Below, in pieces: positions 1 to 64,000 of a DNA stretch of 64,000 nt. The stretch lies in NCBI GenBank assembly GCA_001600175.1, contig BCJC01000001.1, forward strand, positions 4,015,652-4,079,651, in the 5' to 3' direction. How positions within the stretch are numbered: position 1 is the first letter of the stretch; every line of letters begins with the position of its first letter. The notes under the pieces are model-generated. The model saw nothing but the letters and a program-made list of their open reading frames with translations. It was not told the origin of the DNA and did not search any database. Source of the DNA: Erythrobasidium yunnanense (taxonomy: Eukaryota; Basidiomycota; Cystobasidiomycetes; Erythrobasidiales; Erythrobasidiaceae). The position numbers were made by a program, and so were the translations under genes.

Positions 1-367
1 CATCTAGGCAAGAGGAAGTCATTGAGACGCGCTGTGAAAGCAGAGCCGAAAGTGTATAGCAGCAGCAGACGTGAGTTTGCCCATCTTGCTGTTTCGGACG
101 CGTCTGCAGCATGCTGATATAAAGGTTGTTCAGGTCGCAGACAGACGCGCAGCGCAAGCACGGAGAGCCGGAGATGTGAGTACATCTATGTAGCAACAAA
201 AGTAGCGCACGCTGAACCACCCTTCAACAGCCAGCCGCTCACGATCACGGTCGCAAGAGGAGGAAGATGACGAAGACCCGCGTATTGTCACTCTGGATCC
301 ATCAGAATGGCATCTTCATCCAGCTCTTGAAGTGCTAGGACCAGCAGGGCGGCCTACACCGCCATGA
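1..367 (+). CDS. 3' end of a truncated gene, basic/SR-like tail, function unknown
   Basis: The window opens inside a gene whose last three exons can be read. The frame is open from base 1, an intron starts with GTGAGT after about base 69 and ends in CAG, a second intron starts with GTGAGT near 177 and ends with CAG at 230 behind a GCTGAAC branch-like site, and the last exon stops with TGA at 365-367. The visible tail is rich in Arg and Ser, then acidic, and ends RPTPP. Such a tail would suit a nuclear or RNA-associated protein, but no domain is visible, so no function is assigned. The exact acceptor of the first intron is uncertain. Confidence 0.5.
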
Positions 368-615
368 ATATAGGTCTTGAAAGGAATTTGGTGGACGTGT
401 GCATGCTATTGCTAGTCGTATACAGTCTCGGTGAAGGAGTTCACCATTTATGTATGTTGTTGTATCACGGATTCATTATCTTCAAAGCCAGCTCCCTTCA
501 GATTGTGTATGATAGCATCGAATCCTAGGAGTTACAGGCTTCAGGCATGTTTCGTAATGGAGGAAACTACATAGCAGAGATCACAACAATCGTCGTCAAA
601 GCATACGATTCCCTC

Positions 616-2725
616 TCAGACATCCTTTTTCTGCTTCGACGAGCTCTCCTTCCCGTCTTCAGCGTTCACAACGACAGCCGAAGAATCACTTTCTGACAGC
701 GAAGGTTCGCGGCCTCTCTGGCCACCAGGTCGTTCTTCGTCTCTAATCTCCTTGTCCAGGCTAAGGAGCGGCACCTTCTCGGGTGATGAAGATCCCTGGG
801 AAGCAGATCCAGACGTAGGTTGCAGCATTGGCGATGCGGCCGCTGATACATCCACCGCGCTCGGACCCAGCTGCACATCACTTGGCACTTCCTGCAGACT
901 TGCTCCACTAGAGGGGCTCATGACCGTACTTCCGGGCGTCTTGGTCCCATTCGCTACTTTCTGCAAGTCGTCCAGTTCTTTCTTGAGAGCAGCCACTTCT
1001 TTGTAGTTGGCCATCACTTTGAAATAGAAGGAGGCACCGTTCCAGACGGATACGCTGAAGAAAGTCAGGATCCAGAGCACGGAAAGGACCTTGCTGTCGT
1101 AGAGCCAGATCGTGGAAGGCGCCATCGTAACGATCGTGTAGACAAATTGACCGGCCATGAAGGACGGCTCGCGGCGTGAAGGCGGGATCTTGGCGAGAGT
1201 CTAAACGAAAGCAAGCCGTAAGATCAGTATATGTTGAGCATTTGGGCAGAAAGACGGCATTAGCGCACCTTGCCGATGAGAGACTTCTTATTATGCAACA
1301 TATACGTGAAGCTTGTAATTCTGCCTTCCTTCTCGATCTTGTCCTTCCTAGCGACCACGATGCCGTAGTAGTATGCGACCTGCCATATCAGGTCTATGTG
1401 CGCTCGAGGGTCAGCTTGTTATGCACCCGATCACACTCTGAAGGTAGCTCACAGGCGACACTGCTGAAGACTAGACTTCGCATGATGTTCAGGCTAGGCA
1501 GTTGTGCGAGCGCAGGGTACTTCTCTTCGACATTTGGGAAGAAATGTCGTAAGACCGTAAATACGAATGGAGGGTAGATGTGAATGAACAGAGAGGTTAC
1601 TTTGTCCATGCTGTGGAAGACGAGCGAGTTGCGCCATGTCGCGATGCTGTAGAATACGATTTAGCGACTACAGGCATAAATGCGGAGAAGGAGAGACGTA
1701 CGCGGTGCATAGCGGACCATGACTGAGCGCATAACACGCTACGAACAGGATGGGAGAACCAGGGAATACCCAAATGTAGAGCAGACATATGACGTTTACA
1801 ATGTCTGTTGAGTCGCAAAAGGATCATCAACAAATTCTATATATAGTAATATTGATGAACGTACAGCACAGATCAGCTAGGAACAGTGAGTAGTGTTTCT
1901 TTCGATATTCGTAGATTCGGATTGGGAAGAGGTACAGCGAGAGCGCAGTATACACCCCGGGACTACACGGCAATAGTATCAGCTACTTACTCCTCGGGCG
2001 AGAGGGAGAAATGCTTACACCCATTGAGGCCTGAACCCGACCAGGAGAGCAGAGGCCAGGACAAGCTCGACTCCGAAGAAGAAGGACAGCTTGTCTCGTA
2101 GCGAGACTACTTTCTCATCCTTCCATTTCGTACGAACTGCGGTTACTCTTGCTTGTATCTGCGAACACACTCGTATCAATTTGATGGCTTCAGGCGCAGG
2201 CCGGGTAACGCACATTCTGCCTGAACTTTGCGAGCTCCCTGTCTAGATCAATCCTGTCCTCTTCGCTCTGTTCGCCGTCTCCAGTAGACTTTACATCCGC
2301 AGATGATCTAGTTCTTTGTCCTCCGCTGGTAACCCTCCTCTTCAGTCTTCTCTGATTGAGGACTTCTTCAGCCTGTCTCTTGACAGAGATAGCTGTACTT
2401 TCAGCCCTGCTCTTCCATTCCTGGCCTTTCCTACTGATCTGTCTCCTTGCGAGGTCCAGGTGACTATCTAGCACGACCAATGCGTCGAGCAGCGTCAGAC
2501 CTGTAATACCATCATCTGTCTCGACGGAGTAGTTTACGCTATTTGTACGCGAGAGACCAGGGCGTGGAGAGGGAGCAGTGGAGGGAGAGACGGAGTTGTA
2601 GCCTGAAATGGTCAGATTGTCCTTGACGGCTGGCGACTGGATTATATCGATATGGCGCGCGTATCAGCGCATGCTCGACACCGCTATACAATCGCCAAGC
2701 GCACCTCGCTAAAAGGTTCGCTCAT
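616..2725 (-). CDS. GPC1: Glycerophosphocholine acyltransferase, GPC1/DUF2838 family
   Basis: This multi-spanning membrane enzyme family acylates glycerophosphocholine to lysophosphatidylcholine, part of phosphatidylcholine remodelling in the ER. The start is ATG at 2725-2723; a short first exon (MSEPFSE) is joined across an intron with a GCTGAT branch site to an exon containing LTLLDALVVLDSHLDLARR, typical of the family's cytosolic N-terminus. Further on, around 1260-1370, the minus strand encodes YYYGIVVARKDKIEKEGRIT, a strongly conserved GPC1 stretch. The last exon (616-1158) carries the final membrane segments (FFSVSVWNGASFYFKVM), a short coiled segment and a long Ser-rich acidic tail. 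At least six introns are needed; some central boundaries were not fixed. The C-terminal tail looks long and low-complexity. Family assignment is firm; the enzymatic role is inherited from the yeast member. Confidence 0.85.
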
Positions 2726-3460
2726 CTCGCGCTATGCTCTCGCTCAACTTGACGTGTGAACGTGCAAGGATGACGGGTAACGTCGAAATCTGGCCAGGAA
2801 GTTGCGCCGTCTTGCTCGAATCCTCAGGAGATGTTGGTAGCTTCAGGATCAATCTCTATGCAGCAATAACGTGGCCTATGGTCGAGTTGTTGCCCTAAAT
2901 TGGCTGCAGCTTCAAGGTGTGACGTGAATGTGCAAAGTCAAGAGGCATTGAATGAAGCTGCAAGAAAGCGAGCCAGCTTGAGTGCGAGAACAAACATATC
3001 TTACATTCCCTCTCCACTCGTCGTCAATCATTTGCTTTCCAGACGCCCTCTCGAGGCTTCAGCTAATTGTCAGACCCCAACTTCTTACCTGCTGCTACAG
3101 GCTTTACAATGCACCCGCACCAAGCTGCTCGATGCCGCTCTGCGCATATATACAACGATGTAGCATGCGCGTAAACTTCCACGGATGCAACTTGATCCGC
3201 ACTCTCCGAACACCATGCCCTCTCTCTTTCTACTTCATTACATTATGTCGTCGCCTGAGTGAACAACCTTGACTCCTATATTCCCAGGCAAAGAGGTCAC
3301 TGCACCCTTGTGGCCTTCCTTTTCACCCTCCCTTTTTACATGGGACCTTTGTGCGCGCAAAGGTATCAGTCAGCCTTTTCGACCGTACGACGACTACTAG
3401 AGCAGCAAGTCGATCGCTCTGGTCAGCTCTGTTTCAAGGCAACCAGACATCAAGAGCATC
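2726..3460. other. Divergent intergenic region
   Basis: This 735-bp gap separates the divergent GPC1 gene and the next plus-strand gene. It contains pyrimidine-rich stretches (for example around 3300-3345) as expected of fungal promoters. A short open frame at 2900-3163 has no recognisable features. I see no RNA gene or repeat. Confidence 0.4.
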
Positions 3461-4087
3461 ATGTCAACCAGGTCCAGAAGCGCTTCAGTCTCTAGCCTTT
3501 CACAAGCCAACCGCAATCTGCCTGAGGATCCGAAAGCACCCTCTCCAAAGAGAGACTTCATATCTGCTGAGCGCAAAGACAGCATTGCTCGTGGCGCTCT
3601 GACTTATGCCAATCTCCTGGGCAAGACAGCCGGCCTCATAACGGTTGGTCCACATCGAGCGGGAGAGTTATGCGGCGGGTTTGCCGGTATGTGCATCGGC
3701 AAGTGTGCGCAGGGCATCCACGCCATATTCTCTAGTAAGCCTAAGCCTGCCAGGAGGAAGAAAGGAGACAATATATATGCGACCGTCTGGGAGAACGGAA
3801 AGGTCGCAGGCGGGCTCGCACTGGGAGGACCCGCCCTACTCGCTGGAGGTGTCTTGAATATCGCTACGTTGGCGCCAGTTGCTGGAAAGTTGGCTACTCA
3901 TCATATGGACAAGAATAATCCTGACAAGAAAGATCGACCTGCCTACTCTTGGCGACTCAAGGATGACGAGCAACATACAGTCGACAGCAAGAAGAGCGAA
4001 CCCAGAATGCCCATCATTCATAGCAGGCATCGCAAAGACGGTTTGGGCTTTGGTGGATACCATTTCATGGGTCGGACATACGACTAA
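3461..4087 (+). CDS. Uncharacterised 208-residue basic protein
   Basis: A single uninterrupted frame starts at ATG 3461 and stops at 4087. The N-terminus is Ser-rich. Residues 45-140 contain a Gly/Ala-rich region (GGLALGGPALLAGGVLNIATLAP) hydrophobic enough to be one membrane segment or hairpin, preceded by a short Cys-containing stretch (CGGFAGMCIGKCAQG). The C-terminal third is polar with many Lys, Asp and His and ends GGYHFMGRTYD. I do not recognise a family. Intact length, a CT-rich leader and no in-frame stops support a real gene. Confidence 0.6.
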   Translation: MSTRSRSASVSSLSQANRNLPEDPKAPSPKRDFISAERKDSIARGALTYANLLGKTAGLITVGPHRAGELCGGFAGMCIGKCAQGIHAIFSSKPKPARRKKGDNIYATVWENGKVAGGLALGGPALLAGGVLNIATLAPVAGKLATHHMDKNNPDKKDRPAYSWRLKDDEQHTVDSKKSEPRMPIIHSRHRKDGLGFGGYHFMGRTYD

Positions 4088-4473
4088 AGGCTGGCTGGAT
4101 GCACGGCCACATATGTAGCTGTGGAAGTGCTCCGTACGGGTCTCTATAGCTTTCCCGACCCTCTAGCTGCTAAAGCATGTACAACAGGTACGTACTAGCT
4201 TCGCCGGCTGAAATCGAAATGACAATCGGATTGTAATTTGCTGTTGTTTCTTTGTAGCGCAAGTTTGAATATACATCGTTCAGCGCAGAGCTCTCCAAGC
4301 GCACCTCCGGCTAGTATACCCAAAGTACCGAAGGCTCTCGGGAGAAGCCGTTTGGGCTGAAATCGCAGGGCATCTCTTGCTTTTCCGGTTCTCTCTTTCA
4401 CACTATCTAATTCCTATTCCTATTGATTCAATCTGGCGGTATCTACTCCTAACTCGCCCTTTACTGCTCAGCG
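4088..4473. other. Intergenic region before MCT1
   Basis: This 386-bp stretch holds the 3' end of the preceding gene and the likely MCT1 promoter, which is CT-rich just upstream of the start (4380-4470). Nothing else is recognised. Confidence 0.4.
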
Positions 4474-6251
4474 ATGCGCTCACTCGCAAAAAGGCCCTTT
4501 CCGGCAACGAAACAGCCAGTCCAAAGACATCTGTCATCGATAGCGACAAAGACTGCGCGGCATTACGACTATGATGGAAGCTACGACAACAGCGACTTCT
4601 CGCACTTCGATAGCAGCTATGTCAAGCGATACAGAGATCCGAACAAGCACGAGTCGAAAGTGGTCAGGCGACACGGCCGGCTAGCAAGTCCGTCTCCCAG
4701 CTCGAGCGCACCTTCATCCTCCTCAGCAGCATACTCTACTGCAGCCAGCACATCCTCCTCATCCAGCGGATATGTCAACACTCCACCGTTACTCCACACC
4801 CGCAAGTCGCATGAGAAACGGGGCTCCTACCGTTCTTCTCAGTTATCAAAGCACAACAACCCCAACAATGTTCCTCGTCCTTCTCAGAAGACAGCCCTAC
4901 TCTTTCCCGGCTCAGGCTCGCAGTATGTAGGCATGTCGCAATTCTTGCTAGATAACTTCAAGACTGCAAGAGAGGTGTGGGAAGAGGCGGAGGATGCTCT
5001 TGCACATTTTGAAGACTGGAGGAAAGGGCTGCAGTTACATGAGCTGCCCGAGCTGAAGCACCTGGATCTACTGAACTGGTCGACCTGGCAGAAGGAGAGG
5101 AGTGCGGATGAGCTGGGCAAGATCGTAGCGAACGGGCCGCAGGTGTGCATATTTCTACCTCAGCTATATATCGTCGCTGACTTCGAGTGTGTGTTTGGCA
5201 GGATGAGCTCACGCGCTCTTCAAACGCTCAACCCGCAATAACTATAACTTCGCGCGTACTCGAACAAGTCTTAACAAAGGACTTTGGCGTACCTATCTCT
5301 TCCGCTGCCTCCTTCTTTGCCGGGCATTCGAGCGGAGAATACAGTGCCTGCGTAGCATCTGGTGCCATTACTTTCGCTGAGGGCGTCAAGTTGACGAGAT
5401 TACATGGTCTTCTAACAAGTCGTACACTGCAATTATCGAGCTTGAAGACGTACAGCGACCATAGTGCGAACGATGAGGAGAGAGCACAAATGTCTGCGCT
5501 CGTACTGCATCATAAGAAGGGGATAGACGACGTCCTCCAAGTAGTCAAGGAGACGAGAGAGAAGAATAAAGGAAACGCAGGGATGGTTGAAGTCGCAAGC
5601 TATAACTCGGTAAGTCACCGTTGCTGCATACTTGTTGGATCTGAGCTGACAAGGAGCACTATAGTCTATGCAACTTGTCTTGTCAGGCTCAAGAGCTGGT
5701 GTTTTGCGGGCTTGCGAACGATTGCAAGATAAAGACATTGCTTCGAGAGCTGCCGATCTGCCCGTCTTGTGGGTCTCGCTCGACTCTTAGCATGCAGACT
5801 CGAGCTGACATTTGCGTTTAGCGCCCCCTTCCACTGCTCATTCATGGCTCCTGCTGCACACGGCATGGCCTATGCATGGGATCACGGTGTCTCTGCGAAA
5901 GCACCCTCCGCCCCTATCGTCTCCAATCTGACAGCCAGTCTAATCACCTCTCCCGAGCGCTTGAAGTCCGACATCGTCGCTTCAGTTCATAAGCCCGTAC
6001 TATGGGCTTCCGCTTTGGACGTCATGAAAGACCAGGGCGTCACTCGATTTGTATACATTGGACCTGGACGAGCTTTGGCGAATCTTGCGAACAAAGAACT
6101 CAAGAATGGACGGTGGAAGGATAGTAAAGAAGACATTGAGATCATACCCGTTGCAACCATGAAGGACTTTGAAGAGTGTGCAGAAGAATGCGAGGATCTC
6201 ATAGTCAAGAAGGATAGCAAGAAGGCTCAGCTGGAGGCAGCGGCTGTATAA
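4474..6251 (+). CDS. MCT1: Mitochondrial malonyl-CoA:ACP transacylase
   Basis: This FabD-type acyltransferase moves malonyl groups from CoA to acyl carrier protein in mitochondrial type II fatty acid synthesis. Four exons, with introns at 5143-5201, 5610-5664 and 5769-5821, add up to 1611 nt (536 residues) in one frame. The protein has an Arg/Ser-rich presequence-like start, then an unusually long Ser-rich linker (about residues 40-125), then the catalytic domain. Landmarks are the oxyanion motif LFPGSGSQYVGM, the nucleophile motif GHSSGEYSA, and APFHCSFM, which carries the catalytic His and spans the last splice junction. Ending in the Lys/Glu-rich sequence after IPVATMKDFEE is normal for the fungal forms. 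The odd feature is the low-complexity linker, absent from bacterial FabD. Confidence 0.92.
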
Positions 6252-6594
6252 GATGTAGGAGGTCCAGCATGTACAACGGGTATGTACGCGGTATGTAGCA
6301 TACGTTTCAGTATTTAGTCGGTTCAGTCGCGTTTTGGCTTTCCATCTTTCTCTGTCTTCTTAAGCCATGTCGTGCATCATTGATAGCTATTCTTTACCAC
6401 TTCGATACATACGTATTCGACATTTCATCCATGCTTACTCGTTCCTAGCGAATATTTCGTTTCAGTGACGCGTCTCCCAGCGATTTCCCGCTGACATCAG
6501 ATGCAAATCGCACAAGAAGCGCTTGAAAGCTGAGAAAATACACAAACTCGCTTGCTGCTTTGCTTTCTACCACTTATATCAGATTCAAGCAACA
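6252..6594. other. Intergenic region upstream of the SDR gene
   Basis: This 343-bp gap holds the MCT1 3' end and the SDR promoter. It includes one ACGCGT hexamer near 6468. Nothing else is recognised. Confidence 0.4.
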
Positions 6595-7916
<1,322 letters not shown>

Positions 7917-8357
7917 AAGAAGTCGAAGTCCTTCTCTTCTCTAATCACCACACAACTAGAGTGCCCGTACTTTGTAGCTACATAGACAGAATGAAGAAGG
8001 TTACGCTGACGAGATGATCGATGCTAGGGCATCTGCCGTCCACGTTACGGCTTTCTTTCCGACTTTTGCATGCTCATTGCTTTGCAATTCCATCCCGTCT
8101 ACATACTGAACTCGCTTCTGCCATGCGATACGTGCGATGCTTAAACACCGCAATCATCGCCCGCCCTCATGATGAGGCTCACGAGCAAGCGGAGACTATT
8201 CATATCTGATTACGGATGTCATTTTTATAGCCGAAAGACTATCATATCCTGCAGCTGACGACTTCCCTTTCCATCCTGCCTACACAAGTTCTGATTTCGC
8301 GATTCTTGCGACTCTCCCTCTGCGTTCGAGCTCGATTCGAACATCTCACATAAAGCG
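7917..8357. other. Intergenic region between SDR and Fe-ADH genes
   Basis: This 441-bp gap holds the SDR 3' region and the promoter of the next gene. A short open frame (8021-8209) has no recognisable features. No repeat or RNA gene is seen. Confidence 0.4.
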
Positions 8358-9935
8358 ATGACGGAGAAGATAACCGCTATGCAAGATGTCGGCCATGGCC
8401 CTCCAGCAGGCTTGTTCACTGCTACCCATCTACGATGCGTTCGCTATGGTCCAGACAGTATCAACGAGTTGGGAGCAATCATGGATGATATCCTGCGGAG
8501 TAGCAAGGATACGAAACCGAAATGTCTGATTGTTACCGGCAAAAGTCTAGCTGCTGGTCCTATCATCCCGCACATAGAAGAACTGCTCAAGAAGAAGGAT
8601 GCCTATGGCGGAACTTTCACAAAGATCCGGCAACATACTCCTATCGATGATGTAGAAGCGGCTCTTGAGGTGATCCGCAAAGAAGGTGAGCTGATATTAT
8701 TACTTTCTTTACTTGGGCCACCGGCTGACAAGTGTCTCGTTCACCAGAAATCAACATTCTTTTGGGATGCGGAGGCGGCTCACCGATAGATGCATGCAAG
8801 GCATTGTCGAAGCATCATAATGACCGATTTGGTAGCTTCCTCCCACACGTACGTATCCACACTACTTGTACTCACACAGAGCTGACGAGTATCATGTCTG
8901 AACAGATCGCGGTGCCGACAACATTGAGCGCAGCGGAGTTCACCCAGCTAGCAGGGCAAACGAACAGAGAAGGAAAGAAAGAGCCTATATTTGCAGAAGA
9001 AATCTGCCCGACCGTGAGTGCAGCTGTCCTATGACAAGCCTGGATACGTGGCTCAAACATCGACGAATCGCAGGCCGTCATTCTAGATGCGAAGCTTACG
9101 AAGGAGACGCCGAATGAGCTCTGGCTGTCGACGGGCATACGTGCACTCGATCATGCCTTCGAAGGCCTATATCGGCCGAAGAATCAATATCCGATGCAGC
9201 AATTGGCTTTGATTGCAATACGTGATCTATTCACGTATCTGCCGCAATGCAAAGACCCGAAAGGAGATGATCTAGAAGCTAGGCAAAGACTGCAGATGGC
9301 GGCATGGATGTCGTGAGTTCTGCCACTGGGTGACTGCTGCTATATTGCGCTGACACGCAAAAAAAGTCTATATCCATCAAGGTTAGACACTTCTCTCGGA
9401 CCATGTGAGTCATGTCTGTCGGTAGTTTTCCGATTGCGTAGCTGATCAATAATATTTCACAGCCCATGTTCTCGGACATGCTCTTGGCGCAACATACTCT
9501 ATCCCGCACGGAATCTGTAGTGTATTGACTCTGGCACCTACAAGTAAGCCTTTTTGCTTTCTGGCGATGCAGAAACAGGCTAAGCTTCTGCGTGCAGTCC
9601 GCTTGATGGCGAAAAAGATGCCAGCTGGATATGCTCGTAGCATGTTGGCGAACGTCTTCTCATATCTCCCGACATCCTACGTCCGGGATCACTACACGAA
9701 CACCGAGTCCGATGATCCAGAAGTCAATGCCTGCCTGGCTGGCGCGATAGCTTTAGATAAGCTCATAAACCAGCTTGGACTCCAGAAAAAGCTCTCTGAC
9801 TACAAAGTTCCGAAAGAGGACCTACCCAAGCTGGCGAAAACTGTCTATAGTGCTCTACAGGCCAAACCTGAATGGCAAGCAATCTGTCCAAGCGAGAACG
9901 ACATCCTGACGGAAGTCCTCGAGCGCATCTATTAG
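8358..9935 (+). CDS. Iron-containing alcohol dehydrogenase, maleylacetate reductase type
   Basis: The reading frame starts at ATG 8358. The NAD(P)-binding motif GCGGGSPIDACKA lies after the first intron. The segment IAVPTTLSAAEFTQLAGQT is the form seen in fungal maleylacetate reductases rather than in simple alcohol dehydrogenases. Candidate metal ligands are the Asp/His in GIRALDHAFEG and the His residues in SHVLGHALGATYSIPHG. A C-terminal helical domain follows and the frame stops at 9935. Five or six short introns interrupt it; several have GCTGAC branch sites. Maleylacetate reductase would act in hydroxyquinol or aromatic breakdown, reducing maleylacetate to 3-oxoadipate. No other pathway gene is adjacent, so the substrate is inferred from family resemblance only. 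Confidence 0.85.
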
Positions 9936-10134
9936 AATCTTGTCAATACAATGGTAATGTGAATACATCCCTGTAGCTTACTTACAACACATATGTAGCT
10001 GTTGAGAGCCGCAATAACTCCGCTCCGTCTCCCTTAGGCAGCTGACCCTTTCACTAATTGGCTATCCCGCTCCCTCACTTTTTCACCGACTCTCTCCTAG
10101 CCATCAACTCCAACGCAATCAGCTACAGATCTAG

Positions 10135-10571
10135 ATGGTCCTACTTACGCACGCAGCTACGATCGCCTGCTACAGCGAGTACAAAAGCAGCAAGTCCTGC
10201 AACAAGGCTGCTCCCGAGTCAGACAAGCCTATCACACCGATCAGGGCTTCAAGAGCGACACTGCGCAGATGCGTCTACGCTGGTACTGATGAGGGAAAGC
10301 AGAGCTGGCTCGCGTTCCGGGGTTATGACCTCGTTAGCAAATGCTTCAAGTGAGTCTGCCGGGTCAAGGCACCGCCTTTACACTACGGAGCTGAACATGT
10401 CATTGTAGACGACCCATGCTGCCTCGCAAGGCTCCAGCTTTCAGGCGCGTCGACTTTGGCAACGGATCTACCGTCATCTTAGGCTATGATGGAGCAGAGC
10501 GCTACTGTCCAGATCTCAAGGATGAAGATGTCTTCGAGGATGATAAAGATGACAAGGATGAAGACAAGTAA
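10135..10571 (+). CDS. Uncharacterised small protein with acidic tail
   Basis: Two exons (10135-10349 and 10409-10571) are joined by a GTGAGT...TAG intron with a GCTGAAC branch-like site. The 125-residue product has a Cys-containing N-terminal half and ends in an Asp/Glu/Lys run (DDKDDKDEDK). An in-frame stop lies directly before the ATG, so this start is the only one unless an upstream exon exists; a GCTGAC site near 10041 followed by CTAG at 10100 could be the end of such an intron. No family is recognised. Confidence 0.5.
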
Positions 10572-10797
10572 TGAGGTTAGCTACCACATACTCGACTCAC
10601 CGAGTATGACGGCATGTCGGATTTCTGGATTCTTTGGGCTTGATATACGTTCGGACCGCAGGTTCTAGTTTGGATGTAGAAGAACTGTATTCCTACCTCG
10701 TCTTTAGCATTGAAACACATTAGATGGGCCTTCGAGAAATGCACGTGAAGCCTTCTTGCTTTTCTGTCCGTCTCCGATTTCAACGAAGACATTCGCC

Positions 10798-12099
10798 ATG
10801 GCTCAGAACGGCGCATCAGAACCTGCGATAGAAGTACAGGACTTGCACTTCAGCTTTCCCTATGCGACGACCAAGCTCCCAGCGCTGAACGGAGTCGATC
10901 TGGTCCTCCCAAAAGGTTCACCAGAATCTCTCGAAAGAAGACACCTCGAGTGATGATACTAAGTCGCAATGATTCTATAGGCTCAATAGCGATTCTTGTT
11001 GGCTCGAATGGCGCAGGCAAGCTTTAAAAGTCAAGCAGCAAGTATGACCGAATGCTTATTTCGGATGCACGACAGGCAAATCCACGCTTCTACAGATTTT
11101 AGCAGGCAAGCGCATGACTCGCTCGCATACCAAGGTTCTGGGTCAGGATGTCTTGTACGGCTTGAATTCCAAATCGGATCCCGGACAGGCCTGACCGATG
11201 CATTCAATGCAGCTTCAAGACACCTCCCGGCGTCACATACCTTGGTACTGAATTCGTTAACAACCCTGTCGTACGAAGCGATCTTCTGGTGTCCCATTTC
11301 CTGTTCGTCTTTCGATTTCTTGCCCAATATGTCATTGCCTAATCATATTCTACCCATAGTGACTCTGTCGGAGGGTACCGTCACAAGGTAAATCTCCCAG
11401 GCTATGAGCAGCAAGCCTGCAGGGCTGACCGGCCCGCTAGGAACGCCGAGACCGCTTGCTGGATATCCTAGAGTAGGTTCTTTTCTGGCGGTCATTACGT
11501 ATTAGTGCTAACTGAAGCAACAGTGTCGATATAACCTGGCGCATGCACCAAGTTAGTGACGGAGAAAGGCGGCGTGTCCAGATTGTGCAAGGTCTGATGG
11601 CACCGTGGGATGTTCTTCTACTGGACGAGGTGAATATCACTTATAATTCTGAATCTAATAGGTTAAAGAGACGTTTCTCCAGGTAACGGTTGATCTGGAC
11701 GTGCTTGTCCGCTCGAATCTGCTTGAATTCCTCAAGCAAGAGTGTGCAGAGCGAGGTTCTACCGTTCTATATGCTACACATATCTTCGATGGTCTCGATG
11801 GCTTTCCATCGCACGTTGCGCATATCCAGTTAGGGAAGACGACCCAGCCAGAGCCCATTCCCTGGCCGATCAAGTGCGAAGATATTCCGGGGGTACCGAA
11901 AGGTGTGTTGGCGGAAATGGAAAAGCCTGATAGAGCTGGAAGCAAGATGCTAGCCCTTGCGTTGAGATGGCTCAAGGAAGATAAAGCAGCCAGACAGGAA
12001 CTGGAGAAGCAAGGTGTCCTGCCTGCTCGAGGCGGTACGAAAGCTCAGGACACTCCCACTGATAGCGAGGCGTTCTACCGCAAGTATGACTATAGCTAG
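10798..12099 (+). CDS. CAF16: Soluble ABC ATPase, CAF16 type
   Basis: This is a single ABC ATPase domain without membrane segments. The yeast homologue Caf16 associates with the CCR4-NOT complex. At least six introns split it. Walker A (GSNGAGKSTLL) is itself split by an intron at 11017-11075 that starts with GC rather than GT. A second intron starts at GTACGG within the codon after GQDV and gives [20 protein letters not shown], matching the family. The signature is [11 protein letters not shown], Walker B is VLLLDEVTVDLD, and the H-loop is [13 protein letters not shown], all characteristic of CAF16. The C-terminal part ends KYDYS. Assignment is firm. Confidence 0.92.
11017..11075 (+). other. 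GC-AG intron inside the Walker A codon run of CAF16
   Basis: Exon sequence ...GGCGCAG is followed by GCAAGC and the next exon starts GCAAATCC. Only this junction restores GAGKST. There is no GT donor nearby, and reading through meets a stop. Confidence 0.8.
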
Positions 12100-12233
12100 T
12101 CTCGCGATCTCCACTTCAATCTCGCTCAGAGCATTTTAGCATATATCCTTCGTTAAATTAGATTCAACTCGTAAAGCAATCATACGGCACTCTAGCAATA
12201 GACTTCAACAAATATTGTGTATCTAGTACATCA

Positions 12234-13330
12234 CTATGCAAGGGTATCGACCAAAGTATCACGCATGTTGCCGATGTTACTCGTATCCTGCCCTTGCAGC
12301 TTGAATGCAGCTTCGATAACGGATACTTCTGTAGCTGTTGTGTCGACTCCAGTGAACGCGCACCAATCTATAAAGAAGTAGAAATGCTTAGCTACAAACG
12401 CCATACATAGAGGAAAGAGCAGACTGACCGTTCACGACCATGCCTGCGCCTATCACGTCCGATCCTCTGTTGACGGTTCCAGCCTGAAGAGTGTCTGTCA
12501 GCACACAATATAGCTTAAACGCAGAAATTACTCACAACCAGAGGGACCTGCAACAGACTCGACAATTCATCCTGATCCTGGATCGTTGTCTTCGGGTGCA
12601 CGAGAGCTCCTTGATTCGTAAGAGCCGCATAGCTTCCTACTAGCACGTTATTCGCGATTGTCTGTCTGAATACCTCCACCTTCAGGACGTCTGCGATGAT
12701 CTCCTCTGTCTCCCTGTCGATATCTGGGTGCACTAGCGCGACATAATCGTTACATGCGACGACGTTTCCTAGCGCTGATAGACGCTCTTCCACTCTTTGT
12801 ATCGCTACGCTGTCTGGAAGGGAATTTCGTAAATGTTGCAATTCTTGATCGGTCGTGGTGACCGGCACTAGGAGCCCGTGTCGGTTGCCTTGAAAGCAGC
12901 GATACAATGAGTACTGGCCTGATGAAGATAACGCATGGAGAAAGGGCCTACCTGCCGTCAGTCTGCCAATTATTCTTGTGCCACCGATAGAGGTCTCAAT
13001 GACTGGGATGACATCCTGGAGTTCTGCTTCAAAGGTTGAGTAGAAGTTTGTGGATCCAATGGACATAGAGGCCAGGCAGTAGCTGTTCAGCAGGGAATCT
13101 TAGCATAATTTCGCCAGACGTAAGAAGGCCAGGGGAACCAACGAGTTTGTGAGTTTGGCAAAGACGCCAATGTCCTGAAGCATTGCACATTAGATTGTAG
13201 ACGATGGTGCGACTCCTTTCCTCCCTCACTGATGAGTTTTCGTATCTACAGCCTGGAGCGTCATGGGCAGGGAAGTCAGCTCGAGCTTTCTATCGTGATT
13301 TGGGTCGCAGTTTGCCGTACGGACAGCCAT
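12234..13330 (-). CDS. TIF6: Eukaryotic translation initiation factor 6
   Basis: eIF6/Tif6 is a 60S subunit anti-association and biogenesis factor of nucleolus and cytoplasm. The start is ATG 13330-13328. A 10-nt first exon (MAVR) joins through small exons to give [20 protein letters not shown] and then [20 protein letters not shown], a perfect family start. The core contains [38 protein letters not shown] and [15 protein letters not shown]. The last exons encode [37 protein letters not shown] and an end ATLA-like tail stopping at 12234-12236. Five or six introns are present. The gene is divergent from TIM9 with a shared promoter of about 208 bp. Confidence 0.95.
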
Positions 13331-13538
13331 TCTTGCGAAGTATTAGATTGATGTAGATCTGTAACTTGTATTTGCGAACTTGGTTGCTTCGGTTTCTGAC
13401 AAGAGAAAGCAAGCTCGTCGTTTGGCTTTTTCGCGATTACAAGACTTTTCTGAGTCAAGACCTTTTACATCAACGTAAGACTGGTCTATAGCAAGTCTTA
13501 ATAGGCCTTGTTAACGAGTCATATATGTCCCAGTCAAA

Positions 13539-13929
13539 ATGGACGCATCAGGGCTGTCAGCGCAAGAATCTGCAATGCTTGAAGGCATCATGCAGAAGAA
13601 GCAGGCAAGATATATACGATAACATCAGCTATATGGATCCTGTTCTGACACGGATATGATTCAGATGAAAGACTTTATGCAACTCTACTCTGGACTCGTC
13701 GAGCGATGCTTCATGGATTGTGCTACAGACTTCACAACGACAAAGCTAAAGTCGTCAGAAGAGACGTGTGTAAACCACTGCGCAGACAAGTTCCTGTCGC
13801 TTTCGAGCAGGTGCGAAAAGTGCTACCTTTACGAGAAAGCTGGACTATGCAAGCTGACCTGTCCTTGTTCGAAGGCTCGGGAGCCGTTTCTCTGAATACA
13901 ACGCAGAGCAGATGGCCAAGCAGCAGTAG
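13539..13929 (+). CDS. TIM9: Mitochondrial intermembrane-space chaperone Tim9
   Basis: Small Tim proteins escort hydrophobic precursors across the mitochondrial intermembrane space. Three exons encode about 90 residues. The twin CX3C motifs are visible: CFMDC and CVNHC. The segment [16 protein letters not shown] is characteristic of Tim9. The first intron (13605-13664) begins with GC (GCAAGA); the second runs from GTGCGA to CGAAG and joins LSSR to [17 protein letters not shown], the usual C-terminus. Stop at 13927-13929. Confidence 0.93.
13605..13664 (+). other. GC-AG intron 1 of TIM9
   Basis: The exon ends AAGAAGCAG, the intron begins GCAAGA and ends TTCAG before ATGAAAGAC. Reading through would stop a few codons later, and no GT donor is available. 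Confidence 0.8.
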
Positions 13930-14117
13930 ACGACAGTTCACCCGCATGTAGCTTCTCATTGATACCCGATCATGCACCCCCCGGAAGTTCCGGCACAATA
14001 ATAACAAGCTGAGACCAGCTCACCATGACACGTTGTAATGGGACACTGTCCGCTCTACTCTGAGTTCCTTCCACCCTCCTCTGATACTCTCTCTTCAACC
14101 TTCCTCTGCGATCGGCC

Positions 14118-15762
14118 CTATTCTTGCGGAGCCTTTATCGGCGGAGGTTCGTATTCTTCGGGCGGGAGTAAACCCTCTTCTTCTCGCTCCAAGAGTTGGC
14201 GAATGTTGAAGCCGCACATGCAGCAGTAAGCGTCTTTTGGCCGTTCAGGTTGGAAATCGCTTTGCGGTAGAGGAGCTGATGCGCCATATTGAGGGACCTT
14301 AACCCACTCGGCAAGGAGCGTACACTAGGAGCAGGGAACAACAGAGGATTAGTCTTCTCGACACCAGCGCACAGACGAGATTTTGTCGCCTACACATGCC
14401 AGCGTGACCGACGTATTGAGTTTGATGGAGGATTCCTGTCTTTCCTCATCCATGATCACAACTTCCAGGACGATCTGGTGCGAGATATGATTCGGCGTTA
14501 CTGTGTTCTTCAGAGTGGAAGGAGCCAGATAGCGTTCATCCGGCAGTCTAACACTCTTCTCTATAGAAAAGCTATTTTGCTCTTGCTCCAGAGCAGGGGG
14601 GCTAAGGTTTATCAGGGAGAACACAAATGGTCCTTCGTTGAAAGCTGGCCCGCCAGCATTTAAAGACCGCCACGAAAATATTTGATGGATCGAGACGCAT
14701 ATCTTTCGTAAGACACTCCTGGATGGGATATCCGGTAGGTTGATATTGATCGCGAGGCTTACAGAAAATGAACCGGTCAACTAGCCCAACACGACGGAGC
14801 GGCTGTGGGAACCCACAGAGAAGCGGGTGTGAAATTTCGCGCCATCAAAAGGACCTTGATGGGTCCTGTCTGAATTGTAAACTCTTCGATGACCTGCCTG
14901 CCAATACGATCGTTTAGCTCGGCGAGGTGGTGAATAGTCGAGCGAGGACCTCACTCCAGCGGAGGCGGCAATTCTCCAGGCTCGGCAGGGCTCGCTATTA
15001 GTGCAAAGAATTTGTTGTGATAGGTGGTTTTCCATTCATCCATGCTGCCTTCTAGCAGTAATCCCTTGCGACGCGCAGGGAATTCTGCTGTAAATTTGGA
15101 GAGTCTCCCATCGGCTTGGCGCCTTTGCATTACTAGCTATATCCACAGAAGCTTAACATCCGGTTTGTGCGCCAGCTTCCGGTGTGCAAAGCGACTTGCC
15201 TCTAGGGCATACCACATGTTGAAAGAAGAGATGTCCTGGACAGCCTGCGATGCCGGAGCCACTTCGTTGAGCATGAAGTGACGAGGCCATGCAGTGCATG
15301 GGAGAGTGAATATGAACGGAAAGCTGTATCGACGCCGCTGCTTAGTAGACGATAAAGTACGGCGCGGCGGTTAACTCACTCATGAGACCCAGCTCCCAGC
15401 TCGTTGTCCGGAGCTTGTATTCGGCAAGAGTATCCGGGCAAACTGCCTTCATCCTGGTAGCCTTTTGAACAAGGAAGACAGACTCGACATAAGTCTAGGA
15501 ACCTCAACTCGTGCAGCGAAAGGCTGTATTCACGCTTGTTGCGTACGAACCACCTTGGCGTAAGCGTAGTGTACATTTCGACAATCGTTTCCGGCTTCTT
15601 CAAGGTTATTCTCAAGCGGCCCGTCAAAGTTGTTGTTTTAGGAGCCTGGCTTCCAGGCTCCATCGCCGATGGATATACATGATATAGAGGTGGTTTCGCG
15701 TCGAAGGAAGGTTCAACGGTGATGTCGGGCTTGCCCGACCCAAAGAGTTTCGAGAAAGACAT
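14118..15762 (-). CDS. Arrestin-like protein, tandem copy A
   Basis: The start MSFSKLFGSGKPDITVEP is at 15762. Later exons show an arrestin-like beta-sandwich pattern: a segment with RITLKKPETIVEMYTTLTP, a middle exon with RRQADG...KFTAEFP, and a C-terminal lobe with LKNTVTPNHISHQIVLEV, close to the arrestin-related (LDB19/ART-type) C domain. It ends with a conserved Cys-containing module (YCCMCGF) and EEYEPPPIKAPQE. About four or five introns are required. Fungal arrestin-related proteins usually recruit ubiquitin ligase to plasma-membrane transporters, but a canonical PPxY motif is not evident here, so that role is only possible. It is a paralogue of the gene at 16307-17944 in the same orientation. 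Confidence 0.75.
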
Positions 15763-16306
15763 GATGAGGTTGCCTGATCTGTTTTTAGCATAGCATGGCG
15801 AGGAAGTTGGTTCTTCTTGTCTCTCAGATGCCTAGCTCGTAGCTTGTCTGCGCTCCAACATATACTGTTCGTAGGGTTCTACCGCAAAGTTACGGGCGGA
15901 AGGCAAGATGCAACCGGATCCTTGGACTCGTCAAGGTAGCGTTCACGACGAGGAAACACGACAAACTCTGCATGGTACAGAGTCAGGATGTGTACCTTTG
16001 ATTCCAGGCGCGCGCCGACTACTTATATCTTGGAAGGTTCGCTCTATTCGTTATGTCCCGTTATGCAATGCAGGTAGCAGTTCCTGCGAAAATGCAGGCG
16101 CTCTGATTGCTATATATTATCGTCTACAGGCTCAGAAGTAGAGCACAAGTAGCGCATACGCGTTGTGCATGGCCCGTTAGCCATAGACGCACTAGAAGCT
16201 GTGCACATGGCTAGGCAATAATGCGTTGGCGAGATCGTTGATCTCGCTTCGTATCTTAGCTTGTTATTCCTTTGTGGAGCGAACATGCCGTGGTTTGGGA
16301 CCGCGT
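15763..16306. other. Intergenic region between the two arrestin-like genes
   Basis: This 544-bp gap holds the 5' region of copy A and the 3' end of copy B, both on the minus strand. I see no leftover coding fragment of a third copy and no repeat. Confidence 0.4.
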
Positions 16307-17944
16307 TCAATCTGGACGAGCCTTGATCGGCGGCGGCTCGTATTCTTCGGGCGATGATATTCCTTCTGCCTCTCTTTCCATCAGCATTTCTAGAGTGAAC
16401 CCACAAGCGCAGCTGTAGATGTCCTTCGGCCGCTCTGGCTGAAACTCGTTGCGAGCTGGCGGCGAGGCGCCGTATCGTGGTACATTTACCCATTCGGAGA
16501 GGAGCATACACTGAAAGATAACCAGTGATTAGACCAGAGGTCGTCGGGTATGCGAAGTGTATTACTCACGCTAGCTAATGTGACCGGCTCGCGGATGCTG
16601 ATGATCTTCTTATTCCCTCCGCCATCGACAATCTCGAATTCGAAAACGATCTGATGTGATATGTTATTGGGCGTTATCGTATGCTTCAGCGTAGTTGGCG
16701 CAAGATATCGATCGTCCGGCATTCGGACCGTCTGGCCAATGGAGATACAGCCTCCGTTTTCCTGATCGGGGAAAGGTGGTTCGAGGGACATGAACGGGAA
16801 GAAGAACGGTCCTTCGACAAAGCTTGGACCGCCAACATGGAGCGATCGCCAGGTGAATGTCTGATGGACAGAAGCGCGGATCGCACGCCATATAGTACCA
16901 GACGGGACATCCGGCAACTTAATGTTCAGAGTGATGCTGGTTGAGAACGTATCAGTCCAGAAAACCAGTACCAAAGGTATAGCCAGTCGGTCAAGCTCAC
17001 AGAGCACCGGGAGTAAACGCTCGTGAGGTCATGATGATGTTGATGGGGCCTATGTGAGGGGCAAACTCTTCTATAACGCGCCTGACAAGATGGTCATCAA
17101 CATATTGGCAATTTGATTGCGACAGAAATTTTGGCAACTCACTCCAGAGGAGGCGGCATCTCGCCAGGATCCACAGGGCTAGCTATCATGGCGAAGAACC
17201 TGTTATGGTAGATCTCCTTCCATTCATTAACGCTTCCTTCCAGGAGCAAGGCCTTCCGCCGCCTCGGAAATTCAGCTGTGAACTTTGAGAGCGTGCCATC
17301 GGATTGCTTTCTTTGTATGACCAACTGTATATGGCCATAGGAACAGATTAGAAGACGAAAAGAGCTAGATTGTACCCTCAATTACACTCGCCTCAAGCGC
17401 ATACCAGACATTGAACGTCGAGATATCTTCGATCAGTTGCGCAGTTGGTCCATAATCATTGAGAACAGATGCACGAGCCCAAGTAGTGCATGGCAAGGTG
17501 AATATGAAGGGAAATCTAACATATTCGTCAGCCCGGCATTCTTACATAAAGCAGCTCGACTTACTCATGCTGTCCAGCTTCCAATTGACTCTCTGTATGC
17601 TCTATACGGCACGAATAACCAGGCAGACTACCTGCATCCTTGCAGCCTGTGTCCATAGTTCAGCTACCTCAGACGAGATCTACATCTTGAGGGAGCAGAA
17701 ATCGGAACTTACGTTTGTTCCTCACGATCCAATTTGGCGTAAGTGTAGTATATATCTCAACGAACGTCTCAGGCCTCTTCAAAGTCACTTTGAAACGACC
17801 GGTGATAGTCGTAAACTTTGGCGCCTGACTTCCTGCGTTGACAGCGTGAGGGTACAGGATATAGAGAGGAGGTTTCGCATCGAAGAAAGTCTCTACGATG
17901 ATGTCTGGCTTGCTATTCAATCCAAGAAGCTTCGAAAAGGACAT
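16307..17944 (-). CDS. Arrestin-like protein, tandem copy B
   Basis: The start MSFSKLLGLNSKPDIIVE at 17944 is nearly the same as in copy A. The exon order matches: GRFKVTLKRPETFVEIYTTL, then QRKQSDGTLSKFTAEFPRRR, then a lobe with LKHTITPNNISHQIVFEFE, then WVNVPRYGASPP and a Cys-containing module (YSCACGF), ending EEYEPPPIKARPD at 16307. The shared start, tail and intron layout show that A and B arose by tandem duplication. What has been said of copy A's possible role applies here. Exon boundaries in the middle were not all fixed. Confidence 0.75.
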
Positions 17945-18079
17945 GACCAGAACTCAGGAAAGGTCAGGGCCAGAGCATAGTGCTGAGGTCTTAGGGATGC
18001 TTTAGATCTTCGGACAAGAGATCTTGAAGTCTAAGATGCTCTTGCGACTGCGTGCGACTTGACAAGAGGCCAAGTTCAG

Positions 18080-19189
18080 ATGGATCATGCAGCTTCGCTT
18101 TCCTTCGTACTACATCCTCCGAAAGGTTGCCGTAGAGTAATGGCTACAGAGACTCCAGCATCTGTACAAACAGATATACATCGCCTTCCGCCAGAGATCC
18201 TGTCGCATATCCTCTCGTTTCTGCCGGCGTCATCGCTAGCCGTATGCTGCACCGTCAATAAGGACATGCTGGACCTCTCGCTACCTCATCTCTACACACA
18301 TATGGACTGTCTACAACTCGCAGGATGTCTTGCGACCCTGCGACGAGCCTCAAAAGCGGAGGATCAGTCGAGCTTCATAAGCCGTCATCTGCACAATATA
18401 CAAAGCATACACATTCCGAAGCGTGCCGCTACACATGAAGTCAAAGCTGCTATAGCTACGAGCTTGGCAGAGAACATCAACCTGGGCCATTTCCCGAACC
18501 TTCGGCTCATAAGCTGGCCGTTTGGGTACATCAGGAGAGGGTTCTTGGAGGATGAGGATGCCGCTGTCTTCGATGAGCCACTGTGGGAGGCTCTGCTGCA
18601 TGGATGTCCGAAGCTGTATGTCAGACGACCCTCGTATTAGCTCGATTGACAAAATCTACCGCAGGCAAAGGATCGTTATCGGCAGTACGGCATACCAGCA
18701 TCCGAAGTCTGCTGTGAGCACTATAGCGCTATTCTACATTACTAGACTGACCCGCGCATCTTCCATTATAGTTATGGCTTCTAGCGGAGAAGTGTTGTGT
18801 AATTTTGCAGACTGCGAGCTGGCAGCTGCGAGTCAACAGTCTGCAGAGGCTGGAGCCGCTGTAGCCGGAAAGTGAAGGGGTTCTACCAAATTTCCAGCTC
18901 AACCAGCCTTCGTCTGGGTGTCGCAAGCTTACTGTAGCTACGCCACGCTGCGACCTTCAAACGTACGCATCACCCACAAGTTATCCTCTTCAGCAAGGTC
19001 ATTGTATTCCTTCTCCTATTACAGTCTAGAAGCATGCCTCGTCAACAAATGCAACCTTCCTATTCCTAGGTATTGAAGTTGAAAACAAAGGTCATTTTGC
19101 AGTGGTCTTGCGAGATCTTCCTCAACATACAAGAGCTGCGACTGTCACTCGACTGCAGGAAGACTTCGTGCGGCTCTGCAGCTGCATAG
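18080..19189 (+). CDS. F-box-like protein, 3' structure uncertain
   Basis: The first exon is open from 18080; an internal ATG at 18140 is an alternative start. It carries an F-box-like motif (IHRLPPEILSHILSFLPASSLAVCCTVNKDML), typical of adaptors for SCF ubiquitin ligases, followed by leucine-spaced sequence (FPNLRLISWPF, LLHGCPKL). A GTATGT donor after CCGAAGCT begins an intron ending at CCGCAG. Downstream pieces (WLLAEKC..., LRVNSLQRLEPL, and CEIFLNIQELRLSLDC near 19110-19160) look like more leucine-rich exons, ending at a TAG at 19187-19189. I could not join them with confidence, so the gene may be shortened or decayed at the 3' end. Confidence 0.5.
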
Positions 19190-19213
19190 ACGCGTACCTC
19201 CAATGTTTACGTC

Positions 19214-19236
19214 ACGCGTCCAGACTAAAACACGTG
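19214..19236 (+). promoter_or_regulatory. ACGCGT-N11-CACGTG element upstream of DDE-like copy 1
   Basis: ACGCGT at 19214-19219 and CACGTG at 19231-19236 lie about 110 bp before the ATG. The same pair with nearly the same spacing precedes both other copies. ACGCGT is the MluI cell-cycle box in fungi and CACGTG an E-box bound by bHLH factors; their use here is inferred. Confidence 0.55.
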
Positions 19237-19344
19237 CCTACTTTTGGTGACGTTGTTGTTTGTCGCTGCCGCAAGAAGTGATCTCTTCAGGAGCAGCTAG
19301 TCAGACCCTCTTCTCTTCTTTCCATTCATCATCATACCGCAAGC

Positions 19345-21050
19345 ATGTCACAAACTCCCCTCACAAACGCCGAAAAGGCAGCCAAAATGGACGAGGCTGT
19401 AGAGGAGTTTATGCGCATCAAAAAAGACTTTCCCGAGATTGCGATGTCTGAGGTAGCTCGTGATCATGGCGTAAACCTCAACACGATGCGAGCCCGCGTC
19501 CGAAAAGCTTCTGGCCTCGTCCTCACTCGACCGGAAGAAGACAGACTTCGCGGCTATGCTATCGGCCTCTACGACAGCGGTGGTGCTCGTACAAAGAAAG
19601 CGCTACTGGAGTACGCGCACATAATCCAAATGGACAAGGAATGTCCCGCAAAGCTAGTTGACAGAGCTTGGGTTCAAGGGTTTCTTGGGAGATACCCGGA
19701 GGTCCAGCTGCGCGGTTGTGCAAAAGCCGACAATATCGCATTCGTACAGTCGTATGCCGAATTTTGCAACTTATGGGAGGATGTAGGTTCCTTAATATTC
19801 TAGACCGTTCAGACAAGGCATGAGCTTAGACAACCCTCAGATCGCCCAAACATCTCTAGAGTATGAGATACTCGAGCCTTCGCAGTTCTGGTACTTCAAC
19901 GAAACATCCTTCTATGCCGACTATGAGGGCGATCTCGCTACGTTCAAGCGTTACGAGGACAACGCGATGGAAGACCTCGAGTCGGGAGAGTCTCCGATCA
20001 CCGTCCTTATGGCCTACTCAGCTGCTGGAGACCTCATAAAGCCTGTTCTCCTGTTCGAGGAGGACGAAAAGCCAATATTGCCTTCGTCGAGCACCAAACG
20101 TGTCAAGCTGGCCTCTACAGATGATGGACTACTCGATGCGGTAGGGGCATTAAAGTGGTTGGAGAGGTTTGAAGTGGCCTCGAAGCAGTAGTGAGCAAAG
20201 TCCGACCTCTACTGTAATTTCAGCTGACGCAGAGATCGCACAGCATCAAGCCGGAGCAATGGCGATATCTGTTCATGGATGGAACAATTGCGCTTACGCT
20301 AGAATTCGTCGAATATGCGGTCGAACACAAAATCTTATACGTCCTCTACGTAATCTCTCCTGCATCCACGAATATCTGTCCGAGCCGGCAGAGCACCACA
20401 TGATCTGGGACTTGGAGGACATATATCGCTCTACTAAAAATGCGCGTCTAGTTGATGGCTACCTCAAACCTCGGCAATTCTACGAGACTTTCGAAAGCAA
20501 GTGGAAGGCAGCTTTCGAGGACCCAGACGTATGTGTCGATGCGTTCCAGAGCGCAGGCATCTTTCCCGTCGACATGACCAAGAACGAGAAGGTCATGGCA
20601 TATAAGACTGTGCAGCAAGACATTGAGACGAGCCGAGCGGCCGATGTTACCTTGGAAAGCCTCGGAAAGCATAGTACGCCCACGCCGCAACAAGTCAAGA
20701 GTCTCCTCGACGAACGCCTCAGCAGAGTAACGCAGGACGCAGACTCTCTTACCACCAAGACCGACTACTTCTTGCTTGAGCAGACGCGCAGTCTTCTGCT
20801 GGAGGAGACTGCCAAGGTCAATGAGCTGTCAAGAGGAATCGGATCACGAGAGGATGAGAAAGGCGATACGCAGGAAGGGCAAGCATTCGCGAAGTGTCAA
20901 GGCAGCGAGACCAAGGTCGAGCGTTCAACATCCAGCAATGCATATCCGCGTGCGGCACTTGGCGAGAGGAAACGGCCAGCTGCGCAACCTCAGCCATGGG
21001 GGAATGCGAAGAGACCGAGAGTTATTGTACCGGCATCTTCAATCTGGTAG
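19345..21050 (+). CDS. Domesticated pogo/CENP-B-like DDE protein, copy 1
   Basis: Three exons (19345-19782, 19841-20190, 20244-21050). Residues about 20-55 form a psq-type helix-turn-helix (MSEVARDHGVNLNTMRARVRKA). Residues about 60-118 match the CENP-B/Tc5-type DNA-binding domain (LTRPEEDRLRGYAIGLYDSG, then AWVQGFLGRYPEVQLR). The DDE region follows, with FWYFNETSF where active transposases have DETGF, so the first catalytic Asp is Asn. The second Asp is present in YLFMDGT; the third position reads EPAEH (Glu). A basic tail (KRPAAQPQPWGNAKRPR) suits nuclear import. Within exon 3, near 20340, the frame that matches the paralogues shifts by one base: exon 3 is one base short of a multiple that would keep frame. 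This may be a real frameshift (making copy 1 a recent pseudogene) or a sequence error. Confidence 0.75.
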
Positions 21051-21354
21051 CTTGAAGCTGGTCCGAAGTCGAGCAGCAGATATTTGCAGTCCTCTATATC
21101 ATGTCTGTCTCCGGAGGCCTTGTAGCAGTATAGCCGCTGCACTGCCAAAGGCAGAGCCGCTTCATGCAACGCGCTGCCCTTACGAAATATGCTTCTCTGC
21201 CAGTCTCGTCCTCTATATATACGCGTCGCAAGTTTGTTCACGTGCACAGATTGACGCTTGTTTTTGTTATTCGAGCCCTTCTTGACTTCTCTTCAACTGC
21301 TCTCCATCGACAGGATCCCTTCTGCAACAAGCGCCTAACCTCTGCCACGCAAAG
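21051..21354. other. Intergenic region between DDE-like copies 1 and 2
   Basis: This 304-bp gap carries the copy 2 promoter with the ACGCGT/CACGTG pair and a CT-rich leader. No terminal inverted repeats or target duplications of a transposon were noticed. Confidence 0.4.
21221..21244 (+). promoter_or_regulatory. ACGCGT-N12-CACGTG element upstream of DDE-like copy 2
   Basis: ACGCGT at 21221-21226 and CACGTG at 21239-21244, about 110 bp before the ATG at 21355, in the same order and orientation as for copies 1 and 3. Confidence 0.55.
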
Positions 21355-23104
21355 ATGAGCACACGCGATGCCGAATTAGAAGCTTGGTTCCCGCTGCAGC
21401 AGCGGCTACTCGATTGGGCACTTCGCGAGTTCTACGATGCGCAGTCTTCAGTCCTCACGGACCACATCACCCTCGAGGATTGTGCTCTCAAGCGTCGTGT
21501 TACGCTGAAGGCCTTGCAAGCGCATATCAAGAAGACTAAAGGGAGATGTCTGTCTAGCAGTCAAGAAAGTATGCTGGTTGGCTATTCACTGGGTATTCGG
21601 AGTGAAGGTGAAAACAGCAATGCCGGCATACTAGAGATGGCTCAAAGGCTGCAAGATCGATACGAGCGAGGCACCAAACCCTTGGATCGACAATGGCTTC
21701 GACGCTTCTTCTACCGCCATAACATGGCGGTGGCTCAGCCAATGCCCAACTGCGAAAAGAAGTCCGCAGTGCCTGAGAACTTCTCTGATCTCTGTGAATT
21801 CTGGCAGCAGGTACGGCAGGCGAGGGCAACCATAATCCAGTAAAGCTCGGCTGATCCTTGCACAGCTTGCACAACACTCGACAGACTATCAACTGGCGGA
21901 CGCCTCGCAATACTGGTACCTCAGCGAAACTACCTTCTTTGGGGAGTTTTGTTGCAAGGATCAGTGCGGTGTCCTAGGAACTGTCAAAGCCTTCGACGAC
22001 GATCTGCGTGACCTTTACGACTGCACGTCCCAATATCCTGTCACAGCTCTCGTAGCATACTCAGCGGATGGCCAGCTGGTTCCGCCTACCATTTTGTACG
22101 AGGAGGAAGAGTTCGGCCAGCTGGAGCTGGATAGTGGACCAGAATCTGTCTGTGCAGCTGGTACACCGCTCGGCCTGCTGGATGAGAAGCAAGGATTAAA
22201 CTGGTTGAAGACGTTTGAGGCATCTTCCAAAGGGTGGTGAGCCTACAAATCTTTCAGAGATGTCACGTTTGGTTTCTAAATCGTATTGGGCAGTATCAAG
22301 TCAGGTCAATGGCGACTTCTCATTATGGACGGCTCGCCCTTCATTCCCGCGTCATCTGCGATCTCAAGGGAGTTTCTCCAGTTTGCTAGTGACCACAAGA
22401 TCATCGTCGTAGCAATCAAGAATTCAACGTCGATCCACAGCTATCTATGTGCGCCAGTGGACGTACACTACCTTACCGAGATGAAGCGGATCTACCACGA
22501 CACGAAAGATCCCAAACTCTGTCCAGGTCGCTTTATGTCGAGAAAAGGGCTCTATGACTCCTTCTCAGGCATCTGGAAGGATACATTCGCAAATTCAGAA
22601 GTGTGTCGCAAGGCTTTTAAAGAGGCGGGCGTGTTCCCCGTCGACATGCGCAAGAATGAGAAGGCAATCGCGCTGGCACCTCAGCCTAAGAAGGGTCAGA
22701 AGGCGCCAGAGATTCCTAAAGCTGCGGCAGTGAAGAGTCGGGCGCCTCTGAGTCTGCAGCAAGTCCAAAATCTTGTCAATAAGCGTCTAGAGGGAGTCAG
22801 GCCTGAGACAGCACAAACATGGTCCACCTCTCTTCACGGAGACTACGCCCTACTTGAGCATGTGCAGCAGCTCCTGCAGACCCAGCAGAGCGACAGTGTA
22901 CTACCGAGAAAGTCCAAGGCTCCAGTCAGGCGGAAGACTACTCAGGTGCAGTCAAAGAAGAGCAGTGCCACTAGTGTAGAGAAAGTAGGAGCTCAGGTCG
23001 GTCTTGAGCAGCCGGAAAGCTCTGTTCTCAGACGTAGCAAGCGCGCCGCACCGCAAACCCAAAATCACAGCCAAAGCACTCAGAAGCGCGCGAAGAAGGC
23101 ATGA
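21355..23104 (+). CDS. Domesticated pogo/CENP-B-like DDE protein, copy 2
   Basis: Three exons (21355-21810, 21866-22236, 22294-23104) give an intact 545-residue protein; intron phases (0 and 2) are the same as in copies 1 and 3. The N-terminal helix-turn-helix is weaker than in the others (LEDCALKRRVTLKALQAHIKK), followed by the CENP-B-like segment (LDRQWLRRFFYRHNM). In the DDE domain the first acidic position is Ser (WYLSETTFF), the second Asp remains (LLIMDGS) and the third remains (APVDVHYL). The conserved C-terminal element is EVCRKAFKEAGVFPVDMRKN. The tail is Lys/Arg-rich. Loss of the first catalytic Asp with an open frame suggests a host DNA-binding protein rather than an active transposase. 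Confidence 0.82.
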
Positions 23105-23311
23105 AGCGAAGACGATAGTGTAAGTGGAGCGTTCCTCCGTGTCTCTCGTTATATCCGTTCAGTATAATGCCTTTAGTACCTTTTCTTGCAGCCTTCTAAT
23201 CTGTAGCTAGTCCAACCTTCTTGCGCTTTGTTATTCTTAGTGTAGATGTCCTATATTCTGTAATCACTGGCAGGATTGATCGCGAAGGAGAGCTTCATGT
23301 TTACCTACGCG

Positions 23312-23335
23312 ACGCGTTACTGTCATAAACACGTG
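23312..23335 (+). promoter_or_regulatory. ACGCGT-N12-CACGTG element upstream of DDE-like copy 3
   Basis: ACGCGT at 23312-23317 and CACGTG at 23330-23335, 56 bp before the ATG at 23392. Spacing within the pair equals that in copy 2, although the distance to the start codon is shorter. Confidence 0.55.
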
Positions 23336-23391
23336 CTGTCAGCTGGCTGTTTATTTTCCTGCAGCTTCTATTCCTAACGACTTCTGCAAGG

Positions 23392-25187
23392 ATGAGCTTG
23401 GAGAGGTTCCTCAACAGGCTAGGACGAGATGAAGAAGAGGAAGAACGGGCTCGCCAAGAGCAAGCTCGCCAGATGAAGAAGGCCATGCGAGCCAAAGACA
23501 AGAATCCAGATACATCAGTCGCAGAGATTGCACGTACTTATGGCGTGAATGTTGCAACGTTGCGCAACAAGATCAAGAAAGCTGCTCCTCCTGCCCTCAC
23601 CAAACCCGAGGAAGCCAGACTCTTGGGTTACGTCGATGGTCTCTTTGAAGCTGGCAACATTGTCGATAGAGCGGTGCTGCTGAAAGGAGCCCATCGCAGT
23701 CAATTCGAGACCATCAAATATCCTAAAACTGCAAGAAACCTTGTCTATGTAGACGAGAATTGGCTAGACGAGTTCATCGACCGCAACCCGGAGATTCGGT
23801 TTCGCAGCAGAGCGAAATACGATAACTTAAAGATTCGTGACTACGAGTCTTTTGGACATGCTGTCAGTTTCTGGGAAGATGTGCGTACCCGTCTTAGTAG
23901 CTTCAAGGTACCCAGCTGAGGATAAGCCCATGGTGCAGCTTGCTATCAAGTGCCTAAAGTTTCGGATCTTCGATGCTGCACAAGTCTGGTATCTTAACGA
24001 GACCTCGTACTTGGCAGAGGTCGACGGAGACGGCGAGAATGCTCTTGGCTCCATCAAGCGGTACGCATGCGGGTTGTATGAATATTACGATTTCAAGCAG
24101 TCCGTCATCACGTCCCTGACAGCATACTCTGCTGCTGGACATCTGCTTGAGCCTTCCCTCATATTCCGAGCCAAAGATGTTGAAGATAATGGCTTCAGTC
24201 CGGACGAGGACGGTGTTGCTATCGCAACAAGCCAGACGGAGGATGGCTTGCGGAGTAAGAAAGGAGAGCTCGAGTGGATGGAGAGATTTGAGAAGCTCTC
24301 GAAACCTTTGTGAATGTGCTTGAGATTTCCGCATTCCAATATTCATCGTCTGATGGTCCGGCTCCAGCGTACAGCCAAACCAGTGGCGCCTCTTGCTAAT
24401 GGACGCGACGTCGTTGAGCTTCGAGTGCGACTACTACGCCAGGCAGAAGCACATCCAGATCTGCGATGTGCGCAATCTCGAGTTCGTGCACAATTACCTA
24501 GTCCAGCCAGCAGACGTGCACGCTTTCACCGACATGGCCAAAGAGTATCGTGGTACCGAAGATTCCGATTTGATATATGACGACAGTCTTATGCCCCAGG
24601 GCTTCTACGATACTCTGTCATCGTTTTGGGGAACAGCTTTCGGAGATGCAGCTGTCTGTCGGAAGGCATTTGCGGAATCTGGTGTCTTTCCAGTCGACAT
24701 GAGCAAGAATGAGAAGGTCGCTGCTCTCAAGGTGGAAGAGCAGGAGTTCCGGAATTCCCTCAATGCCAAGTCTGGCGACGCTCGTATGCGATGGGAGCTT
24801 GAAAGAACCAAGACTCTCGAGCGAACACGCGTGACAGAGCTCATCGATGAGCGTCTGAGCAAGACGACAGTGGAGCCAACAGAGGATCGCCCGAGTGCCG
24901 ACTATCGTGACTACCTGCTCTTGCAGCGCGCACGGGCTCTCGTACGACAGCAAGCAGAAGAGAACGAGCTCCTGAGGAGGTGTCTGGCTGAGCTGAGGGA
25001 GGACATGGAGCAGGAGATGGTGGAGGGAGCCATCTCGCCAGCTGCAGCTGAGGGTACGGACAAGGCGCCTGTTCTGCCAGCCTCGTCAAGTGCCACGCCA
25101 TTGGGCAGCAAGCGGACAGCTCCGCAACTGTCCCCGTCGAAGCGTAGGAGAGTGGATGATCAGTGTAATGTGTATGGAATGGTATGA
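23392..25187 (+). CDS. Domesticated pogo/CENP-B-like DDE protein, copy 3
   Basis: Three exons (23392-23880, 23939-24309, 24368-25187) give an intact 559-residue protein. An acidic, Arg/Glu-rich start leads into a clear helix-turn-helix (VAEIARTYGVNVATLRNKIKKA) and the CENP-B-like domain (LTKPEEARLLGYVDGLFEAG, then ENWLDEFIDRNPEIRFR). The DDE region has Asn at the first acidic position (WYLNETSY), keeps the second Asp (LLLMDAT) and the third (VQPADVHAF), and has the C-terminal element SGVFPVDMSKN. A Glu/Leu-rich region predicted to be a coiled coil follows (about residues 390-480), then a basic tail (PSKRRRVDD). A likely nuclear DNA-binding protein; biological target unknown. Confidence 0.83.
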
Positions 25188-25365
25188 GGCAGGAATTCGT
25201 CTGGGCAGATCCGCTAAGCCGGCGGTTTAAAGTAGTAGACAGTGTGTTGTGTCGTTCTAAACGGCTGTGTGCTGTAGCAGGTCTGATTCGAAGCAGCATT
25301 GCTCGGGCTCTTCACAACTGATTCGGCACTTCGCATCCCTGGCTCGAAAGGGCATCTTCGCAACT

Positions 25366-26443
25366 ATGAGCATCAAGGATGGTTCTTCTACCGCTGCTGC
25401 GCCTGCGCCTGCGCCAGCCAGCGCGATATCGGTCTTCTCGCAGCTGCCGCCAGACCTGACTGAGACCATCTTGCAAGGTATTCATGCCTCCCATACACCA
25501 AGAAACGTCCATTGCGCTCATGCTGGCATTGACCAGTCGTGACTGGCGCCAGCGGCATCATCGAGAACAGCCCTTATCGACCTTGGCGGATCAAGAACCG
25601 GTACTACGAAACGACTGTCTACTTCCATATCTTAAAGAGCTTGTACCAAGTAGCAAAGAATGTACAAGCTGGCTCGCCTGCTGTCTTGGTCTTGCTGGAT
25701 AATTCGAAGGTATGCAAGAGCGCTCGGTCCATAGTATAGCAAGCTGACGTGAAACTAGCAGGACGCCAATATGAACTTCCTATCGCAACTGGACGTAGAT
25801 AGTATCGATATACCGCTCGTAGCGGGCAAAGCGAGTCAAGCGATAGCGAGTGGTCAAGATATAGCGGACGAATGCTTTGCAAATGGCTGGGAATACGTAG
25901 ATCTCGAGGAAAGTGGACAAGATGAAGCGGGAGGTACGCACATACCAGCTCATGACTGAGTATACCGCACCTTATGCGCAATCGGCAGGCCAAACGGGAT
26001 ATGCTAGACTGTCAGAAGCTCTGCAAGCGCACATGTGGCCTATCCTGAACGATGAAGAAAGTCATTCACAAGACACGAAAGCGCCAGAAGTCTCGAAGCA
26101 ACCGGAGACAGGCAAGGCCCAGCTAGCTTTCAACGATGACTTCTCTCCCTTCATCAGCAGATCTCAGTCTACATCAGGCCCAATTGAAAATCATACACCT
26201 CCTGAGGACTGGGAGAAAGAGCTATCCCTCGCCGATTCCGATGCCGATAACGATGCACAAGACCCGACTGCAAGATTAGCGAACATGTTCGCTTCATTAG
26301 CGGACCTGAAAGATCAGGCTATGTCTCTGCCGGAGGGAGATAGAAGGAAAGACTTTGCAGCGGACATTGCCATGAAGTTTGCGAAGCAGCTGGACTCGCT
26401 GATCGAGGGTGATGATAGCGATGAAGACGCAGCGAGGAGGTGA
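25366..26443 (+). CDS. Alpha- and gamma-adaptin-binding protein p34 (AAGAB/IRC6 family)
   Basis: p34 binds clathrin adaptors AP-1 and AP-2 and acts as their assembly chaperone. Start ATG 25366. The first exon has an Ala/Pro-rich lead and ISVFSQLPPDLTETILQ, then an intron beginning GTATTC leads to VVTGASGIIENSPYRPWRIKNRYYETTV, which matches the family's pseudo-GTPase N-terminus (PWTIDNKYY in animals). Then come AVLVLLDNSK, an intron with GCTGAC, IADECFANGWEYVDLEE, and the signature C-terminal helix LANMFASLADLKDQAMSLPEG. Stop at 26443. The first intron contains an in-frame-looking stretch, but only splicing it out fits the family. Confidence 0.82.
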
Positions 26444-26495
26444 AGAGATATAGATGTACTTAGATAGTGTGAATACAGCACATTCTAGCGAGTGT

Positions 26496-28320
26496 CTAGC
26501 TCGATGCCTCCTCCTTGCCCGTCTTATCTACGATATCCGTACTTCCAAAGCTGAGAATCCCAGCCTCATCGAGCTGTTTGACCGTCTCTTCACCTTCTTC
26601 CACCGCCATTCTCCCCAATACCTTATTGACATCTTCCAGACTCTTACTCTTGAGTGCTTTCTGGAGGTTCTTCGGGAAGCTAGTGAAGATATCCCATCTC
26701 TTCTGCAAGAAATCCCTCACTACTACAGGGTCCATATTTTCGCTTCCTTCACCCTCTAAGGTGATAGTCTCGGGCGGAGGACCGTCGGGTACTTCGAAAG
26801 TTATTGTCGTGCCGGGGTCGGAGGCGACGAGCTGGATCTGCTCTCGCTCCCCTTGGGAATTCACACCGGCTTCGGTGCGCTCGGCTAGCATCTCTACACT
26901 CCGCTTGGCTATCCTGTCGTATGTCTGTTGGACATCGTCTCGGAACACCTTGAGCGCGTCGTTGTTTGTAGCCATTCTGTGACAAAGGAGAGTTAGCTAA
27001 GCTTCTATATAGCAGGTGTCAGAGTCAGCCTACCGCTTGAAGAAGAGCGCCACGCCATCTTTACCCAATTTCCTGCAGTACTGCAACACGAGTGCCTGAT
27101 GGACACACGCATACAAGTATTTCTTCTCTCCCCTCATACCAGCTTCGAACGCTTCCATGAGGATCGCGTCATTCACATCTTCTTTCAAAAGTGTGGGTTC
27201 TTTACTCAGTGCATTGAAAGCTTGTTCCCAGTTCCCTACTTCGAGCTTTGTGAATTGCTTAGCGGAGGGCGTGAGCGTTGGGACTTCCTCATCATCGTCG
27301 TCGCCATCGTCTTCATCTTCATCTCCGTCTGTAACATTGAGCTTGGCGACTTCGGTGTCTGGCGCATAACCTGATTGAGAAGGTCCAGCATCTGCTTGAG
27401 ACCCGCTTGATTTCGGGTTCAAGGTCTCGATTTGTGTAGTCTTCTCAGTCTTCTTTTGCGCTTTCACTTTGGGCGCTGGCTTTACGGGATCTACGATCTG
27501 CGCTGTTGCTGCGTTCTTATTGACGTGCTGGAAAGATCAATGCGTGGATCAGCGTGGAAGCGAGGAATAGACAATGTGTGACTCACACCAGAGCTGAAGC
27601 CTTCGTGGATATCCTCGCTCGTGATGAGCTTCTTTGCTTCTGCCTGTTCCCTTTCAATCTCTTTCTTGCAATGCTCAGTCCTGTCTGCCAACTGCTTCCT
27701 GTGCACCTTGAGAGTCTTCTCCAGCTCTCTACTCCTCTCTGTCGTATCGTTGACCTTCTTCTCCTGCACCTCTGTCGCTACCGTGTTCATGAGGTGATAG
27801 ATCATATCGTCGTAGCTCGGTTGATCAGGCTTGCTTCCAGGGGGTTTCTCAGCATCAGGTCTATCCTTGGTACTCTTCAACTCTGCCATGTGTCGTTCAA
27901 AGTAGGCTGTCCCTTCAGACCCTACTTTGGAGATAAGAGCATCGAGACGGGGTAGAAGGGTATTGTTGAGCGCTATCTCGCTCTCGTGAAAGGCAATGCG
28001 CCGTCTGCGCTCTTCTCGCTTCTCGTGGATATCGCGTTGCTTCCATCTAAGACCTCGGTTCAGCTTACGTTCATGCTGGCGTATCCAGTAACCAGTCGCA
28101 CCGGATGAATGACTTCTTGTCGACGCTGGACATCACAATCAGGATCAGCATTCGTACATTGACAGTATTCTAGCCGTGTCTCCCCCACTTCGGGTGCACC
28201 TCGACGTCGCTCTCGTCGCTGAGCTGTACTGGCGCAGGATCCAGTCAGCATACCAAGCTACACTCCCTACAAGTATCACTACTCATCTAGCTTGTCCCAC
28301 TTGTTGTAGTTGAGCGGCAT
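26496..28320 (-). CDS. CDC37: Hsp90 co-chaperone Cdc37
   Basis: Cdc37 delivers protein kinases to Hsp90. The N-terminal signature MPLNYNKWDKL starts at 28320 and continues ELSDESDVEVHPNVDK...RWKQRDIHEKREER after small exons. The middle holds the long coiled coil (EKTLKVHRKQLADR), then the Hsp90-binding domain (FTKLEVGNWEQAFNAL, LVLQYCRKLGKDGVALFFKR) and the C-terminal part ending GKEEASS at 26496. Introns occur after each of these pieces. The first intron (28286-28226) fits only as an AT-AC intron. The acidic linker (DGDEDEDDGDDDDEE) is longer than in yeast. Assignment is firm. Confidence 0.94.
28226..28286 (-). other. AT-AC intron 1 of CDC37
   Basis: Exon 1 ends GACAAGCTAG, the intron begins ATGAGT, contains TGCTGAC near its 3' end and ends GTAC; the next exon begins AGCTCAGCGAC. 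Only this junction gives KWDKLELSDESD. Every GT donor in the vicinity is in the wrong phase or lies after a stop. Confidence 0.65.
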
Positions 28321-28396
28321 CGTAAATGAGGCTTTACTTTGTCCAGAATCAACGTGCATCTTTGCTCTAAACAACACAAAACACTAAAAGCATTGA

Positions 28397-28693
28397 ATGA
28401 GCAAGACCTTTACCACTGCCTTCGCAAGTGTTACAAAGCTCAGCTGGCCAGGATCAAGCTCAAGTACTCTGAAAGGCCAGCGCTGCTGGAACTATCGAAC
28501 CTTCTCTGAGACAGCGATCAAGGCATCAAGCGGGACCACTCATCCTACCGTCAACAGTCACTTTAGACAATACTCTGCAGCGTCTACATCCATTGCTCCC
28601 TCTTCCTCTGCGTACCTGACACGTGCAGCGCCAAGTCGAGATCGTCATAGAGTGCTCTCTACACATCCAAAGAAGCAGGAAGCCGCAGCTTGA
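28397..28693 (+). CDS. Possible small protein, mitochondrial-presequence-like
   Basis: A 98-residue open frame rich in Ser, Thr, Ala and Arg and poor in acidic residues, which could be a mitochondrial protein. It sits between divergent CDC37 and the amidotransferase gene and stops only 38 bp before the latter's ATG. It might instead be an upstream open frame or leader of that gene. No family is recognised. Confidence 0.3.
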   Translation: MSKTFTTAFASVTKLSWPGSSSSTLKGQRCWNYRTFSETAIKASSGTTHPTVNSHFRQYSAASTSIAPSSSAYLTRAAPSRDRHRVLSTHPKKQEAAA

Positions 28694-28731
28694 GCACTCT
28701 ACTTAACACCACATCCATCATATCCGAAAGC

Positions 28732-30225
28732 ATGAAGCAAAAGTCAGAACAAGCAAGCAAGGCCGCTGGAACCAACCGTAAAGAAAGGAATCTCAACATC
28801 GCTTTCCTCATATGTGATGAGCCTACGGAAACTACCCTCAAGACACATGGAGGATTCGACGAGTGACTCTGCCTTCCCTCCACTCCTTCTATCTGTCTTC
28901 CGATACTGATTGCCGAGATGATCTGCCAGCATGCTGCATAATGTCCTTGAACCCCTCATCAAGAAAGAACACGACTATGTAAAGCTCACCGTAGAAGGCT
29001 ACGACGTAGTAGAGAAGAGGGAATACCCAAGCAGCAAAGATCTAGAGAATATAGACGCCGTCTGTATCTCGGGAAGCTTTGTCGAAGATGCTTACAAGGA
29101 CGCACCCTGGATATCGAGATTGTGTGGATTCGTGAGTCTGCTATATAATAGTATACTCAGGAGCGTCTGACCCGCGTTTGTTCAGATGGTCTACCTCCAC
29201 GATCAGCATCCGTAGGCATTCCTTCGTCTGAGACACGTATCGTTGCTGACTCTTCTCTTCGCAGTCGCATACGCCTCATATAAGTCATCATACCTACTCC
29301 GGGTTTAATAAAGCGCTGACATCCTCTGAACTGGTATCTGCTTCGGCCTGCAAAGTAAGCTTTCCCATCGGATATTCCCAAACGAGCTCATAGCTGACAC
29401 ATATCATGTACAGTCCTAGCACGAGCATTTGGCGCTCGAGTCGAAGCGAACGATCTAGGCTGGGAGATCGGGTCCACCGAATTAAAGCTAACAGAAGAAG
29501 GCAAGAAGATACTGGGCACCCCAGGCAGTCCCGAAGAGAAGCTTGTATGTCCTCCCATCCCCTTGCCGCTCACTTCACTCTGATTGTACCCTTTCCAGCG
29601 AATTCAACAAGTCCACTCAGACCACGTAACGACAGTTCCCGACGATTTCGAGCTCCTTGCATCGAGCGAGAAATGCAAGATCCAAGCTATAGCAAAATAC
29701 TACAAAGATCGAGATACGGGGAAGAATTGCGAATCGCCTGGGTATAGGCATGGACTGCAGAAACCCCCGAAGCCGTATTGCGATATCCATATACTTGCTT
29801 GTCAGGGACATCCGGAGTGGTGCGTTTTCTTTTGGCTTTGAGAATGAAGGGAGGCTGATTTGGGATTGTGTGATGACCGTCTAGGGGCCAGGATGTCATC
29901 GATCCGCTTGTTGATGGTACGTCGAAGCATCTCAATCTCGCACAGCTCCACACCTGAAGCATATTCGACACATCTGACTCCGATTGCTCTACAGAGTTCC
30001 TCAAAGACGGCAAGATCGACGAGGAAATCGCCAAGACTGCAAAGCAGTACACAAAGGAGAACGACGATGCCGAGGTGAGCTCTTTTCCCTCCTCTGCAAT
30101 GTTACAAAGCTTATCGTGTTTCGCTACCTTCACAGAAATTCGCCCGCGCTATGCTTCGCATGCTTGGAATCGCGCTCGAGTCGACGTTCGAAGCTAAAGG
30201 GGTGTCATCAGAGCAAGCTGATTAG
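28732..30225 (+). CDS. Class I glutamine amidotransferase-like protein
   Basis: Fungal class I GATase-like proteins resemble the glutaminase half of GMP synthase; their substrate is mostly unknown. Start MKQKSEQASKAAG at 28732. Strand-turn elements follow: NIAFLICDEPTE, DAVCISGSFVEDAYKD, MVYLHDQHPRIRLIGICFGLQ, where Cys of CFG is the nucleophile, and later VHSDHVTTVP and ACQGHPEW, which carries the catalytic His. The residue after CFG is Leu where His is commonest. Seven or so introns are present; one, 29280-29331, fits only as AT-AC. The C-terminus is a helical tail ending SSEQAD at 30225. Confidence 0.85.
29280..29331 (+). other. AT-AC intron in the amidotransferase gene
   Basis: The exon ends CGCCTCAT, the intron begins ATAAGT, has GCTGAC 12 nt before its 3' end and ends GAAC; the next exon begins TGGTATCTGC. 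This junction alone produces RLIGICFG, the catalytic motif. Reading on meets TAA at once, and no GT-AG choice keeps the Cys motif. Confidence 0.75.
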
Positions 30226-30494
30226 ATGCTCATTCTCTAGTTCTATTGGCCTTTTCTTTACTAGCAGGAATCGACAGCAGCCTCATACTGTAGTCAGTTA
30301 GCATAGCATACTTAGCAGTCGGGAGAGAAGTGCAGCATCTTATCTAAACAAGCGTAAAGATAGTCGTCAGCTGCAGAATACTTGCAAGGAAAAAATGCAC
30401 GATCAATTGGTCTAAAGGAGTGCCTGATTGACCCGCATCATCACGGCCGGATGCTCCTTGTCTCCTTCCGTTTGTCTGATACTTTCTGTTCGCA

Positions 30495-31792
30495 ATGGCC
30501 TCACCTTATGGAGACTATGCACATCTACTGCCTCCCTCATGGAAGACTGTCATCTCGAGCTGGCTAGGTCAGCCGGACCACTCCATCTCTCAGCTTCCCA
30601 GTCTGATCCGAGCGCGATACAGCGGAAGACACACCTTCGTTCGACTATGGAGGCTTTGTAGTTGGCGAATCCCAGGAAGAAGCTGTACTTCTAGGCAAAA
30701 AAGCCGTAAGCTTTCTCTTGCGGAAACGATCAAAGCCGGCTCACAGAGCTGATGGTAGCAATAAACAGGGCGTATTGGCTGGAGTACCTTTCTTTGATGA
30801 AGTGTTCAAGCAGCTGGACTGCACGTATGCCACCTCGCTTGTCGCTGGCTAGGTCAAGGCTGAGTCTCTTCGATGTCATAGCGTAACATGGCACTTCAAA
30901 GAGGGAGACGCCTTTGAACCTACACCTGATAATCCAAAGATCAAAGTAGCGACAGCGAAAGGCAAAGCTCGCCAACTCTTATTAGGCGAAAGAGTCGCTC
31001 TGAACACGTTAGCGAGATGTTCCGGAATTGCTACGCAGTGAGTTGCTTTTCATTCCTTCTGTCTACAAGAATACGACTCTGACTAGGTCTCGCGCGCAGA
31101 TCCCGACGCCTTTCGGAGAAAGCTAAAGCGTGCGGATGGACAGGCATCATCGCTGGAACACGCAAGACTACACCTGGTTTCAGGCTTGTTGAAAAGTATG
31201 GGATGCTCGTGGGAGGTGTTGATCCGCATCGGTATGATCTGAGCAGCATGGTCATGCTCAAGGATAACCATATCTGGTCGAAAGGTGCGGTGTCTGATTG
31301 ACCCCGTACATACGTACCTAAAGGCTGATCGAATAAATGACAGGCTCCATTCCAGAAGCTGTACAAGCAGCTCGCAATGTTTGCGGCTTCTCCCTCCGCA
31401 TAGACGTCGAATGCACCAGCGAAGCCGAAGCTATCCAAGCTATAGATTCTGGTGCAGACGTAGTCATGCTTGACAACTTCACAAAAGACCAACTCCATGC
31501 ATGCTGCAAGACGCTCAAGCAGAAATATAGTGCTCAGGGCCAGGATCAGAAGACTAGGAAATGGTTGATTGAAGTCTCGGGAGGCGTCACGCCTGAGAAC
31601 TTCGAAGAACATGTGCACCCTGGTTAGCACATGCTCTACATTCCTTGGCTGAGAGTTCGCTGATCCATCTTGGCTGCAGACGTGGACATCATCTCGACTT
31701 CTTCCATACATCAGTCGGTAGCTCACATCGATTTCAGCTTGAAGATCACGCCCAAGAACAAGAAGGTAGCAGATACAAGCGATGCTTTGTGA
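30495..31792 (+). CDS. BNA6: Nicotinate-nucleotide pyrophosphorylase (quinolinate phosphoribosyltransferase)
   Basis: This enzyme converts quinolinate and PRPP to nicotinate mononucleotide in de novo NAD synthesis. Start [16 protein letters not shown]. After the first intron come [43 protein letters not shown], then [18 protein letters not shown] with the substrate-binding Arg/Lys, [42 protein letters not shown] and [11 protein letters not shown]. Stop at 31790-31792. About six introns are used. Full-length and with all expected motifs. Confidence 0.94.
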
Positions 31793-32247
31793 TCGTCAAT
31801 TACCAGGCTGGACTCAAAGAAACACCCTGAGCAGCTTCGAACAATCTCATCCTGCATATTAGCCATAGTCTAAACAGCTTGAGAACCGGGAATACGTCTG
31901 GGTCTTCCTGATGTAGAGGTGACAGGCACCTTATGACGGCAGCTGTCTGTTTGGATGGCAACTCATACCCTAGTCTATAGCTTAGCGCTCTGCAGATCTG
32001 TTTGCATAGAGTATAGGGAAGCATTCAGCAACGCATACCGAGTCTCTCTCTTGACCTTTCACGTCTACTTGCGTCCTGAGCCTCACCTTTGCAACAGCCC
32101 AACTCGTTACGCGCACAGATCTTCTTTCTCGACACTCCGCTTCATACATCCACACACTCATTTCGGCAGCCCAAGACATAGCACACATACACACTCCTTT
32201 GGCCTACAACGAAAGCAAGCTGGCCTTGTAACAAGTCAAATGCGCTG
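31793..32247. other. Intergenic region upstream of the membrane-protein gene
   Basis: This 455-bp gap is pyrimidine-rich and A/C-rich (especially 32040-32210), as for a promoter and 5' leader. No RNA gene or repeat family is seen. Confidence 0.4.
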
Positions 32248-34719
32248 ATGCGGGATAGCGCGCACGACGAGGACGACGAAAGAGGAGGGACCCAGCTCAG
32301 CGCGCGTACCGATATTGTCTGTATACTGGCAGGATTGGTAGGGAGAGAATGCGAACAGCGTAAAGCAGAGCTGTAAGTTTCAGTTGCATGGAAGCCGCAG
32401 CTCTTTTCGGTCGTTCTTGACGCGCCTTTCCGTCGTAAACGCAGGCTCGCACAGAACAGCAAGCTGCGTATACGACAGTCCCATCATCATCATCATCACG
32501 ATGGAGCACATCGCCATGTTCAGCAGCAGCATCAGCAGCAGCGCCGACGTCTGCGAGAAAGGGAGCAGTTCACCGTGACTTTCAGCAGCGATAATGGGCT
32601 TATCAACAGCGACGATCGCGGACTACTCTATTCCTTACTGTACCCTACAGCTACTCCTACTTCCACGTCCACCCTGACGCGTGCAACAACGACGCCGGCG
32701 CAGTCTCTGCAGACCGGTCAGTCGCGGTCAAGCCTGTCGACCAGACCGCATATCATTTCAAGCTCATACAGCACAGATGCCGGGAGACAGCCTCTGTACA
32801 CGACGACGTCACGGTCTACTAGTAGCTCTTCGAAGCAGCGACAGTCCCAATCAAAGTCTGAAGATAGGGTTGGTTACAGCACGAGCTCGAGCTCGAAGCA
32901 TACGCCAGCACCAACACCCAATCCGCATGAAGAGGGGAAGAAGCAGGGTCAGAACGAGCCACATAACAATCCTCAGCCGCCAATAACCCGTACATCAAGC
33001 AGGACAACTTCGTCGCAGCGGAAGACCATCACGCGCTCGACGACGTCGCCAGGAGTCGCGAATACATCTGGGATCGTGCGAGTCTGCGTAGCGCGACCTT
33101 CGTCCAGCTCAAGCGTGTCCAACGCGCCCTCGGCCGAGAGCGGCTCTGCATCAAATTCGAAGCAGGCTTCTTCCTCGTTGGCGCAAACCACTCCTACACG
33201 AAGTGCCTCTGGCAACTATGCACGAACAACTGCTTCGACTCAGATATCAGGAGGCCAGACGACCATCTTCGACTATGGCTGCTCCACCTCCTCGTCAGCA
33301 AGTACTAGTTCGAGCGCAACATCAGATACTTCTATTGCACTTCCTTCAAGTGTCGATCCGATAGGCAATAACGCGAACGGCGAAAAGGATCAAAGCGAGC
33401 CAGTCGCCTTCTTCGCGACTTCAGGCGGGAAAGGCACGATAGCAGGAGTTTCGTTAGCTGGCGCAGCAGTCGTAGCCGGCCTAGCATTCATCTTCCTTGT
33501 TTGGAGGAAGCGACAAGCGAGCAAGACGGGCGGCGTGTTTCTTGCAGGCCGACGAGCTAGCGGGAGAAGCTCTACTTCGAGTTTTGGGGATTCTACAACC
33601 AGCTTACCTGGCATGCAGGAGACCTATCGCGATGGTAACTGGACTCAAGAGAATCTCAATGCTTCGCAGCCATATCTACCAGCGCCTGTAAACGAAAGAT
33701 CCTTCTTCGTCGAAAGTCGGCGGTTCGACAGTTTCCCTCGCGGGCAAACAGTGCCAGCAGGTGCTTTCACTGGCGCTATTCCAGTCACGCGACCAGCTAT
33801 GACGCGCGCCAACCTTTCGGACGATCAAGATCCCTTCTCCGACCCCTCTTCGTCTGGTCATGGAACGTCTGAGACGCAGCATACAGTTGTTTCTCCAGGC
33901 ATGATGGCGGCTTGGCACGCTACTGGCTTGTCTGGAGCAGTAGCGACTTCGGACGAGGACTATAATGCTCGAAACCATCAGCGTCGCAGATCAGGGTACA
34001 TGTCTGATACCTATCGCAGCAGGAAAAGCAGGAGTAGACCCGTGAGTCACAATCGTTTCAGGCATGGACAGCGAAAGAAGCTCACAGTTGCGATGACTTC
34101 GCAGCTTTCCGTTCGCAATCCAGACTCCGATGAGACAGTGCATACGGAACCTCATGCGACCGCTTCTTCAGATGGCGGTCATTATACTTCTGAAGCGTAC
34201 CCAAATGCCTACCATATGGCCTCTGGACCAGCTATAGGCGTCGTTCCGCCAAGTCCCGAGCAGCAGCGCACGTTACCACAGCATTCTGGAAGCTGGCAGC
34301 CCTGGTCTCACCCTCATTCATACGCTTCTCAGCATCCTAATAATCGAGCCTCTACACCTCCTATCACGACCATATACCCATACTATTCCAATTCTCCTCA
34401 AGAAGTGCAAGGCAGCTTTACTCCTGGTCTACCTCACCCTATATCTGTGCATCACGAAGCAACAGGCTCCCATGGGTCGTTGGGTGATCCAGCTGGCAGA
34501 GCAACGCCGGCTAGCTCCATATCCAGCAGTCTTTGGCGGCCGGACAGTATTCTCGATAATGCACAACAAGGCCCGCCCCGGGCACCATGGATGAATGAAG
34601 GAGTAGAAACGCCGCATGAAATACAAGATGTGCAATTAGGGACGGTGCAGGGTGCAGGTGGTAGATCTGCAGGACCACCGCTTGGCTTGGCAGGCGGGGA
34701 CAGTTATTTCGCAAGATAG
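32248..34719 (+). CDS. Ser/Thr-rich single-pass membrane protein
   Basis: Exon 1 is 32248-32372; an intron starting GTAAGT (32373-32444) joins it in phase to a long second exon, giving about 799 residues. The N-terminal half has a His/Gln-rich stretch and then about 230 residues dominated by Ser and Thr, a probable O-glycosylated outer segment. One clear membrane helix follows (GVSLAGAAVVAGLAFIFLVW) directly followed by RKR, and a 400-residue polar inner tail. The architecture recalls fungal cell-wall stress sensors, but there is no WSC domain and no obvious signal peptide; a weak hydrophobic patch is in exon 1. Role unknown. Confidence 0.7.
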
Positions 34720-35060
34720 ACAAGCAAGCATATAATATGGGCAACAATCGAGTACCACAATGGACAATTCCTTGTAATCACGCATGGACTTAGCTAGTCG
34801 CTTATCCATGTCCGCAAAAGCTGATTGATACAGTTTCTGCTACCATCTCCCTCATTACTCTAGCAGTAATTATTTCTCCTCTGTCAGTAGTAATTTAGCA
34901 GTCGAATAAACTGCCCTGCTGGTTCAGAATGTATCATAGTCCGCATAGCTTCTTTCTTTCTTGTTGCGATAATACAAGTGCAGCAAGCATGGCTAAAAGC
35001 TATTTCTATTTCCTGATGGTGAAAGCAACAACAATCGCTCGTTTCCTACGCTCGAACAGA
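34720..35060. other. Convergent intergenic region
   Basis: This 341-bp region lies between two gene 3' ends. It is A/T-richer than its surroundings and probably contains polyadenylation signals for both. No coding or RNA feature is recognised. Confidence 0.4.
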
Positions 35061-36601
35061 CTATCTGCGCCCTTTCTGCTTCTTCCGCTTGAAGCCATTC
35101 ATGCTCATTCCAGACTGGACTTCATCGTCGTCGCGATCTCTATCATCCTCTCGTTGTCTCTTACCCTTCTTGCCTCTAGCTCCCTGTCCACTTACGCCAT
35201 TCTCCCTGAGCTCTTTCGCCGCTTCTCTCTGAGCTTCCGCGACCCGCTCAGATAGGACGAGGACTTGCTCTTTATCGCTTGGAAACTCCTCCATCTTCTT
35301 CCCTACGACACCCTCTATCCTCTGGAGAAGCTCGACATCGTATTGCGTTGTGAGCGTGATACTCCTTCCGCTACGTCCTGCTCGAGCTGTTCTTCCGACT
35401 CGATGGATATAGTCTTTGCTATGCGTCGGAATGTCGTAGTTGATCACATAATCTACGAGAGGAAGATCCAAACCTCGACTTGCGACATCTGTAGCAACGA
35501 GAATGGTGGAAGAACCAGACTTGAACTTATTTAGCGCGCCTAAGCGGTGCGACTGGCTGAGTTGACCGTGAAGAGGTATAGAGGGGAAGCCAAGGTGTCG
35601 GAGCATGATGCTGATTCGAGAAGCGTCGTGTACGGTGCGAACGAAGAGGATCATGGTACGCCCGGAAAGCTCGTTTGCCAAGTAGACGAGGTAGGTGTCT
35701 TTGTGTTTGAGTGGAATGAAGAGATAGTATTGCAAGAGGGTAGAGACAGTGGAGTATCTGTTCGAAGAGGCGATTAGCAAGGTATCCTTAGGAAAGACAA
35801 GCTCGCAACCTACTTTGACGAGACTTCAACCTTGACTGGGTTGCTCAAACTTGCACGTTGTAGCTTAGCGACTTTGGTAGTCATAGTAGCGGAGAAGAGG
35901 TACGTATGTCGCTCTCGAGGGATGACTTTCAATATTTTGTCAATTGCCGGTCCGAAGTCCATATCCAGTAGACGATCGGCCTCGTCCATCACAAGGTACT
36001 GCAGCGTTCTCAATGAGAAGCCTTTCGTGTTCTCCAGGTGATCCTGCAGTCTTCCTGGCGTTGCAACGATTACGTGCGGCCGCTTGGACAGGGCAATGCT
36101 CTGCTGCATCATATCCATTCCTCCCACTATAACGGCACATCTTACACCGATCGTACTTCCCAACGCAGTAAACTGCTCTCCGATCTGATATGCCAATTCT
36201 CTTGTCGGCGCCAGAACGCAGGCAAAGTAGGGCGCAGGATTGTCGTAGAGAGCTTGGATGATAGGAAGGGCGAACGCTGCAGTCTTTCCTGAACCAGTTT
36301 GCGCCAGTCCAATGATATCTTTGCCTTGCAGAGCGTATGGAATAGTTTCTGCCTGGATTCCCGTAGGCGCTTTGAACTTGAGAAGCTGGCAAGCTTCGCA
36401 TATCTGAGGTATCAATCCCAAAGATGCAAAGGTGTGTGTCTGCTCTGGCTGCTGTTCTACAAGTGCAAACTTTTCTGCTGGACCAGCAGAATCTTCAGAA
36501 TCGTCGCTTTCTTCGACAATCTTGCTCGTCGAAGCTACAGGCAGTTCTTGTTCTTGTTCAGATTCTTCGGCGCTGCTGCTGCGCTCGTCATCGCTTGACA
36601 T
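35061..36601 (-). CDS. RRP3: DEAD-box RNA helicase Rrp3/DDX47
   Basis: Rrp3 is needed for 18S rRNA processing in the nucleolus. I chose the ATG at 36601 ([10 protein letters not shown]); an in-frame ATG at 36664 would add 21 residues. After an acidic lead comes the Q-motif region ([28 protein letters not shown]), motif I AQTGSGKT, Ia PTRELA, TPGR, motif [17 protein letters not shown], then after one intron (S-S-K/Y-S-T-V junction) the second RecA lobe with ASRGLDLP and [13 protein letters not shown]. The Lys/Arg-rich tail ends KRKKQKGRR. All helicase motifs are intact. Confidence 0.93.
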
Positions 36602-36780
36602 GTTCAGTGTACTTTGAGAGTTTGGCGAAAAATCTAAAGAGAGCGCCGCTTGGATCTGCTTCAAATCAATACTACTAATCTTCTTTCAAGCTTTTAATAC
36701 AGCTCATACATCACTACTTCTTTGCCTTCCCTCGCCCTCCTTCCCTAGCCATTCTGTCTTTCACGCTTCTCCCTCGAACG

Positions 36781-37503
36781 ATGACGGCAGCCTGGGGTGG
36801 GCAGCTGCCTGCTGCCATACGAGCTGGGAACAGCGGCGCAACACCTTCAAGGCATGTTTCTACCACAAATGTAGCAAGTAGCGGCCCTCCGCCTGCCCGT
36901 CAGAATCCGCGACCAGCAAATCGATCTGGAAATGCACACGCTAGATCGAAAGATCAAGAATCAAGCAGCCCTCCGCTGATCATAAGCCTCTTGCTTGACG
37001 ATGCATTGCATAAGCATCTTACGGGTCTCCGGACAAAATACTTTCCGTCGCATCGGAACTACCTAGCAGCTCATTGCACTTATTTCCACGCTCTTCCGTC
37101 GTCACACCTCGATGCTGTCTCTTCTAAGCTGCAAGAACTCGCTGATACCATGTCAGCTTTTCCTGTGAAGCTTGGCGAGCCAGTCCTTCGAGGCAGCGAT
37201 ACCAAGAAAGCCGTCTTCCTACCTCTTTTCGCGAAAGATCTTGTCTCTTTACGCACTTCCCTTCTTGAACACTTCCAAAACGAGCTGCATATGCCCTTGA
37301 CCGACCAAGACAAGCAGCAGAAATTCTGGCCGCATGCGACTGTAGTCAATAAAGTCCAGCCTGAAAAGGCAGAAGAAGTGTTCGAAGAGCTCAAGCAGAC
37401 TGGTGAAGCAGGAGAAGTCAACAAGGGCCAAGTGCAGGGCATCGAGCTGTGGTACTACAAGGGAGGGCCTTGGGAGCATATCCAAACCTACCGCTTCAAG
37501 TAG
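36781..37503 (+). CDS. 2H phosphoesterase / 2',5' RNA ligase-like protein
   Basis: An intronless 240-residue protein. A low-complexity Ala/Arg/Pro start is followed by a domain with two HxT-type motifs spaced as in the 2H superfamily: AAHCTYFHALP (residues about 98-108) and WPHATVVNK (about 181-189). A conserved Gly-rich ending (GPWEHIQTYRFK) closes the fold. Members cleave or ligate 2',5' or cyclic phosphodiester bonds in RNA; the substrate here is unknown. It is divergent from RRP3 with about 180 bp between starts. Confidence 0.8.
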   Translation: MTAAWGGQLPAAIRAGNSGATPSRHVSTTNVASSGPPPARQNPRPANRSGNAHARSKDQESSSPPLIISLLLDDALHKHLTGLRTKYFPSHRNYLAAHCTYFHALPSSHLDAVSSKLQELADTMSAFPVKLGEPVLRGSDTKKAVFLPLFAKDLVSLRTSLLEHFQNELHMPLTDQDKQQKFWPHATVVNKVQPEKAEEVFEELKQTGEAGEVNKGQVQGIELWYYKGGPWEHIQTYRFK

Positions 37504-37995
37504 GCGGAAGACAGTCGATACAAATTGAGAGGGAGTGCCCTGTGTAGAACAGAGCCTCAAGAGATCACTTCGATCTATACTTGCGACAGTAGACCTCGGA
37601 GTCTGCGGATGGCAGTAATAGCTCGCTCGAGCGAAGGACAAGCTGGAAGATGAAGCACAGAGGACTGGTTGGACAAGCATACGGCTTGTATCATACCGCT
37701 CGGTGTGATTGATGGGCGGAGGATAGTGATCGGAAATTCCACTGTTATGGAAGACGGAAGACACGAGCTCGGTAAATACATAATGTCTTCCAACGTTGGT
37801 GTATAAAAGGCTGCTCTTCTTTACCTTTGCAGGTTGTCTTCGCTCTCATCATTTCGACTAACTCCATCCTCCTTCACTAACACTTTCATCTATACATCTT
37901 CCCTTATCATCATATAAGCACTACTAACGCCCACGACTTGCACGCAGAACTACTCTGTAAGTCCGGAGGCGAGAGGACACTCAGAACGACAGAAT
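37504..37995. other. Intergenic region with TATA element
   Basis: This 492-bp gap holds the 3' end of the 2H gene and a likely promoter with TATAAAAG at 37802-37809 and a CT-rich stretch after it. No RNA gene is recognised. Confidence 0.4.
37802..37809 (+). promoter_or_regulatory. TATA box
   Basis: TATAAAAG followed by a long CT-rich segment and CACTAAC/CTACTAAC-like sites points to a plus-strand transcript entering the unresolved region that follows. Confidence 0.45.
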
Positions 37996-40900
37996 TTGAG
38001 CCGCAAGGCAGTGCCCGACTTATGCTTTCTGTCCGCCCTGTGGCATCATGCAGAGCGTGCGGACGAAGCACTGTCTCTGCCATCTGGAGCTGAAGACGGA
38101 GACTATACGAGTGACGAGGGTAACGACCACGGTTCTGTTGGACCAGATGACGATCCTACGGAAGGCGCGACCGCAGCGAGAGGCTCGCTCAGAGAGCGAC
38201 TCTTAGATGCAATCAAAGCTCGCAACTTGTATTACCTGACCAACGGACTTTCCCATAGCAAGCACATCTTCGACCAGTGCACACTTGGTAAGTCATCGCC
38301 CCTTGAGAGTGCCTCGACTGACGAGCTTCTGGCGATAATGTCTAAAGCGACTCGTGCCAGGGTCAGATCCCCTCACCATCTGCTAGCATGCGGTGATTCA
38401 AAGCGTGCAAGAGCCGCGCTCACCTACAACAAGCTATGTTACCTACCAAGTCAAAGATACACACACGAAGTTGAAGAACGTTCAGCTAAGATTCCAGCAT
38501 GGATGGTCGGAGAAGACTATACAGGCTGCGGAAAATTGCTACATCAATGCTGTGGAAGGCGGCATAGAGACGGACATCTGCATCTTTCCTGCACCAAAGA
38601 GGATGGAGATATCGATACGGTCTGGCTGCCTTCAGATGTCAGCCTCTACGCGCTGCGCGAAAAGTTTACTCTGGGCTGTAAAACATTTGGCTTCAGGATA
38701 GAGTCAATGGAATTGAGCTCTCGTGGATAATTACTCATTCTTGCCAGTCAACTGGTACAATCGACCATTTTCAAAGTACACTGGCTGGAAGAACTTCTGG
38801 TCACTTGGGTACCCTCGAAATGATGAAGGTCCGTTCGTGCAAAATTGGTCTGAAGAGCTTCCACACCTCAATGACCATAGACCTCGCCTATGGTGTCGAA
38901 AGGGGCTCGTCTGGCGATCTTCGACATGCTGTTCAAGCGTATCCTGCGGGAGCACGAGGTATACTTCGGGGGTCTAATGTCAGTAGACAAACAGGAATCG
39001 GGGGAGTATCGCCTCGATGAACATCGCTAGAGGGAAGATCTCCTCTCAACTCTTCCGAGACAATTCAGCGATGATCTCTTCGCTCAATTGCCTACAGGCG
39101 CGAGTCCTACCTGGAGATTGAAAAACTAGTGTCTAATGTTTGTCAGAGCCACCTCCTCCAGGTTTATTCTCGCTCAGAGGATCGACTGGAATGCGCATGT
39201 CAAGCAACGCCATTCTCAGATACTGACTGCATGTGCTGCTCGCCCAGTTCGTTCCGCTCCTCGTTCTCCGTTCCACGGTGCGCAAGAGAAGTCATCAGTC
39301 GTGAGTATCCCAACCGAGGCGATTGCCGGCTGTCCGAGCTCCATCTCCCTTCGAGCTTCCGGACCTTCCCAGAGCTGCGCTTAAGCCTCGAGGCATGCTC
39401 AAAGGTCTCTCTCGAGACAATATTCTAGACACCAATCTGAGAAAAATCGCCGCCCGGACATGACTCTCCCAGTTGGAACGGAGTGGGCCTTCCAATTCAA
39501 GAAGGGAGCTGGACTTCTACTGGATCTTTCGCAAGCGGTCAACTCCTATTGTGATGTCGCGTGGTGCGCTATCCGATCTCAGCATGGAAGGTACACCATC
39601 CGGCTCATGCTCATGCACGAGGGGAGCCAGAATTTACCTCTATAATTTTCCAGTGTGACCCGACAGGCCAAGTACTGACCAATCTGGTTGTCTCAACGGC
39701 CTTTGTCGTCAGCCAGAGGACCAGAGACCGCGGGGGCCTGCGTGCATAGACAGGTCCGCACGAAGATACTCCACGTCGCGGGAGAGAAACCTCCGTTGAG
39801 GGCATATCGGCCATCAACACCAATTCTCAGCTCTAGCGGTAGCATAGATGGCGATCATGCATGCAGCTCTTCAATATCTCTGCTCATGCAGGCTGTCGCC
39901 AGCTTGCGCGTCGAATCTATGCTTCCTAATCGCGAAAGTCTTGCAAGAAGACTCGTCGACCCGCCCGCCCAGATCACAAACGGCAACCTATCCTTTATCC
40001 GCCTTTTTCTTTGGAAGCTCGGCGACGGGAGCTGACACATGATCACTGGCTTTACGATAACGAAGGGTCAACGAGCCAACTCCGGCTCCTGGCATGCGTT
40101 CTTCCAGAGGTACAGGAGTCATGTGCAAAACATAAAGTCGGTCGCTCCTCGGATTTCTCCGGCAGAGTCAACTGCCAGCGGAGGCAGAATGTGCTCTTTC
40201 TTGGGAGCATCGCAGGATCTTCGTAGTCAAAGATATCGTGGCAGGAACGAAATCACATTTGGGAAGGGAATCTTTGCAGCCCACAAATCTGAAAGAGACC
40301 TTAGCGCCGCGATACTTAAGAAGTCTTATCGATTGGATCTCCCTTGGCTGATTTTGGACACAGGTCGCGAAACAGACCTGCAGAATTGACTCTGCCATCA
40401 AATACTGCGACTTTATCCGTTCATTCAACGATCTTCCCGTCTGGACAGCTATTGGCCTCTCCAACCGATTCCATCGCTTACCCATCGGGCTCTCCAGTTT
40501 CTGATCTGATGAAGAGAAAACCAGAGTCGGATATAACAGGATCCAGCCTGGAGTCTCTTGAGCAGACTTCTCAAGCTACGACGCGTCACTTTGCACAACA
40601 CTTTGCAACAGACAGATCAAAACATCAGTGTTCCCGGATTCTGCGATTAGTATGCCATGTCTTACCTGCCTTGCTATTTCGAACTGGAATATCTATGTCT
40701 CTCGGTGGATGATCCCGTCAAGCTGTCGATGCTAGTGCGTTCGTCGCGGCGTCTTCCAACTTTGACCTCCTCCAGCGCAACAGCACCAAGGGAGAGACAT
40801 TTCAGATACTTGTGGATGCCCATATCCGTCAAGGCCTTCCCACTCCACTACGTTGTGGACGTATTCAAGAGGTCCCTGAACCTGAACCGAGCCAGCAGGA

Positions 40901-41298
40901 CGACGTATATATCAAAACTCTGATTACAGCCTTGGCTCCTAGCCAGCCGTCCGCTGACGGTCAAATCGTGACATCGACTGTCAAGAAGCTCCTAGGGCGA
41001 GTGGACGACGAGGCCATTGTTCTCTTGTCGCTAGCATACAGATTCGACGACTTAGCTATAGTGCAAATCAGACCATCAGCTTTGCTGACTGTCCGGAACA
41101 AGCCAGAACAGCTAGATCGCTCCAGAAGATTCACATCAGCTTCTCATGTCCAGCTTCCAGGACGTGACTGCGAATGCGTCCGACAAGAATCGCCCGCGTC
41201 TGGTGGTTTCGTCGAAGCGTCCAGAACAGGTCAAGTCTAGCAAGTTCTCAATGTCAACGAAGACAAGGAAGATTCGTACAGCGATTTATGGCCCCTAG
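37996..41298 (+). other. Unresolved coding-like region (multi-exon gene or decayed gene)
   Basis: Coding-like stretches appear on the plus strand in changing frames: about 37996-38730, 38393-38701, 38703-39020, 39030-39129, 39460-39645, 40039-40389, 40344-40712 and 40745-41240, with a likely terminal stretch stopping at TAG 41296-41298 (ending TRKIRTAIYGP). The clearest part is 40745-41040, containing DAHIRQGLPTPLRCGR and VTSTVKKLLGRVDDEAIVLL, perhaps a winged-helix-like fold. GCTGAC branch sites, frequent elsewhere, are rare here, and no convincing start codon lies near the 5' end. I recognise no family. It is either one gene with many introns that I cannot place, or a gene losing its frame. 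Confidence 0.35.
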
Positions 41299-41491
41299 GC
41301 TCAAGTAGAAGAGCTGCCCAGGCAAACGCAAGGCCAAGCAAAGCAGGAAGAGGGACTTGCAGCGCGCGTCAGGAGGTTTAGGAGGATTTCGTGTACATGA
41401 CAATGTGGCCCGGCGTATAGAAAGCACTAAGGAAACCAACAGAAGGACAACGACACATACGAATCAGCAAATCCGCGTACATGGTCTAAAA

Positions 41492-42262
41492 CTAAGTCTG
41501 CTTCTCTCGCTGCCACTCCTCGTAGCTGACAGTGATCTTGCTGCTCTGATATCTAGTAAGACGGACTGATTGTCGAACGTCATCGGTGATCTGACCGCTG
41601 AAAGGTTTGCATCGATCAGCCTCATACAGCCTGAACACTGATTGAGCCCCACTTATAGCCTGCTTTTCTCATAGCAGAGTCCAGTGCCTCAACCTTATCC
41701 CAACCCTGCTCAGGTGCTACATCTGGTAGATACGTCGCTGAAAGCGTTCTGGAGCTGCTGGGCCTGTCTGGATCGGATAAGTGGATATAGATGCCATGTA
41801 CGCCGACTTCCCAGTCGAAAGGATCTTGTACATCTTCGAAGTCTGTAAGTAGTGATACGCTGTAGACATCTTAGCTACAATAATATCGCGTAAATGGCCC
41901 TTTCGCACCCGCATTCCAGCTTGGACAATTCGCTCAAAGAAATCGGACTGAATCGCCTATCCTTGATGGCTGCTGTCAAAGCATAGTCTCCAAGACCAGT
42001 CTTCAGCGGAAGTGGAGAGAATGAGCCAATGCAGCCGCGCAGACGTGTAGAGCCGTTTGGCCTAAGGGTGTTCCAGGTAACAAAGAGCGGACTACATCAT
42101 CAACAGTGGAGGATCAGCATTCAGTGCTTGTCGATTGGCCTGCGCCTATGCGACTTGCTATTCTTGCGTGTCATCATCGCCGGCATATTGGGGAATGGTC
42201 TGTCCTTGTAGGTGCGCCGACAGCACGTCAAAGCAGTGTAGAGCATGCGAACGAGTTGCCAT
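41492..42262 (-). CDS. AMMECR1-domain protein
   Basis: AMMECR1 proteins are conserved from archaea to man; the biochemical role is unsettled. Start ATG 42262. The family start is clear (HCFDVLSAHLQGQ), continuing after a GC-AG intron with EYPLFVTWN, then RLRGCIGSFSPLPLKTGLGDYALTAAIKDRRF. The RGCIG motif is the family hallmark. Later parts are DWEVGVHGIYIHLSDP, ATYLPDVAPEQGWD, ALDSAMRKAGY and, after the last intron, GQITDDVRQSVRLTRYQSSKITVSYEEW, stopping at 41492-41494. Complete. It shares a 122-bp divergent promoter with EGD2. Confidence 0.93.
42092..42158 (-). other. GC-AG intron 1 of the AMMECR1 gene
   Basis: On the minus strand the exon ends ACGCAAGAATA, the intron begins GCAAGT, has TGCTGATCC and ends GATGTAG, joining in phase to TCCGCTCTTTG to give QEYPLFVTWN. 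Confidence 0.8.
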
Positions 42263-42384
42263 GATTGGGATAGCTAGGCGAAGTTGCGCCGTCCAAGCTG
42301 GAACAAAGCTGACCTTCGAGCCTTGGTTCTGTACGAATTGCATATACGTCTGAGATTGAAGATATAAGAGAATCTGCGTAAACC

Positions 42385-43136
42385 ATGGATACCGACAGCA
42401 TCATCAACACAGAGGAGGGCCGTCTGCTGCCTCGTCTCGAGAAGAAGGGCCGCCAAACGCTCGCAAAGCTCGGACTGAAGAGAGTCGAGGGAATCACCAG
42501 AGTCGTCCTGCGAAGACCTCAAGGAGTCAGTTTGCGCAATCATCCGCCTTGATCTGCTTTGATACGAACGCCCTGCGATTTACCAGGTCCTGTTCGTGGT
42601 CGCAAAGCCTGAAGTCTACAAGTCCGCCAACTCAGACTGCTACATTGTCTTTGGAGATGTGCGCTGCTCCTTTATAGTGGTACTGATCCATGCTCAATAC
42701 TGACCCTGCCTGTGCGAACGGCAGGCCAAGCTGGAAGATCCCAACTCTGCTGGATTCGGAGCGCAAGCTATCGCAGCTGCTCAGGCTGCAGAAGCTCGTC
42801 AGAAGGCAGAGCAAGAGAGACAAGCAAAGAGCGCAGGAGGCCGCTCAGAGGGAGCTATTGATCCGTTCGAGGGTGTCTCAGGAGAATCTTCCGGCACAAA
42901 GAAGGACGACGAGCCCGAAGCGGACGACGCAGATGTCGATACTACCGGCTTGGACGAGGAAGATATCAAGACTGTCATGCGCCAGGGCAATTGCTCGAAA
43001 GCAAAAGCTGTTAAGGCACTGAACGACAACAACGGCGTATGTCTTTCGTATACTCTTCGTCTCCAGAATACCCACTGACATTCTTTCCTTCACACCACCC
43101 CAGGATATGGTCAATGCGATCATGTCGTGTACCTAG
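42385..43136 (+). CDS. EGD2: Nascent polypeptide-associated complex subunit alpha
   Basis: NAC binds emerging chains at the ribosome exit. Start MDTDSIINTEEG. The NAC domain runs through KLGLKRVEGITRVVLRRPQG, an intron with a GTCAGT donor, VLFVVAKPEVYKSANSDCYIVFGD and AKLED. A charged, Gln/Ala-rich linker is followed by a UBA domain (GLDEEDIKTVMRQGNCSKAKAVKAL), an intron, and DMVNAIMSCT; stop at 43134-43136. Length and order are as in fungi, and the UBA domain separates it from the beta subunit. Confidence 0.95.
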
Positions 43137-43368
43137 CTGAGAATCCGTTAACGCTTCTGAGAGTCAAAAAGTCGTTAGCAGAGAAGGAGCAAGAGCGCAA
43201 TTTGCAAAAAGTAGAGAATTGACTCTATCTCGCGTTACATTCGTTTGCGCTATGTCTCTTGCGCTTCGATCGCCTATTCTACTCCATCTAATCGTGACTA
43301 TCGTACATTGTTTCGACATATCTGCAGAGCTCATCAGTCCGGTAGATGGACTGTACCCTTCTCACACT

Positions 43369-45923
43369 CTACACCCTCACTTCCTTCAAGCTGCCATCCG
43401 GTGATGGGCCAGATGGACTCGCGCCATCAGAGAGGCGATCCAGCGAGTATAGGACCGAGTTGATTGCCTCGTCGACGGTAAGATGGAAAGCAGGATAATC
43501 TACGCTGAGAACTGGTATAGTCTTGCCATCTCTGGTGACTGCCTTGTCGGCACTGGCCTCCCCGATCTCAATATCTTGTGGAGACTTTGCGTTGATGTTG
43601 GTATTTGCATCAGTCTCCTTCTTGACGAAGGATGAGAAGCCTCCAGCTGACGCTCCAACGTCGGCGACTGAGAAGATGGCCTTTCCATTGTGGACGGTTC
43701 GGCCAAAGCCAGCAGAAGTAAGAGCACGGCGGGTCCAGGCGCTGTTGACGCTGACGAAGTGCCACTCGACCTCTTCGGGAGCAGTATGTCTGTCAAGCTG
43801 CTTGCGGACATCCACCAGAACCTGAGTGGAAGACACATCGATGTTTCGGACAGCGGAGAAGTCGAGAATGATGGCCTTAAGAGTCGGCCTTGGGTCTTCG
43901 CGAATAGCGTTGACGTCGATGTGTCTAGGACCAGGATCGTTCCATGGTCGGTCCCCAAGCTTTGTGAAAGTCTCTGCATTGGTGCGCTTGGTCTTTGCGA
44001 AAATATAGGCGGTGAGCTGGTCTGTGACATGAACAGCATTCGGGTAGAGGAACGAGGAGGAGAACCGGAAGACGAATACACCTGGAGAGGGTTCCTCGAC
44101 GGGGATGTCTGGATTCGTACCCTGAGAGTTCTCCAGCGGTAAATATACATTGCTGCTATTTCCGCCATCCAATGGTCGGACATTGAGCCGCCCGAGGAAT
44201 TCACCATCGGCCTTTGCGATTCTCCAGAGGAGCAAAACGGCTGAAGCGATAATTGTGGTATAGATACCAATCTCAATTGAGGTGAAGACGGTGACGATGA
44301 CACCAGCGAAGAAGATGATTACTTCGAGTGGCGAAATGCGCCAGAATGAGTAGAGAGCTTTTGGAGCAGTGATGAGATCGCCGACAGCGTGGATGATGAC
44401 TGCAGCTAGGGAGGCGTTGGGGATGTAGAAGAAGACCGCCTTGAGCAGGTAGATGGCCAGCAAGACGATGATACCAGTAATGACACCTGCCAAAGGCGTG
44501 CGAACCCCAGCCTTGGCCTTGATTGCAGTTCTAGAGAAGGATCCAGTCGCAGGATAGGCTCCAAAGAAGGCTCCAAAAACTGCACAAGAAGCATATATCA
44601 GCATCTCTGGAACCCAGCTCTTACCTGAAGGACACGAGAACACTCACTGTTCGTGATTCCGATGGCGATGAGCTCCTGAGATGGGTTGATAGTATAGTTG
44701 TTGACACGGCCGAATGATTTCGAGATGGCGATATGCTCGATGAGGAGCACTATGCATGCGACAGGGATGTCTCCAGCGAAGGCGGAGACGATCTCGCTGT
44801 TAATCTTGGGTACTGCCATATTCTGAAAACCACGAGGAACATTTCCAAGAATCTTGAACTTGGGCTTTGCACGATGATGTCGGTTGACGAGCCAGCTGAT
44901 CATGGTGTAGAGGAGAATGACGAAAGCGGTTCGCAATGTTGACACGAAGAACCATGTCTTCTGCTGATTAGGGCGCCTTCGGGCCGCGAAGTTGCAGAAC
45001 GACCTGATAGCGTAGAGCATGAAAAGTGCGGTGACACCCATGGCAGCGTTCAGATTGGATCGTCCAATGTGTCTGATGGTATTGATGAAGACTTTGTATG
45101 TGGCATCACGGGTGGAGAAACCAGTAATGCCCATAAGTCCTGGGATCTGACCCATTGCGATACTCAAGGCGGATCCAGTCATGAAGGCTGCAATCGCGGG
45201 AAGAGGGATGAAATCGACAATGAATCCTAGGCGGAGGAGACCAATACCAGTGACGATACCACCGACAATGACGGCGAGAGCAGAAGCTACGACGTGACCG
45301 GAGTAGTCGGGAGCTTTCGTTGCGACCCGATCGACGATCTCACCAGTCAGTAGAGACATCACTGCTACCGGACCGATGGTTATACTGTAGTAGATATCCT
45401 GTCTCAGTCTACAGATTGCGATATATACGGGAAACGCTAGACCCACTCTTTACTCGTAGCAAATGCCCAATAGAGCATGACACCGACAAAAGAGGAATAT
45501 AAACCGAATTGAGGGGGCAATTGTGCCAGCTGAGCATATGCCATACCTGAGGAAAGCAAAGGTCAGCTCTTCTCCGCAACAATGAGCATCATGAAAGTGT
45601 GAGCACGTACTCTGTGGAACGACAACGCATCCAACAGTAATTCCCGCTACGAGATCTCCGATAAGCCATTGCAGGTTGTAGCGGGGAAGCCAATCGATGA
45701 AGGGAAAGAGGCTGAGGCCATAAGTTTTGACATCCTGTTTGGTAGGCCAGTGCTCTTGAACCCAATCTTTGACCGAAGGTTCCTTCTCGATGTAGGGCTG
45801 TGAATGATGCGCCGATGCGATACTTTCTCCTCTAGTGACCCTATCTTCGTACGCTTCCTTATTATCTCGGAATGGAATGCGAAGGATCCTCTCTCCTACG
45901 AACTTGACTGTCTGGTCCGCCAT
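43369..45923 (-). CDS. SulP-family sulfate permease
   Basis: A proton-coupled sulfate importer of the plasma membrane (SUL1/SUL2 type). Start [18 protein letters not shown] at 45923. A cytosolic lead ends with [29 protein letters not shown], the SulP entry signature, followed by about ten to twelve membrane helices, including YGLYSSFV-like, [31 protein letters not shown] and [26 protein letters not shown]. The C-terminal STAS domain contains [20 protein letters not shown]. Four or five introns fall in the first half. A perfect TCACGTGA site lies about 285 bp upstream, which fits sulfur control. Whether it carries sulfate or another anion is inferred. Confidence 0.92.
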
Positions 45924-46665
45924 CGTGTATATCGAGCAACGAGATTGCCCAGGAAGGTCTTGCTGTCGTTTAAGCTACGAGACAGGATCTAAAGGTGCCG
46001 GCAATGACGAGATTGCCCGTTCAGCCAAGAACTGGCCTAAGTCGACTAGAGCTTGGAAAGGGATAGGAAAGACGACGAAGGAAGGAAAGAGATGGGAAGG
46101 CAGATTATAAATTTAGTTATCGATAGAGTAGAGATGATGATGCCTAGCGGTGGGTACAAGGCGCCTTTAATGTCTGGGCTCAGGAGAATTTCTGGCCTGT
46201 CATTAATCACGTGACAAGGCGCCATCCCTCTTACAGAGCGGATTAGTGGAGGATCGGCAGCTTACTCCGCGGATGCAGCAGGAACAAGTGAGAACTTGCC
46301 GCGACTGCAAGCGATAGCAGATGGTAACGATAGACTCGACGCGTAAAGAGCCTTGGTGAAGCTGTTTCGCCAGTCGAATTGTCGAAGACGCCGTTGTAAC
46401 AAGCCTCAGACATCGACGGAAGCGACCTACCCGTTATCGCATCTGGTTTGTAGCTTCCGGCTATATGGTCATCCATTGTCCCGCTATGAGCATCAACTTG
46501 CATGCATGGCGCCTTCTCACGCGAGATAAGATACCGTTTTGGACGGTATCGAAGGCGGTTCTACTATCGTTTGTAAGGTGCACCTAGGGCCTCGCGCGAG
46601 GCAATTTGCTACCGACGCCCTCTGCTGTCGTCTTCTTCACTGAAAACGCGCGCTTGATAGGGCTT
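45924..46665. other. SulP upstream region
   Basis: This stretch holds the sulfate permease promoter, with TCACGTGA at 46207-46214, and a short inverted repeat GATACCGT/ACGGTATC with a 5-nt loop at 46530-46550. A minus-strand open frame at 46243-46503 overlaps it but shows no support. No RNA gene is recognised. Confidence 0.45.
46207..46214. promoter_or_regulatory. TCACGTGA site upstream of sulfate permease
   Basis: This palindrome equals the Cbf1/Met4-type site that controls sulfur assimilation genes in yeast. Its place about 285 bp before the permease start suggests conserved sulfur regulation; this is inferred from the motif and the context. Confidence 0.5.
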
Positions 46666-47044
46666 TCAATCTTTCAGTGTAATGTACCTGGCTGGTAGTA
46701 GCGCATCAGAAGCGCCTCTTTCGATAAAAAAAGCGCATAGGATAGGAAGCTCAATCTGCTGGCGTGAACGCGCTTCAGCTGTCCAGTCGAAGCGATAGAC
46801 TGAACGCGGAGGCTAGACTGAACGCGGAGTCAGCTCCAATTCAAGCTATGACGAGCCTCCACAAGCTTATATGCTCACCATGACTAGCCGATAGAGAGAC
46901 ATTACTTCCCCAGTTACTACCTTTAAACAGCGACGAATTCAGAGGTTGGGCAGCCGTGGGAGCAGGCGGATATACGTGCTGTGATTCCAAAGGCTTAGGA
47001 TAGTCGTTTGCGTCAACGATACCGTATATGTCTGAAACTGGCAT
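46666..47044 (-). CDS. Possible small two-exon gene of unknown function
   Basis: Exon 1 (47044-46879) encodes MPVSDIYGIVDANDYPKPLE and Pro/Ser-rich sequence; an intron with GTGAGC donor and GCTGAC site (46878-46800) joins in phase to exon 2 (46799-46666), encoding VYRFDWTAEARSRQQIELPI and stopping at 46666-46668. The product would be about 99 residues. The acceptor lies in a short tandem duplication of CTCCGCGTTCAGTCTA, so two acceptors are possible; only the downstream one avoids an early stop. No family is recognised. Confidence 0.45.
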
Positions 47045-47228
47045 AGGGGATCGACAGGAAAGCTTTGCTCATGCGAAAGGTAGGGACTTGCTGCTGCTAC
47101 ATAGGTACTGATCAGTGCTGCTCGATAGTATCTAGTCTTTCAGTATTAACGCGCGCTGCTCGCGCTCCAGCGGGCTTGATGCGAGTTAAGCTGTCCACAT
47201 TCGGCTTTGCCTTGCTTCATTCGACACG

Positions 47229-48648
47229 ATGGTAGCGAGGCCAGACTTTCGATGATGCGCATATTCGCTGATTCGTGGACCAACAGCATGGGGTGAAACG
47301 CCAGCGACCAGGCCAGCGAGATCCAGAAGATGTTAGGCGAGCGAAAGCGGCCAAAGAGCAGGCGAAGATAGAAGAATACAATGCACTGCGCGGTCAGCTG
47401 GCATCCCTCGTATGTTTCGTCGATCTGAGGAGCTGTCTCGTCAAATCCTAATGGCCTGTCTTTGAATGCGAAAGAGAGCAAGAGCCGACTATTCAAACGA
47501 GGCACTGGATCTGACAACGCGAATCCTAGAGAAGAATCCCGAGTTTCAGTCTGGATGGGCGTATAGACGACGTACTCTGCTCAAAGGCTTGATTCCCGAA
47601 AGGTCTGCATGATGTTGGACATTCTTATCGAGATGTATCTGAAACCCGGTCAAACAGAAGTGAACAAGACGCGCAGAAGCTCCTTGAGCAAGATTTGGAC
47701 CTCACTGTATTCTGTCTAAAGCGAAACCCGAAAGAATATGCTGTTTGGGAGCATCGTAAATGGGTGCTACAGACAATGCCCGACCCTGACTGGCGATTTG
47801 AGCTGAAGACAGCTGAAGGTATGCTCGAGAGAGATGCGAGGAATTGTGGGTTGCCTTAAAGTCCTCTTCTTCACAAGCTTGCTGACTTTCAACGGAATCT
47901 TCAAAGTCCATGCCTGGGATTACCGAAGATACATCATAGACTGCTTACATCGAGCACCTGCACCTCCTTCGTATTCTACACGCAAGCGACCATTTCCTAC
48001 AACCTCATCCGAACTTGCCTTCACCTCTGCCAAGATCGCAGCTAGCTTTTCCAACTTTTCAGCCTGGCATTATCGGTCGAAGCTATTGGCCAAGCTGTGG
48101 GAAGAGTCCGCACAGGGTCCTTCAGATCCACAACGTATACAAAGGGTAGACGAAGGTATGTATCGCGCTCAGCCGACCGAGCGTGTATTGATCGCGTGCT
48201 ACAACAGAGTTGGATCTTGTCAAACAAGCTCTATATACAGATCCCGATGACCAAAGTGCTTGGATATACCATCGCTGGCTTGTCGGCGAAGGTGCGACAG
48301 TGTAGCTGATTTGAGCTGGGCAACGCTGAAACTCCAGCCCTTTTTACAGGCAATGAGCAGCTGCTCCGACGCGAGATCGCCGTGATAGAAGAGTTATTGG
48401 AGCTGGAGCCAGAGAGCAAATGTAAGACAAACCGCCATCGGATCGTCTAGATCTGCCATCTCAGCTGACTATCGCACACAGGGTGTCTCGATTCCTTGGT
48501 CTTTTACGGTCGCCGACTAGCTGCACTCGTCAAAGAGGAGGGAGAGAAGCTCAGGCTGCATGATATGTGTAGAGATAGGCTAAGCAAGCTTGAGCGTATA
48601 GATTCTTTGCGGAAGAACCGGTATACGGCTTTGCGCGACGAGCTCTAG
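47229..48648 (+). CDS. BET4: Rab geranylgeranyltransferase subunit alpha
   Basis: The alpha subunit of the enzyme that prenylates Rab GTPases. Exon 1 is only the ATG (47229-47231); an intron 47232-47286 follows, giving [13 protein letters not shown], the family start. Prenyltransferase-alpha repeats are evident: [56 protein letters not shown] and [15 protein letters not shown], each with the W-x-x-R/H pattern. Later exons carry [20 protein letters not shown] and a terminal helical region ending LRDEL at 48646-48648. About seven introns; exact borders of the middle ones were not all set. Confidence 0.9.
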
Positions 48649-48765
48649 TAAGGACATTTTTCGTTATGCTCATCACTCAAGCACATCTTCACTATAGACC
48701 GGAATGCTTCAGTCCGAACCCTCAGATTTCATGCCTGCTTGCTTGACTTTGCTCCATTTGCCAAC

Positions 48766-49129
48766 ATGGCGCCTCCTCGCCTAGAGAATCCATATGAGGT
48801 CCAGCAAACAGCTCTTCTGAGTCGTATAATCGGGAATGTCGTACGTGCTGCTTCTGCTTTGAGGCAGATTAAGGATACGGACGCGACTTACGCCAAACCT
48901 GCAGGAGAAGCTCAACGAAGCCATACTCGAGCTCACGAAGTCTTTAGGCGTACGTCTCACAGCAGATTGGTCGCGCAAAACACCCATTTAAGATCAACTT
49001 GGTGCCCGTAAACAGGAAGTCAACTCGCACAACTCGCAAATGGATGAGCTGGCAGAGATGTGGGGTGCATACTCTCGCAACGTTACATTCAATCTGGAAA
49101 GCCACAACGAGCTGCATGAGCCGGTGTGA
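48766..49129 (+). CDS. DAD4: DASH/DAM1 complex subunit Dad4
   Basis: Dad4 is a small subunit of the DASH ring that couples kinetochores to microtubules. Three exons: MAPPRLENPYEVQQTALLSR...GNV, then EKLNEAILELTKSLG, then EVNSHNSQMDELAEMW, AYSRNVTFNLES and HNELHEPV. The motif ENPYE...ALLSRIIGNV is diagnostic, and the size (about 78 residues) fits. Introns start GTACGT both times. Stop at 49127-49129. Confidence 0.93.
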
Positions 49130-49511
49130 ACTGGCCAAACAGCTTAAAAGAAGCTCGTCGCGCCGTCTGTTTAAGTAGCAGGGGTGAGTGCTGCATCCCT
49201 ATCAGTGCCTTTCGTATACTAAACTCTGGTCCTTGGCAGCTCTGTACCCGCGAGAAGGTCCTCGTGGAGCGCTCACGATGTTGTTGTAGCCGGTACCCTA
49301 GGACGCAGTCGCATCAATCGAGAATCCAGCCATTCCACTCTGAAACGTCGAAGCACACGCGGTAGGCTTAGCCGTATGACAACACAGACAAGCGAAAGCT
49401 TTTCAGGCATGACCGACACGATGTATCGCCTCCACGATGGAGGGCATATATGTGCATAGAGAGGCAGCCGGCTGCTATCCTGAGTGCCAATACACGAGGA
49501 CATGACACTGG
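49130..49511. other. Intergenic region between DAD4 and the FRAG1/SFK1-like gene
   Basis: This 382-bp gap is the DAD4 3' region and the next promoter. Short open frames overlap it on both strands without recognisable features. Confidence 0.4.
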
Positions 49512-50301
49512 ATGCATCTCCTCTGGCTACTGCCCCTGATAGCCCTCATCAGCTGGCTGAGTCCGTTTAGGCTGCTCGTGCTGATCGAAGAATCTAAAAG
49601 ATCGCTTGACAGGTACTCTTCTATTCATGGGAGGCTCCTGGGCTGCTGCACGGAGGCCTTACCTGAAGAACATGGCTCGGGGCCAGCTGCTGCCCTTCAT
49701 TTCGGACATCGCGGCTCACCAACTGCAAGCCCTTTTCGTCGTTGGCGTGACCGTGACAGTGGTAGTCTTCGCAGCTACACTCTCGATCCTGCTCCACTAC
49801 CTAGACTGCTACACTCGATCCAGGAAGAACCTATCAGAGCTGGCTATTCGTGCTTTGGGTATCAGCATAATCGTGACTTTCGCAGTAGCCGGTCTTGCAG
49901 TGATCGGCTTGGCTATTCTGGACAACATCAACTACCCGAAAGCCCATCGAAGACTTCTGTACATCTTCGTCAACCTCAATGCAGTCTCGGCGATCCTGCT
50001 CTGTGTGGAGTTTGGACTATTACGCTTCGGCTCATGACGTTGGCTCTTCAACGTCTCATTTGGCTTGAAAATTGTCATCAACGTCTTCTCGCTCATAGGA
50101 GGTACAGCTTTCTTCCTCTTACTAAGGCGGAAGCGCTGGAATACGGCAGCCGCAGTGGAATGGCTGCTCGCGTTCATCTTCGTTCTCTATATTGCAACAT
50201 TCATCCTTGATATGATTGCTATTCGGAGGCTAACATACAAGGCATCCAATCACGAGATACGCCATTCCAGCTGCTCCGTCTGGGCTAGGTATAGATCGTG
50301 A
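49512..50301 (+). CDS. FRAG1/DRAM/SFK1-family membrane protein with an in-frame TGA
   Basis: A six-helix membrane family with roles in lipid organisation (Sfk1) or autophagy (DRAM). Exon 1 encodes MHLLWLLPLIALISWL; an intron with GTCCGT and GCTGAT leads to STLLFMGGSW...GQLLPFISDIAAHQLQ, the family's first loop. Helices follow to GLLRFGS, where the frame meets TGA at 50035-50037 and continues in the same frame as RWLFNVSFGLKIVINVFSL and EWLLAFIFVLYIATFILDM, which matches the last two helices of the family and ends at 50301. No intron that removes the TGA was found. It may be a nonsense change, a read-through stop (context TCA TGA CGT) or an assembly error. Confidence 0.72.
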
Positions 50302-50430
50302 GAGCTGTACTGCGATGAGGTCGATGCTAGAAGCCACGAACTAGAGGACCGCAGAACTGTAGCTATTATATCCATGACGGATAATCCAGAAATCAGGCAC
50401 GCTTGTTTTTGTCTTTTACCCCAACGCGAG

Positions 50431-51986
50431 ATGTCTCTGGGCATACAAGCTGGCATATTCGCTGCTGGTCTTGCAGTGGGCGCGTTAGCAGCCGTTTCCA
50501 CATCGAAAGCTAGTCCTTCGCCAGCTTCATCTGCAGGACCTTCAAGTTCACGAAGTCCGAATAATGCACCTGTCGTAGCGCAATCTGGCCCGGTCATTGG
50601 CTCTCCAGCAACAAGACCTTTTGGGAATGTAGATCTGGCAGCCTCAGCAGAGCTCCTCAAGTACGGCTTTCCGGGTTCGTCTTTCGAAAAATATCGTCGC
50701 GTGCTTTGTCGAAGACTGCTTTACTGAGATCTAATCCTCTGAAGGACCTGTCTCTGATGTTCTCAAGCGCTCTGCGTACATCGCTGGCTACGACAGGCAG
50801 AAACGGCATCCAGCATGGGTCGGCAATTTCGCGTTCAAAAGACTTGTGCTTCAGGCTGATAACCTTGTCACGTTGCGCAGACAGCTGAACACCTCACAGC
50901 AGCAACTCTAAGAAGGCCTTCGCTTCCCAACCCTACTCCCTTACCGCCAACTGCATCAGGCTCTTCCAGCTCAAGTTACGCAGAAGCACTTATACGACAG
51001 CAAGAGGATAGGCAGCAGATACCTGCCGGAGATAGATCAAATTCTACATTCAAGGAAGACCCAGAGATTCCAGTCACGTTCAAAGCCAGATTGGAAGACT
51101 ACTTCAGATCAGGCTATGATAGAGGACATATGGTTCCAGCTGCGGATGCAAAGAAGAGCCAGGTATGCACAAGCAATAAGTTGTCTACGCCAGAGCTGAA
51201 CCTTCCTTCTAGGAAGCCATGGACGAGACGTTTCTGCTCACAAATATCGCTCCTCAGGTTGGAGATGGCTTTAATCGGCATTGTGGGCTATCTGCTCAAT
51301 GTGCCATATATCGTAGTCTGATGAAGCTCTTACAGACTGGGCATATGTAGAAGACTTCTGCCGGCGCTTGACAGGGTCATTTTCAGATGTGTATGTTTTC
51401 ACGATTCCCCTCTATCTGCCTCGGCGAGATCCTGATGGCAAATGGCGTGTGGTGAGTAGGTCATCAGCGCTGTATGAGTCAGCTGACAGCTTTTTCAGAC
51501 ATATGAGGTGATAGGCGCGCAGGCAGCTGGTGGAGTGCCAAATGTGTCTGTACCGACGCACTTTGCGTAAGCTTGCATGATCAATGTTCATCGACGAGTT
51601 AGCTGACAGAGCGTTGCAGCAAGGTAGTCCTTGGCACAAAGCCTTCCAACCCAGCGACACCGCTCATTCAAGATACGAGTATAGGCGCTTTTGTGCTACC
51701 CAACGCTGTGATACCCGACGAGACGCCGTTCGAGAGCTTCAGAGTGCCAGGTAAGACCGCTCGCTTCGTTAGCATTCTATGGCGAAGCTGACTGCTTCCG
51801 CCGAAAGTCGAGGCTGTTGAGCGAGCAGCAGGCTTGACATTGTTCGACGATGTCACGAAAGCCACTAGTAAAGACTTGTGTAGAAGCGTGAAGTGCGAGG
51901 TAATTGTGAGACGCTTTGACGACAGCCAGAAAAAGCTCGGTGGAGGTGAAGGACGAGGGCGCAGAGGAAGTGTGAGCAGTCGGTAG
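50431..51986 (+). CDS. NUC1: Mitochondrial endonuclease G (NUC1 type)
   Basis: A DNA/RNA non-specific nuclease of mitochondria. Start MSLGIQAGIFAAGLAVGALA gives an N-terminal membrane/targeting segment. Exons then give a Ser-rich linker, KYGFPGPVSDVLKRSAYIAGYDRQ, W-TAEHLTAATLRR, and the catalytic block DYFRSGYDRGHMVPAADAK, where DRGH holds the general base His. After another intron comes EAMDETFLLTNIAPQVGDGFNR, with the metal-ligand Asn. Later parts are YEVIGAQ...VPTHF, FVLPNAVIPDETPFESFRVP and VEAVERAAGLTLFDD. The Gly/Arg-rich tail ends VSSR. About seven introns. All catalytic residues are present. Confidence 0.93.
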
Positions 51987-52241
51987 CAGGATCCAATAGT
52001 GCAGTAGTGCCTATAGAGTATCAGTAGAAAGATCGGGCTGGTTGCCTGCAGTCAAGGTCAACAATTTGGCTTCAGCCGTTGCTTCGAGACTTTGGTAAAT
52101 GCGGGTTGTCTGCGACTCCAAAACACGGGCTCCTTTTTATCTCTACAAGTAGTGAATGAGAAGAAGAGCTGTTGCCCAAGCTCTCCTGAATCTATCGTAT
52201 ATCGCGTGCGAAGAGTCGAGACGGGTGTTGGCTCATCACGC

Positions 52242-53197
52242 TCAACCGCTTGATGGCGGAAGAGCGTTGCCGGACCAGGTGTGTCCCTTTCCATCAGGTC
52301 TAGCGATACCGGTGAACCTGTAGACGGTTTGAAGTGCGATCGCGAGATAGGCGTATAATAGGTCAGCCATGATTCGTGATGCGAAAACTGAGAAGATGAA
52401 GCGCACGGGTTCATCTTTTGTTCCTTTGCGTATTCGTCTGTAGCCTCCTTCCATTCTTTCGAGAGTGTTCTAGGTGTCTCTTGCGAAGCTGTAATGAGAG
52501 AAGTGGAGATAGGCAGTTTTAGTGCATGTCATCCCTCAAGGTACCACCAGCCTTTCTTAGATAGAAAGGCCCAGCAAGAGCCGGCATTGTAGCTTACCAA
52601 AGATTCTGCGTGCAGAGAAGATTCCAAAGGCGGCGACCATGCATGCTATGGTAGCGATGAAGACCTTGCCGTTCGTATTGGGGGGCACGATGGGAGCTCG
52701 AGGACCATGGGGACCGTAGGCGATGTAGTAGGCTGGCCAGTATCTCTCTTCAGCATTCACACTAGCATAATATCGCAGTTGTGCGCTTACAGGCCTTCTT
52801 CTCGTCGAGAGATAGCTCCTTCCAGTCCTTCTTCTGCAGCTCTTGGAGGTCGTTGTAGATTCGCTCCTGATCTGCGCGCGGGAGTGCAACCCAAGAAGCT
52901 TCAATCTGTATAGCATTGTAGCATCGTAACAATGTATGGGTCAGAATTGGCTGCCGTTTTCTTGCTGTATTTTTGGGGGAGGTTTTCCCGTCAACCTACG
53001 GAACCCAAAGCAGGCAGGCCGGATGCTCTGGCAGCTACAGCTGGTGATGGTGATAAATGGACTGGTTTGGGCGTCGCTCCAGCTGGGCCAGCAGCGGCAG
53101 AAGTTGCGTAGCCCGCTCGCAGGGTCGCATTTGCCAGCAGCGAGCTGGCAGCGATACTTCGCCCGCTCAATCGCAGCCTGTTGGACAGCATCGACAT
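52242..53197 (-). CDS. Cytochrome c oxidase subunit IV (yeast COX5 type)
   Basis: Nuclear-coded subunit of respiratory complex IV. The start MSMLSNRLRLSGRSIAASSL at 53197 is a mitochondrial presequence. An intron joins PALGS to IEASWVALPRADQERIYNDL, QKKDWKELSLDEKKA, then YYIAYGPHGPRAPIVPP and one membrane helix (VFIATIACMVAAFGIF). After the helix the exon KEWKEATDEYAKEQKMNP joins to FTGIARPDGKGHTWSGNAL, stopping at 52242. The order, GPHGPR motif and NPxTGI ending fit subunit IV. Four introns. Confidence 0.9.
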
Positions 53198-53461
53198 GAT
53201 TGTAGATCTGCTGCGCTATCGTTTGGCGGTGTTTCCTGGCTTCTTGCCTTTCCTACGTCTGAGCTTTCGTCAAAAGTTGGTTTCGTCCAATCTGAACGGC
53301 GAGCTTTTATCGGGTACTCAATCCGCGACCGGAGCGAGCAGCAAGGATTGGATACAAGCAGTCTCGCAGTAACACCATACAATTCAACGATGAACAACGT
53401 CTGCCAGCTACAATCGATGACCATGCGAACGAGGATCTTTCGGCAACTCGACATAATAACC

Positions 53462-56175
53462 TCACGTAGGCTTGTCTTTCCTGTTTCCGACGATAAGTTG
53501 CTGCAAATTCGGACAGAAGATCAGTAACAATGCGAATAGCGGAGAGAGTAGCGATTCTCACCTTGTACGAGCTGACATCGCCAAGCCATTTGGACAGAGT
53601 ACCGTCAGCGCAGACCCAGAGTTGATTACACACGTTGTTGATGAAGCGTTCGTCGTGCGAGATGAGCACAACACCTCCATGCCAAACCTTGAGTGCATCC
53701 ATAAGCGCATCCATGGCTTCCACCTGTTCGAAATGTCAGCGAACTGTGAATGGTGATGTATGAGTGCGTTTTTCGACTTACATCCAAGTGATTGGTAGGT
53801 TCGTCAAGGAGCAAAATGTGCGGCCGCATGAGCGATAGCGCTGCGAATGAGACTCTGCTTTTCTGACCTCCAGATAGGGTATTCAGAGTCTGCAAACCCG
53901 TCATACCGGTAATGCCGAAGCCTCCGAGATGAGATCTATCAAATTGCCTATCAGCCTGCTAATCATTATGTCTGAGCAAACTGAGACTGACCGGTACTCC
54001 TGCTCGGACTTTCCAGGGAAGCGTTGAGCGAGGAAAGCTACAGGCGATAGGGAAAGGTCTAGCTGATCTACATGATGCTGGGCAAAGTATGCTCGGCGTA
54101 GGCGACCGTTCTGATTGAGCTGTCCAGCACTGGGAGTAAGCTCGTCCATGAACAGCTTGATCAGGGTCGATTTTCCGGCTCTACAGGATACAGAGAAATA
54201 GATCAGCAAGAGGCGCACCGTAGAAGCAAGCACTACGCCTCAACTTACCCGTTCGGTCCGATAATACCGATTCGCGAATCAGCACTAATGTCCAGGTTGA
54301 TGCCCTTGACAACAAGCTTCTCGGGCGTGTATCCGAAAGCGACTTCGTTAAGCTGCAGTAGTGGCGGCGACAGCTTCTCTGCCTCTGCGAATCTGAAGTG
54401 CATCGAATCGTCTTCCTCAGGCGGCTCCAGAACAGGCAGCTTCTCAAGGATTTTGATCTTGCTCTGCGCCTGCGCCGCTCGGTTCGCATTATATCTCCAT
54501 CGATCGATGAATGCTTGCAAGTGTGCTCTATATTGAAGCTGAGCCTCATACTCTCGCTTCTGATTCTTGACACGCTCAGACTTGGTAGCGTAGAATTGGG
54601 AGAAGTTGCCTTTGAAATAGTCGAGACGCTGGGAGTGCTGCCAGACTATGTCGGTAGCTACGGCATCGAGGAAAGCTCGATCGTGCGACACAACAAGCAG
54701 TGTGCTTGGCCATGTTTGCAGATAGTCTTCCAGCCACGCTAAAGCGTTCAGATCTAGCCCGGACAGATGAATTCAGTACGCATGTCAAGCTTTTCACATC
54801 GCTGGCCAGCTTACCCAGATTGTTCGAAGGCTCGTCCAGCATCTATCACAAAAGGACATCAATAACCGCACCTTTGCATATTGGGGAGAAAGGACTACTC
54901 ACGAGGAGATCGGGCTTGCAGAATAGTGCTCGTGCAAGCGAAAGTCTCATTCTCCAACCTCCCGAGAAAGTCTTCGTCGCTCTCTGCTGATCTTCCGCAC
55001 TGAATCCTAGACCCGCCAGCAGCGACGCCGCTCTCGACTGTGCCGTATCCGCCTCCATCTCCACAAGTAATTGCTGCACCTCTCCCAATCGAGTCGTAGC
55101 ATCCTCTCTCTTCCGTTTCGCGGAACGTGAATCTGCTGTATCGTCCGTCGAGTTTGCAACGCCTTCCACGTTCGTTAATGTTGCGTTCAGGTCTTTCTCT
55201 TCTGCTAGAAGCTTCTCCCGCCAGACATCCGCCTTGAGGACGGACTCGATGGCTAGCGTCTCGTCTCCCATCACTTCTTGCTCGACCATGAGAACCGTAA
55301 TATGTGATGGAATGGGGACTTCTCTTCTGGCCATAGCTCGCAGTAGAGTGGATTTACCAACACCGTTTCGTCCAATGATACCGTAACGGCGGCCGTGTGC
55401 GAGTGTAAGCCTATAGCGGTTTAGGTCAGCGATAGAAGCGTTATGATAGATAGCGGACGTACTCTGCATTCATCAGAATCTGGTTCGAGCCGAAAGAGAC
55501 ATCGATAGCTTCCAGAAGAACATCCTTTGATTTACCCTTTCCTGCTCCGCCAGCTTGTAGAGGATTGACAGTCATGTACATCTCCTCGCTGGAAGCACAC
55601 AGCACGTAAGATCAGCAACGTAACCGCGCTGACATCGCGAGCGCTACTCACTATGCACGCTGCGCTTTGGCGGCGTCTACCAATTTGCTGCCTTCGAACT
55701 CTACTGTTCTTCTGGCTCTCTTCTCCATCTTTGCCTTGATCTTAGCTTCTGCTTTCTCTAGCTTCTTCAAGTCAACCTGCGTATTCCTGCCTTTTGTCGT
55801 CGATTCGATATCGACAGGTCCGGTTGTCAAAGTCGCGGCAAACGAGATTGCAGTATTGCTCTTCATGTCTATAGCTTTCTCAAGGCGTTTAGCTTGATTC
55901 CTGCTTGACGACGGCCCTCCTGCGCCGTTGTTCCGAGCGCCATATTTGCGCTCGAGATTCAGGTGGATCTGCTCGATGGCGCTACTGATGTCGTCCTCTT
56001 TGATGCCTTGACATTCTAATAAAGGCCGTACGAACTCGCGTAACGAATCTTCGCTTTCATCAGAAGAAGCAGAGTCCTCGCTGTCGTCGTCGAATAATCC
56101 GCTGATGTAGTCTGTCACTTCGCTGCCTAGTCCTGGCACAAGGCCAGTAATGATAGAGAGCGCTGTCGTCGACAT
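53462..56175 (-). CDS. GCN20: ABC-F ATPase Gcn20 (ABCF3)
   Basis: Gcn20 works with Gcn1 on ribosomes to activate Gcn2 kinase in amino-acid starvation. The start [20 protein letters not shown] at 56175 begins the GCN20-type N-terminal domain ([24 protein letters not shown]). Two ABC domains follow. The first has [12 protein letters not shown], the signature [16 protein letters not shown] and [17 protein letters not shown]. The second has [24 protein letters not shown] and [17 protein letters not shown]. The linker [15 protein letters not shown] matches the ABC-F family. It ends [10 protein letters not shown] at 53462. Six or so introns. Firm. Confidence 0.94.
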
Positions 56176-56347
56176 TGTGCGCGTTCGGGCGTTTTATGTA
56201 TTCAGTGGCAGAAGGGCAAGCTGTAACTCGGATGTAGAACAGTCAGCTTCAAGCGACATCTTATATATACACACTACACGATTACGACAGTGGAAACGAG
56301 GCTCAACAGACGATCTAGGGGAAAGGCGAGACAGGATGCAGGCAGAA

Positions 56348-57885
56348 CTACTTGGTCTTTTCAGGCTGATTCCAGCTGGAACAAACACATATCAGTATCG
56401 CATCAGCACCTGTGGATGTAGAAGACCAACCTGAGGTACCGCATATCGCCCAGCTTCCTTGGCTTGATGAGATGCCGGAGTGTAAGAAGCACGCCCACTA
56501 GAACAAAGACACCAGCGGCTGCTATGTATGCAATGCCTAGGAATGGATTACGTCCCCCGATGAAAGAGACTGTGCTAAAGACGATCGACTTGGTTCCATC
56601 AAACTGTACGACCGGGTAGTCTGGACAATGTGAGCGGTCAGAACGATGTACGGAGAGTGTAGGGGAGGATAGGCGACCTACTCGTAAAGATATCGATAGA
56701 GTAACGTCCTGCAACCATGTTCTCGTTATCGTTCCTGTAGTACAGCTTCCTGAAAGTAGGTAGACCGGCAGTGCGCATCCAGACTTGGAAGTGTTCGTCC
56801 TGGCTCAGGTCAGGGTATGGGTTCTCGGCAGTATAGCCATTAGGGTATCGCAAGAGCCAGTTTGGAGGTGGGACTGCTTGCCCTAGTTCATAGCGCGTGT
56901 TGGCATACTTGCGAGCTTCGCCTGGCCAGGTGATGCCTCTGTCTGTCATGTTGTACGGTGAGTTGATGGCTGTCGTGTCTGCTCCAGCTTGAATGACTGT
57001 AGGCACGCCAAAGGTGTCTGCGAAGATACAATGAGAGAGTGAGCATTTCCCGATGACAAAGCGTTCGGGCGGAGATAAGGGCGCTCGCTCGGCAGATGTA
57101 CACTCACCATTGAATACTGAGTTTGCAATGAGTCCGCATGGGTATATAGGTTGTCTATCTCTCTGATCCAGTGGTCTGCAGTTTGCATCGCTGTTGAGCT
57201 GGTCTGCCGTCTTTGGCTGGCCTTTGAACTGATCGACATTGTAGCTCTGGACGTATCTTCTGTGGTTCTGATAGTAGTTTGTGAGCTTGTAGTACATGAA
57301 TACCGATGCTTCGAGCTCTTTAGGGACCGTAAACTCGATTGTGCATCGATTCTGCAAAGCGACATTTGCGTTGTTGGTATCCCGGACAAACTGCCATGAT
57401 GGAGGTGTGATTGGAATGGAGGTCTCGCCCGAGATGTGATAGCTGTATGCATTGTTGGGCATCTGTGCGAATGCATTGTTTGCTTGGAACTCGCACTGCG
57501 AGTAGTCGATTGTGAATTCCGAGACGCGGTTGCTGGCCCAGAGCAGGACACCACCGATGGGCGCAAAGATGATACCGATGAGGAAGAAGGTGGGGAGGAC
57601 CTGCAGAGAGCATTAGCTAGGTCAATCAAGTCATGTCGGCGCATCGCCGTACGGTCTTAGGCGTCAAGATGGGCTGCCATGCCTTGAGTCGCTGCTGCTT
57701 GAAGGCGGTATCTGGGCGTAACAAGTCAGTCTACGCTATCAATTCTGTATTATATATGTGTTCTGCCGCCCACTCGCTGGCCGCCGTGTCCAGTGGACCT
57801 TCTCCTTTGCTTCGGCCTCGACCTCGTCGCTCCCTCCAGCGGTGGTGCTGTTCTTCGCTTTGCCTGGTCGCAGCTTCAATGGCAT
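56348..57885 (-). CDS. CDC50/LEM3-family P4-ATPase subunit
   Basis: CDC50 proteins are the partner subunits of phospholipid flippases. The start [15 protein letters not shown] at 57885 leads through a first intron to [19 protein letters not shown], the family signature, then [20 protein letters not shown] (first helix). The outer loop has Cys residues in [18 protein letters not shown] and [11 protein letters not shown], plus N-glycosylation sites. The second helix is [18 protein letters not shown], followed by [17 protein letters not shown] last small exon encodes SWNQPEKTK. The typical fold (two helices, large Cys-linked loop) is complete. Confidence 0.93.
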
Positions 57886-58038
57886 GTTAACCTTGTATTA
57901 ATGAAGTCTTGAATTGGATTCAAAGGAGTCTTGAAATGGAGGTAAAGCAAGAGGTTGGGCTCGGCTTACAACGACATGATCAGATAACAAATCACATTAA
58001 TCATGAGCTAATATAGTGGTTAAGAACTACGATACGAT

Positions 58039-61000
58039 ATGGCCAGCAATGAACGCGAAACTGCAAGATTTGCGCAGCTCGACGCCCTCTTGCGAACGGC
58101 CCAGCTGGATCCTTATGCCCTCAAACACGCCTGTCTGCATGGCGCCATCCCCGACAAGCTGCGCCCAGAACTCTGGCGGCATCTGCTGGGCGTAGTAGAT
58201 CCATCCAAGCTCACCGGAAACCTGCAAGAGCGTGAAAGCTCCAAGCACGCCAGACGTACACAATATGCCCAACTCGTGCAAGAACTGCTGGATGCAGCTG
58301 TAAAGAGGCCTCTAGATGTGATTCCGACATCCGACTCTCGTACGGGATGCTGGCTGAGAATAAATGCGCAGACCGCACCGGGTAACCGCAAAGCACCTCA
58401 GGACATCTGGCTCGATGACATCGACAAGGATGTTCGCCGAACTCAAGGATCATATGCTTTCTTCTCGCAAGAGTCAGCTCCAGACTCACAAATTGCGGAC
58501 ATACAAGCGCGAAGAGCTCTCTTCGACAAGCTCGACCTGATGCATCCGCATCGCAAAGAGGAAGTCGAAGAACGGTACTCTCTATCTCCATCATCACCTA
58601 ACAAAGGCAAACAACGCGAAGACTCCTCTATCACCACCAACGACCGTCATTTCGAGTGTCTCATCCGGCTTTTGTACATATTCGCACTGCTCAACCCTGT
58701 GCACTATGTTCAAGGCATGTCGGAGCTCGTCGCACCTCTATACTACGTCTTCTCCCACTCGGATCAAGCCAGCGATGCAGAAGCAGACACTTTCTGGGCT
58801 TTCTCAAACTTGATGAGCGAGTTTGGGGATTTCTACGTGCAAGATTCGGATGGCAGCATGCACGAGCAAGAGCATCAGCAGTCAAAGAGGAATGGGAACA
58901 ACCTGTCGGTAGACACGCTTCTCCCGGCTGGAGAAAGTAGGACTGGACTAGGCGCCACGCTAAAACGATACGCTCGGCAACTGCACTGGATAGACAAGGA
59001 TCTAGCGTTCGACTTACACCGGCAAAAAGAAGTACAGCCGTAAGCAAGACACTCTGCTTATCCAAAACCAGAATCTGTGCTGAACTACCGATGTGTGTAC
59101 AGCACCTTCTACGCCCTCCGCTGGATCACATGTCTTTTCGCACTCGAGTTCCCGATACCGGACCTCATACAAGTTTGGGACAGTGTCTTCGCTCTACTAG
59201 CAGAAACAAATTCGTCAACCGCAAAAGCTGGACCGGACAGCCAAGCAAGGGACTTCTTGCTCGATATATGCTGTGCGATGGTGCTTTCAAAACGGTCAGA
59301 GCTTCTCTCATCGGGTGTGAGTGTTAATATTCCGGAGGTATCACTGGCTTTTCTGATCGTGAGTTTCGCTAGTTCTCGTCGTGTTTGCAGATGCTCCAAG
59401 GCTACTCCTGCGACGATGTCAATCTCCTCTTGACGCTAGCTTTCAACATACGTGAACGGCGTATCACATCCTCTCTTACCGGTCTGGACTTCCAAAACTT
59501 CTCCTCAGTTCCCAACTCACCTGCGATAGGCTACGAAGAGGCCGACACAGTGTCTCCTCTTCCAGTATCTGCGGCTGCGACTGCTGGTCTACAGTCTGCA
59601 AAGACGATGTTCGCAGCAGCTGCAGGGAGCACGACTGCTCAGGCGTTCAAGAATCGTTTCTGGCGGAGTCCTAGCACGTCTACACATGCCGAGATCGACT
59701 TTCCAGATAATGTCAGCGATGTATCGACAGCTACGGCTCCTGCTCAGCTTGAGCAATCACCTTCTTCACCTCTGCGGCGGCTGAATAGACAGTCTTACCA
59801 AAATACGCCGTCTCCTTCTCGTACATTACCAACCTCCCTTCCGTCCTCGGCATCCTCTCTCCTCAACCGTTACGCCTCGAGTCTCTCCCAGTCGGATGCA
59901 GCTGCTGCGCTCAGCAAAGCCACTACCAACTCGTACATTCAAGCTATGCAATGGAAAGAGTCCGCCCCATCAACTCTCTCGCAATTGCGTACAGACCTCT
60001 CAACAAAGGTTTCAGGCGCAGCTGGAGCTGCAAAGACGGTGATACGACCGCCTAGCCCGCATATGGATCCGCCTTTCACGCCTCCGACGGCTACAAATGG
60101 GCATTTCTTATCGCCGGAAGGTGTGTCAGCCAGTAAAAACGGAGAGAGACGAGCTTCGAACGGTCCGAAACCTCTGCTCTTGAGCTCGAGTGCGCGGCGA
60201 GCAAGCGGGGCAGGCATGCCTGCTGAGGTGTCGCCCTCAAACTCTCGCAGGACATCGCTCGCATCGCCTGGCCCTAGTGTAGGCCTGGGGCTGCCGTCTA
60301 CCTTCCAGACGCCAGATCGCCCAGTTTCGCCATCCTTCCGCGCTCGATCTCCTTCGCCTAATACCGCTTTCCGGCCTTCACCGCATACAAAAGCAGCTTC
60401 TGTAACCAGCTTTGGAAGCTACAAGTTCGGACAAGGTTCTCGCAATGGGCATGTATCTCCGCCTTCCGTCCAAGAACACTCTCGGGCTGCAAGTCTGGCT
60501 ACGCCTGTTAGCTTGCATGCGTCCCTTCCAGGCATCGACAGGCCGAGGACAAGCGAGAGGAGAGCGCCAAGCTTGGACCTACCGAGCAGCCAGCCTCTGC
60601 CTGCAAATGATAGCTCAGCACGGAGGAAGTACAAACAGGTCGATAGCCCCTTCGCCATCACTCGCAACAAGGGCGCTTCAAGTGAATTGGAGATACTGGA
60701 CGATGGTCTGCCGCCTACAGATGATAGTGCAACGGGTCCCTCAACGCCTAGCGATGTCTTGTCAAACTACCTACAAGACTACGCATACGATCCAGAAGTA
60801 CAGGAGCCGGCCGCAAGAGACAATCGACCTGCTACTCCACCACCAGTGCTGGACATGAGGCAGAGCTTGGAACGGTACTCGCTCTCAGATGATGTTCCGC
60901 TCTCGCCTACATCGATGCTTGCTCGACGAAAGCCACGGACATCGTCGCTGGCTCCGGACGCTCCTCAGACTCCTTTCAAAGATGCAGAGCTGCCGCTAGA

Positions 61001-61097
61001 CAGAAGTCGGCGGAGAATTACCAGTTCTCGGCGGCCGACGCAGAGGGACTCTTACAGCGCTTCCAGCGTAGTGAGCAATGATGATCTAGGGAACTGA
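58039..61097 (+). CDS. TBC-domain Rab GTPase-activating protein
   Basis: TBC proteins speed up GTP hydrolysis by Rabs. Start MASNERETARFAQLDALL. The TBC entry motif is GAIPDKLRPELWRHLLG; the arginine finger lies in LDDIDKDVRRT; the glutamine finger in HYVQGMSELVAP; and further motifs are DTFWAFSNLM and RWITCLFALEFPIPDLIQVWD. Residues after the domain form a 500-residue Ser/Pro-rich tail with many SP sites (SPSSPNKG, RSPSPN). Introns near 59040 and 59310-59390. The domain resembles TBC1D13/GYP6-like proteins; the Rab target is unknown. Confidence 0.88.
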
Positions 61098-61195
61098 AAT
61101 GTATACATAGAGAATCGATATATAGAGGAAATAAAGATATAATATACTGTCAATTGCTATTCATCTTCCTTTCTCTTACTCCAATACACAAGCTG

Positions 61196-62584
61196 ATGAG
61201 ATTCCGAGATGCGACCTTGAGAGTCGACCTACCTTGCGTGCACTGGTTTCTATACCCATCTGCGTCTTCAGAGCCTTCAGAAGTCAGTCCTTCCGACACC
61301 TACGAACATGTCGCGTCCCGTACGAACACAAGCCTGATGCATCTCCTAGGACACCGTCATCACCGGCAAAGTAATCTTGAAGCTTCATCGCGCAAAGACA
61401 TGCAGCCGTATCGATGTAGAGCTCGTAAGCACGAAGCATCTGAGTCATGCGTCGCCGAGAAGCCCGAACTGAGAAAAACAATGCAGATTGGGCTGCAAGG
61501 GTTGGCGTACGAGCATCATAGAGAAGAATATGAAGTCATGCATCAAAGCCTGTCCATCGATATCCACGAAAAGCTACCTGCGGAAGAGCACATCTTCGCG
61601 TTTAGTTTTATCGTCCCTTCGACAGCGACGTGAGCAGCTTCGACGGCAGGAAGATTCCGAGCTGATGACTGTCAAGGAAGACCCTTCGAGCGCTTCGCCG
61701 GCAATACTACGCGACATTTCGTGAGAGTCACCGTACCTGGTCTGGGACCTTTTGGACAAGCTCTGGTGCATGAAGAGCGAGTAGCACTGATAGTCAACTC
61801 GAATGGCAAACACAAAGCTGCCGAAGGCTTCGAAGCATATCACGAGACGGCGCATCAAGTTTTGGGACCTATGAGCGTACATGTCCTTACGCCTTTCCTG
61901 ATCGTCGGCGGCTACCTTCAGCTCTCTGTGTCTTTCCTTGGTCTAGCCCAGGAAGTCATACTGGAGAATGTCGGCGTGCAGCTGGTCATGGAAATGAGCG
62001 TTCAGAGCATGAAACATCCACCGACGATGCCATACGTTCATGCGTACCCCACCACCCTCACTGAACTATCAAGCTCGTCCACTACTTGCCTGCCCCAGCT
62101 CATGCAAAAGGACGAGGTCTTCAACCTGACCAAACGCTTTCGATTGCCGCACGATAGGGAGACTCGGCAGACGACGAATCCCTTAAGCCAGACTGGCATA
62201 CGAATGTCGCACAAGCTTGTGTTTTCCGTGCAATATCGAGGAGTTTCGGATTCAGAGGTATCACCGCGGAAGTTTACGCTCACTTTCCCCTGTCGTCTAT
62301 CATCTTGTGATTGCACGCTGGAACAGCTACAGTGCGTACATACTACGACGTACATTGGCATCCCTAATTCTGAGCCTATACTTGTGTGCAGACTGCCCGA
62401 GTTCAGCGAGCTTGATCCCCTTGCCCTAGAAGCTGAAAACAGCAAACGCCGTGAGAACAAGGAATGTCTATGTCGATGGGAGCCAGATGTTATAGAAGCG
62501 ATATACGGTGACTTCACGCGTGTACAGGGCACGCATCATGCGACGGAAGCGCCTGCTTGGGCTGATAAAGGTCTTCACGAGTGA
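61196..62584 (+). CDS. Arrestin-fold protein (alpha-arrestin-like)
   Basis: Start MRFRDATLRVDLPCVHWFLY at 61196. The first intron (GTCAGT...CTCCTAG) joins EPSE to DTVITGKVILKLHRAKTCSR, a typical arrestin N-lobe strand pattern; the second joins VEL to IGLQGLAYEHHREEYE; the third joins STAT to PFERFAGNTTRHFVRVTVPG. The C-lobe exon holds HVLTPFLIVGGYLQLSV and later RMSHKLVFSVQYRG. A Cys/Trp-containing end (ECLCRWEPDVIEAIYGDF) closes it at 62584. No PPxY motif was seen, so a ubiquitin-ligase adaptor role is only possible. Distinct from the pair at 14-18 kb. Confidence 0.78.
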
Positions 62585-62613
62585 TCGCATTCGCTATATG
62601 CGTGAAGATCACG

Positions 62614-63806
62614 CTAGAATCCTAGACGTCCCATCCTGGCGAGTCTAAGGTAGTAGAGCACGCCGGTCCCGGCACCACCTGGCACGTCGAAGAAGGAGTC
62701 AGTCGAGCCAGAACTGGGAGACGCATTGCGGACATACCTAGATGTGCAGCAGCTGCAACCCCTCCGTTCTGCAAGGGCGTCAAGGGCGGTCTATCAGTTC
62801 ACGGAAACAGCATCACGGGAAAGGAAGCCACTCACGGGATGTTTGAGCGCGATATACATATCGTAGCACACCAACCCCGACACCGCAATCCACGCAGGGA
62901 CCGGTACGACAGCAAAGAGCAATATCGTACTTTTCGGAAACGCCATCCCTACAAAAGCTAGGAAGCCATTGATAGCGCCTGATGCGCCGACTGCAAATCG
63001 GGGTGGACCACCGGCGTCTCGTTGAACGAGGTTCGCGATGAGCTGTACAGCGTTGCCTGCTAGACCTGCGACGATATATAGGCCTGCTGCTTGGGATGTC
63101 GTTAGGATAGCTAGAGCGGCAGGGGCTGCAAGACAACAAACGTTTTAGCATTCAGTATTAGGATGGGATGTTTGTAGGTGGGAAGCTTACCCATAAAATA
63201 GAAAGTGAGGAGATTCGCAAAGATATGGGAGAAGTCTTTTTGCGAGAAACAGCTCGTGAGAAGCGTCCATGGTCTGAGGATGTTGACCCAAGACGCCGCA
63301 AAGTTCTTGTACATGAACGACAGTGGACCAAAATCTCTGAATCTGCACATCCCAACAAACATGCTCAGTATTGCTCACCTTTCTTTAGGTTAAGAGCCAG
63401 CTTACCGCCTCGCTACGTCTTCAGCATACACCCAAGCTGCAAAGACCAACCCGTTTGCAGCTATTATGCCATAGAGTAACCATTCCCTAGGTATTTTCCT
63501 GTCTATCCAGAATTGCACCCTCTTTAAAGGTGATGATCGGATAGCTTGGATAGGCCGGTCTTGATACCACTGCGGCCGTGCAGCGCGTAGTATGGAAGAA
63601 GTGGATAGGAATCTAGAGGTGAAAGAATGCCTGGAACTTTTCGTGGAAAGTCGACAGAGCAGCTTGACATGCATCGGACTGGCGTGACTTTGAAAAGGAC
63701 GGGTGGAAGAGAAGAAGTGGTCCAATCTTGCATTATGTCGTAAGGAAGATGTCTTTGATGTCGAAGCGCCAGCTTGGATTAGAGATGATGACCAGGCACG
63801 CTGCAT
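62614..63806 (-). CDS. Rhomboid-family intramembrane serine protease, mitochondrial type
   Basis: The start at 63806 opens a presequence of about 80 residues rich in Ser, Arg and His (MQRAWSSSLIQAG), suggesting mitochondria. Next is KIPREWLLYGIIAANGLVFAAW (first helix), the loop FRDFGPLSFMYKNF, FSHIFANLLTFYFMG (conserved His/Asn), and FAVGASGAINGFLAFVG, with the catalytic Ser in GASG. The catalytic His appears in AAAAHLGG near the end, before LARMGRLGF at 62614. Introns fall near 63390, 63185, 63125 and 62800. The catalytic pair is intact. Substrates unknown. Confidence 0.88.
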
Positions 63807-64000
63807 CGTCTTGCGAGTCTGATGATGGAGCTTTTGTTGGAGAAGAAGCTAGATAACGATACGTCCTGCTATCGTGTGTCTTCCAGCGCTCGTAAGTATG
63901 GTCTGAAGAGTTGGTTTTAGTCAGTCAGAATGGTCTGGAGAGCAAGCCGTGATCGCATTGATCAGAGGTGTTCGACAGCAAAGTGAGCAAACGCATTGTA
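63807..64000. other. Window edge, no gene recognised
   Basis: The last 194 bp lie upstream of the rhomboid gene. I see no coding or RNA feature; they may hold its promoter and the start of a neighbour outside the window. Confidence 0.4.

What the first reader, a model, noticed from the sequence alone, without database searches (positions are those of the whole stretch)
19345..25187. Tandem array of three domesticated pogo/CENP-B-like DDE genes
Three adjacent head-to-tail genes each encode a psq-type helix-turn-helix, a CENP-B/Tc5-type domain, a degenerate DDE domain and a basic tail. All have two introns at the same positions and phases (0 and 2). Two are fully open. Their sequences have diverged widely, so the duplication is old. 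This looks like a host gene family recruited from a pogo/Tigger-like transposase, and could act in centromere, silencing or transcription control. No terminal inverted repeats were noticed around any copy.
Basis: partly seen in the sequence, partly recalled or inferred. Interest (0 to 1): 0.85.

Follow-up and report, generated by a model that had tools for sequence, protein, structure and literature searches.

The report
Three tandem transposase-derived DNA-binding genes
A little-known basidiomycete fungus carries three old, neighbouring genes that appear to be made from a dead cut-and-paste transposase, like the CENP-B proteins of mammals and fission yeast, and their shared promoter signal suggests that they are switched on when cells copy their DNA.

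Summary
Three head-to-tail genes (starts 19345, 21355, 23392; unit about 2.0 kb) each have two introns at the same aligned positions and phases (0, 2). Copies 2 and 3 are open (545, 559 aa); copy 1 has one frameshift near 20347. Protein identity is 30-38%. Homology to pogo/CENP-B-type transposases is remote: profile alignment with fission-yeast Cbp1 (recalled sequence) outscores 200 of 200 shuffles, and the predicted N-terminus has the CENP-B DNA-binding domain as top solved-structure match, but no Pfam model reaches its cut-off. The first catalytic Asp is lost in all three. No further copies or terminal inverted repeats were found; omega is about 0.23. New here: each promoter holds ACGCGT-N11/12-CACGTG, its ACGCGT 80-134 nt before the ATG, with differing spacers; the window has no other such pair. 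ACGCGT also lies before 4 of 5 S-phase genes whose start I could read. Best reading: a domesticated pogo-superfamily family of nuclear DNA-binding proteins, probably made at G1/S, working like Cbp1/CENP-B. The binding target is unknown. The host groups with Pucciniomycotina; two word-based searches of 5.8 billion proteins found no homologue, though near relatives are poorly sampled.

The parts
19214..19236 (+). g1 promoter pair ACGCGT-N11-CACGTG (131 nt before ATG; a second ACGCGT 155 nt before)
19345..19782 (+). g1 exon 1 (N-terminal HTH region)
19783..19840 (+). g1 intron 1, phase 0
19841..20190 (+). g1 exon 2 (first half of DDE region)
20191..20243 (+). g1 intron 2, phase 2
20244..21050 (+). 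g1 exon 3, with one frameshift near 20347
21221..21244 (+). g2 promoter pair ACGCGT-N12-CACGTG (134 nt before ATG)
21355..21810 (+). g2 exon 1
21811..21865 (+). g2 intron 1, phase 0
21866..22236 (+). g2 exon 2
22237..22293 (+). g2 intron 2, phase 2
22294..23104 (+). g2 exon 3 (second half of DDE region, basic tail)
23312..23335 (+). g3 promoter pair ACGCGT-N12-CACGTG (80 nt before ATG)
23392..23880 (+). g3 exon 1; predicted fold has CENP-B 1hlv as top PDB match
23881..23938 (+). g3 intron 1, phase 0
23939..24309 (+). g3 exon 2
24310..24367 (+). g3 intron 2, phase 2
24368..25187 (+). g3 exon 3 (second half of DDE region, C-terminal helix region, KR-rich end)

Best explanation
An old domesticated pogo-superfamily transposase gene family. 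An intron-bearing gene with its promoter was duplicated twice in tandem. Shown: tandem layout, shared introns, wide divergence with constraint on the protein, a conserved promoter pair; no TIRs and no other copy found. Supported but remote: homology to the CENP-B/Cbp1 DNA-binding region and to the pogo DDE domain, with the first catalytic Asp replaced in all copies. Inferred: the proteins enter the nucleus through KR-rich tails, do not catalyse transposition, bind a specific DNA site with two HTH units, perhaps pair through a C-terminal helix, and are made at G1/S because ACGCGT is read by the MBF-type factor of this fungus. They would then mark repeats, origins or promoters around replication, as the Cbp1 family does at retrotransposon LTRs in fission yeast. 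Copy 1 is a recent loss, a truncated DNA-binding form, or an assembly error.
Confidence: 0.72

Rival explanations
1. Same origin, but the proteins act as ordinary promoter-bound transcription factors without any role at centromeres, repeats or replication, as I recall for Pdc2-type regulators of yeasts.
For: The domain make-up does not distinguish; the array lies among ordinary genes; few integrase-domain matches exist in this genome as silencing targets (4 matches, 3 over the cut-off).
Against: G1/S-type promoters suit a replication or chromatin role better, though S-phase transcription factors exist too. The Pdc2 comparison is recalled; the paper search for it gave none that used the name (0 occurrences in the 10 of 26 papers listed).
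Confidence: 0.33
2. Three decaying remnants of pogo-like transposons that happened to land side by side.
For: One of three is frameshifted; transposase ancestry; selection for mobility could also have kept omega low.
Against: Same introns and phases, about 2.0 kb unit with the same promoter pair, two intact frames at 30% identity, no TIRs of 14 nt or more, no dispersed copies found.
Confidence: 0.07
3. A lineage-specific fungal DNA-binding family that only resembles pogo transposases, without descent from one.
For: No Pfam cut-off reached and unrelated families score similarly; no homologue among the scored candidates of 5.8 billion proteins; PDB sequence searches gave nothing related.
Against: 0 of 200 shuffles reach the Cbp1 alignment score; CENP-B tops the fold search; the motif order of a DDE domain is kept.
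Confidence: 0.13
4. g1 is not broken: a third intron or an assembly error explains the shift.
For: The downstream frame keeps its similarity to g3 (86 of 225 aligned residues identical).
Against: By eye one 68-nt GT..AG stretch would keep frame, but it would remove sequence that is still similar in g2 and g3, which have no intron there.
Confidence: 0.3

Closest known systems
Cbp1 family of fission yeasts (Cbp1/Abp1, Cbh1, Cbh2; Cbt1-6) and Cbt7 of Dipodascaceae
   Same: Tandem HTH units plus DDE domain; small multi-gene family derived from Lemi-type pogo transposases; in the three S. pombe proteins at least one catalytic acid is lost (PMC10085805: passages and part 1 of 2 of section 31 seen). 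Profile alignment of the DDE region here.
   Different: Ascomycete hosts, six syntenic genes Cbt1-6 in three species, not described as a tandem array in the parts I saw. Here: tandem, two shared introns, basidiomycete host, and an ACGCGT/CACGTG promoter pair.
Mammalian CENP-B and the TIGD, JRK, POGK and POGZ proteins
   Same: Domesticated pogo-superfamily proteins (PMC7386202 and PMC10085805, passages); the predicted DNA-binding region here has CENP-B 1hlv as its top match.
   Different: Separate vertebrate recruitments; no full-length similarity shown here; the only comparison made with CENP-B was of the predicted exon-1 fold.
Lemi and Fot pogo-type transposons of fungi
   Same: Same domain order; D2-D3 spacing here, counted by eye, is 36 (g3), 43 (g2) and about 37 (g1); PMC7386202 gives DD29-42D for Lemi and DD29-59D/E for pogoR.
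   Different: First Asp lost, no TIRs found, no dispersed copies found, introns shared between copies; g2's 43 is just above the Lemi range.
CENP-B-type HTH protein at G000:C6:908870 in the same genome
   Same: Tc5-type HTH (E 2.8e-12).
   Different: Long low-complexity protein, no other Pfam match at E 0.001 in the 890 residues scanned; no detectable profile similarity to the array's exon 1.

Membership tests
pogo-superfamily transposase-derived protein | DDE_1-type RNase H-like domain | tested here: inconclusive
   For: hhalign with recalled Cbp1 score 37.0, 0 of 200 shuffles reach it; DDE_1 is the best Pfam row for g3. Against: DDE_1 E 0.017 is under its cut-off, hhalign probability 35.7%, DDE fold not modelled.
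pogo-superfamily transposase-derived protein | CENP-B-type bipartite HTH at the N-terminus | tested here: inconclusive
active pogo/Tigger/Fot transposon | intact DDD/DDE triad | tested here: not met
   First position N, S, N in g3, g2, g1, lined up by eye with the motif recalled for pogo transposases.
active pogo/Tigger/Fot transposon | terminal inverted repeats | tested here: not met
   19 inverted pairs of 14 nt or more listed in 18600-26200, none bounding a gene or the array; shorter or gapped repeats would be missed.
active pogo/Tigger/Fot transposon | dispersed near-identical copies | tested here: not met
   DNA search with g3 finds itself and a 79-nt stretch of g2; protein searches find only the array. 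Counts are lower bounds by the tool's own note.
domesticated host gene family | purifying selection on the protein | tested here: met
   omega 0.228, lnL gain 88 over omega 1; dS saturated and three sequences only.
domesticated host gene family | syntenic orthologues in related species | not testable with these tools
   No relatives of this genome are held; protein searches found no homologue.
Cbp1/CENP-B functional class | binds centromeric or repeat DNA | not testable with these tools
   Needs ChIP or CUT&RUN.
ACGCGT (MBF-type) G1/S genes | ACGCGT close upstream of the start | tested here: met
   3 of 3 array genes (80-155 nt); 4 of 5 S-phase genes with a readable start, of 9 looked at; background 2.2%.
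ACGCGT (MBF-type) G1/S genes | periodic expression at G1/S | not testable with these tools
   No expression data.

The most novel reading that the evidence does not exclude
A separate basidiomycete recruitment of a pogo-type transposase into a multi-gene, S-phase-expressed CENP-B-like system, in which diverged tandem paralogues read different DNA sites at centromeres, origins or repeats and are loaded during replication.
Probability: 0.3. Interest if true: 0.75.

Novelty: new member of a known kind. Interest (0 to 1): 0.5.

Why it matters
CENP-B-like proteins have arisen repeatedly from pogo transposases; the domesticated fungal cases named in what I saw are the ascomycete Cbp1 family and Cbt7. 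A basidiomycete case would add another test of why this transposase is so often recruited. The promoter element gives a concrete lead (S-phase expression) that one synchronised culture could check, and three diverged paralogues allow a test of whether DNA specificity split after duplication.

Tried and rejected
Own-genome search with the DDE_1 family found nothing, but its control rang nowhere, so it is no evidence. Protein searches with g3 and with the three-gene alignment scored 7996 candidates each and found no homologue at E 0.01 and E 1; only proteins sharing 5-residue words are candidates. PDB sequence searches gave unrelated weak rows or none. The exon-1 profile did not match the genome's other CENP-B-type HTH protein. 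The DDE model was too poor to search. The genome-wide promoter-pair hits form no clear regulon: 16 of 19 lie outside the array, the reversed pattern gives 11; I looked at the frames around 15 of those 16. A third intron rescuing g1 was considered by eye and disfavoured. CDC50 was used to place the host and to see whether the protein database holds relatives: leading named hits 49-55% identical in Phenoliferia, Rhodosporidiobolus, Leucosporidium, Rhodotorula, Mixia and the like, leading unnamed near-full-length hits 65-66% (best 120 of 2966 listed). So 'no homologue' may partly mean 'no near relative sampled'. In the S-phase check nine genes were looked at (RNR1, PCNA, RNR2, six MCM places); four MCM places were dropped because I could not read the start, one of them (MCM2-like) with ACGCGT 446 nt before what looks like a second-exon ATG. 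MCM and histone names are recalled from sequence, not from a call. The nine control genes in the window have first-ATG starts of one open frame, several of which (CDC50, SDR, p34) are probably not the true start. After rechecking I lowered the best explanation from 0.78 to 0.72 and the DDE membership row to inconclusive, because the Cbp1 match has probability 35.7% and lies in the unconfirmed part of the recalled sequence.

Full report
WHAT IS THERE. The window lies in a 20.9 Mb, ten-contig genome. Three genes run head to tail on the + strand, starting at 19345, 21355 and 23392 (spacing 2010 and 2037 nt). Hand-built models give two introns each, phase 0 and phase 2, at the same aligned places, 53-58 nt long. 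g2 codes for 545 and g3 for 559 residues without a break. g1 shifts frame once near 20347; the following frame stays open to 21050 and is as similar to g3 after the shift (86 of 225) as before it (112 of 296), so the lesion is young or an assembly error. Protein identities are 30-38%. Neighbours include eIF6 (12518-13099), an F-box frame (18035-18637), a p34 adaptin-binding frame (25901-26440) and CDC37 (26499-28132), so the array sits in ordinary gene-rich DNA.

The score is 37.0, E 3.9e-4, probability 35.7%, over 67 columns in that second part, against a best of 22.3 in 200 shuffles and 13.3 reversed. It pairs LLLMD with LLIMD and QPADVH with QPLDQG. By eye, the first catalytic position is N, S and N in g3, g2 and g1 (WYLNETS, WYLSETT, WYFNETS), the second is D in all, the third is D, D and E; 36, 43 and about 37 residues separate the last two. 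All three share a KR-x-A-x-Q motif near the C-terminus; the last 60 residues hold 7 (g3), 14 (g2) and 10 (g1) K or R. I read this as a nuclear signal (inference). The model of the DDE half was too poor to use (pLDDT 36).

HOST GENES RATHER THAN MOBILE ONES. Protein searches of the own genome with g3 and g2 returned 7 and 8 matches, all in the array; a DNA search with g3 returned itself and a 79-nt stretch of g2. By the tool's own note these are lower bounds. No inverted repeat of 14 nt or more bounds the genes. Third codon positions have diverged most (0.63-0.68, against 0.39-0.47 at second positions); dS could not be computed (saturated) and dN is 0.63-0.83. A codon model (MG+F3X4, kappa not fitted) gives omega 0.228, lnL -5616.2 against -5704.6 with omega fixed at 1, over 505 codons.

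A SHARED PROMOTER ELEMENT. Each gene has ACGCGT, 11-12 nt, CACGTG, the ACGCGT lying 131, 134 and 80 nt before the ATG. These are the only three in the 64 kb window with spacing 5-20; 0.03 are expected and 0 of 100 shuffles reach three. The spacers differ while both hexamers are identical in all three, which looks like a footprint of selection. In the whole genome the pair with spacing 9-14 occurs 19 times against 11 for the reversed pattern, so it is not a large regulon. ACGCGT is the MBF/SBF-type site of fungal G1/S genes and is enriched in DNA-replication promoters of the basidiomycete Cryptococcus neoformans (PMC5448814 and PMC5137879, passages seen). In this genome it lies 181, 120, 147 and 77 nt before the starts of RNR1, PCNA, RNR2 and MCM7, but not before MCM4: 4 of 5 genes whose start I could read, out of 9 looked at. 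Background is 2.2% of 200-nt windows outside the array; 0 of 9 other window genes have it within 200 nt, with starts guessed as first ATG of one open frame, several of them roughly. The role of CACGTG (a bHLH-type site) is recalled, not tested.

HOST. CDC50 from the window is nearest, among named records, to Microbotryomycete-type yeasts and Mixia (49-55%) and to unnamed records at 65-66%. I infer an undersampled lineage of Pucciniomycotina; the placement of those genera is recalled.

MECHANISM AND RIVALS. Most likely the proteins are non-catalytic, nuclear, site-specific DNA binders made at G1/S, comparable to the Cbp1 family, which binds retrotransposon LTRs, represses them and keeps replication forks from stalling there (PMC10085805). 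This genome has few integrase-domain matches (4, of which 3 over the cut-off), which fits either effective silencing or the lack of such a target. A plain transcription factor is the main rival. Side-by-side remnant transposons and mere resemblance are less likely for the reasons above but not excluded.

NOVELTY. Domesticated pogo proteins are a known kind. In what I saw, the fungal cases named are the Cbp1 family and Cbt7, both ascomycete. A screen of 1237 fungal genomes (195 of them Basidiomycota) names DDE_1 among the transposon domains tied to more than 1000 candidates, so basidiomycete cases may be among them (PMC10799480, passages seen). Searches: CENP-B + transposase + Pucciniomycotina gave no paper; pogo + transposase + Basidiomycota + domesticated gave seven, six listed, three of which I saw in passages. 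I call it a new member of a known kind, with an unusual tandem layout and promoter.

Noticed in passing
window 14352-14780 (-) and 16489-17028 (-): A second pair of paralogous open frames (51% identical over 134 residues) with no Pfam match at E 0.01, upstream of the F-box frame.
   Followed up: partly
G000:C6:908870-909058 (L033): A long low-complexity protein with a clear CENP-B/Tc5-type HTH (E 2.8e-12) and no DDE match in the part scanned: another CENP-B-like DNA binder in the same genome.
   Followed up: partly
G000:C5:31677-31922 (-): An integrase (rve) domain match inside an open frame reported as 4258 codons long; three of the genome's four rve matches lie within the first 50 kb of this contig.
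   Followed up: no
L023 (G000:C5:1536200): One of the 16 other ACGCGT/CACGTG pairs lies roughly 0.5-0.6 kb before a frame that reads like histone H3 (name recalled).
   Followed up: no
window 32377-34716 (+): A 780-codon open frame with a His/Gln-rich start and no Pfam match at E 0.001.
   Followed up: no
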